A DNA stretch of 37,872 nt from Microlunatus antarcticus (lineage in GTDB: Bacteria > Actinomycetota > Actinomycetes > Propionibacteriales > Propionibacteriaceae): assembly GCF_014193425.1 (NCBI RefSeq), contig NZ_JACHZG010000004.1, positions 1 to 37,872 of the forward strand, written 5' to 3'. Positions within the stretch are counted from its first letter, which is position 1. Each line of letters starts with the position of its first letter. The position numbers and the translations under genes were made by a program. A model generated the notes under the pieces. The model made no database searches, was not told the DNA's origin, and saw only the letters and a program-made list of their open reading frames with translations. This document shows, one piece after another, positions 1 to 37,872 of this stretch.

Positions 1-34
1 ACGCCTAGCCGTCAGGCCGCACCGCGGGGCCCGG

Positions 35-121
35 CCTGAGATCCGTCACGGCGATCGACGACGCTCGCCAGGTCGCCGCCCGGACGCCGGTCCGATCGTG
101 ATCGACACGTCGGATCTCAGG
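35..121. repeat. Inverted repeat at the window edge
   Basis: CCTGAGATCCG at 35-45 is the exact reverse complement of 111-121, with 65 bp between the arms. The right arm overlaps the stop end of the first SnoaL-like gene. It could be a weak terminator structure or the remnant of an insertion. No U-tract follows, so no function is assigned. Confidence 0.4.
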
Positions 122-572
122 GGCGGGACGTCCGGCGGTCGGTCCAGTCGAAGACGAGGTCGCGCCGGGCGATGCGCCAGCCCTCGTCGGTCCGGCGGAA
201 CTCGTCGAGGTAGCGGATCGCCATCACGATCAGAACCCGTTCGCCCTGCTCCCGCGTCAGGTGGTGGGCGAGGCAGTACGAATCACCGCTGGCCGTGTCG
301 CCGTCGAGCGAGACCGTGCTCTGCGCGTTGGGGTAGGTCGTCGCGTCGTACTGCCGGATCAGGTGGTCGAACGTCGCCGCGAGGTCGGCCCGCCCGGTGA
401 TCACCTGGTCGGCCTCATGGGTCGTCGGGTCGCCCTGGAACAGCCGCACCTGGCCGTCCTCGGTGAAGACCCCCGCCTGCGCCTCGGGCTCGCGCCGGTC
501 GGCGTGGTGGGCGTACGCGTCGACCAGCTCCCGGATCGCCAGGCGGTCGATCAGCGACGACGCGTCGGACAT
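117..572 (-). CDS. SnoaL-like (NTF2-fold) protein
   Basis: This 151-residue protein has the layout of the SnoaL-like/NTF2 superfamily: an N-terminal helix (LIDRLAIRELVDAYAHHADR), then a beta-rich cone ending in DEGWRIARRDLVFDW. Members are small dimeric cone-shaped proteins that bind or turn over hydrophobic ligands; many are polyketide cyclases, ketosteroid isomerases or dehydratases. The ATG overlaps the stop codon of the upstream gene (TGATG at 572), so the two are translated as a pair. The neighbour is also SnoaL-like, and a MarR regulator diverges from both, which suggests an inducible pathway for a small hydrophobic or aromatic compound. No substrate can be read from the sequence. Confidence 0.85.
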   Translation of the reverse strand: MSDASSLIDRLAIRELVDAYAHHADRREPEAQAGVFTEDGQVRLFQGDPTTHEADQVITGRADLAATFDHLIRQYDATTYPNAQSTVSLDGDTASGDSYCLAHHLTREQGERVLIVMAIRYLDEFRRTDEGWRIARRDLVFDWTDRRTSRP

Positions 573-928
573 CAGTCGCCCAGCAGCAGCGTGTAGATCT
601 TCTTGATCAGCCCGTCCTCGACGAGGGCGATGTCGACGCCCTGCACCACGGGTGGCTGCCCCGCCGGGCCGAAGCCCCAGGCCAGGTAGCCGAGGTCGTG
701 GTTGACGCGGGCCGGGCCGACGGCGGTGAAGACGAAGCCCGGCGAGGAGTCGAGGATCCCCTGGGCCTTCGCGCTGACGGCCTCGTGACCGGAGACGGCG
801 TCGTCCGGGTCGGAGAAGTGGACGTCGGCCGCGTACGTCCGCCGCACGGCCTCCATCCGCCGGTCGGCGTCCCGTTCGCCGAACACCTCGAAGAGGTTGG
901 CGTGCATGAGGTCCTCGATCGTGGCCAT
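572..928 (-). CDS. SnoaL-like nuclear transport factor 2 family protein
   Basis: This 118-residue protein opens with an NTF2-type helix (IEDLMHANLFEVFGERDADRR), followed by TYAADVHFSDPDDAVSGHEAV, a signature layout of SnoaL-like polyketide-cyclase-related folds in which Asp/His residues line a pocket. Start ATG at 928 is preceded by a good AAGGACGG ribosome site. It is the first gene of a two-gene unit whose second member is also SnoaL-like. A promoter candidate overlapping a MarR-type palindrome lies just upstream. The exact reaction is unknown; family assignment is firm. Confidence 0.85.
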   Translation of the reverse strand: MATIEDLMHANLFEVFGERDADRRMEAVRRTYAADVHFSDPDDAVSGHEAVSAKAQGILDSSPGFVFTAVGPARVNHDLGYLAWGFGPAGQPPVVQGVDIALVEDGLIKKIYTLLLGD

Positions 929-973
929 GGCCGTCCTTCCGGTCGCTCCGCCGGTGGTCCGGCCTCGGGCTCG

Positions 974-1011
974 ACGCTAGGCCTCGATGTATGACACGTC
1001 AAGCATCTTGA
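974..1011 (-). promoter_or_regulatory. Promoter and MarR-type operator for the SnoaL pair
   Basis: On the minus strand TTGACG (1002-997), a 17-bp spacer and TAGCGT (979-974) form a plausible sigma-A promoter about 40 nt before the ATG at 928. A perfect inverted repeat TCAAG-CAT-CTTGA (999-1011) overlaps the -35 box. That is where a divergent MarR repressor would be expected to bind. Assignment to the adjacent regulator is an inference. Confidence 0.55.
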
Positions 1012-1077
1012 AGAACCCGCGGAGCGACTAGCCACCGGGCGTGGGCGCGCAGGCCGAGGAGTGACTACCGTCGAGAC

Positions 1078-1578
1078 GTGGAACCCGAGGCCGACGAGCG
1101 CGACGGAGCGCTCGACCCGTTGGAGCTGCGGGCGTGGCGCGGGCTCATCGAGACCACGGCGCTGCTCCGGCGACGTTCCGACCAGCTGCTCCAGGCCGAC
1201 TCCGGCCTCTCGGGCAGCGACTACCCCGTGCTGGTGACGCTGCACGAGGTCGGCGACGAGGTCGTCCGCTCGACGGAGCTGGCCGAGCGGATCGGCTGGG
1301 AGCAGAGCCGCCTCTCCCACCACCTCGCTCGCATGGAACGCCGCGGCCTCGTCGAGCGGCGTCGGCACGCGGCCGACAACCGCGGTTCCGAGGTGTTCAT
1401 CACCGACGAGGGGCGCGCCGTCTTCCTCGCCGCCGCCCGAGGGCACTCGCGTACGGTCCGGACGGACTTCGCCGACGTGCTCAGCCGGCCGCAGCTCGAG
1501 GCGCTCGCGGACGCGATGGAGACGCTCGCGAAGCACTTGACGACCTCGCCCGTCCCTGGCCGGGCGACCGCCGACTGA
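1078..1578 (+). CDS. MarR family transcriptional regulator
   Basis: The 166-residue protein has the MarR winged-helix plan: an N-terminal dimerisation helix (RAWRGLIETTALLRRRSDQLL), a helix-turn-helix (STELAERIGWEQSRLSHHLA), the beta-wing (RMERRGLVERRRHAADNRGSEVFITDEG) and a C-terminal dimerisation helix. GTG at 1078 is used as start. MarR proteins are dimeric repressors released by small phenolic or other lipophilic ligands, or by oxidation. Here it diverges from two SnoaL-like genes over a 149-bp gap holding the TCAAG-CAT-CTTGA palindrome, so it probably represses them and itself. A thioredoxin-fold gene follows on the same strand after about 75 bp and may be in the same regulon. Confidence 0.9.
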   Translation: MEPEADERDGALDPLELRAWRGLIETTALLRRRSDQLLQADSGLSGSDYPVLVTLHEVGDEVVRSTELAERIGWEQSRLSHHLARMERRGLVERRRHAADNRGSEVFITDEGRAVFLAAARGHSRTVRTDFADVLSRPQLEALADAMETLAKHLTTSPVPGRATAD

Positions 1579-1652
1579 TCGACCACCCCGGCCTGGCACC
1601 CTCGACAGGGCCGGCCGTACGTGGTTTGGCCGAGACCCCGAGAGGAACGGCG

Positions 1653-2378
1653 ATGACCGCAGCGGCCGACATCAACTTCTACTTCGACCCGGTCTGCCCG
1701 TTCGCCTGGATGACGAGCAAGTGGATCCGGGTCGTGCAGAGGCAGCGCAGCTACACCGTCGACTGGCGCTTCATCTCGCTGCGCCGCATCAACGCCCACC
1801 TCGACTACGACACGCACTTCCCGCCCGAGTACGAGGCCCAGCACACCGCCGGACTCCGCCTCCTCCGGGTGGCGTCGGCCGCCCGGGAGCAGCACGGGCG
1901 CGACGCGGTCGGACCGTTGTACGCGGCCCTCGGGGCGAGGGTCTTCGAGACAGCTCCCGACGAGGGGCGCACCCCCGGCTGGCAGTCGGGGCCGGAGCTG
2001 GTCGCTGCCGCGCTCACCGAGGCCGGGCTGCCTGTCTCGCTCGCCGACGCCCTCGACGACGCAGCCAGAGACGACGGGATCCGGGCGGAGTCGGACGAGG
2101 CGCTGGCGCTGACCGGCACGGACGTCGGGACGCCGATCATCCACGTCGAGCCGCCGCACGGCGTCGCCTTCTTCGGCCCGGTGATCAGCCGGCTGCCCGA
2201 CGAGGCGCAGGCCGCCGAGCTGTGGGACCACGTCATCGGTCTGGCTCGGTTCCCCGGCTTCACCGAGCTCAAGCGCAGCCTCCGCGAGCAACCCCAGCTG
2301 CCGTCGTTCGGCGTCCCGGCGGACGAGGTGGGCGCGACCGAGGACTGGCACGCTGGAAGCCGCCGCCTGAAGCGCTAG
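1653..2378 (+). CDS. DsbA-family thioredoxin-fold protein, Rv2466c-like
   Basis: The 241-residue protein begins with a thioredoxin beta strand and active site (INFYFDPVCPFAWMTSKWI) and continues with an inserted helical domain. It ends with a cis-Pro region (DVGTPIIHVEPPHGVAFFGPVISRLP) and LARFPGFTELKR. From memory this matches the layout of mycobacterial Rv2466c, a mycothiol-dependent reductase. The active site here is CPFA rather than CPWC: the nucleophilic cysteine remains but the resolving cysteine is alanine. That would favour a monothiol, mycothiol-mixed-disulfide mechanism. Start ATG at 1653 follows GAGAGGAACGGCG. It has no signal peptide and is predicted cytoplasmic. Confidence 0.8.
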   Translation: MTAAADINFYFDPVCPFAWMTSKWIRVVQRQRSYTVDWRFISLRRINAHLDYDTHFPPEYEAQHTAGLRLLRVASAAREQHGRDAVGPLYAALGARVFETAPDEGRTPGWQSGPELVAAALTEAGLPVSLADALDDAARDDGIRAESDEALALTGTDVGTPIIHVEPPHGVAFFGPVISRLPDEAQAAELWDHVIGLARFPGFTELKRSLREQPQLPSFGVPADEVGATEDWHAGSRRLKR

Positions 2379-2443
2379 CCGACCGGTCGACGCGGTCGAT
2401 CACGGCCCGAGGCTCCGCGCCCTTCCCCGGACGGCTGTCCCGG

Positions 2444-2516
2444 TGGGCCCCGTGGGGATCGAACCCACAACCCGCGGATTAAAAGTCCGCTGCTCTGCCA
2501 GTTGAGCTAGAGGCCC
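2444..2516 (-). tRNA. tRNA-Lys (anticodon UUU)
   Basis: Read on the minus strand, GGGCCTC (2516-2510) pairs with GGGGCCC (2451-2445) as acceptor stem. The D-arm contains AGCTCAACTGGCAGAGC, the anticodon loop is CTTTTAA, and the T-arm loop is TTCGATC. Anticodon UUU specifies lysine. Length is 73 nt with discriminator A; CCA is not encoded (CCG follows). Confidence 0.95.
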
Positions 2517-2549
2517 GGAGCCTGGTCGACCCAGGTCCGAGCGCTCAGC

Positions 2550-3932
2550 CTAGACGTCACCCGACGGGCGGGACTCGAGCAGAGCGAGGTCGCGCTCGGC
2601 GAACAGGCGGTGGGCGTACTCCTCGTCCAGCACCACGCTGAGGCACTGCCGGACGGTCTCGCCCGCCGGCGGCCAGGGGCCGTCGACCACGACCTCCGGC
2701 ACGGTGTCGAGCTGCGCGTCGGTGAGGTCGTCGAGCACGCGTCGCACCATCGCCTGGCTCTCGGCGCGGACCGCGAGCACCTCGTCGAGGTTCGGCCGGA
2801 CCTCGCGGTCGCGCGGCAGGTTCCAGTCGTCCGGCGCCTCGTCCCAGGGCAGCGCGAGCGGGTGCCACGGAGTCGGGTCGCCGAGCACGCCACGGCCGAC
2901 CCAGGACTGGGTCGCGAAGACGAGGTGGCGCAGCGTCTGGACGAACGACCACTCCCCTTCCACCGAGTCGTGAAGGCGTTCGGGCGGGAGAGCCCGGGCG
3001 CGGGCGACCGTCTCGGCCCAGCGCCGCTCGAGCAGGTCCCACCCCCGCCGGAAGCCGTCGGCGTCGCTCGGGTGCACGAGCGGCCGCTCGGGGTCGCGGC
3101 GGTCGAGCTCGGCGTCGACGAGCGGGACCACGTCGACGTCGTTGATCACCACGTTCTCGAGATCACCGGCGGTGATCGTCACGTCCACCAGGTCGGAGCC
3201 GCTGATGGTGACGCGGCGGAGGTTCGCGCCCCGGAACGTCGCCCCGTCGAGGTCGACGTACGTGAACTCGGCGCCCGTCAGGTCGACCGCCCGGGACGTG
3301 GCCCCGAGCATCCGGCGCTGCTCGAACCGGGGCACGGCGGGCTCGTGCCCCTCGCCGTCGTCGACCGCCCCGACCGGCACCCAGTCGGGCGGCGGGTCCT
3401 CCCCCACCCGTCCGTCGACGGCCTCGCTGAGCAGGTCCGCGTGGCCGGTGTGGCGGCCGTACTCCTCGAGCAGATCGAAGAGCAGCCGGCGCAGGCTCGT
3501 CACCAGGCCCTGGTCGGAGCCGAGGTGCACCCGCTGGTTTAGGCCGCCGTCAGCGACGGCGGCAGCGAAGCGTGCGCGGCTCCGCTCGACCGCGGCGTCG
3601 TAGAGCGCGTAGAGGAAGGCGGGCTCGTCGTCAGCCGCCGTCCACTCGAGGTGGGGCCCGTCCATCCCGGGCATGGACGTCCAGGGCTCGCCGAGCGGTT
3701 CACCGGTCAGCTTGACCGTGGACTGCACGTCCTCGACCAGCGCGAGGTGCTTGAGCAGCCCGCCGAGCGTCACGGTCGAGGCGCCTACCGTCGTCGTCAG
3801 ACCGGCCCGCCCGCGTCCGTCGGCCTTCCACCGGAACGTCGCCCGCTGCCGGTCGAGCGCACCGAGCAGGTGCTCGACCTCGGTGCCACTCAGCGGCGGT
3901 TCCCAGGGTGGTGCTGCCTCGGTCTCGGCCAT
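2550..3932 (-). CDS. Double DinB-domain protein with internal pentapeptide repeats
   Basis: The 460-residue protein has three parts. Residues about 15-170 form a DinB/DUF664-type four-helix bundle with candidate metal histidines (KHLALVED, H62; YGRHTGHADLL, H161/H164). Residues about 211-268 are pentapeptide repeats (VDLTGAEFTYVDLDGATFRGANLRR). Residues about 290-455 form a second DinB-like bundle (RHLVFATQSWVGR, H336; EEYAHRLFAERD, H441). In actinobacteria DinB proteins are often metal-dependent thiol transferases that use mycothiol. Two bundles joined by a quadrilateral beta-helix would give an internal pseudo-dimer. The gene stands alone between tRNA-Lys and a DUF1992 gene. The domain calls are solid; the substrate is unknown. 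Confidence 0.8.
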   Translation of the reverse strand: MAETEAAPPWEPPLSGTEVEHLLGALDRQRATFRWKADGRGRAGLTTTVGASTVTLGGLLKHLALVEDVQSTVKLTGEPLGEPWTSMPGMDGPHLEWTAADDEPAFLYALYDAAVERSRARFAAAVADGGLNQRVHLGSDQGLVTSLRRLLFDLLEEYGRHTGHADLLSEAVDGRVGEDPPPDWVPVGAVDDGEGHEPAVPRFEQRRMLGATSRAVDLTGAEFTYVDLDGATFRGANLRRVTISGSDLVDVTITAGDLENVVINDVDVVPLVDAELDRRDPERPLVHPSDADGFRRGWDLLERRWAETVARARALPPERLHDSVEGEWSFVQTLRHLVFATQSWVGRGVLGDPTPWHPLALPWDEAPDDWNLPRDREVRPNLDEVLAVRAESQAMVRRVLDDLTDAQLDTVPEVVVDGPWPPAGETVRQCLSVVLDEEYAHRLFAERDLALLESRPSGDV

Positions 3933-3964
3933 GGGTCGAACCTAGGACGCCGACCCACCGGCTG

Positions 3965-4369
3965 TCAGCCCCTGCGGCGCTCCCGCCAACGGGCCACCAC
4001 GGCGTCGACGTCGAGCGTCGCGGTCACCACCGGCGGGCCGTCCACGCGACGGCGGTGGGAGTCGAGGATGCGGTCGTTCAGGGCCTCGACGACGTCGCGT
4101 ACGGCGCCCTCCGTCCGGCAGTCGGCGACCGTCTCGTCGATCTCCCGGGCCTCGCGCCGGAGCTGGAGCGAGGTGGGCAGTGGCATGCGCAGGTTCTCGC
4201 GCTCGAGCAGCCCCTTGACCCACCAGTCCGGGTCGCGGTCGCCGAGCTTGAGCGGCTGCCCCTGGCCGGGCAGGTCGTCGAACTCGCCCCGCTCCATCGC
4301 CTCGCGGATCTTTCGCTCGGCTATGGACTCCACGCGTGTGCCGGGCTGGGCTCCCCACCATCTCGCCAC
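3965..4369 (-). CDS. DUF1992 (DnaJC28-like conserved region) protein
   Basis: This 134-residue protein carries the DUF1992 signature: RVESIAERKIREAMERGEFDDLPGQGQPL (split by position, residues 11-40), then DPDWWVKGLLERENL. In eukaryotes the region occurs in DnaJ homologue subfamily C member 28, but bacterial proteins lack a J domain. The molecular role is not established. It starts at ATG 4369, 36 bp from a divergent gene for a GroEL-apical-like protein. That makes a possible chaperone-flavoured pairing, though the adjacency may be coincidental. Confidence 0.85.
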   Translation of the reverse strand: MARWWGAQPGTRVESIAERKIREAMERGEFDDLPGQGQPLKLGDRDPDWWVKGLLERENLRMPLPTSLQLRREAREIDETVADCRTEGAVRDVVEALNDRILDSHRRRVDGPPVVTATLDVDAVVARWRERRRG

Positions 4370-4405
4370 GCCTCCAGCCTACGAGCGGTGTGGCAGTCTG
4401 ACCGG

Positions 4406-5104
4406 GTGCAGCCGTGGGTGATCGTGATGATCGCGGTCGTCGTCGTCGCCGCGGCACTCACCGTCTACGGCGCCCTCTCCGACCGCGCCAAGAACCGTCG
4501 CCGTGCCGCCGAGATGCTCGGGCCGCCGAAGCGCGACATCCCCAACCTGCCGACGGAGGCCCGCTCCCCGGCGTACGTCACCGAGGCCCAGGCCCGGCGA
4601 CGCCCGGAGGGTGCACCCTTCGACAAGCTCAGGGAACGCGGCCGGGACGAGCCCGTCGGCACGCACGACGAACGCCGCCTCGACGTCGGTTACGCCTCCG
4701 CGGCCTTCGTGATCACCCCGGGCGCCCGCGACGTCGTCCTCGACGACGCGCTCGTGCTCGTGTGCGCCGACGGGGTCGAGACGATCCGCGAGCTGCTGCC
4801 GGCGCTCGAGCAGGCGATCCGGTCCAGCCGACCGCTCGTCGTCGTCGCCCCGACCATCGCCCCGGACGTGCTCGGAACGCTCGAGGTCAACGCGATCCAG
4901 GGGAAGGTACCCGGGGTCGCGGTACTCGCGGACGACGCCGTCCGCACCCAGGTCGCCGAGGCGACCGGTGCTGTGCCGGTCGACGCGACGGACCGACGTT
5001 CCGGGTGGCTCGACCCGCAGTCGCTGGGGCACGCGGCCCGCTGGACCAGCACGCGTACGACGAGCCGGATCGCGCCGAGCGTCCGGACGGGAGCAGCAGG
5101 ATGA
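4406..5104 (+). CDS. Membrane-anchored GroEL apical-domain-like protein
   Basis: GTG at 4406 gives 232 residues. Residues about 4-22 (WVIVMIAVVVVAAALTVYG) form one transmembrane helix; a basic, proline-rich linker follows. From about residue 92 the sequence parallels the chaperonin apical domain: DVGYASAAFVITPGA resembles GroEL's RGYLSPYFINKPE, and ETIRELLPALEQA resembles NIREMLPVLEAV. RPLVVVAP, DVLGTLEVNAIQGKV and GVAVLADDAVR also follow the GroEL order (from memory). The C-terminal LDPQSLGHA resembles LEDLGQAKRV. The equatorial ATPase and intermediate domains are absent, so it cannot be a folding ring subunit. A dispersed repeat encodes the linker residues FDKLRERG. The stop overlaps the start of an EamA transporter (ATGA at 5101), so the two are co-translated. 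Function unknown; a substrate-binding or scaffold role is only inferred. Confidence 0.75.
   Translation: MQPWVIVMIAVVVVAAALTVYGALSDRAKNRRRAAEMLGPPKRDIPNLPTEARSPAYVTEAQARRRPEGAPFDKLRERGRDEPVGTHDERRLDVGYASAAFVITPGARDVVLDDALVLVCADGVETIRELLPALEQAIRSSRPLVVVAPTIAPDVLGTLEVNAIQGKVPGVAVLADDAVRTQVAEATGAVPVDATDRRSGWLDPQSLGHAARWTSTRTTSRIAPSVRTGAAG
4616..4638. repeat. Dispersed CTGAGCTTGTCGAAGGG repeat inside a coding sequence
   Basis: The 23-bp copy begins CCCTTCGACAAGCTCAGGGA on the plus strand. It is the inverse of the copies at 9381-9459 and 9822-9844. It is read in frame as FDKLRER in the linker between the membrane helix and the apical-like domain. Confidence 0.8.
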
Positions 5105-6012
5105 CCGAGCACGACCAGCGCAGCCGCTTCGCCTACGTCTGCGCGCTCACGCCGCTGATCTTCGGCACGACCTACCTGCTGACCACGAACTTCCTGCCCC
5201 CGGACCGGCCGCTGCTCGCCGCCCTGATGCGGTCGCTGCCCACCGGCATCGCGCTGGTGATCGGGAGCAAGCTGCCGAACCGTCAGTGGCTCGTCCGCTT
5301 CCTGATCTTGTCCGTGCTGTGGGCGTCGGCCGTGTTCCCGCTGCTGTTCTTCGCGGCCTACCACCTGCCCGGCGGGGTCGCCGCGGTGATCAACTCGCTC
5401 GGACCGATCTGCGTCATGATCGTCGCCGTCCCGATCCTGGGGACGGCGATCCGGCGCGTCCAGCTGCTCGCCGGGGCGCTGGGCGTGGTCGGCGTCGCGC
5501 TGCTCGTGCTGCGTTCGAACGCCAAGCTCGACGGCCTCGGGATCCTCGCCATGGTCGCCGTCGTGATCATGATGGCGTTCGGGACCGTGCTGATGAAGCG
5601 CTGGGGCAACCCGCCCGGCATGGGGCCGATCCGGGTGACGGGCTGGACGTTCCTCTTCGCCGGGATCACGCTGCTGCCGTTCACGCTCGCGTTCGAGGGG
5701 CTGCCGAGCTCGGTCACGCCCCGGGAGGTCGGCGGCCTCGTCTACCTCGTGCTGATCAGCGGGATCTTCGCGTACGCGCTGTGGTTCTGGGGGATCGGTC
5801 AGCTCACGGCCGCGTCGGTGACGTTCCTGGGGCTGCTCAACCCGATCATGGCCGCGCTGCTCGGCTGGTGGGTGCTCCACCAGCGGCTCAACGCCCTCCA
5901 GCTGCTGGGCGCCGCCCTCGTGCTCGTCTCGGTGGTCCTGGGTCAGCAGCGCCGCCGGCGTACGACGGTCGCCGAGCCCAAACCGGTCGCCGAGCTCACC
6001 ACCCCTCGCTGA
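5101..6012 (+). CDS. EamA/DMT-family transporter
   Basis: The 303-residue protein has about ten hydrophobic helices arranged as two EamA halves: residues about 10-135, with PGGVAAVINSLGPICVMIVAVPILG at the end of the first half, and about 148-285, with TAASVTFLGLLNPIMAALLGWWVLHQRLN in the second. This is the usual drug/metabolite-transporter length and layout, with the family's conserved proline-containing helices. Members export amino acids, metabolites or drugs across the inner membrane; the substrate here is not evident. The start codon overlaps the stop of the GroEL-apical-like gene (ATGA), implying translational coupling. The C-terminal tail is basic and cytoplasmic (QQRRRRTTVAEPK). Confidence 0.9.
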   Translation: MTEHDQRSRFAYVCALTPLIFGTTYLLTTNFLPPDRPLLAALMRSLPTGIALVIGSKLPNRQWLVRFLILSVLWASAVFPLLFFAAYHLPGGVAAVINSLGPICVMIVAVPILGTAIRRVQLLAGALGVVGVALLVLRSNAKLDGLGILAMVAVVIMMAFGTVLMKRWGNPPGMGPIRVTGWTFLFAGITLLPFTLAFEGLPSSVTPREVGGLVYLVLISGIFAYALWFWGIGQLTAASVTFLGLLNPIMAALLGWWVLHQRLNALQLLGAALVLVSVVLGQQRRRRTTVAEPKPVAELTTPR

Positions 6013-6022
6013 GCGCGTCGCG

Positions 6023-6559
6023 CTAGCGGGCGAGCAGCTGGTTCATCTGGTCGATCTCGGCCTGCTGCGACGTGATGATCGACTGCGCCAGCGCCTTGGC
6101 GTCGGCGTTCTCGCCCTGGGCGACCTCGGTCTGCGCCATCGCCACGGCGCCCCGGTGGTGGCGGACCATGCCCTGCAGGTAAAGGGTCTGCGCCGTACGA
6201 CCGTCCGCCTCACCGAGGGCGTTCATCTCCTCCGCGCTCATCATCCCGTCGTCCATGCCGCCCATGCCGCCCCCGTCATTCGTCTCCACCCCGGCGCCCC
6301 ACGCGCTCAGCCAGCCGCGCATCTGCTCGATCTCGGGCGCCTGCTCGGCCTTGATCCGGCTGGCCAGCGCCGTGACGTCGCCGTCGATCCCGGGCTTGGC
6401 GAGCAACGTGTCGCTCATCTGCACGGCCTGGCGGTGGTGCGGCACCATGCCCGACGCGAAGGCGACGTCGGCGTCGTTGTGAGCGGTCGATGCTCCGCAG
6501 CCGGACAGGAGCAGCGCGAGCAGCGCCACGACGAGGAACGGGCGGGACAGAACGGTCAC
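6023..6559 (-). CDS. DUF305 lipoprotein
   Basis: GTG at 6559 gives 178 residues starting MTVLSRPFLVVALLALLLSGC; the start is preceded by GGAG. LSGC is a lipobox, so the mature protein should be a membrane-anchored extracytoplasmic lipoprotein with cysteine at about position 21. DUF305 is recognised from paired histidine motifs: FASGMVPHHRQAVQMSDTLL, then YLQGMVRHHRGAVAMAQTEV, within a helical ferritin-like layout. A Gly/Met-rich segment (GGGMGGMDDGMMSAEEM) between the halves could bind soft metals. DUF305 proteins often sit near copper or metal genes and DUF202 membrane proteins, as here, where two DUF202 genes diverge. A role in metal handling is inferred. Confidence 0.9.
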   Translation of the reverse strand: MTVLSRPFLVVALLALLLSGCGASTAHNDADVAFASGMVPHHRQAVQMSDTLLAKPGIDGDVTALASRIKAEQAPEIEQMRGWLSAWGAGVETNDGGGMGGMDDGMMSAEEMNALGEADGRTAQTLYLQGMVRHHRGAVAMAQTEVAQGENADAKALAQSIITSQQAEIDQMNQLLAR

Positions 6560-6626
6560 GACGACTCCGGGAGGGCGAGGGGTGAGGTCGCGCCCAGGAT
6601 GCCTGCGGTGACCTACGCTGCGGCAC

Positions 6627-7001
6627 GTGACCGAGGGTGACCGGCGCTGGCCGCGCAGCCTGTACGGGGTGGGCTCCGAGCCCGACCCGCGGTTCACGTT
6701 CGCGAACGAGCGCACGTTCCTGGCCTGGATCCGGACGGGGCTCGGCTTCCTCGCCGCCGGCGTCGCCATCGCCGCGGTCGCCGGGCTGAACGACCGGCTG
6801 AGCCTCGAGATCCGCGTCGCTTCCCTGCTGCTCGTCGTGTGCGGGCTGGCCTGTGCGATCGGTGCGTGGAGCCGGTGGATCCAGAGCGAGCGCGCGATGC
6901 GCGAGGGACGCGCGCTGCCGTCGTCCCCGCTGCTGCTCGTGCTGGTCGGTGTCGTCGTGGTCGTCGCGCTGGTCGCCGTCGCCGTGCTCGTCCTCGGCTG
7001 A
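6627..7001 (+). CDS. DUF202 (YidH-type) membrane protein
   Basis: The 124-residue protein carries the DUF202 signature FTFANERTFLAWIRTGLGFLAAGVA near the N-terminus and three transmembrane helices (about 40-57, 65-85 and 100-123). It starts at GTG 6627, 67 bp from the divergent DUF305 lipoprotein gene. The DUF202 gene that follows starts 7 bp after its stop. E. coli YidH/YidG are the reference inner-membrane proteins; their biochemical role is not established. The tandem pair probably forms a hetero-oligomer. Confidence 0.9.
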   Translation: MTEGDRRWPRSLYGVGSEPDPRFTFANERTFLAWIRTGLGFLAAGVAIAAVAGLNDRLSLEIRVASLLLVVCGLACAIGAWSRWIQSERAMREGRALPSSPLLLVLVGVVVVVALVAVAVLVLG

Positions 7002-7008
7002 GGCCGCC

Positions 7009-7353
7009 GTGCCCGACGACCTCCACGGCGCGGACCCGCCGCCCTGGGACGTTGGGCTGCAGAACGAACGCACCGGGCTGGCGTGGCAGCGGACGATGCT
7101 GTCCGGCCTCGCGTGCGGCCTCCTTGTCGCCCGGCTGCTGGCCGAGGTCTCGCTGACCCTCGCGGTCCTGGCCGGCGTCGTCGCGCTCGGTGCTGCCGCG
7201 GCCTTCGGCGCGGTCGCGCTGCGACGGTTCCGCCTCAACGCGCGCGCCCTGGTCGCGGGCCGCCACCTCGACGACGCACGTCCTGCCGCGCTGGCGACGG
7301 TCATGCTCACGCTGACGGCACTCGCGGCGGCCGGCTACGTGCTCCTGGCCTGA
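7009..7353 (+). CDS. DUF202 (YidG-type) membrane protein
   Basis: GTG at 7009 gives 114 residues with a shorter N-terminus and a second version of the DUF202 motif (VGLQNERTGLAWQRTMLSG). Three hydrophobic helices follow. It starts 7 bp after the preceding DUF202 gene, so the two form an operon as paralogous partners. The hydrophilic loop (FRLNARALVAGRHLDDARP) is typical of the YidG branch. Function remains uncharacterised. Confidence 0.88.
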   Translation: MPDDLHGADPPPWDVGLQNERTGLAWQRTMLSGLACGLLVARLLAEVSLTLAVLAGVVALGAAAAFGAVALRRFRLNARALVAGRHLDDARPAALATVMLTLTALAAAGYVLLA

Positions 7354-7383
7354 CCGCTCCCCCTGGCTCGGCGAGCGAAGGAA

Positions 7384-7752
7384 TCAGCCGTAGCCGAGCG
7401 CGTGCAGCCGATCGTCGTCGATCCCGAAGTGGTGGGCGATCTCGTGCACGACGGTGATGTGCACCTCCTCGACCACCTCGTCGTACGAGTGGCAGATCGC
7501 CAGGATCGGCTCGCGGAAGATGTAGATCCGGTCGGGCAGGACGGCCGAGTAGAACTCGCCGCGCTCGGTCAGCGGGATGCCCTCGTACAGGCCGAGCAGG
7601 TCGGCCGGACCGTCGGACGGCGGGCGGTCCTCGACGAGGACGACGCAGTTGTCCATCAGGTTCGCCAGCTCCGGCGGCACCTGGTCGAGCGCGAGCGAGA
7701 CGAGCTCCTCGAACTGGGCCTCGTCGACGGCCACGAGCGGGTCGGGGTCCAT
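7384..7752 (-). CDS. Zincin-like metallopeptidase family protein
   Basis: The protein has 122 residues from ATG 7752. It contains the metzincin-like zinc motif HEIAHHFGIDD near its end (HExxH, with a following Asp in place of a third ligand). It also has the conserved block FYSAVLPDRIYIFREPILAICHSYDEVVEEVHITVVHEIAHHFG (residues about 71-113). This is the small cytoplasmic metallopeptidase family (DUF1025/MMP-like) widespread in actinobacteria. No signal peptide. Natural substrates are unknown. It converges with the DUF202 operon and is divergent from the SH3b gene. Confidence 0.9.
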   Translation of the reverse strand: MDPDPLVAVDEAQFEELVSLALDQVPPELANLMDNCVVLVEDRPPSDGPADLLGLYEGIPLTERGEFYSAVLPDRIYIFREPILAICHSYDEVVEEVHITVVHEIAHHFGIDDDRLHALGYG

Positions 7753-7880
7753 GCCCCGAGCGTACGAGGCCTGGTGAGAGCCAGATGGCCCCAGCGCGAA
7801 CACCGAATGACACGCGTGACATTACCGCGAGGTTGTCCGCGTGTCGGCTTGCAAAGTCTCGACCTCAAGTACTCACACCC

Positions 7881-7910
7881 TTGCTGGGACACCTGAGACG
7901 TGGTTAAAGT
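7881..7910 (+). promoter_or_regulatory. Candidate promoter of the SH3b protein gene
   Basis: TTGCTG (7881-7886), an 18-bp spacer and TAAAGT (7905-7910) form an acceptable sigma-A promoter. It would give a leader of about 100 nt before ATG 8020. The rest of the 267-bp gap between the divergent genes shows no recognisable riboswitch. Confidence 0.4.
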
Positions 7911-8019
7911 CCTGCGCAGTTTGTGGTTGTTGTGACTCGAGTGACCGGAGTTCTGGTCGCTGCACGTCGACCCGGACGACCCAGAAGCAGCACTCGGGAT
8001 CGACGGAGGAACCCCCCAC

Positions 8020-9348
8020 ATGCGTTCGACCCTGATTCGCGCCGTCCTGGTCGCGGTCCTCTCCATCACCACGACCATCGGTCTGATGAGCTCTGGCGTC
8101 GCGACCGCGAGCACGCCGGTCACCTCGACGACCGAGCTGAACGTGCGCGCGAAGCCGAGCACCAGCGCCAAGATCGTCGGCGCGCTGCACCGCGGGCAGA
8201 CGGTGAAGTCGACCAGCGAGAGCAACGGCTGGACCAAGATCACCTTCAAGGGCAAGACCGCGTACGTCTCCAGCCGCTACGTCACGAAGGGCGAGGACCA
8301 GCCGGCCGGGGACGACGTCGGCAAGGGCGAGACCCGGACGACGACCACGCAGGTCAACCTCCGCGAGGGGCCGGGGCTGACCGAGGACGTCATCACCGTC
8401 CTCGACGAGGGCACCGAGGTCACCCAGACCGGCAAGACCTCCAAGGGCTGGACCGAGGTCACGGTCGACTCGGAGAACGGCTGGGTCAGCACCCAGTACC
8501 TGACCGACGCCAAGGACGGCCTGCCCGAGGTCACCGGCACCCGCAAGGCGACGGCGGACCTGAGCGTGCGGGCCACGAGCGACGAGGACAGCAAGGTCAT
8601 CGGGCTCGCCCGTAAGGGCAGCAAGGTCTCGATCACGGGGACGACCAAGAACTCCCGCGCCCAGATCATCTACGACGGCGCCGTCGGCTGGGTCCTGGCG
8701 AAGTACCTGTCGAACGGCGACACCGACGAGCCCACCGCGCCGCCCCTGCCCGCCGTCACCGGCTCCCGTTACGCCACGGCCGACCTGACCATCCGCACGA
8801 CCAGCGGCAGCGACTTCAAGGACCTCGGCGACATCCCCGAGGGCACGAAGCTCAGCATCACCGGCGTCACCGAGAACAAGCGGGCCCAGATCATCTGGGA
8901 CGGCGCCGTCCGCTGGGTCACGGCCCAGTACCTGTCGAAGACGAAGCCCTCCAGCGGCGGCGGCAGCACCGCCGGCTCGACCAAGGGCCTGAAGCCGAAC
9001 GGCGTCAAGGTGCTGAACGCGGTGCGCAAGAACTTCCCGCAGATCAAGACGATCGGCACGGTGCGCCCCGACGCTCTGCCGGACCACCCGTCGGGCCGCG
9101 CCCTGGACCTGATGATCCCGAACTACAAGTCGAAGGCGGGCAAGCAGCTCGGCCACAACCTCTCCCGCTGGCTCCAGAAGAACCAGAAGGACCTCGGCAT
9201 CAACTACATCATCTGGGACCAGCACATCTGGAACGTGCAGCGCAGCAGCCAGGGCTGGCGTTCCATGGCCAGCCGCGGCAGCGACAGCGCCAACCACAAG
9301 AACCACGTCCACGTCACGGTGCTGGCCAAGGGGTACGCGCCGATCTGA
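8020..9348 (+). CDS. Secreted four-SH3b protein with LAS-type peptidase-like C-terminus
   Basis: The 442-residue protein has a Sec signal peptide (MRSTLIRAVLVAVLSITTTI..., cleaved near residue 31). Four bacterial SH3 repeats follow at about 35-80, 107-167, 172-236 and 245-310, each with a version of LNVRAKPSTSAKIVGALHRG and WTKI...AYVSSRYV. A glycine/serine linker leads to a C-terminal domain of about 115 residues. That domain carries HPSGRALDLM (HxxGxAxD) and NHKNHVHVTV (HxH), the zinc-ligand spacing of LAS metallopeptidases such as VanY/MepA, in the ARB_07466-like form. The SH3b repeats should bind cell-wall peptide; the C-terminus may cleave peptidoglycan. Full catalytic competence is not certain. 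Monocistronic, followed by repeats and tRNA-Glu. Confidence 0.85.
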   Translation: MRSTLIRAVLVAVLSITTTIGLMSSGVATASTPVTSTTELNVRAKPSTSAKIVGALHRGQTVKSTSESNGWTKITFKGKTAYVSSRYVTKGEDQPAGDDVGKGETRTTTTQVNLREGPGLTEDVITVLDEGTEVTQTGKTSKGWTEVTVDSENGWVSTQYLTDAKDGLPEVTGTRKATADLSVRATSDEDSKVIGLARKGSKVSITGTTKNSRAQIIYDGAVGWVLAKYLSNGDTDEPTAPPLPAVTGSRYATADLTIRTTSGSDFKDLGDIPEGTKLSITGVTENKRAQIIWDGAVRWVTAQYLSKTKPSSGGGSTAGSTKGLKPNGVKVLNAVRKNFPQIKTIGTVRPDALPDHPSGRALDLMIPNYKSKAGKQLGHNLSRWLQKNQKDLGINYIIWDQHIWNVQRSSQGWRSMASRGSDSANHKNHVHVTVLAKGYAPI

Positions 9349-9380
9349 TCGGGACGTACGCCCGCCTGACCCCGTCGATC

Positions 9381-9459
9381 GCTCCCTGAGCTGTCGAACG
9401 CTCCCTGAGCCATCGAACGCCCCCTGAGGCGTCGAGCGCTCCCTGAGCTGGTCGAAGGG
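9381..9459. repeat. Four tandem degenerate CTCCCTGAGC-TCGAA repeats
   Basis: Units of about 19 bp start at 9381, 9399, 9418 and 9437, each a variant of CGCTCCCTGAGCTNGTCGAA. The last continues into GGGCCCCGGAGGGGTTGGC, matching the extension of the copy at 9822-9861. The units are contiguous with no unique spacers, so this is not a CRISPR array. It is a dispersed repeat family that is multiplied here upstream of tRNA-Glu. Confidence 0.85.
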
Positions 9460-9551
9460 CCCCGGAGGGGTTGGCGTCACCTAGAGCAGGGCCGCCCGGC
9501 AACGTCGCCGTGCGGCCCGTACGGCGGTAGCATCGGGGTGCCAGAACACGA

Positions 9552-9627
9552 GTCCCCATCGTCTAGCGGCCTAGGACTCCGCCCTTTCAAGGCGGCAGCG
9601 CGGGTTCGAATCCCGTTGGGGGTACCA
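9552..9627 (+). tRNA. tRNA-Glu (anticodon UUC), integration target
   Basis: The acceptor 5' strand GTCCCCA (9552-9558) pairs with TGGGGGT (9617-9623) with wobble pairs at 1:72 and 2:71. The anticodon loop CTTTCAA gives anticodon UUC, and the T-loop is TTCGAAT. Discriminator A is at 9624 and CCA is encoded at 9625-9627. From 9584 onward the sequence is duplicated at 19346, so the 3' half of this gene was supplied by the integrated element. Compared with the displaced copy it has G instead of A at 9600, making T-stem pair 49:65 a G-U wobble. Confidence 0.93.
9584..9627 (+). repeat. attL core (tRNA-Glu 3' end)
   Basis: The 40 bp from CTTTCAAGGCGGCAGC to TTGGGGGT match 19346-19385 except G9600 versus A19362. 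Identity resumes for CCA after the differing discriminator (A9624 versus C19386). Crossover by the tyrosine recombinase is expected within the anticodon-to-T-arm segment. Confidence 0.9.
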
Positions 9628-9648
9628 CCTCAAGCGCCCTCTCACTAG

Positions 9649-9720
9649 GCGCGATACCCGCGCGATATCGAGTCTGGCTATGCGTCCACCTCGATTTGGG
9701 CACCATTTGGGCACATGAGG
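9649..9720 (+). promoter_or_regulatory. Probable recombinase/excisionase arm sites next to attL
   Basis: Two direct copies of GCGCGATA (9649-9656 and 9660-9667) are offset by 11 bp, one helical turn. Further in, TGGGCACCATTTGGGCAC (9697-9714) contains two TTGGGCAC-type units. The same double unit recurs near the other end at 19197-19220 with three differences in 24 bp. Placement at both ends suggests arm-type Int or Xis binding sites. Confidence 0.5.
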
Positions 9721-9821
9721 ACGCAACTTCCTGCCGCGCGCCAGCCCACCTCGCGCGCACGAAACGGCCTGAACGCCCCCTAATCTCGTCGGAGCGTGGC
9801 CAACGCCCCCTCAGCCCAGAA

Positions 9822-9861
9822 CGCTCCCTGAGCTTGTCGAAGGGCCTCGAAGAGGTTGGCT
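9822..9861. repeat. Dispersed CTGAGCTTGTCGAAGGG repeat copy
   Basis: CGCTCCCTGAGCTTGTCGAA and the following GGGCCTCGAAGAGGTTGGC match the last tandem unit at 9437-9476. Copies therefore lie on both sides of tRNA-Glu, one outside and one inside the element. Its 3' part can form a short CCTC-GAA-GAGG hairpin. Confidence 0.75.
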
Positions 9862-9870
9862 TCGCTCCCC

Positions 9871-9898
9871 CGCGCAGCGAGCGCACAACCGCTGCGCG
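9871..9898. other. Strong hairpin upstream of the excisionase gene
   Basis: CGCGCAGCG (9871-9879) and CGCTGCGCG (9890-9898) form a perfect 9-bp stem with a 10-nt loop. No U-tract follows. A TTGACA hexamer lies downstream at 9912-9917 without a convincing -10. The hairpin may insulate the xis-int unit from tRNA-side transcription. Apart from this, the 340-bp gap 9628-9967 holds only the arm sites and the repeat copy. Confidence 0.5.
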
Positions 9899-9967
9899 AC
9901 GCCTAAGAACGTTGACAGCCGCCGACGCTCGACAGGGCACCAGGGCTGCCAGACGAGGGGGAACGTC

Positions 9968-10162
9968 GTGCCGGGTGACGTCGAGCGTCTGCTCACGATC
10001 GTCGAGCTGTCCGAGATGCTCGGCATCCCCGTCGACACCCTGTACGGCTGGCGCCACCGTGGCGAGGGGCCACAGGGCTACCGCATCGGCCGGCACGTGC
10101 GCTACCGGCGCTCCACCGTCGAAGTCTGGCTCGAGGGACGGCTCGACCCAGCCCGGCGTTGA
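9968..10162 (+). CDS. Excisionase-like helix-turn-helix protein
   Basis: The 64-residue protein runs from GTG 9968 (preceded by GAGGGGGAAC). LLTIVELSEMLGIPVDTLYG is a MerR/AlpA-type winged helix, followed by WRHRGEGPQGYRIGRHVRYRRSTVEVWLEG. This is the standard excisionase or HTH_17 form found directly upstream of actinobacterial tyrosine integrases. It should bind attP arm DNA and bias recombination toward excision. Its stop is 6 bp before the integrase start, so they form one operon. Confidence 0.88.
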   Translation: MPGDVERLLTIVELSEMLGIPVDTLYGWRHRGEGPQGYRIGRHVRYRRSTVEVWLEGRLDPARR

Positions 10163-10168
10163 CGTCTG

Positions 10169-11281
10169 ATGGCCAGCATCGAGCGGCGCCGCGGCCAGCG
10201 ACGCGATACGAGCGGCCGGCTGCGGGAGGTCGTCCACTACCGGGTCCGCTACAAGGACTCGCGCGGGCACAACCACAGCGAGACGTTCCCCCGCCTCGTC
10301 GACGCGGAGCGTCGCCGGGTGGAGATCGCGCACGAACTGACGACGGGCACCTGGCACGACCGCCACCGCGGTGACGTGACCCTTCGCGCTTGGGTCGCGG
10401 ACTGGCTGCCGAGCCGGCACGACCTGCGGGCGACGACCCAGGTCCGGCTCGAGGTGACGATGAAGAACCAGGTCCTCCCCCGCTTCGGCGCCACAGCTCT
10501 GAACGACATCACCAACAGCGACGTCCGTCGCTGGGTCATCGAGCTCATGGCCTCGGGCTTGTCCGCGGCCACGACGCGCAAGGCCGTCTTCGCCCTCCGG
10601 CAGGCGCTTGAGTCTGCCGTCGCGGACCAGCGGATCATGCACAACGTCGCCCTCGCCGTTCCTCTGCCGTCAGAGCGGTCGAAGCCGGCTCGGTACCTCT
10701 CCCAGACCGAGGTCGAACGCTTGGCCGCGGAAGTTCCCCCACGTGACCGAGCCCTGATCCTCGTGGGGGCGTACGCCGGGCTGCGCTGGGGCGAAGCCGC
10801 CGGACTACGGCGTCAGGACATCGATCCGCTGCGCTCTCGTATCAGGGTCACCGGGACTGCGGTCGAGCTACGGGGTCACGTCACCCTCGACAACGAACCG
10901 AAGACCTCACGCTCGAAGCGAACCATCCCCGTGGCGCGCGGAGTGATGCGTCGGATCGAGCAGCACCTCGACGAGCACGTCGAAACCTCGAGCGACAGCC
11001 TGGTCTTCACCGCACCGGCCGGTGGACCGCTCTTCCGAGCCTGGGGTCAGAAGGTCCTCCAACCCGCCGTCTGCAGCGCAGGACTGCCAGGCATCACCTT
11101 CCACGGCCTGCGGCACAGCTTCGTCGCGATCATGGTCGCCGCCGGCTGCAACGTACGGGAGGTGTCCGAGTGGGCGGGCCACAACAGCGTGGCCTTCACG
11201 TTGACCCGGTACGGCGGTCTCTTCGACGACGGGACCGACCAGGCGATCGACCGCCTCGACGCTCTCTTGGGGCCGATGTGA
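10169..11281 (+). CDS. Tyrosine recombinase (integrase)
   Basis: This 370-residue, full-length tyrosine recombinase has an N-terminal arm-binding region (residues about 20-65, VHYRVRYKDSRGHNHSETFP), a core-binding SAM-like domain (about 72-160) and a C-terminal catalytic domain. All catalytic residues are present: Arg206 (AGLRWGE), Lys245 (EPKTSRSK), His312/Arg315 (FHGLRHS), His338 (EWAGHNS) and nucleophile Tyr348 (LTRYGG). It should integrate and excise the element at tRNA-Glu. Nothing in the reading frame suggests decay, so the island may still be mobile. It starts 6 bp after the excisionase gene. Confidence 0.95.
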   Translation: MASIERRRGQRRDTSGRLREVVHYRVRYKDSRGHNHSETFPRLVDAERRRVEIAHELTTGTWHDRHRGDVTLRAWVADWLPSRHDLRATTQVRLEVTMKNQVLPRFGATALNDITNSDVRRWVIELMASGLSAATTRKAVFALRQALESAVADQRIMHNVALAVPLPSERSKPARYLSQTEVERLAAEVPPRDRALILVGAYAGLRWGEAAGLRRQDIDPLRSRIRVTGTAVELRGHVTLDNEPKTSRSKRTIPVARGVMRRIEQHLDEHVETSSDSLVFTAPAGGPLFRAWGQKVLQPAVCSAGLPGITFHGLRHSFVAIMVAAGCNVREVSEWAGHNSVAFTLTRYGGLFDDGTDQAIDRLDALLGPM

Positions 11282-11823
11282 TGATCAAAAGGTTCGACGG
11301 AGAGTCGCGGGGCACGTTCCCTCAGAAGATCCTCAGGCGCCCCCTGCAGGTGGAGGGCTAATCCAAATGAGTCCGGAGCTCCTACTGTGCAGGCAGGAGC
11401 CCCTTCTAGTCCGTAGACCGATCTGACATTCTCGCGACAAGGTAGAACACTGGTCAAGACTGGTTTGCGTCCGGCTACGACTGCCCCGGGATGCAAACTA
11501 GATCCAGCTGCGTTGATGTCAGCGTTGCTGTCAAAGCCGCCACTGGCACCAGCCGCGAACGCCGCCCTTCCCGCAGATGCCCACCCCGTCGCAGCCGAGC
11601 CGACAACAACGACGGCGCCCCTGGTGGTGGAGCCCTTCGACGGCGTAGAGGACATGGTCTGGGCGATCGGCCACCTGTTGGTTACGTCGGTCAATCAGGT
11701 GAAGATGCTCGATCCTGACGGCACAATCCTTAAAGCCGTACTCGACTAGCGCGACATCTAGGTCTGCCGAAGGTTCCGATCACAGGACCGACGATTGCGC
11801 CTACCAGCAGTGTGCGGGGCGTG
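11282..11823. other. Low-coding stretch after the integrase
   Basis: No convincing gene is seen over 540 bp. An ATG overlapping the integrase stop (TGATG, 11279-11283) opens a 26-codon frame ending at 11361. A hairpin with a 7-of-8 stem (11376-11383 with 11395-11402) may end the integrase transcript. A frame from ATG 11516 to 11749 would encode 77 residues ending VEDMVWAIGHLLVTSVNQVKMLDPDGTILKAVLD. It has no clear ribosome site or family, and is kept only as a weak candidate. Confidence 0.4.
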
Positions 11824-12036
11824 ATGGGCGTTCTGACTGACCACGCTAGCTGCCCTGAGTCGTCGCCCTCTGAGGTGCTCAGGAGGGGACACTTGGGACG
11901 TGTCACTCCATCGGGCAGCACCTTGAAGCACGGAGGCAGCTCTCTCCGCTTTCGATCCCCAGGGGAGCGCGCTCTGTGGGTGTTGGGTATAGCCGCTGGG
12001 CCCGCTGTGCTCTGGGCTCTGGGAGCTGGGCTCTAG
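11824..12036 (+). pseudogene. Upstream fragment of an amber-interrupted membrane protein
   Basis: A frame from about ATG 11824 ends at TAG 12034-12036 with a hydrophobic helix (ALWVLGIAAGPAVLWALGAGL). The reading frame continues in phase beyond the TAG with ALAQVLGWPLWVRV, into the next gene's MLAALAALAVVAATEI helix. Together they would make one protein with two adjacent transmembrane helices. Either a nonsense mutation split an ancestral gene, or the upstream part is not coding. The region around the stop is rich in GCTCTGG repeats, which could favour sequence change. The start is uncertain. Confidence 0.4.
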
Positions 12037-12078
12037 GCTCTGGCACAGGTTCTTGGCTGGCCACTCTGGGTACGCGTG

Positions 12079-12309
12079 ATGCTTGCTGCGCTCGCAGCTC
12101 TGGCTGTGGTGGCGGCTACCGAGATTCGACTGCGGCTTGCGGGGTTTGATGTCATCCGTATCTCAGTCGAACGAGTCCAATCAATCCAAGAGGGTCGCCT
12201 ACCCCTTGTTCGTGAACTCGAGTTAGCCGAAGAGGACGTGACAATGAAAGCCGCCCAGTGGGGACGCCGCACCATCTTCTTCCGCCGCCGCCCCCAGGAC
12301 CTGACATGA
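12079..12309 (+). CDS. Small membrane-anchored protein coupled to the HEPN gene
   Basis: The 76-residue protein (ATG 12079; GTG 12076 also possible) has one N-terminal transmembrane helix (MLAALAALAVVAATEIRLRL) and a charged helical tail (VERVQSIQEGRLPLVRELELAEEDVTMKAAQWGRR). Its stop overlaps the start of the HEPN nuclease gene (ATGA, 12306-12309), so the two are co-translated. That placement suggests a partner, membrane tether or regulator of the nuclease. No family is recognised. The same frame extends upstream through an amber codon at 12034, so this may be the surviving C-terminal part of a two-helix protein. Confidence 0.55.
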   Translation: MLAALAALAVVAATEIRLRLAGFDVIRISVERVQSIQEGRLPLVRELELAEEDVTMKAAQWGRRTIFFRRRPQDLT

Positions 12310-13757
12310 CAAGCCCGAGCCCGCTCAAGCTGACTCTCGAGCCCGGCGAGTTCGACTGCCAGGCTGAACTGCCCTATCCCGACGGCACCGCCGCCCGGCT
12401 CAACGGCCGCCTCCGGCTCTCCGCGGACGGGCGGCCCGAACTCGCCCTCTACGGCGCCATCCCGGCCGAGTTCCACATCAACGACAGCAACGGCGAGATG
12501 TGGCAGGACTTCCCGCAGACCAGCTACCGCCCCAGCCTCCAGGTCGATCTGGTCAACGGCCGCGAGGTACTGCTGATCGACTGCAAGATCACCTTCTGGA
12601 TCGAACGAGCCCTGATCGTCGGCACGATCGCCGTCGTCGGGATGCCCGGGAACTTCACCGGCACCGACCCCTGGCTGTTCGACGGCCTCCAGCTTCAGAT
12701 CACCGGCTGCGACGCCGTCATCGCGCCGTCACCGCTGGCCCAGGTGAAGCAGCCGCAGACCAAGGAGATCAACAAGCCGTTTGAATGGGCCGTCATCGAA
12801 CGGCTCCCGCGCGAGACCGTCTCCGCCGACAACGACGCCGAGGTGTCGTCCGGCTGGCACAACTCGTTCTCATTCCCCAACGGCTACCAGCACAGGGTCG
12901 CATTCAGCCCGGTCATCGACGTCAATCTGCAGCAGCCCGTCGACCTACCCACCCTCGCCAAGCAGTGGATCCACCCGCTGCACCGCATCATCGGGCTCTC
13001 CACCGGTCGGGACGAGAAGATCACCTACCTCGGCCTGCGCCCGACCGGAAACGAGGACCGCGTTCTCCAGGCGTTCGGGGTGAACCTTGTCCAGCAGCCC
13101 TACGCCGCGGACCACAACGAGATCATGCGCACCAGGCGTGCCTTCCAGTGCTACGGCGACGACAACCCAACGCTGCTGCAGCTCTGTCGTGGATGGCAGC
13201 AGGCCGAGGCCGGCGACCACCCGCTGATCGCCACCCTGGCCGCGTTCATGTTCTTGCCCCGCCTCCAGCCCAGGCCGCGGTTCCTGCTGCTCGTTCAGGC
13301 CCTCGAGGGCATGCACGGGCACGAGCATGCCGGCGCGATCGCCGACCGTGAGGAGCAGCACCTCAAGGAACGAGGCGCGGCCCTCGCCGCAGTCAAGACG
13401 GCCGACTTCGACCCGGCGGTGAGAAAGTTCATCAAGGACAACCTGTCCAAACGGCCGATCACCAGCCTCGAGCCCGCGCTCCGCAGCGCCGTCGAGACGC
13501 TGCCCGACGACCTCGGGCCACGGCTGGCTGACCTCGCACTCGTCGACGAGGTGAAGGCCAGCGACGACAAGGTGAAGAACTGGGCCGAGGCCCTGCGTGT
13601 CGTCCGTAACGGCCTCTCCCACGGCAGCCGCACCTGGCCGGCTCATCTCCTTGCGCCCGCCGCAGACCTACTCGACCAGATCGCCCGCGCGCACCTCATG
13701 CGGGTCATCGGCTGCACAACCAACGCCCTGCACACCGTGCTGAACCCCGACGCCTGA
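12306..13757 (+). CDS. HEPN-domain ribonuclease, ApeA-like architecture
   Basis: The 483-residue protein has a beta-rich N-terminal half (about 1-290: LEPGEFDCQAELPY, LTGYDAV-type strands, FSPVIDVNL) and an alpha-helical C-terminal third. The C-terminal part has PRFLLLVQALEGMHGHEHAG at about 335-355 and ends with WAEALRVVRNGLSHGSR. R434-N-G-L-S-H439 fits the HEPN RNase catalytic motif Rx4-6H. This two-part plan, including the QALE block, resembles ApeA-type abortive-infection proteins, in which the N-terminal domain senses and the HEPN domain cleaves RNA. Membership is inferred from motif and layout, not from a search. It is co-translated with a small membrane protein upstream, and a 74-residue gene begins 23 bp downstream. 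Likely cytoplasmic, acting on tRNA or mRNA during infection. Confidence 0.72.
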   Translation: MTSPSPLKLTLEPGEFDCQAELPYPDGTAARLNGRLRLSADGRPELALYGAIPAEFHINDSNGEMWQDFPQTSYRPSLQVDLVNGREVLLIDCKITFWIERALIVGTIAVVGMPGNFTGTDPWLFDGLQLQITGCDAVIAPSPLAQVKQPQTKEINKPFEWAVIERLPRETVSADNDAEVSSGWHNSFSFPNGYQHRVAFSPVIDVNLQQPVDLPTLAKQWIHPLHRIIGLSTGRDEKITYLGLRPTGNEDRVLQAFGVNLVQQPYAADHNEIMRTRRAFQCYGDDNPTLLQLCRGWQQAEAGDHPLIATLAAFMFLPRLQPRPRFLLLVQALEGMHGHEHAGAIADREEQHLKERGAALAAVKTADFDPAVRKFIKDNLSKRPITSLEPALRSAVETLPDDLGPRLADLALVDEVKASDDKVKNWAEALRVVRNGLSHGSRTWPAHLLAPAADLLDQIARAHLMRVIGCTTNALHTVLNPDA

Positions 13758-13780
13758 CCACCCAGAACAAGGAGAACCTG

Positions 13781-14005
13781 ATGTTACTGCAGTGCCAGAT
13801 TCCAGAAGACTGCTCGCCCGACTACCTGCTCAGCCTGATCCCACCCGCACGCGGCGCGTGGCTGGACCGCCGGCTCGCCGGCACCGGTCTCGTGGTCCGG
13901 TCCAACGGCAGCGACCACGACCGCCAGCTCGCCCGCGACGAGATCCAGGCCGCGCTGGCCCAGGCCAACAGCCTGACCACCACCATCGAGCTGCGCGAGG
14001 CCTGA
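13781..14005 (+). CDS. Small hypothetical protein in the HEPN cassette
   Basis: The 74-residue protein has an excellent ribosome site (AAGGAG, 6 nt before ATG 13781). Sequence landmarks are CQIPEDCSPDYLLSLIPPARG and an acidic, alanine-rich C-terminal helix (ARDEIQAALAQANSLTTTIELRE). No family is recognised. It lies 23 bp after the HEPN nuclease and 5 bp before a membrane-anchored protein, so it is part of the same operon. Its size and place would suit an immunity or antitoxin-like partner, but nothing in the sequence proves that. Confidence 0.65.
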   Translation: MLLQCQIPEDCSPDYLLSLIPPARGAWLDRRLAGTGLVVRSNGSDHDRQLARDEIQAALAQANSLTTTIELREA

Positions 14006-14010
14006 TCCAG

Positions 14011-14403
14011 ATGGACTGGTCAGATCTGGTGACCGCAGGTGTCTCCGCCGTCCTCGGGCTCCTCGGCGGAGCGGTCAGCGGAGACATCGTCGCCAGACGC
14101 CAGTTCCGCCGGCAGCAGCGAGCCGAAGCTGAGGCCAAGCTGGCGGACTGGACCTTCCGACCGTTGAGCACCGCCACCGCCGAGCTCCACAACACCGGTG
14201 ACGAGGCCGGGCGCAACGTCCAACTCGAGTGGGGGCCGCACGCTGGCGGGCGCCTGCACGCAGACACCATCGATGTGATCGACCCCGGCGAGTTTCGTCG
14301 GGTCGACGCTGGCCCAACGACCTCCGATCGTGTCGTCACGGTCCGCTGGCAGCGCCCGGACGGCACCGCCTGCTTCTGCACACGAGAGATACCCCGCCGC
14401 TGA
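14011..14403 (+). CDS. Membrane-anchored protein with Ig-like beta domain
   Basis: The 130-residue protein runs from ATG 14011. Residues about 6-28 (LVTAGVSAVLGLLGGAVSGDIVA) form a transmembrane helix, followed by a basic/charged stretch (RRQFRRQQRAEAEAK). A beta domain of about 80 residues follows: ELHNTGDEAGRNVQLEW, IDPGEFRRVDAG, RVVTVRWQRPDG. The pattern N-x-G-x-x-A-x-N-V, then P-G, then V-x-W resembles the C-terminal domain of the DUF4062-like protein 2.3 kb downstream, a possible shared interaction module. Last gene of the HEPN cassette and convergent with the cyclase-like gene. Topology would place the beta domain in the cytoplasm (positive-inside rule). No known family name. Confidence 0.6.
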   Translation: MDWSDLVTAGVSAVLGLLGGAVSGDIVARRQFRRQQRAEAEAKLADWTFRPLSTATAELHNTGDEAGRNVQLEWGPHAGGRLHADTIDVIDPGEFRRVDAGPTTSDRVVTVRWQRPDGTACFCTREIPRR

Positions 14404-14540
14404 GCACGAGTGCGAGATTGGTTTCGCGCAGAGACATCTTGCCGAGCACGCATCCAGCCCTTGGCCTTTCAACCCGCGAACTACCCACATCCACTACTTG
14501 TATGGAAGTCAGACGTTTGGTAAGTCGCGGGCAATTGTGC

Positions 14541-16320
14541 CTAAACTTTGTCCTCTGGAAGGAAGAACGTCTCGTTGAGACGGCTGTCTGGCTTGAATTG
14601 CGAATACCCGACGCGTGTGATGCCACCGAGGCCGTCGTGCGATACGAATGATTCTTCACGGAACTGCTCGACCCGCTCGCGGGAGTCGTTCGCGCGAAGG
14701 CACTGACCAGGAGTTAAATAGAACGCGAGCGACCGCAAGTGATCTTCGCGCTTGTGAAAAGCTTCGAAGTCTACGGGCGCGCGGGAGAGCGACTCGACCT
14801 CCAACAAGACGCTCTCGACGAGAGACCTCTTCAGGCGGCGAGGTAGGGCTGGGATAAGGTTAAGCATCCCGTCCTCGCTGACAACGATGATGAGGCATCT
14901 CCCGCCAGCCTCTTCCAAATAGCGGTGTGCCGAGTTGAAGCGTGCCCCTCGACTAGCGTCCCCCAAGCCCGGTACTGCGCGGCCATCGAGGATCGCGCCA
15001 ATGGCATGACACAGGCCGCTGGGGTCGACGATGATCGCGCCGTCAATTGCAGAGACCGCCAGAAGTGTCGATTTGGTTAGCAGATCAGGTACGGCCTGCA
15101 TTGCTGGGGGAGAGAGACGAATGGCCTCCGCCGGCGCATCAGCATGGACCACCAGCATCGTTCCATGCGCCTGATTAGATGCAGTTAGTGCCAGATCCCA
15201 AAGTAGCCCGACATCGGCTTCATCTCCAAAGAGTCGCTCGACTGCGTCTTCGAATGCGTCTCGGGCTAAGCGCTCCCGCGGAACCGAAGCATGGCCATCG
15301 GTTACCACCAACAGCGCTACTCCAGCATGTTCTAACTCCCACGAGCCTCGGCCGATCACGCGCAGGAGAAAAGCCGACTCGCGTTCGGCCGCATAGCCGT
15401 CGACAAGAGTGCCTAGGCCGAGAGCGACATGTCCGTTCGTTATGAGCTGAAGGTCGGGGTCAGTCATCTCGAGAGCCTTGCGTAACGCCCGAGTCTCACT
15501 GAGTCTGATTGGACTTTCAAACTTAAGTTTGAGCAAGTAGTCAGACTCGGCGCCCACCAGCATGGTTCCAACTCCGGTGCGTCCCTCATACGGCTGCGCG
15601 GCAACGAGGTTCATCGCTGAATACGGGTCGCCGCCCCAGTAAGCACCTTTAAAATAGACAAGTTGGCGAACGAACTCGCCTGATGCTCGTCGGACTACTT
15701 CGGTGCGGTCATTACGCAACAACCCCTGTGGCTGCTCGGATATGGAAAGTGCGAAGGAGGCGCTCTGAAGAAGTTCGTGGATTACTGCCTCTTGAAGAGA
15801 CAGATACATCTTGATCCGGTGATCGTATTCTCGAAGTGAAAGTGTTGGGAGGGCATCCCACCTGCTGCCTATGACGCCTATGACTGGGTAGACCCGATAG
15901 CGCCCTACCCTTTCCGAGTAACCAACAAACCATCGCCGGAAATCGTGAGCGGCGTCTGAGTTCAACGCTCTTGCAACGGCCGCAGCTCGACACTCATCAA
16001 GCAGGCCAGCATGGTAACGGTCGTGAGAACCAGCATCGGTACTGAGTATATTGCGATTCTCGTGGTATATTGCGATTCTCGTGACTTTCGTAAGCTGCGT
16101 CACCAGCGGTCATGCATCCGGCGAGGATCTCAGGTGCGATCCCGGCGTTCTCCGGTTCTACACATATGGGCTGCTCGGTCGGCTCCTCCGCGAACCCGAC
16201 AAGTAACACCATGGGAGCCACGATCACGCCGATTGAGTTGAGCGACTCGTTGGCTACTGCCTCAAAGTCCACGCGAAAATGGGGCTGAAACCCCCACATA
16301 AACTGGTTAATTATTGACAT
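14541..16320 (-). pseudogene. Diadenylate-cyclase-like (DisA_N/DAC) gene, frameshifted
   Basis: Translation from ATG 16320, which has a perfect AGGAG site, gives MSIINQFMWGFQPHFRVDFE... until a 19-bp tandem duplication (16047-16084) shifts the frame. The remainder is open to TAG 14541. Removing one copy restores a single frame of about 586 residues. The N-terminal part (about 370 residues) has no recognised family and resembles in position the sensor domains seen before DAC domains. The C-terminal part carries DAC features: HGTMLVVHADAPAEAIRLSP, AIDGAIIVDPSG (the DGA motif), GDASRGARFNSAHRY in the place of the RHR motif, and IIVVSEDG. RFN replaces RHR, so the product, if any, may not be c-di-AMP. 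As sequenced, only truncated products are expected. Less GC-rich than its neighbours, which suggests transfer. Confidence 0.75.
16047..16084. repeat. 19-bp tandem duplication causing a frameshift
   Basis: Units 16047-16065 and 16066-16084 both read TATATTGCGATTCTCGTG plus one base (G, then A). The extra 19 bp (19 = 3x6+1) moves translation out of frame between the SD-led start at 16320 and the long downstream frame. Both frames therefore contain a HENRNI peptide. Short tandem repeats like this can be gained or lost by slippage. Confidence 0.92.
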
Positions 16321-16324
16321 TTCG

Positions 16325-16351
16325 CTCCTACTTCATCGTTATCCGATTCTA
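16325..16351 (-). promoter_or_regulatory. Ribosome site and -10 box fixing the cyclase-gene start
   Basis: AGGAG (16329-16325) lies 4 nt before ATG 16320 on the minus strand. TAGAAT (16351-16346) is a good -10 hexamer, implying a leader of about 20 nt. This decides the start at 16320 rather than the GTG at 16103, which has no ribosome site. Confidence 0.65.
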
Positions 16352-16672
16352 GGCGTCACGATGTCGCTCCGGCGCTGACGCGCTGATCGCACAGGACGAT
16401 TTTCTATCCGCCGCATGCTTGACGAGGGTGGCTGAGCGAGGATTGGTAGCTCGACCCCGACGTCGAGAAGCGGTCACCTTGTCCGTACTACCGACCTTGA
16501 GCTTCTTGCTCCTTGGTCAGTTTCGGTGGAGGTCATAGTTGCGACGCTGCGGCGTGGTCGACCACCACCTTCGGTCGCCCGACAGGGATGCAGAGCGACG
16601 CAGCGTCAGTGCTCGGCTAATCTACGCGAACCGCAGCCATGGGCTCCACGACCACCAGGAAGACTGATCGAC
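16352..16672. other. Intergenic region before the DUF4062-like gene
   Basis: No gene is seen. TTGACG at 16419-16424 could be a -35 box for the rightward gene, but no matching -10 is clear. The open frame upstream of 16673 (from GTG 16526) reads as arginine/proline-rich noncoding-type sequence and is not accepted as an N-terminal extension. Confidence 0.5.
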
Positions 16673-17536
16673 ATGACGTTTCCTTCAACCGTGCTCAAGG
16701 TGTTGATCGCATCGCCAGGCGACACGCGAGCGCTTCGTGACGAGGCAGAACGTGCGCTGCACGAGTGGAACGGTGACCGAGCAGAAACTTCCGGAGCCAT
16801 CCTTCTGCCCCGACGCTGGGAGACGAACGCCGTTCCGCTGGTAACCGGAACCGACGGCCAGAGCGTAATCAACTCGCAACTGGTGGATGACGTCGATATC
16901 GTCATCGGCATCTTCCACGCCACCCTCGGCCGCCCCACCCCGAGGGCGGTCTCGGGCACCGCTGAGGAGCTAGCCGCCAGCTCCGCCGCCGGCAAGCCAG
17001 TTCACGTCTTCTTCGGCTCCATGCCGATCCCGCACGACCACGACCGCGACCAGCTGGCAGCCCTCGACGCCTTCAAGAAAGAGATGAGCAAGCAGTCCCT
17101 TTACAGCTCCTATGACACCCCGGGGTCGCTAAACCAGCAGATCAAGTCCGTCATCGAGTACGACCTCAAGGTCTTCGACGTCGCCAACTCAACGGGAACT
17201 CGAGCACCGCGCGGCGCCTCCTTCCGTGTGAACTACGTCTACGACCGTGAGCCTGACGCACGAGGAAAGATGACCACGAGGCACGAGCGCCTGCACTTCG
17301 TGAACGACGGCGACGCCCTCGCTGAGAACCTCACCTTCGAGCTCGACCCTGGACCTGACGGTTCGGCACCCACGACCTGGGGCGGTGATGGCCCCTTCAC
17401 CGTCGCGCCCAACGGCGGGAGCTTCGACGTCGCGACGATCACCTACGCTGGTGTCAGCGACAAGGTCACCCTCAAGCTGCGTTGGACAGAAGCGGACGAG
17501 ACGCGGGAGTCCTCCCAGACCGTGACCTTCTACTAG
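16673..17536 (+). CDS. DUF4062-like protein with C-terminal Ig-like domain
   Basis: The 287-residue protein begins VLKVLIASPGDTRALRDEAERALHEWN and continues ILLPRRWETNAVPLV, QSVINSQLVDDVDIVIGIFHATLGRPT, then SGTAEELAASSAAGKPVHVFFGS. This is the plan of DUF4062-type, TIR/nucleotide-binding-like Rossmannoid domains (residues about 7-165) common in bacterial conflict genes. The conserved glutamate in SGTAEE and the acidic DDVDIVIG strand are in place. Residues about 185-287 form a beta domain (RLHFVNDGDALAENLTFELD, VAPNGGSFDV, KVTLKLRWTE) resembling the membrane protein at 14011. ATG 16673 is chosen because the similarity starts there; AGGAAG lies about 10 nt upstream. Likely a sensor or NAD/nucleotide-handling effector; the activity is inferred. 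Confidence 0.7.
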   Translation: MTFPSTVLKVLIASPGDTRALRDEAERALHEWNGDRAETSGAILLPRRWETNAVPLVTGTDGQSVINSQLVDDVDIVIGIFHATLGRPTPRAVSGTAEELAASSAAGKPVHVFFGSMPIPHDHDRDQLAALDAFKKEMSKQSLYSSYDTPGSLNQQIKSVIEYDLKVFDVANSTGTRAPRGASFRVNYVYDREPDARGKMTTRHERLHFVNDGDALAENLTFELDPGPDGSAPTTWGGDGPFTVAPNGGSFDVATITYAGVSDKVTLKLRWTEADETRESSQTVTFY

Positions 17537-18408
17537 ACCCGGCGCTGGATTGCTCGTCCGCTGCTGCTTCCTCTGCGACCGATGTCGATCCGCCAAACTC
17601 CCGACCGATTGGCCGGCGGCCGCTTATGACTACATGACAGCCTCTTGCTGACAAGGCCATATGCCGCCCGTGGTCGTCGAAGTTGCTGATTCGACGTGTT
17701 CGAGCGGCACCGGCACGCCATCTGAACGGGTGTTTCGGATGATGGTCGTCTATGGTGACGATCCGCGTGCGCGCGGCCCTGCTGCAACAGGCGTCAAGGT
17801 CCCCAGCGGACGCGTTGCCAGTTGCAGGCCGCTGCTCTGATGGACGCCAACCCGTTGTCCCCGCCTGCGCTCCTCGACGAGCACCTCGCCGCTCGAGACA
17901 CCGAGGCGTGTCCACCGCGCGTGCCCTGCTGCGGCAACGGTTCACCTCAGACGAGGCTCGCGTGCTCGCCTCAAAAGATGCCGTCGAACCCGTAGCAACG
18001 AGTTCACACACCTCTTGCACTTCGGATGCGCCGGCCACCAGCAGCCCGGGCTCGCGAGTGCTGAACACCCACGGCCCAGGGGAACTTGGCTCGAGGGGCG
18101 GGGGGAGTAGAGCCAATCGACCGGAGCTGGCACCGGCACCGTCACCGTCGCCAGCACGGCTCCGCTGAGCCGACGAAGCGCACGGCTTGGCGATGCGACT
18201 CGGCCCGTCTCCTAACCGCGCGAGCACGGATGCCGAACGTCCTAGCAGGCCCTTGGCAACACCAGAACAGTGTTGCGGCAGCTCCCGTGCACACGGCGAA
18301 AACGCTCTGCTGATAGATCGCTAGCCAGAGTGCAAGAGGTGTGTGAACTCGTTGCTACAGGTTTGAGCGTCGCGCCTGGCGGACAGCCCTTAGGGCGCGG
18401 AGGTGTCC
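17537..18408. other. Large intergenic stretch with MITE-like insertion
   Basis: Over 870 bp no frame has a ribosome site, recognisable domain or natural composition; the open frames are arginine/serine-rich on both strands. The main structure is the 30-bp inverted repeat at 17992-18358. A short frame from ATG 17840 (MDANPLSPPALLDEHLAARDTEAC) looks protein-like at first but stops within the repeat, so it could be a gene remnant cut by the insertion. Confidence 0.5.
17992..18358. repeat. 30-bp perfect terminal inverted repeats (MITE-like)
   Basis: GTAGCAACGAGTTCACACAC and the next ten bases (17992-18021) are the exact reverse complement of 18329-18358. Pairing continues outward for seven more positions with two mismatches (17985-17991 with 18359-18365). 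The 307-bp interior holds no credible gene. The layout fits a miniature inverted-repeat element or a decayed insertion sequence that lost its transposase. No clean target duplication is obvious. Confidence 0.75.
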
Positions 18409-18957
18409 GTGACGAGGAAGAAGCCTGGTCGAGCAGGGCTTGACCGAGAGCGGGCGCGGCGCCGTGAACTTGACCGATCGAAGGCGGAGCAACGACTGGC
18501 CGACGCGGTGGCATCGGTCGAGACCCCCGTACCCCTCGGGCCGCGCGATGCGGCTCCGCTCCTTGGACCTGCTGCGGCGAGCGACCGAGCCGACCGCGAC
18601 TCAACTTCTGCCGGCGTCCGGCTGCCCGGGCAACGCGTTGAGTGCCTGTGGTGCGGTTCGTCCACGCCAGTGAAGAGGCGCGGACCCCTCCCCCGGTTCT
18701 GCTCGGCGAACTGTCGCCACCGGGCCTGGGAACAGGAGCGGGCGGCCCGTGCTGGCCGCGCAGCCGTCGTCAAGGTCGACCGATTCGTCGCCACGTACCC
18801 GGGCAGCAGCGAGGCGTGGGCCAACCATCTCGAGCGGCTCGCCGCCGACGTGCGCAACGGCCGGCTCGAAGGCGAGGTCCTGACCGGACCTCTGGATGCC
18901 GTCTGCGCGGCGATCGCCTACCGGCAACGCGACGACGAGAGCAGCAACCGTCGGTAG
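18409..18957 (+). CDS. Zinc-finger protein of unknown function
   Basis: The protein has 182 residues from GTG 18409, chosen because GGAGG lies 5 nt upstream; GTG 18403 is in frame but overlaps that site. An N-terminal basic helix (RKKPGRAGLDRERARRRELDRSKAEQRL) precedes a treble-clef-type zinc finger, CLWCGSSTPVKRRGPLPRFCSANCRHRAWEQ (about 94-124: CxxC ... FCSxxCRxRAW). The C-terminal region is helical (VKVDRFVATYPGSSEAWANHLERLAADVRNGRLEG). Similar CxxC/FCSxxCRxRA proteins are frequent in actinobacterial mobile DNA and phages, usually unnamed. Probably nucleic-acid-binding. It is the last gene before attR. Confidence 0.65.
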   Translation: MTRKKPGRAGLDRERARRRELDRSKAEQRLADAVASVETPVPLGPRDAAPLLGPAAASDRADRDSTSAGVRLPGQRVECLWCGSSTPVKRRGPLPRFCSANCRHRAWEQERAARAGRAAVVKVDRFVATYPGSSEAWANHLERLAADVRNGRLEGEVLTGPLDAVCAAIAYRQRDDESSNRR

Positions 18958-19345
18958 TTGGCCACGCCCGGCACAGTGATAGCGCGCAACGCTGCTCGCG
19001 GGTCATCTTGCAAGGGAGCGCTGGATGCGGGCTCGAGGAACGTTCCCCCTGAAGGGGAACGACCTAACTTCACCGAACGCCCGCCCGTCTCCAAGGTCGC
19101 CGGGTGGCCGGCACGCAAACTGGCCGGGATAGCGACAGAGCGCTTGGTCCTGTGCCAGCATCGAATTGTTCGATTACCGATGCCCCGGGGGCGGCCTGGG
19201 CACTTTTTGGGCACACGAGGTCGAAAAACGCCGCCGACGTTCGACAAATGTCGACAGACCCGATCCGGGTATCGTTCCTAGTCATAACCACATTCGGCGG
19301 CTTTCGACAGACGTCGCCAGACATCAAAAATACGCCCTGGGCGCG
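18958..19345. other. attR-proximal noncoding arm with repeats
   Basis: No gene is seen. TGGGCACTTTTTGGGCAC (19197-19214) repeats the double TTGGGCAC unit seen near attL. A direct repeat TTCGACAAATGTCGACAGAC (19240-19259) recurs at 19303-19322 with three differences, and its first copy contains the palindrome TCGAC-AAAT-GTCGA. These are plausible arm-type recombinase sites. Confidence 0.5.
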
Positions 19346-19389
19346 CTTTCAAGGCGGCAGCACGGGTTCGAATCCCGTTGGGGGTCCCA
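19346..19389 (+). repeat. attR core: displaced 3' end of tRNA-Glu
   Basis: Positions 19346-19385 repeat the anticodon-to-acceptor part of tRNA-Glu with A at 19362, which restores a Watson-Crick A49-U65 T-stem pair, then C and CCA. No 5' half precedes it, so it is the displaced chromosomal tRNA end left at the far junction. Confidence 0.9.
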
Positions 19390-19536
19390 AGCGGGATTTC
19401 GCCTCTCTCGAGGAGTTCCTTCTCGTCTCGCGGGTGGCCGGCCGCCAGCGGCGTTGATCCACGGCGCCCGTCAAGTCGTTGATCGAGTGAAGGACTTCAC
19501 CGCCACCCGCAGGTCGGCGGTGCAACTGGCTGACGA

Positions 19537-20544
19537 TCACCGCTGCGGGTGGATGACCGCCTTGACGGAGTCGGGCACGGTGCTGGCGAGCAGCAACGCG
19601 TCCTCGGTCTGCGCGAGCGGGAAGTGGTGGGTGATCAGCGGTTCCACGTCGACCCGGCCCGACGAGATCAGGGCGATCGCCAGTGGCCAGGTGTTCTGGT
19701 AGCGGTTGACCAGACTGATGGTGAGCTCGTTGACGTTGAGCTGCGACAGGGGCAGGGCGATGGCCTCCTCCTTCGACATCCCGATCATCGCCGCGCGCCC
19801 CGCCGGGCGGAGGCGACGCAGTCCGCGACCAAGGACGCCGGGCGCTCCCGAGCACTCGAGCAGCACGTCGAAGGCCTTCGACCCCGGCTCGTCGGAGTGC
19901 TCGGTCTCGAAACCCATGGAGCGGGCGAGGTCCAGCCGGAACGCGGACACGTCGGTCACCGTGACCGACAGGGCTCCGAAGGCCCGCGCAGCGGCGGCCG
20001 CCAGCAGCCCGACGGGACCGGCGCCGGTGACCAGCACCTCGTCGCCGGCCTCGAGACCGGCGCGCTTGCAGCCCCAGATGCCGACCGACAGCGGTTCAGC
20101 CAGGGCACCCTGCTCGAAGGTCATCGCGTCCGGCAGCCGGTGCAGGTTGCGGGCGTCGATCGCCATCTTCTCCATCAGCGCACCGTCGTAGGGCGGCGTG
20201 GCGAGGAAGACGAGGTCGGGGCAGAGGTGGTAGCGCCCGGCGAAGCACTGGGCGCAGTTCCGGCAGGGGGTGCCGGGCTCGATCGCGACCCGGTCGCCGA
20301 CCTCGACGTTCGTGACGTCAGCGCCGACCTCGACGACCTGGCCGGCGACCTCGTGCCCCAGGACGATCGGCCCGTCGACGACGTAGTCGCCGATCCGCCC
20401 GACCTTGTAGTAGGCGGTGTCGGAGCCACAGACCCCGACTGCCTCGACCCGGACGACGGCCTGCTGGGGCAGCGGAACAGGGTCGGGGACCTCGCGGATC
20501 TCGATGCGGTGCAGCTCGGGCATGACGGCGGCGCGGTTGGACAT
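19537..20544 (-). CDS. Zinc-dependent polyol/sugar dehydrogenase (MDR family)
   Basis: The protein has 335 residues from ATG 20544 (GAGGAG upstream). Zinc site: VGVCGSDTAYY, then GPIVLGHEVAGQVVEVG (catalytic Cys, His-Glu). The structural zinc lobe has cysteines in GTPCRNCAQCFAGRYHLCPD. The NAD-binding Rossmann motif is VLVTGAGPVGLLAA. The AEPLSVGIWGCKRAGL block is typical of sorbitol/xylitol/L-idonate-type dehydrogenases. It should oxidise a polyol or sugar acid imported by the ABC system encoded upstream in the same direction. A strong hairpin precedes it, so it may be expressed at a different level from the transporter. Confidence 0.88.
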   Translation of the reverse strand: MSNRAAVMPELHRIEIREVPDPVPLPQQAVVRVEAVGVCGSDTAYYKVGRIGDYVVDGPIVLGHEVAGQVVEVGADVTNVEVGDRVAIEPGTPCRNCAQCFAGRYHLCPDLVFLATPPYDGALMEKMAIDARNLHRLPDAMTFEQGALAEPLSVGIWGCKRAGLEAGDEVLVTGAGPVGLLAAAAARAFGALSVTVTDVSAFRLDLARSMGFETEHSDEPGSKAFDVLLECSGAPGVLGRGLRRLRPAGRAAMIGMSKEEAIALPLSQLNVNELTISLVNRYQNTWPLAIALISSGRVDVEPLITHHFPLAQTEDALLLASTVPDSVKAVIHPQR

Positions 20545-20564
20545 GGTGGGCTCCTCTTCGAACC

Positions 20565-20602
20565 GGACGGGCCGGCGCACCGAGCAGCGCACCGGCCCGT
20601 CC
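20565..20602 (-). promoter_or_regulatory. Intercistronic hairpin between permease and dehydrogenase
   Basis: GGACGGGCCGG (20565-20575) pairs perfectly with CCGGCCCGTCC (20592-20602), and the stem can extend inward by a few G-C pairs past a bulge. No U-run follows on the minus strand. It probably stabilises or attenuates the transcript between the transport genes and the dehydrogenase. Confidence 0.6.
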
Positions 20603-20617
20603 TCGGGTGATGGGTGG

Positions 20618-21853
20618 TCAGGCGCGTCCGTGGCTGGCCCGGCTGCGCCGAGCCAGGGAGTCGATGCCGACCGCGACGGCCAGCACCACACCGGTGATCA
20701 CGAAGCGGTAGGACGACTCGAGGTTCAGCAACGTCAGCCCGTTGGCGATCGCGGAGATGACCAGGGTGCCGAGCAACGCCGAGAACGCGCTGCCCCGGCC
20801 GCCGAACAAGCTGGTGCCGCCGATGACGGCCGCCGCGATCGCGTTCAGGTTGACGTCACCCGTGCCGCTGCTGAGGTTGGCCGAGGCGAGCCGCCCGGCC
20901 GAGAGCAGACCGCCGACGCTGGCCAGCAGCGCGGTGAGCACGAATGCCGACCAGTAGATGAACGACACGTTGATACCGGACCGACGGGCCGCCTCGCGGT
21001 TGCCTCCGACCGCCAGCAACGAGCGGCCCCACTTCGTCCGGGTGATCGCGTAGTTCGCGACGAGCACCAGGATCAGGAAGAAGACCAGCATCCAGCCCAC
21101 ACCACGTGCCCGGTTCAGATACCAGAACACGAACTCGAGTGCGATCAGCAGCAGCACCGCCCCGCCGACCACGACGCCGAGCGGCGGAGCGGACAGGTTG
21201 GCCCGCGTGCGGCGACGTCGCACGCCGAGCCGGGCCAGTAGGAAGCCGGCGGCGAACACCGCACCCAAGGCGTACGAGACCGGTGCCGGCAGGAATGCGA
21301 GCTGGGCGAACTGCACCAGGGCCGAGTCGAACGGCAGGTTGATCGAGCCCTGGTCGCCCAGGATGGCGAGCTGCAGACCGAGGAAGGCCAGCAGTCCCGA
21401 GAGGGAGGCGACGAAGCTCGGCATCCCGAACTTGGTCAGCAGGACCCCGTAGAGCAGCCCGATCGCGCAGGCCACCAGGCAGGCGACGAGCACCGCCAGC
21501 CCGAGGTTGAGGCCGTGCCGGACGAACAGCACGGCCGTGATGGCGGCGGAGAACCCGCTGACGGACCCCACCGAGAGGTCGATCTCACCGACCAGCAGCA
21601 CGAACACGATGCCCAGGGCGATCACGCCGACCGCGGCCGAGTCCAGCGTCAGGTTCACGAGGTTGACGCTCGACAGGAACACCGGGTTCAGGATCTGGAA
21701 GATCACCGCGATGATCACCAGACCGATGACGACCGGGAGGAAGCCGAGGTCTCCGTCCCGGATGTTCCTCAAGGAAGAGCTGACGACGCCACGCGCCCCG
21801 CTGCTGTCGCTGAGTCGTTCGTCCGTGCGGTCGAGCGCCGTGTTGGTGCTCAC
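20618..21853 (-). CDS. Sugar ABC transporter permease (RbsC/XylH type)
   Basis: The protein has 411 residues from GTG 21853, which overlaps the ATPase stop (GTGA). It has ten or more hydrophobic helices and the family signature VLLVGEIDLSVGSVSGFSAA. The conserved cytoplasmic loop is AITRTKWGRSLLAVGGNREAARRSGI, followed by NLNAIAAAVIGGTSLFGGRGS. These mark the BPD_transp_2 group importing pentoses, ribose, xylose or galactosides. It is longer than RbsC and closer to XylH. It works with the ATPase and binding protein encoded immediately upstream. Confidence 0.92.
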   Translation of the reverse strand: MSTNTALDRTDERLSDSSGARGVVSSSLRNIRDGDLGFLPVVIGLVIIAVIFQILNPVFLSSVNLVNLTLDSAAVGVIALGIVFVLLVGEIDLSVGSVSGFSAAITAVLFVRHGLNLGLAVLVACLVACAIGLLYGVLLTKFGMPSFVASLSGLLAFLGLQLAILGDQGSINLPFDSALVQFAQLAFLPAPVSYALGAVFAAGFLLARLGVRRRRTRANLSAPPLGVVVGGAVLLLIALEFVFWYLNRARGVGWMLVFFLILVLVANYAITRTKWGRSLLAVGGNREAARRSGINVSFIYWSAFVLTALLASVGGLLSAGRLASANLSSGTGDVNLNAIAAAVIGGTSLFGGRGSAFSALLGTLVISAIANGLTLLNLESSYRFVITGVVLAVAVGIDSLARRSRASHGRA

Positions 21854-22629
21854 TGGTCGTCCTCCGCTCCCGTGATGGCGCCGACGAGCCGCGCCGTGGT
21901 GACCGTGCGGGCGTCGAAGACGCCGTTGTTGCGGCCGAGACGCAGCACGACGACCCGGTCGGCGACCTTGCGGACGTCCTCCATGTTGTGGCTGATCACG
22001 ACCACTCCGAGGCCGCGCTCGCTGACGCGGCGGATCATGCTGAGCACCTCGGCCGTCTGAGCGACACCGAGGGCTGCCGTGGGCTCGTCGAGCATGATGA
22101 TCCGCGGGTCGCCGAGCAGCGACCGGGCGATCGCGACGGTCTGGCGCTGCCCGCCCGACAACGACGCGATCGGGATCCGGACGGTCGGGATCTTGGCCGA
22201 GAGCTGGCGCAGCAGCTCCCACGACCTCACCTCCATGGTGGTCTCGTCCAGGGCGAAGGGCGAGAGCTCGCGCCCCAGGAAGAGGTTGTCGACCACGCTG
22301 AGGTTCTCGCAGAGCGCGAGGTCCTGGAACACGGTGGCGATCCCGAGGTCGATGGCGGCCGAGGGGTCGGCCAGGTGCACCGGCTTGCCGTCGAAGAGGA
22401 AGGTGCCCGAGCTCGGCTGGTGCACGCCCGCCAGCACCTTCACCAGCGTCGACTTGCCCGCGCCGTTGTCTCCGACGAGCGCGACGACCTCTCCTGCGTC
22501 GACCTGCAGGTCGATGTCGGTCAGGGCCTGGACGGCGCCGAAGCTCTTGCTGATCCCCGACAGCGAGAGCAGGGGGTGCCCGGAGCCCGTCGGCGGTGGA
22601 CCCGCGGTCGCGGGGGCTGCAGCGCTCAC
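21850..22629 (-). CDS. Sugar ABC transporter ATP-binding protein (single domain)
   Basis: The protein has 259 residues from GTG 22629, overlapping the binding-protein stop (GTGA). Walker A is VGDNGAGKST, the signature is LSGGQRQTVAIARSL and Walker B is IIMLDEPTAALG, followed by the switch histidine (VVVISHN). Only one nucleotide-binding domain is present, unlike the fused RbsA/XylG. This is the FrcA-like arrangement, in which the ATPase acts as a homodimer. It powers import through the adjacent permease. Confidence 0.93.
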   Translation of the reverse strand: MSAAAPATAGPPPTGSGHPLLSLSGISKSFGAVQALTDIDLQVDAGEVVALVGDNGAGKSTLVKVLAGVHQPSSGTFLFDGKPVHLADPSAAIDLGIATVFQDLALCENLSVVDNLFLGRELSPFALDETTMEVRSWELLRQLSAKIPTVRIPIASLSGGQRQTVAIARSLLGDPRIIMLDEPTAALGVAQTAEVLSMIRRVSERGLGVVVISHNMEDVRKVADRVVVLRLGRNNGVFDARTVTTARLVGAITGAEDDQ

Positions 22630-23723
22630 TGGATGCTCAGCTTCGCGCAGGCCGCGGCGTACTCGCTGGTGCACAGCTCGGATGCCGGGGTGATGCCCTT
22701 GTCGACGATCTCGCTCTTCAGGTTGTCCTGCGTGACGAGCGTCGGGGTGAACAGCTTGGTCGGCGACCCGAACACGTCGCCCGTGGTCTCCGGCGCCTTG
22801 CCGCTGAGCAGGTCGACCGCCGCCTGCGCAGCCGCACCGCCGACGATCTCGCTCGGCTTGCTGATGGTGTTGTACTGGTCGCCCGCGATGATCAGCTGCA
22901 GGCCGGCCACCGTCGCGTCGTTGCCCGACACGGGCGGGACGCTGCCCCCGGCGGACTTGAAGGCGGCGATCGTGCCGCCGCCCGTGCCGTCGTTCGCGGC
23001 GACGACGCCGGCGATCTTGTCCGCGCCGAAGCGGGAGATCTGGCCGGCCACCCACTTCTGGGCGTTCTCCGGCTTCCAGTCGATCGTGTCGTACTCGGCC
23101 AGCACCGAGACCCCGCTGCTGTCGACCGCTTCGTGCACGCCCTTCTTGATCAGGCCCGCGGCCGCGTCGGTCGGCGAGCCGTTCACCAGCAGCAGGCCAC
23201 CCCCGCTGGGCACCGAGCCCTCCTTGACCTTCTTCACCAGCGAGTCGCCGATCGCCTTGCCGATGCCCTCGTTGTCGAAGGAGACGTAGAAGTCGACCTT
23301 CGCGTCGGGGATCGGGCGGTCGTACGCGATGACCTTGACGCCCTGCGACTGGGCGCTGTTCACCAGCGACACCGCCGCCGCGGAGTCGACCGGGTCGAGC
23401 ACGATGACCTTCGCGCCCTGCGCGATGGCCGAGTTGAACTGCTGCTGCTGCTTGTCGACGCTGGAGTCGGCGTTGTTGTAGAGCGGCTTGCAGTCCGGGC
23501 AGAGCTCCTTGAGCTTGCTCTCGAAGCCCGGACGGTCGTGGAGCTCGTAGCGGGTGGAACCCGTGTCGGGCATGAGGAAGGCGACGGTCGAGCCTGCCGG
23601 CCCGCTCGCTCCCCCGCTGCTGCTGCCCTCGGGCGACGCGCTGGTCGTGCACCCGGTGAGGCTGAGGGCGGCCACTGCGCCCGCCAGCAGGGCTCCGGTC
23701 CACTTCTTCGACGGCATCGTCAT
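22626..23723 (-). CDS. Sugar ABC transporter substrate-binding lipoprotein
   Basis: The protein has 365 residues from ATG 23723 with GGAGG 7 nt upstream. The signal peptide ends at the lipobox SLTGC (Cys about 25), so it is anchored to the outer face of the membrane. The mature part is a periplasmic-binding-protein type 1 fold: STVAFLMPDTGSTRYELHDRPGFE, KVIVLDPVDSAAAVSLVNSA, GVKVIAYDRPIPD, and GVVAANDGTGGGTIAAF, as in xylose/ribose-type receptors. First gene of a four-gene unit (receptor, ATPase, permease, dehydrogenase). A LacI gene diverges 85 bp away. Confidence 0.92.
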   Translation of the reverse strand: MTMPSKKWTGALLAGAVAALSLTGCTTSASPEGSSSGGASGPAGSTVAFLMPDTGSTRYELHDRPGFESKLKELCPDCKPLYNNADSSVDKQQQQFNSAIAQGAKVIVLDPVDSAAAVSLVNSAQSQGVKVIAYDRPIPDAKVDFYVSFDNEGIGKAIGDSLVKKVKEGSVPSGGGLLLVNGSPTDAAAGLIKKGVHEAVDSSGVSVLAEYDTIDWKPENAQKWVAGQISRFGADKIAGVVAANDGTGGGTIAAFKSAGGSVPPVSGNDATVAGLQLIIAGDQYNTISKPSEIVGGAAAQAAVDLLSGKAPETTGDVFGSPTKLFTPTLVTQDNLKSEIVDKGITPASELCTSEYAAACAKLSIQ

Positions 23724-23756
23724 GGAAAGTCCTCCAAGTCGGCGTTGACTGAGGAA

Positions 23757-23815
23757 TGACTCGTGTCAAACCTCGACTGCGATGGAAAGTAGTGGGAGGC
23801 TTTGGCTCGTGTCAA
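23757..23815 (-). promoter_or_regulatory. Promoter region with repeated TTGACACGAG boxes
   Basis: On the minus strand TTGACA (23815-23810), 18 bp and TACTTT (23791-23786) form a promoter for the receptor operon that overlaps the LacI start codon. The motif TTGACACGAG[T/C]CA occurs twice, at 23757-23769 and 23803-23815, 46 bp apart, and may be an operator pair for the divergent regulator. Confidence 0.5.
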
Positions 23816-24885
23816 GACCCCCGCCCGGCGGTGCGCGAGGACCTCGGCGAATCAGCCGGGCGGATGTCGCAGCGCGCGCGAACGTCTCGCACGGCACCGT
23901 CTCCCACGTCCTGAACCACCCCGAGCGGGTTCGTCCCGACACTCGTGCCCGGGTCGAGGCCGCGATCGCCGAGCTCGGCTTCGTCCGGGACGAGGCCGCC
24001 CGCCACCTGCGCGCCGGCTACTCGACGACGATCGGGCTGATGCTGCTCGACGCGTGGAACCCGAGCTTCACGGAGGTGGCGCGCGGCGTCGAGGAGCGCA
24101 CCGCGCTCGGGCCCTGGACCGTGCTGATGTCCAACACCGCTCGCGACACCGACCGCGAGCAGCGCTACCTGCAGGAGTACGCCGCCCGGCGGGTCGCCGG
24201 CCTCATCGTCATCCCCAACGACCATGCCGACGGCCAGGCGATGCTCCCGACCAACGTCGGCGTCCCGATGGTGGTCGTGGACCGCGCGGACCAGGGCGGC
24301 GACACGATGTCGATCGCCGTCGACGACGTCCTCGGCGGCCGGCTCGTCGCCGAGCACCTCGCCGGCCTCGGGCACCGGCGCATCGCCTTCGTCGGCGACC
24401 CGGACTTCGCCCGTCCCGTGCGGTCGCGCTTCGAGGGCTTCGCCCAGGCCCTGCGCGAGCGGGGCGTCCTCGACCTGGAGGTGCTCCCGGCGCCCCTGAC
24501 CATCGAGGGAGGCCTCGTGGTGGGGCGGCAGCTCGCGACCCGCAGCGCGGCCGAGCGCCCGACCGCCGTCGCGGCCGCCGTCGACCTGCTGGCCTTCGGC
24601 ATCCTGCAGAGCCTGCTGGCCGCCGGGGTCCGCGTCCCCGACGAGATGTCACTGGCCGGCTACGACGACATCCCCTTCACCGCCCAGCTGTCGGTGCCGC
24701 TCACGTCCCTGGCCCGGCCGCACGCACAGATGGGGGTGGACGCCGCCGACCTGCTGCTGCGCGAGCTGGAGGGCGACCGACCCGAGGAGCGCCATCTGCT
24801 GCGCCGCCCCGAGCTCATGGTCAGGGCGTCCACCGGCCCGCCGCCGGACGCATCTGAACGCCCTCCACGAGGACCGACGCGCTGA
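23809..24885 (+). CDS. LacI-family transcriptional regulator (sugar operon 1)
   Basis: The protein has 358 residues from GTG 23809, selected because GGGAGG lies 9 nt upstream (ATG 23782 is in frame but lacks a site). The N-terminal HTH is RISRADVAARANVSHGTVSHVLNHPERV, with the hinge helix ending at VRDEAARHLRAG. The PBP1-type effector domain has TTIGLMLLDAWNPSFTEVARGVE, GLIVIPND, HRRIAFVGD and SLAGYDDIPF. It should repress the divergent receptor-ATPase-permease-dehydrogenase operon and be relieved by the imported sugar or its derivative. Its stop and that of the convergent glycosidase meet in TGATCA. Confidence 0.92.
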   Translation: MSRPPPGGARGPRRISRADVAARANVSHGTVSHVLNHPERVRPDTRARVEAAIAELGFVRDEAARHLRAGYSTTIGLMLLDAWNPSFTEVARGVEERTALGPWTVLMSNTARDTDREQRYLQEYAARRVAGLIVIPNDHADGQAMLPTNVGVPMVVVDRADQGGDTMSIAVDDVLGGRLVAEHLAGLGHRRIAFVGDPDFARPVRSRFEGFAQALRERGVLDLEVLPAPLTIEGGLVVGRQLATRSAAERPTAVAAAVDLLAFGILQSLLAAGVRVPDEMSLAGYDDIPFTAQLSVPLTSLARPHAQMGVDAADLLLRELEGDRPEERHLLRRPELMVRASTGPPPDASERPPRGPTR

Positions 24886-26466
24886 TCAGCCGAGCTGCGC
24901 CGCGACCACGGGGGTTGGCTCGTCCGCACAGATGAGGATCGCGGGCCGCTCCGGCTCTCCCGGGATGGAGCCCGAGTTCCGCGGGCGGGTGCCTGAGTCG
25001 ACGAGTAGGCCGGTCATCGGGTCGATGACCCAGTAGCGGTCGCCGATCCGGCCGTCAGCGTCGAGGAAGTGCCAGGGGCCGCCGTGCTCGGCGTAGGAGA
25101 GGAAGAACCTCCCCGGCGCCAGCAGACCGCGGCTGCGCAGCACCACGTCCCAGCAGGGCTCCGCGTCCTGCAGGGGCAGGCCGCGCAGGATGTGGCCGAC
25201 CAGGCCCACGTACCGGCTGCCCTCGAAGTCGAGCGCCTCGCGCCAGCCGGCGTCCTCGGCGAGGAAGAACGAGGCGTGCCCCTCCTCGGAGGGCGAGAGG
25301 CGCCATTGCCACAGGCTGCCCGCGCCGTACGCGACGCCGAGCAGCCCGCCGGCGCAGACGTTCGACCACGCCTCGTGGCCCTGCCACCAGCCCGTGGCCT
25401 TGTCGGGGCGACCGGACCTCTCGTACGTGGGCTCGCCGTTCATGATGGCCTTGACGGGCCGGTGCCCCCACATGGTCGCGAGCCGGTCGGGCGTGTGGTC
25501 CCCGTCGTGGCCGCTCTGGCACGACTGGAAGTCGAGCCACTGCGCGTCCTGGTGCGCGCGGTTGGTCGAGTGCGGCCGGTAGTGGAGCCCGACGGGGTGC
25601 TCGTACGCGTCCCAGGCCTCGATCTCGCGCCCGCCGGCCCCGATCGCCCGCTCCTCCCCTGTCCCGTCCGCACCGACGAGGAAGACCGTGGGCCGGGCGC
25701 CGTACCGCGCGACGAGGTAGCGGCAGAACCGCGCGTAGTCCTCCGCCCCGACGACGGGCCCTGCGGTGCGCAGGCCCTTCCAGCCGAAGCCCTGGAACAC
25801 CGGGGCCAGCGCCGGCGTCAGGCCGTGGTCGACGAGGATCGCGCTGAGGCGGTCGAAGTACTGCCAGTAGTCGACGTCGATCTGCTCGAGGCGTCCCTGC
25901 GGCAGGTCCTCGAACGCGACGTCGAAGCCACCGTCCACACCCCGGCCCCGCGGTCCGCGCGCGTCCATGTCCGGCTGCACCGCCATGAGGAAGACGGTGG
26001 TGAAGTGCTTGGCCGCGCGGTCGGCCGCGTACGTCGTGACGTCCTCCACCGTCGCGCGAAAGGGCAGCGCCCAGGCCGTATCGACGACCATGAAGGCCGG
26101 CGTCCCGTCGGCGTGGACCATCCCGCGCGACCCGGACGGGATCGTGGCGAACCCGTGCCGCAACCCGGGGTGCGCGCTGCTCTCGACGGCCGGCGCGGCC
26201 TCGAGCTCGCCCTCGGACGGAACGAAGCGGTGGTCGGGCGAAGCCGCGTGCACGGCCCACCGCCAGGTCCCGGCACCTTCCGTGGACGCGAACCGCACCC
26301 GGTAGGTGATGCCGCCGTCCCAGAACACCGGCCGCCGGATCGTCCGCCCGCCCTCGTGGACGAGGTCGACCCAGGCCTCGACGTCGACGTACGGACGTGC
26401 GGTGCCGGTCGTCGGTCCGGGGCCGTCGAGGACGACCTCGACCTCCTGCCACTGCGGTGCGCGCAT
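24886..26466 (-). CDS. DUF4038-type glycoside hydrolase (GH140-like), cytoplasmic
   Basis: The protein has 526 residues from ATG 26466 (GAGGAG upstream). An N-terminal DUF5060-like beta domain (about 1-90: VEAWVDLVHEGGRTIRRPVFWDGGITYRVRFAS) precedes a TIM-barrel DUF4038 domain: GMVHADGTPAFMVVDTAWALPFRATVEDV, and VKAIMNGEPTYE with a likely catalytic glutamate. The C-terminal beta domain carries WHFLDADGRIGDRYWVIDPMTGL. DUF4038 enzymes include apiosidases acting on rhamnogalacturonan II. There is no signal peptide, so the substrate must be imported by the adjacent ABC system and split inside the cell. Last gene of the operon. Confidence 0.85.
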   Translation of the reverse strand: MRAPQWQEVEVVLDGPGPTTGTARPYVDVEAWVDLVHEGGRTIRRPVFWDGGITYRVRFASTEGAGTWRWAVHAASPDHRFVPSEGELEAAPAVESSAHPGLRHGFATIPSGSRGMVHADGTPAFMVVDTAWALPFRATVEDVTTYAADRAAKHFTTVFLMAVQPDMDARGPRGRGVDGGFDVAFEDLPQGRLEQIDVDYWQYFDRLSAILVDHGLTPALAPVFQGFGWKGLRTAGPVVGAEDYARFCRYLVARYGARPTVFLVGADGTGEERAIGAGGREIEAWDAYEHPVGLHYRPHSTNRAHQDAQWLDFQSCQSGHDGDHTPDRLATMWGHRPVKAIMNGEPTYERSGRPDKATGWWQGHEAWSNVCAGGLLGVAYGAGSLWQWRLSPSEEGHASFFLAEDAGWREALDFEGSRYVGLVGHILRGLPLQDAEPCWDVVLRSRGLLAPGRFFLSYAEHGGPWHFLDADGRIGDRYWVIDPMTGLLVDSGTRPRNSGSIPGEPERPAILICADEPTPVVAAQLG

Positions 26467-26503
26467 CGTCTCTCCTCGGGCTACGGCAGAGGGCGGCACG
26501 CGG

Positions 26504-27406
26504 TCAGCCCTTCTCGGCACCCGCGGTCAGCCCTCCGACGATCCAGCGCTGCAGGAGCGCGTACGCGATGAGGATCGGCACGACGGCGATGAGGATGCCG
26601 GCGGCCAGGCCCGTGTTGTTGTTGGAGAACTGGCCCTGAAAGCTCAGCAGGCCGACCGGGATGGTCTTGTTCGTGTCCGAGCTGAGGATGATCAGCGCGA
26701 ACAGGAACTCGTTCCACGTGGCCACGGCGTCGAGGATCGCGACCGTGATCAACGCCGGCGCCGACAGCGGGATGACGATGGTGAAGAAGATCCGCCACTC
26801 CGACGCCCCGTCGATGCGCGCCGACTCGACGATCGAGTCGGGGATCTGGCGGAAGAACGACTGGAGGATCAGCACCTCGAGCGGGATGCCGAAGGCCAGG
26901 TACGGCCCGATCAGGCCGAGCACGTTGTCCGTCAGACCGGCGCTGCGCAGCATGATGAAGACCGGCACGATCGTGATGTAGATAGGGATCGTGAGCCCCA
27001 GAAAGACGGCGAACATGATCGTCCGCCGGAACCTGATCTTGAGCTTGGACAGCGCGAAGGCGAGCATCGCCGACAGCAGCACGCCGAGCGGCACCTTGAC
27101 CACGAGCAGGAACGCGCTGTTGCGGTAGGTGTCGTCGAACTTGCCGATCGCCCAGGCGTCGCGGAAGTTCTGCCACGTCAGCTCCGAGGGCCACGACAGG
27201 GGACCGTTCGCGACGAAGTCGGAGAGCGGTCGCAGTCCCGTGGTCACGAGCAGCAGCAGCGGCGAGATCCAGAACAGCGCCACCACGGCGATGACGATCG
27301 TCAGCACGATCCCGCCGCGCGGCCGAGGCCCCCGCGCGAGCGGGTCCTGACCGGCAACGACGGCGTCGGGCAGGGCGGCCGCGGCCGCGAGCCCTGAGGC
27401 GCTCAT
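26504..27406 (-). CDS. Carbohydrate ABC transporter permease (MalG type)
   Basis: The protein has 300 residues from ATG 27406, overlapping the stop of the first permease (ATGA). It has six transmembrane helices and the EAA loop SFFRQIPDSIVESARIDGASEWRIFFTIVIPLSAPAL, the contact site for the ATPase. It ends with the typical MalG-type FQGQFSNNNTGLAAGILIAVVPILIAYALLQRWIVGGLTAGAEKG (residues about 256-300). It forms a heterodimer with the next gene upstream. No ATPase gene is in this operon; a shared MsiK-type ATPase elsewhere is the usual actinobacterial solution. Confidence 0.93.
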   Translation of the reverse strand: MSASGLAAAAALPDAVVAGQDPLARGPRPRGGIVLTIVIAVVALFWISPLLLLVTTGLRPLSDFVANGPLSWPSELTWQNFRDAWAIGKFDDTYRNSAFLLVVKVPLGVLLSAMLAFALSKLKIRFRRTIMFAVFLGLTIPIYITIVPVFIMLRSAGLTDNVLGLIGPYLAFGIPLEVLILQSFFRQIPDSIVESARIDGASEWRIFFTIVIPLSAPALITVAILDAVATWNEFLFALIILSSDTNKTIPVGLLSFQGQFSNNNTGLAAGILIAVVPILIAYALLQRWIVGGLTAGAEKG

Positions 27407-28332
27407 GTGTGCTCCTTCGTCTGGGAGAGCACGTAGGGGATGCTCACCGCGACCGCGATGACCGTGATCACGACGGCGATGGCGGTGCCGTAGCCGGCTT
27501 GGTAGTACTGGAAGACGTTGGCGTACATCCACGTCCCCATCACCTGCGTGGCTGTGCCCGGACCGCCGTAGGTCATCGCGTAGATCATGTCGAAGACCTT
27601 GAACGAGTCGATCAGCGACAGCGCCAGCACGATGTAGTGCGCGGGCCGCAGGCTCGGCATCGTGATGTGCCAGAACTGCTGCGACTTGGTGGCCCCGTCG
27701 ACGGTGGCCGCCTCGTACAGCTCGTCCGGGATCCCCTGCAGCGCCGCCAGGTAGAGCAGCATCGGGAAGCCGGTGCGCAGCCAGACCGCGGGGACCATGA
27801 CCGCCCACAGCGCCGTCGAGTCCTGGCCGAGCCACGGCTGGGCGAGGTTGCCCAGGCCGACGGTGCGCAGGACCTCGTTGATCACGCCGGAGTCAGGGTT
27901 GTAGAGCCACCCCCAGATGGAGGCGATCGAGACCAGCGGCAGGACGCACGGCGTGTAGAAGAGCAGCCGCAGCGCCGTCTTGCCCCGCACCTTGCCGTTG
28001 AGCAGGGTGGCCAGGGCGAGGCCGATGATCACCGGGACGACGATCGTGACGACGGTCCAGATCAGGTTGTTCAGCAGCGCCTGCCGGACGACCGGGTCCT
28101 GCGTCATCTTCACGTAGTTGTCGACGCCGACGATGTCGTAGCCCGGGCTCAGCCCGTCCCAGTTCGTGAAGCTGAAGAACAGCGACGTCAGCGCCGGGTA
28201 GACGAGGAACGTCGCGTAGACGGCCAGGGCCGGGATGGCGAACAACCAGGGGGTGAGCCCCCCGTACCTCTTCTTCCGCGGCGCGCCGGCGGGTGCCGGC
28301 GCGCTGACGCGGACCGCGGTGGCGGTGGCCAC
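27403..28332 (-). CDS. Carbohydrate ABC transporter permease (MalF/UgpA type)
   Basis: The protein has 309 residues from GTG 28332. Six transmembrane helices begin after a basic N-terminus (RKKRYGGLTPWLFAIPALAVYATFLVYPAL). The EAA loop is ALQGIPDELYEAATVDGATKSQQFWHITMPSLRPA. DMIYAMTYGGPGTATQVMGTWMY is typical of sugar permeases of this class. It is the partner of the MalG-type permease and receives substrate from the binding protein encoded 6 bp upstream. Confidence 0.93.
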   Translation of the reverse strand: MATATAVRVSAPAPAGAPRKKRYGGLTPWLFAIPALAVYATFLVYPALTSLFFSFTNWDGLSPGYDIVGVDNYVKMTQDPVVRQALLNNLIWTVVTIVVPVIIGLALATLLNGKVRGKTALRLLFYTPCVLPLVSIASIWGWLYNPDSGVINEVLRTVGLGNLAQPWLGQDSTALWAVMVPAVWLRTGFPMLLYLAALQGIPDELYEAATVDGATKSQQFWHITMPSLRPAHYIVLALSLIDSFKVFDMIYAMTYGGPGTATQVMGTWMYANVFQYYQAGYGTAIAVVITVIAVAVSIPYVLSQTKEHT

Positions 28333-28338
28333 GGATGC

Positions 28339-29637
28339 CTACTGCTTGGCCATGGCGGACACGACGGTCTGCATCTGCTTGGCCGCGTCGGCCGGCGACA
28401 TCTTGCCCTGCAGCACGTCGCTCTGGACGGAGAAGTACTGGTCCGCCTGCTGCTTGGGGAAGGCCTGGTCCTGGATCGTGTAGAAGGGGCTCGTCTTGTT
28501 GATCTCGGTCCACTCGTACGACAGCGGCAGCTTGGTCTTGTCCGGCTCGGCCCCCGTCACGGTCGAGGAGGTGATCTGCAGCGTGGCCTGCAGGTCGGGC
28601 TTGAGCAGGTAGTCGAGCAGGGCGGCCGCCTTGTCCGGGTTGCCCGACCGCGCGCCGATCATGTAGCCCTCGACGAAGCCGGAGTGCCGCTCGGGCGTGT
28701 GACCGGTCGGCAGCTGGAACGTGCCGAAGTCGCTCGAGCTCTTCTTCGCCGACTGGATGGCCTGCGCCTCGGTCCAGGTGCCGGTCAGCGTGTAGGCGGC
28801 CTTGCCGGTGACGTAGTCGGGCTCGACGTCGCTCGGGTCCAGACCCAGGGCGCCATTCGGCAGCCACTTCTTGTCCTGCCACTTCTTGAAGTTCGTGAAG
28901 GCGGTGACCACCTCGGGGCGGTCCCACGACTCGGCGCCGGTGAGCAGCTTGTCGTGCAGGTCGGGCCCGGCCGAGACCTCGAGGAGGTACTCGAAGAGCC
29001 GCATGATGTCCCAGCCGTACTTGCCGCCGAGCGTGACCGGGGTGGTCCCGGAGGCGACGAGCTTGTCGTTCATCTCCTCGAGCTCGGCGTAGCTCTTGGG
29101 CGTGGAGGAGATGCCCGCCTTCTCCATGGCGGCCTTGGAGTACCAGGCCCCGATGGCGGCGACGACGATCGGGACGCCGGCCTTCGTGCCGTTGAACGTC
29201 ATGCCCGCGATCGCGTTCGTGTTGATCTTGCTGTCCCAGCCGTACTGCTGGTAGTACGGCGCAAGGTCCATGGCCTGCTGCGCCTTGACGAACGGGGCGC
29301 CGATCTGGCCGCCCCAGATGCGCCAGACGTCAGGACCGGACCCGCCGAGCAGCTCGGCACGTAGCTTGTCCGGGTAGACCGCCGCGCCGGACCCGGGGAG
29401 GCTGTCGACCCGCGTCGTGGTGCCGTTCTGGGCGTCGAAGGCGGCCACCGCGGTCTTCAGGTTGCCGATCGTCGTGTCGTCCTCGTACGTGAACAGCCGC
29501 AGGTTGTTCGAGGTGGGGGTCTTGCCCGCGTTGCTGCCGCCGCTTGGGGCCGTAGCCCCGGTGCAGGCGGCGGTCCCCGCCGCGAGCGCAGCGGCCGACA
29601 GCCCGAGGAACCCTCGGCGTGTCCAGGATCCGGTCAT
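28339..29637 (-). CDS. Extracellular solute-binding lipoprotein (family 1)
   Basis: The protein has 432 residues from ATG 29637 with GAAGGAG upstream. The signal MTGSWTRRGFLGLSAAALAA combines a twin-arginine motif (RRGFLG) with a lipobox-like GTAAC, suggesting Tat export and lipidation. The mature protein follows the SBP family 1 plan: LKTAVAAFDAQNGTTTRVDSLPG, GSGPDVWRIWGG, GVPIVVAAIGAWYSKAAMEKAG, YVTGKAAYTLTGTWTEAQ. Such receptors bind oligosaccharides or glycosides. It lies between a nucleoside-hydrolase-like gene and two permeases in one operon. Confidence 0.92.
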   Translation of the reverse strand: MTGSWTRRGFLGLSAAALAAGTAACTGATAPSGGSNAGKTPTSNNLRLFTYEDDTTIGNLKTAVAAFDAQNGTTTRVDSLPGSGAAVYPDKLRAELLGGSGPDVWRIWGGQIGAPFVKAQQAMDLAPYYQQYGWDSKINTNAIAGMTFNGTKAGVPIVVAAIGAWYSKAAMEKAGISSTPKSYAELEEMNDKLVASGTTPVTLGGKYGWDIMRLFEYLLEVSAGPDLHDKLLTGAESWDRPEVVTAFTNFKKWQDKKWLPNGALGLDPSDVEPDYVTGKAAYTLTGTWTEAQAIQSAKKSSSDFGTFQLPTGHTPERHSGFVEGYMIGARSGNPDKAAALLDYLLKPDLQATLQITSSTVTGAEPDKTKLPLSYEWTEINKTSPFYTIQDQAFPKQQADQYFSVQSDVLQGKMSPADAAKQMQTVVSAMAKQ

Positions 29638-29717
29638 CTCAAACTCCTTCGTCTGAAAGCTTCTGCGAGACGGCTGCGGCGGGTGCCGCCACGCCGGTGG
29701 TGCGGTGAGTCGGGCGG

Positions 29718-30602
29718 TCAGGCCTGCGTGCGACCGAAGCGGCACAGCTTGGCGAACATGTCCTCGAGCAGGTACCGCACGTCGACGGTGTCGAAGACGC
29801 GGACCGGGTGGCCCGACCCCGGCAGGTAGCCGCCCTGGCTGCCGAAGCGGGGGGCTGGCACGGTGCGCGAGACGCCGCCGCGGGGGTTGAGGATCACCGA
29901 GATCGCCGGGGAGTCGCCCAGCGAGCGGGACTCGATCGGCTCCGGGTGGTGGGCGTCGTTGAACTCGACGAGCTGCTCGATCAGGTAGTCGGCGAGCTTG
30001 CTGGTGCCCCCGATCCGCTCCTCCAGCTCGGCGTAGCCGACCGACACCATCGTGTAGACGGTGGCCGGGATCTGCCAGACCGTGATGCCCGAGCCGAAGA
30101 CGACGTTCGCGGCCGCGATGTCGTTGCGGAGGTTGAACTCGATGCCGTCGTACGACCAGTCGACGTCGTGCCCCATGCCGCCGATCCAGACCACGACGAC
30201 GTCGCGGTGCACGATCTCGGGGTCGGTGAGGATGGCGGTCGCCATGTCGGTCAGCGGCCCGAGGAACGCGACGAACAACGGGTCCTCGGCCGACGAGAGC
30301 CGGCTCTCCGCGACGATCAGGTCGGCGCCGGCGGACGGCGCGGGCGTCGACTCGTCGGCGATCCCCCGCTCGGCCCCGTTCGCGACGGTCACCGAGCCCT
30401 CGAGGCCCATCAGCTGCAGCAGCAGGTCGACCTCGGCGCGCGAGTCGAGCATCGAGGTGGCGCTGCGCTCGGTCCCGAAGTGGGCGGGCACGATCCCCCG
30501 AACGTCGAGGGTCGGGGACAGCAGGGCGTGGACGATCGCGTACTGGTCGTCGGCCTCGTTCTTGGCGTCGGTGTCGACGATCACCCGGCGGCGTTGCGGC
30601 AT
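29718..30602 (-). CDS. Nucleoside hydrolase (IUNH-like) family protein
   Basis: The protein has 294 residues from ATG 30602 (GAGGG upstream; ATGs at 30617 and 30629 are in frame but fit the site less well). The N-terminal calcium/ribose site is VIVDTDAKNEADDQYAIVHAL (DTDxxxEADDQ), followed by FLGPLTDMATAILTDPEI and WIGGMGHDVDWSYDGIEFNLRNDIAAANVVF. These are hallmarks of the inosine/uridine-preferring nucleoside hydrolase fold. It would cleave an N-ribosidic or related pentosyl bond. Its place at the head of an operon with a glycosidase suggests a pentoside or nucleoside-like substrate, but the true specificity is open. Confidence 0.85.
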   Translation of the reverse strand: MPQRRRVIVDTDAKNEADDQYAIVHALLSPTLDVRGIVPAHFGTERSATSMLDSRAEVDLLLQLMGLEGSVTVANGAERGIADESTPAPSAGADLIVAESRLSSAEDPLFVAFLGPLTDMATAILTDPEIVHRDVVVVWIGGMGHDVDWSYDGIEFNLRNDIAAANVVFGSGITVWQIPATVYTMVSVGYAELEERIGGTSKLADYLIEQLVEFNDAHHPEPIESRSLGDSPAISVILNPRGGVSRTVPAPRFGSQGGYLPGSGHPVRVFDTVDVRYLLEDMFAKLCRFGRTQA

Positions 30603-30676
30603 CTGCTGCCCTCTCATGCGGCGGTGCATGGTCCAGTCGGGCCGCCGCGGCGCGAGTCGATCGCGCTGTGGCAGCC

Positions 30677-30716
30677 GACAAGTTATCGATAACTTGTCTA
30701 GGTGACCGGTAACCTA
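30677..30716. promoter_or_regulatory. Two palindromic LacI-type operators 20 bp apart
   Basis: Site 1 (30677-30698) is a perfect 22-bp palindrome with half GACAAGTTATC. Site 2 (30699-30716) is an 18-bp palindrome with half TAGGTGACC and one mismatched pair. They share GT[T/G]A[T/C]CG[A/G]TAAC and their centres are 20 bp apart, about two helical turns, so two regulator dimers could bind the same face. They lie between the nucleoside-hydrolase operon and the divergent LacI gene. Confidence 0.8.
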
Positions 30717-30772
30717 CCGCCGAGCCGTGAGAGCGTCAAGGCTTCTTCCGGAGCGAGCCGAGCGAGGAGCCG

Positions 30773-31810
30773 ATGACCACCACGACCCCCGCCGGGCGCC
30801 CGAGCATGGCCGACGTGGCCCGCCTCGCCCAGGTCTCCACCCAGACCGTTTCGCGCTACTTCACCGGCGTCGGCTACGTCCGGGAGGAGACGCGCGAGCG
30901 CATCACCGCGGCCGTCGACGACCTCGGCTACCGGCGCAACCAGTCCGCGCGCCGCTTCCGGACCCAGCAGACGAACATGGTCGGCGTGCTCTCGATGGGC
31001 CCGATCAACTACGGCAGCGCCGAGATCCTGACCGGGCTCGGGATCGCCGCGCACGCGGTGGGCATGACCCTCACCATCAGTCAGATGGACGTCGACTGGC
31101 GCGACGACACCTGGGTCGACGAGGTGGTGCAGAGCCTGGAGCACCTGCTGTCGATCCCCGTGGACGGGGTCGTCGTGGTCACGCCGTACGCGGGCATCGA
31201 GGACGCGCTGCACGACCGGATGGGCGTCACGCCGATGGTCACGGTCTCGGACCGGCCGGGGTCGCCGGCCTCTGTGGCCAGCATCCACGCGCACGCGGCT
31301 GCGCGCACGGCGACCGACCACCTCCTCGGTCTCGGGCACACCCGGATCGTCCACGTGGCGGGCCCTCCGGGACGGATCGACGCCCACGAGCGGATCCGCG
31401 GGTACTCCGACGCCATGGCCGCCGCCGGCCTGGAGCCGACCGTGCTCGAGCTGGCGCACGACTGGTCGCCACAGGCCGGATTCGCCGCCGCCCGCGCGCT
31501 CGGGTCGCCCGGTGAGTTCACCGCGGCCTTCTGCGCGAACGACGAGATCGCCCTCGGGTTCATGAGCGGGATGGGCGTCCTCGGGTTCCAGGCCCCGCGC
31601 GACTTCTCGGTCGTCGGCCTGGACGACATGCCGGCGGCCGCGTACTTCACGCCCCCGCTGACCACGATCAGGCTCGACTTCCGCCGGCTCGGCGGCGAGG
31701 CGTTCCGGATGCTTCAGACCCAGCTGGTCACCGGAGAGCCGGGCGTCTACGACTCGGTCGAGCCCGAGCTGGTCGTGCGCGCGTCCACGGCCGCTCCCCC
31801 GTCCACCTGA
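30773..31810 (+). CDS. LacI-family transcriptional regulator (sugar operon 2)
   Basis: The protein has 345 residues from ATG 30773 (GAGGAG near). The HTH is SMADVARLAQVSTQTVSRYFTG and the hinge is YRRNQSARRFRTQ. The effector domain contains NMVGVLSMGPINYGSAEILTGLG, VDGVVVVTPYAG, HTRIVHVAGPPGRIDAHERI, FCANDEIALGFMSGM and SVVGLDDMPAAAYFTPPLTTI. It probably represses the divergent nucleoside hydrolase-SBP-permease-glycosidase operon through the paired palindromes in the 170-bp gap, with a sugar from that pathway as inducer. Confidence 0.93.
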   Translation: MTTTTPAGRPSMADVARLAQVSTQTVSRYFTGVGYVREETRERITAAVDDLGYRRNQSARRFRTQQTNMVGVLSMGPINYGSAEILTGLGIAAHAVGMTLTISQMDVDWRDDTWVDEVVQSLEHLLSIPVDGVVVVTPYAGIEDALHDRMGVTPMVTVSDRPGSPASVASIHAHAAARTATDHLLGLGHTRIVHVAGPPGRIDAHERIRGYSDAMAAAGLEPTVLELAHDWSPQAGFAAARALGSPGEFTAAFCANDEIALGFMSGMGVLGFQAPRDFSVVGLDDMPAAAYFTPPLTTIRLDFRRLGGEAFRMLQTQLVTGEPGVYDSVEPELVVRASTAAPPST

Positions 31811-31841
31811 CCCACCGGCGGGCCGGGACCGGGGACGGCCG

Positions 31842-31864
31842 GAACCAGCGTTTTTTCCTGGTTC
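31842..31864. other. Hairpin with T6 loop after the LacI gene
   Basis: GAACCAG (31842-31848) pairs with CTGGTTC (31858-31864) around the loop CGTTTTTTC. Because the T-run is in the loop and not after the stem, it is not a normal intrinsic terminator. It separates the regulator from the tRNA promoter. Confidence 0.45.
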
Positions 31865-31885
31865 GGCAGCACCCCTCCCCTGCGC

Positions 31886-31891
31886 TATAGT
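31886..31891 (+). promoter_or_regulatory. -10 box of the tRNA-Asp/tRNA-Phe transcript
   Basis: TATAGT lies 35 bp before tRNA-Asp. A weak TTCGGC at 31862-31867 could serve as the -35 (18-bp spacing). The intervening GCGGGCGCCCG sequence is GC-rich, as in stringently controlled stable-RNA promoters. Confidence 0.5.
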
Positions 31892-31926
31892 TCTGCGGGC
31901 GCCCGGAAGGGCGTTCAGGGCCATGA

Positions 31927-32000
31927 GGCCCCGTAGCGCAGTTGGTTAGCGCGCCGCCCTGTCACGGCGGAGGTCGCGGGTTCGAGTCCCGTCGGGGTCG
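31927..32000 (+). tRNA. tRNA-Asp (anticodon GUC)
   Basis: The acceptor GGCCCCG (31927-31933) pairs with CGGGGTC (31993-31999). The D-arm is GCGCAGTTGGTTAGCGC, the anticodon loop CTGTCAC gives GUC, and the T-loop is TTCGAGT. Discriminator G is at 32000. 74 nt; no CCA encoded. Confidence 0.95.
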
Positions 32001-32065
32001 CGTAGAGGCGGCAGCAGACCCACCCGGTCTGGTGCCGCGGCGGGTCAGGCATCCGCCTGACCGAG

Positions 32066-32139
32066 GGCCAGGTAGCTCAGCTGGTAGCAGCGTTCGCCTG
32101 AAAAGTGAAAGGTCGCCGGTTCGAACCCGGCCCTGGCCA
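32066..32139 (+). tRNA. tRNA-Phe (anticodon GAA)
   Basis: The acceptor GGCCAGG (32066-32072) pairs perfectly with CCTGGCC (32132-32138), discriminator A. The anticodon loop CTGAAAA gives GAA, with stem TTCGC/GTGAA (one G-U). The D-stem GCTC/CAGC has a C13-C22 mismatch where most tRNA-Phe genes have GAGC; the dinucleotide CG appears as GC. Still likely functional. Confidence 0.92.
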
Positions 32140-32148
32140 CGTACAGTC

Positions 32149-32178
32149 GCGGTTCTCAACCGCTTCGGGAGGAACCGC
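32149..32178 (+). promoter_or_regulatory. Alternative hairpins over the ECF sigma ribosome site
   Basis: GCGGTT (32149-32154) can pair with AACCGC (32158-32163), leaving GGGAGG (32167-32172) free. Alternatively GCGGTTC (32149-32155) can pair with GAACCGC (32172-32178), enclosing the ribosome site. The two stems are mutually exclusive. The leader is only 43 nt from the end of tRNA-Phe to the GTG start. Confidence 0.5.
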
Positions 32179-32182
32179 ACGC

Positions 32183-32743
32183 GTGACACTCGCGCCAGAC
32201 GAAGACCGCGACGCCCTGGTGGCTGCGTTCCTCGACGGGGACGAGCCCGCGCTCGAGCAGGTCTACAAGCGCTACTCGGCCCTCGTCTACAGCGTCTGCC
32301 TGCGCTCGCTCGGTGAGGTCACCGAGGCCGAGGACGTCACGCAGAAGGTGTTCCTCGCCGCCTGGGACAAGCGCCACAACTACAAGCCGGAGCGCGCGAG
32401 CCTCTCCGCCTGGTTGATGGGCATCACCCGCAACAAGATCGTCGACGCCCACCAGGGCCGCGCCCGCCAGCGCAGGATCACCGACCAGGTGGCGTCCAAC
32501 TACGACACTCCCCGCGAACCACTCGACGTGGCGGAGCGGTTGATCGTCGCCGACGAGATCGCCCGCCTCGACGAGATGCCGCAGAAGGTTCTCCGCCTCG
32601 CCTTCTACGAGGACCTGACCCACATGCAGATCGCCGAGCGGCTCCAGCTCCCGCCCGGCACCGTCAAGAGCCACATCCGCCGCAGCCTGATCAAGATCCG
32701 CCGGAGACTGGAGGAGTCCTACGATGGCTCATCCGACTCCTGA
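32183..32743 (+). CDS. ECF-type RNA polymerase sigma factor (SigK-like)
   Basis: The protein has 186 residues from GTG 32183 with GGGAGG 10 nt upstream. Sigma region 2: LVAAFLDGDEPALEQVYKRYSALVYSVCLRSLG ... AEDVTQKVFLAAW (residues about 9-60), with SLSAWLMGITRNKIVDAHQGR for -10 recognition. Region 4: LDEMPQKVLRLAFYEDLTHMQIAERLQLPPGTVKSHIRRSLIKIRRRL (about 128-175). There is no C-terminal extension. The next gene overlaps by 20 bp and encodes an RskA-type membrane anti-sigma factor, which should hold this sigma inactive until a stress signal. It lies 43 bp after tRNA-Phe, so it may be partly cotranscribed with the tRNAs. Confidence 0.93.
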   Translation: MTLAPDEDRDALVAAFLDGDEPALEQVYKRYSALVYSVCLRSLGEVTEAEDVTQKVFLAAWDKRHNYKPERASLSAWLMGITRNKIVDAHQGRARQRRITDQVASNYDTPREPLDVAERLIVADEIARLDEMPQKVLRLAFYEDLTHMQIAERLQLPPGTVKSHIRRSLIKIRRRLEESYDGSSDS

Positions 32744-33512
32744 CTCGCTGGCGCTCATCGCGCTCGGCGAGGACGTGGAGTCGGACACCCTCCGGCACGT
32801 CGGCGAGTGCCGCGCCTGCTTCGCCGAGATCGAGGCGCTGCAGCAGGTCGTGGCCGTCGGCCGCTCGCTCGGCCCCGAGGACCGCCTGACCGCACCGGAC
32901 CAGCGCGTCTGGTCCCAGGTCGTCGAGCACCTCCACGAGGGACGGACGACGACGCACACGGCGGTCGGCCTCCTCGAGCCCCCGTCCTCCGCGCCCGCCC
33001 CGCAGGCTCCGGTCGCGGTGATCTCGGGTTCCACCGACGAGCTCGCCGGCCGTCGACGCCCGGTCCGCCGGCGCCGTGCCACGCTCGCGGTGGCCGCCGT
33101 CACCGCCCTCGTCGTCGGCGTCACCGGGGGCTATTTCCTGAAGGGCCTGGTCGAGCCGGCCGTCGAGGTCAGCGCCCGGACCCAGCTCAACGCGCTCCCC
33201 CGGTGGTCGGGGGCCAACGGCACCGCGGCGATCGAGGACAGCGGCGACGGCGAGCGCACCCTGGTGGTCAACATGGACCTCCCGCCGAGCATGCGGGTCG
33301 ACGGCACGCTCGAGGTCTGGTTGAGCGACACCCGGGCCCAGGACATGGTCGCGATGGGCACGATGACGAGCTCGACCACCGTGCGCTTCCCCGTCCCGGC
33401 CTCCATGGACCTTGCGACGCACCCGATCGTGGACGTCTCGCTGGAACCGGCAGGTGACAGCGACCCGGCCCACTCCGACGTCTCGGTCGTCCGCGGCCGC
33501 CTGAACGTCTGA
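32724..33512 (+). CDS. RskA-like transmembrane anti-sigma factor
   Basis: The 262-residue protein has a zinc-binding anti-sigma domain (TLRHVGECRACFAEIEAL, HxxxCxxC, about 24-40). A single transmembrane helix follows (ATLAVAAVTALVVGVTGGYF, about 112-132). The extracytoplasmic RskA-type beta domain has LNALPRWSGANGTAAIEDSGDGERTLVVNMDLPPSMRVDGTLEVWLSD (about 150-197) and ends DVSLEPAGDSDPAHSDVSVVRGRL. It binds the ECF sigma encoded just upstream (20-bp overlap) and would release it after regulated proteolysis. In mycobacterial SigK/RskA the sigma controls antigen genes; targets here are unknown. Confidence 0.92.
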   Translation: MAHPTPDSLALIALGEDVESDTLRHVGECRACFAEIEALQQVVAVGRSLGPEDRLTAPDQRVWSQVVEHLHEGRTTTHTAVGLLEPPSSAPAPQAPVAVISGSTDELAGRRRPVRRRRATLAVAAVTALVVGVTGGYFLKGLVEPAVEVSARTQLNALPRWSGANGTAAIEDSGDGERTLVVNMDLPPSMRVDGTLEVWLSDTRAQDMVAMGTMTSSTTVRFPVPASMDLATHPIVDVSLEPAGDSDPAHSDVSVVRGRLNV

Positions 33513-34291
33513 CCGGTCTGCCGGGCCAGGAGCCCGAGCCGTACGTCAAGCACGGCTCGGTCAGCACGCCGCCCGACTTCTTCGCCGTCGAGGCGGCCAG
33601 TCTGCGCTGGCTCGCCGACGCACCCGACGGTGCCGCCGTCGTGGGCGTGCAGTCTGTCGAGCCGAAGCGGATCGTCCTCGACCACCTCGACCTCGCCCGT
33701 CCGACCCCGGAGGCCGCCGAGGCCTTCGGGCGGGCCCTGGCCCGGACGCACGCGGCCGGCGCACCGGCGTTCGGCGCACCGCCGGCCGGCTGGGAGGGTG
33801 ACGGCTTCATCGGGCGGCAGCGCATGTCGATGCGGCCCACCCCGCACTGGGGAACGTTCTACGCCGAGCAGCGCGTGCTCCCGTACGCCCGGGAGGCGCA
33901 CGCGGTCGACCACCTGTCCGCGGCCGCCCTGGCCGCCGTCGAGCGCGTGGCAAGCCGACTGCGGGCGGGGGACTTCGACGACGACCGGCCGCCCGCGCGG
34001 ATCCACGGCGACCTCTGGTCGGGCAACGTGATCTTCACCCCGAACGGCGTCGTCATGATCGACCCCGCCGCGCACGGCGGGCACGGCCTGACCGACCTCG
34101 CGATGCTGCACCTCTTCGGCGTCCCCGGCCTCGACCGGATCGACGCGGCGTACGCGGAAGTGGCGGGCCTCGACCCGGGTTGGCGCGACCTGATCGGGCT
34201 CCACCAGCTGCACCCGCTCCTCGTGCACGCGGTGAGCCACGGCCCCGCGTACGGGTCCGAGGCGGCGTCGGTCGCCTTCCGCTACCGCTGA
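33509..34291 (+). CDS. Fructosamine kinase family protein (CTG start proposed)
   Basis: The protein has 260 residues if translation starts at CTG 33509, which overlaps the anti-sigma stop (CTGA). Family sequence clearly starts well before the first GTG (33641): PYVKHGSVSTPPDFFAVEAASLRWLADA holds the ATP-site lysine (YVKHG) and the FFAVEA helix. No ATG, GTG or TTG lies in frame between the upstream stop (33455) and 33641. Catalytic parts are intact: RIHGDLWSGNVIF (HGDLWSGN) and VVMIDPAAHGGHGLTDLAML. These kinases phosphorylate ketosamines or other glycated amines, enabling deglycation. Co-expressed with the sigma/anti-sigma pair. Confidence 0.8.
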   Translation: MTGLPGQEPEPYVKHGSVSTPPDFFAVEAASLRWLADAPDGAAVVGVQSVEPKRIVLDHLDLARPTPEAAEAFGRALARTHAAGAPAFGAPPAGWEGDGFIGRQRMSMRPTPHWGTFYAEQRVLPYAREAHAVDHLSAAALAAVERVASRLRAGDFDDDRPPARIHGDLWSGNVIFTPNGVVMIDPAAHGGHGLTDLAMLHLFGVPGLDRIDAAYAEVAGLDPGWRDLIGLHQLHPLLVHAVSHGPAYGSEAASVAFRYR

Positions 34292-34371
34292 GGCGGCGTC
34301 GGCCTCGCCGCTCCGGGTAAGAAGGGTCTGGTGCCGCACGACCGAGCGGCGCCAGAACCTGGAGACGCTCG

Positions 34372-35250
34372 ATGAGCCTGATCAACCCCGTCACGCAGTA
34401 CCCGTCCGACCCGAAGAAGCAGAAGCAGCCGGCTCCCGGCCTCGCCGAGGACCTCGCTCCCGCCGCCGACCACGGCGAGGGCTCGTACGTCGGCAGCGCC
34501 AAGCTGGTCGGCCGTCGCGCGCTCGTGACCGGCGCGGACTCCGGCATCGGCCGCGCCGTCGCGATCGCCTTCGCGCGCGAGGGTGCCGACGTCGCCCTCA
34601 ACTACCTCCCGGTCGAGCAGAGCGACGCCGACGACGTCGTCGCCGCGGTGAGCGAGAGCGGTCGCAAGATCGTCCAGCTCCCCGCCGACCTGACCGACGA
34701 GGCGACGGCCCGCAAGGTCGTCACCGACGCCGTCGAGCAGCTCGGCGGACTGGATCTCCTCGTCCTCGTGGCCGGCAAGCAGCAGGCCGTCGAGGACCTG
34801 GCCGACATCACGTCGGAGCAGTTCGACCAGACCTACAAGACGAACGTCTACGCGATGTTCTGGATGATCCAGGAGGCGCTGCCGCACCTGCCGGCCGGCT
34901 CGGCCATCATCAACACCTCCTCGGTGCAGGCCTACAGCCCGAGCCCGCACCTGGTCGACTACGCGTCGACGAAGGGCGCGATCAACACGTTCAGCAAGGC
35001 GCTGGCGCAGCAGCTCGCGCCCAAGGGGATCCGCGTGAACGTCGTCGCGCCGGGCCCGGTGTGGACCCCGCTCCAGGTCACCGGCGGTCAGCCGACGGAG
35101 GCGCTCGACAGCTTCGGCGAGGACACCCCGCTGGGCCGGATGGGTCAGCCCGCCGAGATGGCGGCGGCGTACGTCTACCTCGCCTCGCCGGAGTCGAGCT
35201 ACGTCGTCGGCGAGACGCTCAACCTCAACGGCGGCATGCCGACCCCGTAA
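34372..35250 (+). CDS. SDR-family oxidoreductase
   Basis: The 292-residue protein has an N-terminal extension (MSLINPVTQYPSDPKKQKQPAPG) typical of the YghA-type group of short-chain dehydrogenases. The NAD(P) motif is ALVTGADSGIGRAVAIAFA and the acidic adenine site is LPADLTDE. The catalytic Ser-Tyr-Lys is in IINTSSVQAYSPSPHLVDYASTKGAI, and the tail is ASPESSYVVGETLNLNGG. Members are often general-stress or desiccation-linked aldehyde/ketone reductases. Monocistronic, with a GAGACGCTCG leader and no strong ribosome site. It converges with the glucosidase gene. Confidence 0.92.
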   Translation: MSLINPVTQYPSDPKKQKQPAPGLAEDLAPAADHGEGSYVGSAKLVGRRALVTGADSGIGRAVAIAFAREGADVALNYLPVEQSDADDVVAAVSESGRKIVQLPADLTDEATARKVVTDAVEQLGGLDLLVLVAGKQQAVEDLADITSEQFDQTYKTNVYAMFWMIQEALPHLPAGSAIINTSSVQAYSPSPHLVDYASTKGAINTFSKALAQQLAPKGIRVNVVAPGPVWTPLQVTGGQPTEALDSFGEDTPLGRMGQPAEMAAAYVYLASPESSYVVGETLNLNGGMPTP

Positions 35251-35254
35251 GGGG

Positions 35255-36865
35255 TCAGCGCCACCAGACGGTGGTGTCCGGCGGGACGTCGCGTCCGGCG
35301 TCGGGGTCGCTGCTCAGCAGCACCTCGGCGTCGGGCGGGAGCCGGACGTCGGCGTCGCCGAGGTTGGCGGTGACGTGGACGGGGCTGCGGTCGAAGGTCA
35401 GGACGCGTTCCCCCGGCGCGGAGGTCCAGCGCAGGTCGCCGGCGCCGAGGCCGAGGTCACGGCGGAGCCGGAGCGCGGACGTCCAGAGCACGAGGGTCGA
35501 GGCCGGGTCGGCCTGCTGTCGGTCGCGGGCGAGGGCGGCGTACGCCTCGGGCTGCGGCAGCCACGGCTCCCCGCTGGAGAAGCCGAGGGCCGGCGCGTCC
35601 GCCTCCCAGGGCATCGGCACGCGGCACCCGTCCCGGCCGAGGTCCACACCCTGCGTCCGCGCGAAGGCCGGGTCCTGCCGGTCGGCGTCGGCGAGCATGG
35701 TGTGCTCCCCCAGCCCGAGCTCGTCGCCCTGGTAGACGTACGCCGACCCGGGCAGCGCAAGCATGAGCAGGGCGGCCGCCCGGGCCCGCCGCAGGCCGAG
35801 AGCGACGTCCGGCTGCACGGAACGCGGCCCCACCCGCCGGGGCGCCTCGCCGACCGGGTAGCCGAAGCGCGACGCGGCCCGCAGGGTGTCGTGGTTGCCG
35901 AGCACCCAGGTCGGGGCGGCGCCGACCCCGCCGTACGCGGCGATCGACTCGTCGACGACGGCCCGCAGGGCGGCCGGCTCCCAGTGCGTGACCAGGAACG
36001 GCCAGTTGAAGACCTGGTGCAGCTCGTCAGGCCGGACGTAGCGCACCGCGCGGTCGACCCCGACATTGACCTCCCCGCAGAGCATCCGCGGGCGGTCGGC
36101 GTACGTCTCGGCGAGGCTGCGCCAGTGGCGGTGGAGGTCGTGCACGCCCTCCTGGTCCCAGTACGGCGCCTGCTGCTTGGCGCCCGAGGCCAGCGGGGAG
36201 CCGGGGTACGACGGGAAGGTCGGGTCCTTGACCAGCCCGTGGCCGACGTCGATCCGGAAACCGTCGACGCCGCGGTCGAGCCAGAAGCGCAGGACGTCGT
36301 CGTAGTCGGCCCGAACTCGCTCCGAGGACCAGTTGAGGTCGGGCTGCGCAGAGTCGAAGAGGTGGAGGTACCACTGCCCGTCGGGCACCTGCGTCCACGC
36401 GGGCCCGCCGAAGACCGACTGCCAGTCCGTCGGCTCGTCGCGGAAGTGGTAGCGCTCGCGTTCCGGCGAGCCGGGACCGGCGGCGAGGGCCGCCTGGAAC
36501 CAGGGGTGCGCCGACGAGGTGTGGTTGGGCACCAGGTCGACGATCACGCGGAGCCCGAGGGCGTGGGCGCGGGTCAGGAGGACGTCGACGTCGTCGAGGC
36601 TCCCGAGCAGGGGGTCCACGCCGCAGAGGTCGCTGATGTCGTAGCCGCCGTCGACCTGCGGCGACGGGTAGAACGGCGACAGCCAGACGGCGTCCACGCC
36701 CAGCGCCGCCAGCTCGTCCAGGTGGGCGGTGACCCCGGGCAGGTCTCCGAGCCCGTTGCCGTCGGTGTCGGCGAACGAGCGGGGGTAGACCTGGTAGACG
36801 ACGGCCGTACGCCACCAGCCGCCGTCACCACCCGTGGTGACGGCGCTCCCCTGCGTGGTGGTCAG
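35255..36865 (-). CDS. GH13 alpha-glucosidase (CTG start proposed)
   Basis: The protein has 536 residues from CTG 36865, which overlaps the stop of the NADH dehydrogenase gene (CTGA). The first in-frame GTG (36697) would delete the essential N-terminal barrel part WWRTAVVYQVYPRSFADTDGNGLGDLPGV. GH13 catalytic residues are present: Asp206 (GFRIDVGHG), Glu265 (LCGEVNVG) and Asp326 (LGNHD). Other signatures are VDLVPNHTSSAHPWF and YVYQGDELGL. There is no signal peptide, so it acts in the cytoplasm on maltose, isomaltose, sucrose or trehalose-type glucosides; the exact bond is not readable. The usual family length (about 530) supports the CTG start. Confidence 0.85.
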   Translation of the reverse strand: MTTTQGSAVTTGGDGGWWRTAVVYQVYPRSFADTDGNGLGDLPGVTAHLDELAALGVDAVWLSPFYPSPQVDGGYDISDLCGVDPLLGSLDDVDVLLTRAHALGLRVIVDLVPNHTSSAHPWFQAALAAGPGSPERERYHFRDEPTDWQSVFGGPAWTQVPDGQWYLHLFDSAQPDLNWSSERVRADYDDVLRFWLDRGVDGFRIDVGHGLVKDPTFPSYPGSPLASGAKQQAPYWDQEGVHDLHRHWRSLAETYADRPRMLCGEVNVGVDRAVRYVRPDELHQVFNWPFLVTHWEPAALRAVVDESIAAYGGVGAAPTWVLGNHDTLRAASRFGYPVGEAPRRVGPRSVQPDVALGLRRARAAALLMLALPGSAYVYQGDELGLGEHTMLADADRQDPAFARTQGVDLGRDGCRVPMPWEADAPALGFSSGEPWLPQPEAYAALARDRQQADPASTLVLWTSALRLRRDLGLGAGDLRWTSAPGERVLTFDRSPVHVTANLGDADVRLPPDAEVLLSSDPDAGRDVPPDTTVWWR

Positions 36866-37872
36866 CGGCGGTCGACAGCACCCGCGCGAAGCTTCGGCGT
36901 CTCCATGACGTCACCCACGATGGTGTTGCTGCGACGCGGCAGGATGTAGCGCGACGTGAGGCTGAGCAGGGTCTGGAGCCGGTTGCGCCCGCCCAGGATG
37001 TAGACGATGTGCAGGCCGATCCAGCCGAGCCAGGCCACGACGCCCTTGAGCTTGAGCCCGAACGGGGTCTGCAGGACGGCGTCGCCGCGGCCGATCGTGG
37101 CCATGGTGCCCTTGTTGTGGTACTCGAACTTCTCCGTCGGCGCACCGCGGTGGAGCCGGGCGATCTGCTTGGCCGCGAACTTGCCGGTCTGGATCGCCGG
37201 CTGCGCGAGCTGCGGCAGCGGGGTGTCCACGGTCAGGCTGACGTCGCCGATCGCGAAGATGTTCTCCTCGCCCAGGACGCGCAGGTCGGAGTTGACCTCC
37301 ACGCGGCCACCACGGCCGATCGGGATGCCCCACTCGCGCAGCGCCGGGTTGCCCGAGACGCCGGCCGCCCAGATGACCAGGTCGACGGGGACGGAGTCGC
37401 CGCCCTTGAAGTCGACCGAGTCGGCGTGGACCTCGGAGATCGCGGTGTTGAGCCGCACGTCGACGCCGCGCTTGACCAGCTCGGCCAAGGCGTACTTGCG
37501 CAGCGAGTCGTCGAAGGGCGCGAGCAGGTAGGGCGCCATCTCCACGAGGATCACGTGGACCTGCGCCGGGTTGAGCTCGGGGTAGGTGGAGGGCAGCGCC
37601 TCCTGCTTGAGCTCGGCCAGCTGCCCGGCCATCTCGACGCCGGTCGCGCCGCCGCCGGCCACCAGCACGGTGAAGCCACCGCTGTTGGGGTCGGACCGGC
37701 CCGCGATGATCTCCATGCTGCCGAAGATCGTGTCGCGCACCCGCAGGGCCTCGGCCCGCGTGTACATCGACATGGTGAACTCAGCCGCCCCGGGGATACC
37801 GAAGTGGTTGGTCGTGATGCCGGTCGCGAGGACCAGGTAGTCGTAGCTGATCTTGACGCCGTCGTCGCCACA
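36862..37872 (-). CDS. ndh: Type II NADH dehydrogenase, 5' end beyond window
   Basis: The frame is open to the window edge, giving the last 336 residues. The visible part starts GDDGVKISYDYLVLATGI. The NADH-binding dinucleotide fold is FTVLVAGGGATGVEMAGQLAEL, followed by LVIWAAGVSGNPALREWG and the FAD-contact motif NIFAIGDVS. The C-terminal amphipathic/hydrophobic segment (LKGVVAWLGWIGLHIVYILGG) anchors the protein to the inner face of the membrane. It transfers electrons from NADH to menaquinone without pumping protons. Its stop codon overlaps the proposed CTG start of the alpha-glucosidase. Confidence 0.93.
   Translation of the reverse strand, partial: CGDDGVKISYDYLVLATGITTNHFGIPGAAEFTMSMYTRAEALRVRDTIFGSMEIIAGRSDPNSGGFTVLVAGGGATGVEMAGQLAELKQEALPSTYPELNPAQVHVILVEMAPYLLAPFDDSLRKYALAELVKRGVDVRLNTAISEVHADSVDFKGGDSVPVDLVIWAAGVSGNPALREWGIPIGRGGRVEVNSDLRVLGEENIFAIGDVSLTVDTPLPQLAQPAIQTGKFAAKQIARLHRGAPTEKFEYHNKGTMATIGRGDAVLQTPFGLKLKGVVAWLGWIGLHIVYILGGRNRLQTLLSLTSRYILPRRSNTIVGDVMETPKLRAGAVDRR

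Follow-up and report, generated by a model that had tools for sequence, protein, structure and literature searches.

The split gene and its surroundings

The window analysed here is a stretch of 37,872 nt from Microlunatus antarcticus. The region 14541–16320 holds, on the minus strand, one diadenylate cyclase-like gene that is spread over two reading frames (ORF A and ORF B). The gene lies within a 9.8 kb integrative element in tRNA-Glu, which is identified by its flanking attachment-site repeats and its integrase. The features are collected in Table 1. GC content is 57 % in the cyclase-like gene, 64 % in the element and 71 % in the rest of the window.

Table 1. Features of the tRNA-Glu element and of the split cyclase-like gene
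Feature	Coordinates	Strand	Basis
tRNA-Glu (TTC), 3' end = attachment site	9552..9627	+	ARAGORN
Left attachment-site repeat	9580..9627	+	48 nt direct repeat, 45/48 identical to 19342–19389
Tyrosine integrase, 370 aa	10169..11281	+	PF00589, E 3.7e-22
ApeA-like HEPN protein, open frame (ORF 12258–13757)	12306..13757	+	N-terminal PF18862 above, HEPN PF18739 below Pfam cut-off
ORF B, 520 aa: remaining DACNG, DACNH, DAC	14541..16103	-	PF21752 positions 69–208, PF21750, PF02457
ORF A, 107 aa: 85 family residues (DACNG start), then 22 out-of-frame residues and stop	15997..16320	-	PF21752 positions 1–87, E 1.2e-18
Duplication unit, downstream copy on coding strand	16046..16064	-	Exact period-19 run
Duplication unit, upstream copy on coding strand	16065..16083	-	Exact period-19 run
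Shine–Dalgarno-like AGGAG, 4 nt before ATG 16320	16325..16329	-	Sequence
DUF4062/PDC-S60-like protein (ORF 16526–17536)	16673..17536	+	PADLOC PDC-S60, E 4.4e-25, positions 4–164 of 906
Right attachment-site repeat, bounds the 9.8 kb island	19342..19389	+	45/48 identical to 9580–9627

Two proteins encoded near the gene within the island resemble defence proteins (Table 1); for the second of these the Pfam DUF4062 match is not significant (E 0.26). A small ORF before the integrase (about 9969–10163) reads by eye like an excisionase-type helix–turn–helix protein. There is a MITE-like structure inside the island at 17984–18366, in which 307 nt are flanked by 38 nt inverted repeats that are 95 % complementary. 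Directly before tRNA-Glu there is an imperfect tandem array of 4.1 copies (9372–9448; CCGTCGAACGCTCCCTGAG), whose period of 19 is also that of the duplication described below, and a motif resembling its unit recurs near 9820–9850.

For five related loci, part of the neighbourhood was compared with Pfam and PADLOC. In Nocardioides oceani (L006, 2017–5218) a SIR2 and HerA defence pair comes after the homologous gene, and the homologue at L005 has a recombinase and a NACHT protein nearby. At L004, L007 and L008 the part compared showed no recognised defence neighbour.

A 19 bp tandem duplication separates the two frames

The match to the Pfam DACNG profile is divided between ORF A and ORF B. A six-frame search of the organism's own genome gives the same picture, with two overlapping partial DACNG matches (1–87 and 68–208). 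ORF A ends at the stop codon at 15997–15999. ORF B is open throughout, with no further stop or frame change, and its other two frames hold 21 and 19 stops. No Shine–Dalgarno-like motif was seen in the sequence upstream of the GTG at 16103, where ORF B begins.

There is a period-19 run at 16046–16083 which consists of two units that are identical at 19/19 positions, a perfect tandem duplication. Since 19 leaves a remainder of 1 when divided by three, the reading frames on either side of the duplication differ. At exactly 38 bases the run has zero excess over two copies, and so no microhomology is left at its ends. Base composition predicts 1.9e-6 exact two-copy, period-19 runs for the window, and this is the sole exact run there with at least two copies at any period from 10 to 79.

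Much of this had been proposed in a sequence-only reading of the same DNA. The start at 16320 led by a Shine–Dalgarno sequence, the displacement of the 520-codon frame from that start by exactly one repeat unit, the HENRNI peptide encoded in both ORFs and the diadenylate cyclase-like identity of the product were all borne out. The repeat it described is exact and real, and its units needed correction by one base, from 16047–16065 and 16066–16084 to those in Table 1. Its figure of about 586 codons after removal of one copy agrees with 85 plus 500 residues when the shared peptide is counted once; an intact relative has 587.

Comparison with intact relatives

The closest intact relative found is that of Paeniglutamicibacter antarcticus (L004), which is 69 % identical and encodes 587 aa in a single frame. 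ORF A aligns without gaps to L004 residues 1–85 (the BLASTP alignment spans 81 residues), and ORF B aligns from residue 80 onwards with no gaps around the junction. A separate comparison of the window with L004 gave residues 3–85 and then 80–587. The six L004 residues covered by both pieces correspond to the duplicated HENRNI (HENRRM in L004). On L004 the two pieces therefore adjoin and share nothing but the duplicated hexapeptide, which indicates that the relatives carry one copy. pN/pS values against L004 are 0.276/0.759 and 0.182/0.652 for the two pieces; as non-synonymous differences are far fewer than synonymous ones in both, the whole gene was formerly under protein-level selection.

The N-terminus is in frame in 18 of the 21 homologous loci, in another frame in two and absent from one. 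The sequence-only reading had named homologues that start at the equivalent of 16103, with no N-terminal extension, as evidence that would speak against a frameshift, and the in-frame extension in these 18 loci upholds its view of the gene. No repeat (at least two exact copies, period 10–199) was found at the equivalent place in the 34 other loci. None of the 19 other genomes of the genus that were searched carries the gene, so no one-copy sister allele was found.

Relationship to DS-2 and to classical diadenylate cyclases

The NCBIfam model NF053872 (DS2_3_antiphage, 576 positions) is matched full-length in two pieces, 1–84 in ORF A and 72–575 in ORF B, and L004 matches positions 2–575. The window pieces score 418.5 and 70.8 bits and the intact L004 506.3 bits, and the equivalog cut-off of 630 is not reached; this makes both genes relatives of the third gene of DS-2 rather than DS-2 itself. 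According to the passages on DS-2 in the DefensePredictor report (PMC13092281), DS-2 is a validated anti-phage system consisting of a phospholipase, a cGAS-like enzyme and a diadenylate cyclase, and defence was abolished when one or the other of two residues predicted to be catalytic in the cyclase was mutated. The window gene shares full-length homology and the DACNG-DACNH order with the third DS-2 gene; it differs in being frameshifted. Additionally, the DS-2 operon has a CBASS-like phospholipase and nucleotidyltransferase, whereas no such pair was found in the island. A search of the organism's own genome for the nucleotidyltransferase family PF18144, the only family searched, gave no match; the search was not exhaustive, as the same kind of search missed the window's own DAC domain. 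As the DS-2 partners are not beside the gene and PF18144 was not matched, an anti-phage role in this host is proposed by analogy. The description of the gene as an immune gene in the sequence-only reading is supported by its full-length DS2_3_antiphage homology and by the defence-like neighbourhood.

Seven plasmid records carry a relative, and the neighbourhoods of three were viewed. A patatin-like phospholipase and a nucleotidyltransferase adjoin the Citrobacter and Gluconobacter copies but not the Dyadobacter copy. The Citrobacter copy scores 803.8 bits as DS2_3 and shares 33 % identity with P0001 across 484 aligned columns. The gene is carried by 18 of 5426 E. coli genomes; one of these copies, viewed in annotation, also adjoins a phospholipase and a nucleotidyltransferase.

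PF02457 (DAC) is matched in the window at 33.3 bits against a cut-off of 27; at E 0.01 neither L004 nor the Citrobacter copy gives a match to it, and the structural model of L004 matches the DAC fold at residues of about 345–483. RHR is the motif of classical diadenylate cyclases such as DisA and CdaA/DacA. In all 14 rows of alignment A3 the DGA motif is kept, whereas the RHR position reads R-F/Y-N/S/G. DisA and CdaA/DacA also carry N-terminal domains other than those of this family. Given the RHR change, the product and activity of the DACNG-DACNH-DAC family may differ from those of the classical enzymes. A single further DAC match in the organism's own genome lies in a 375-codon open frame; the search that gave it was not exhaustive and missed the DAC domain of the window gene.

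Broken genes among the relatives

The survey set comprises 35 distinct genes: the 21 homologous loci, the window and 13 further genes. Eight of the 35 are broken, by differing lesions, several of which are sized like possible sequencing errors. Apart from the window, the N-terminus is in another frame in Kribbella (L007) and Raineyella (L020), and in Tetrasphaera (L019) nothing matches ahead of query residue 174. At L053 (G876) a nonsense TAG within the first fifteen codons (position 1513) replaces the Q of the conserved MWGFQPHFR and the rest is open, while at L049 only the first 53 residues are left. The remaining two are broken in the DAC part, by a frame change in Dermacoccus (L022) and by a frame-destroying tandem duplication in Tessaracoccus massiliensis (L024), in which the second copy (5015–5100, 86 nt) is one base shorter than the first (4928–5014, 87 nt).

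In the genome surveys, leaving out the window, 6/26 genes are broken (G132, G061, G728, G547, G451 and G876), compared with 3/117 genes in a control set with the HsdR N-terminal domain (Fisher p = 0.0012); this contrast may be overstated because the control was judged by open-frame length and stops only and the cyclase also by tblastn. The 117 control genes were counted by hand from 128 rows, omitting nine short-protein rows (361–468 aa), one row below the cut-off and one row for a duplicate gene. If the nine short rows are counted as broken the control becomes 12/126 (p = 0.087). The E. coli copies do not follow this trend: all 18 align with the whole query uninterrupted, and these copies are nearly clonal.

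Probable effect of the duplication on the gene

We consider it probable that this is a horizontally acquired DS2_3-like (DACNG-DACNH-DAC) anti-phage gene which has been switched off by a recent 19 bp tandem duplication. Translation from the ATG at 16320 would give the 85 family residues and the 22 out-of-frame residues and would then terminate. ORF B has no evident ribosome-binding site and lacks the first third of the sensor domain; little if any functional protein is therefore expected. As the duplication splits the gene into two out-of-step pieces, there is probably no working protein here. The duplication may be recent, as its copies are identical, a comparison of only 19 bases, and no further lesions are present. 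The allele resembles other pseudogenes and reversible alleles that arise from short tandem duplication, in that it is likewise a perfect two-copy repeat with a length that is not a multiple of three, and it differs from them in nothing but the gene affected.

The sequence-only reading had offered a recent inactivation, a slippage (phase) switch or an assembly error, and of the three it is the recent inactivation that fits best. For a selected switch, in which one or two copies flip a costly immune gene on or off, the chances appear very slight. Slippage can remove one copy from a perfect tandem repeat of two, and the broken gene of T. massiliensis also has a tandem duplication that destroys the frame. 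However, such a switch is unlikely because the repeat is seen in no relative at the equivalent place. There are also just two copies with clean ends and no array, and the remaining broken homologues owe their state to a nonsense mutation, different frame changes or truncation, none of which is a switch.

It seems highly unlikely that expression of ORF B from an internal start, such as the GTG at 16103, yields a working enzyme with a truncated N-terminus and an altered sensor. The frame is open and retains DACNH and DAC, and point-like lesions in the family are concentrated among the first 90 codons out of about 587, a post hoc observation (4/6 with the window, binomial 0.006; 3/5 with the window left out, binomial 0.028). 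Against this are the missing Shine–Dalgarno-like motif and the position of the break, which is predicted to fall inside DACNG between a short helix (78–81) and a long helix (87–112) of the L004 model (mean pLDDT 85; model numbering is three lower than alignment numbering). Furthermore, the broken homologue at L049 has lost nearly everything other than its N-terminus.

It is also improbable that an error of assembly or sequencing created the duplication and that the gene is intact in the strain. An exact extra copy of 19 bp is an unusual type of error, short-read assembly tends to collapse repeats and not to add them, and no other exact run of this kind is present in the window. These points stand against the origin of the 37,872-base contig in a draft of 18 contigs and against the small frame changes in other drafts (L007, L020 and L022), which have the size of sequencing errors.

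Implications for the gene family

If the gene was indeed inactivated by the duplication, the two-copy allele could revert by losing one repeat; the reversion rate of a short two-copy repeat is expected to be low. By homology to DS-2, the intact protein would join an abortive-infection type of response. In a wider interpretation, DS2_3-like actinobacterial cyclase genes that lie apart from CBASS partners would be repeatedly switched off, partly by revertible tandem duplications, so that a silent, costly immune gene is kept and rare revertants restore it under phage attack. We think this unlikely.

Tandem duplication is an ordinary way of breaking a gene. The value of this case lies in the gene affected, which is distantly related to an anti-phage gene validated only recently and which is also broken, by a different lesion each time, in six of the other 26 surveyed genomes with a copy. 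Should this frequent breakage be upheld under better controls, it would point to a gene that carries a cost in the wrong host or when its partners are missing, and the two alleles with tandem duplications, those of the window and of T. massiliensis, would be natural tests of revertible immunity silencing.
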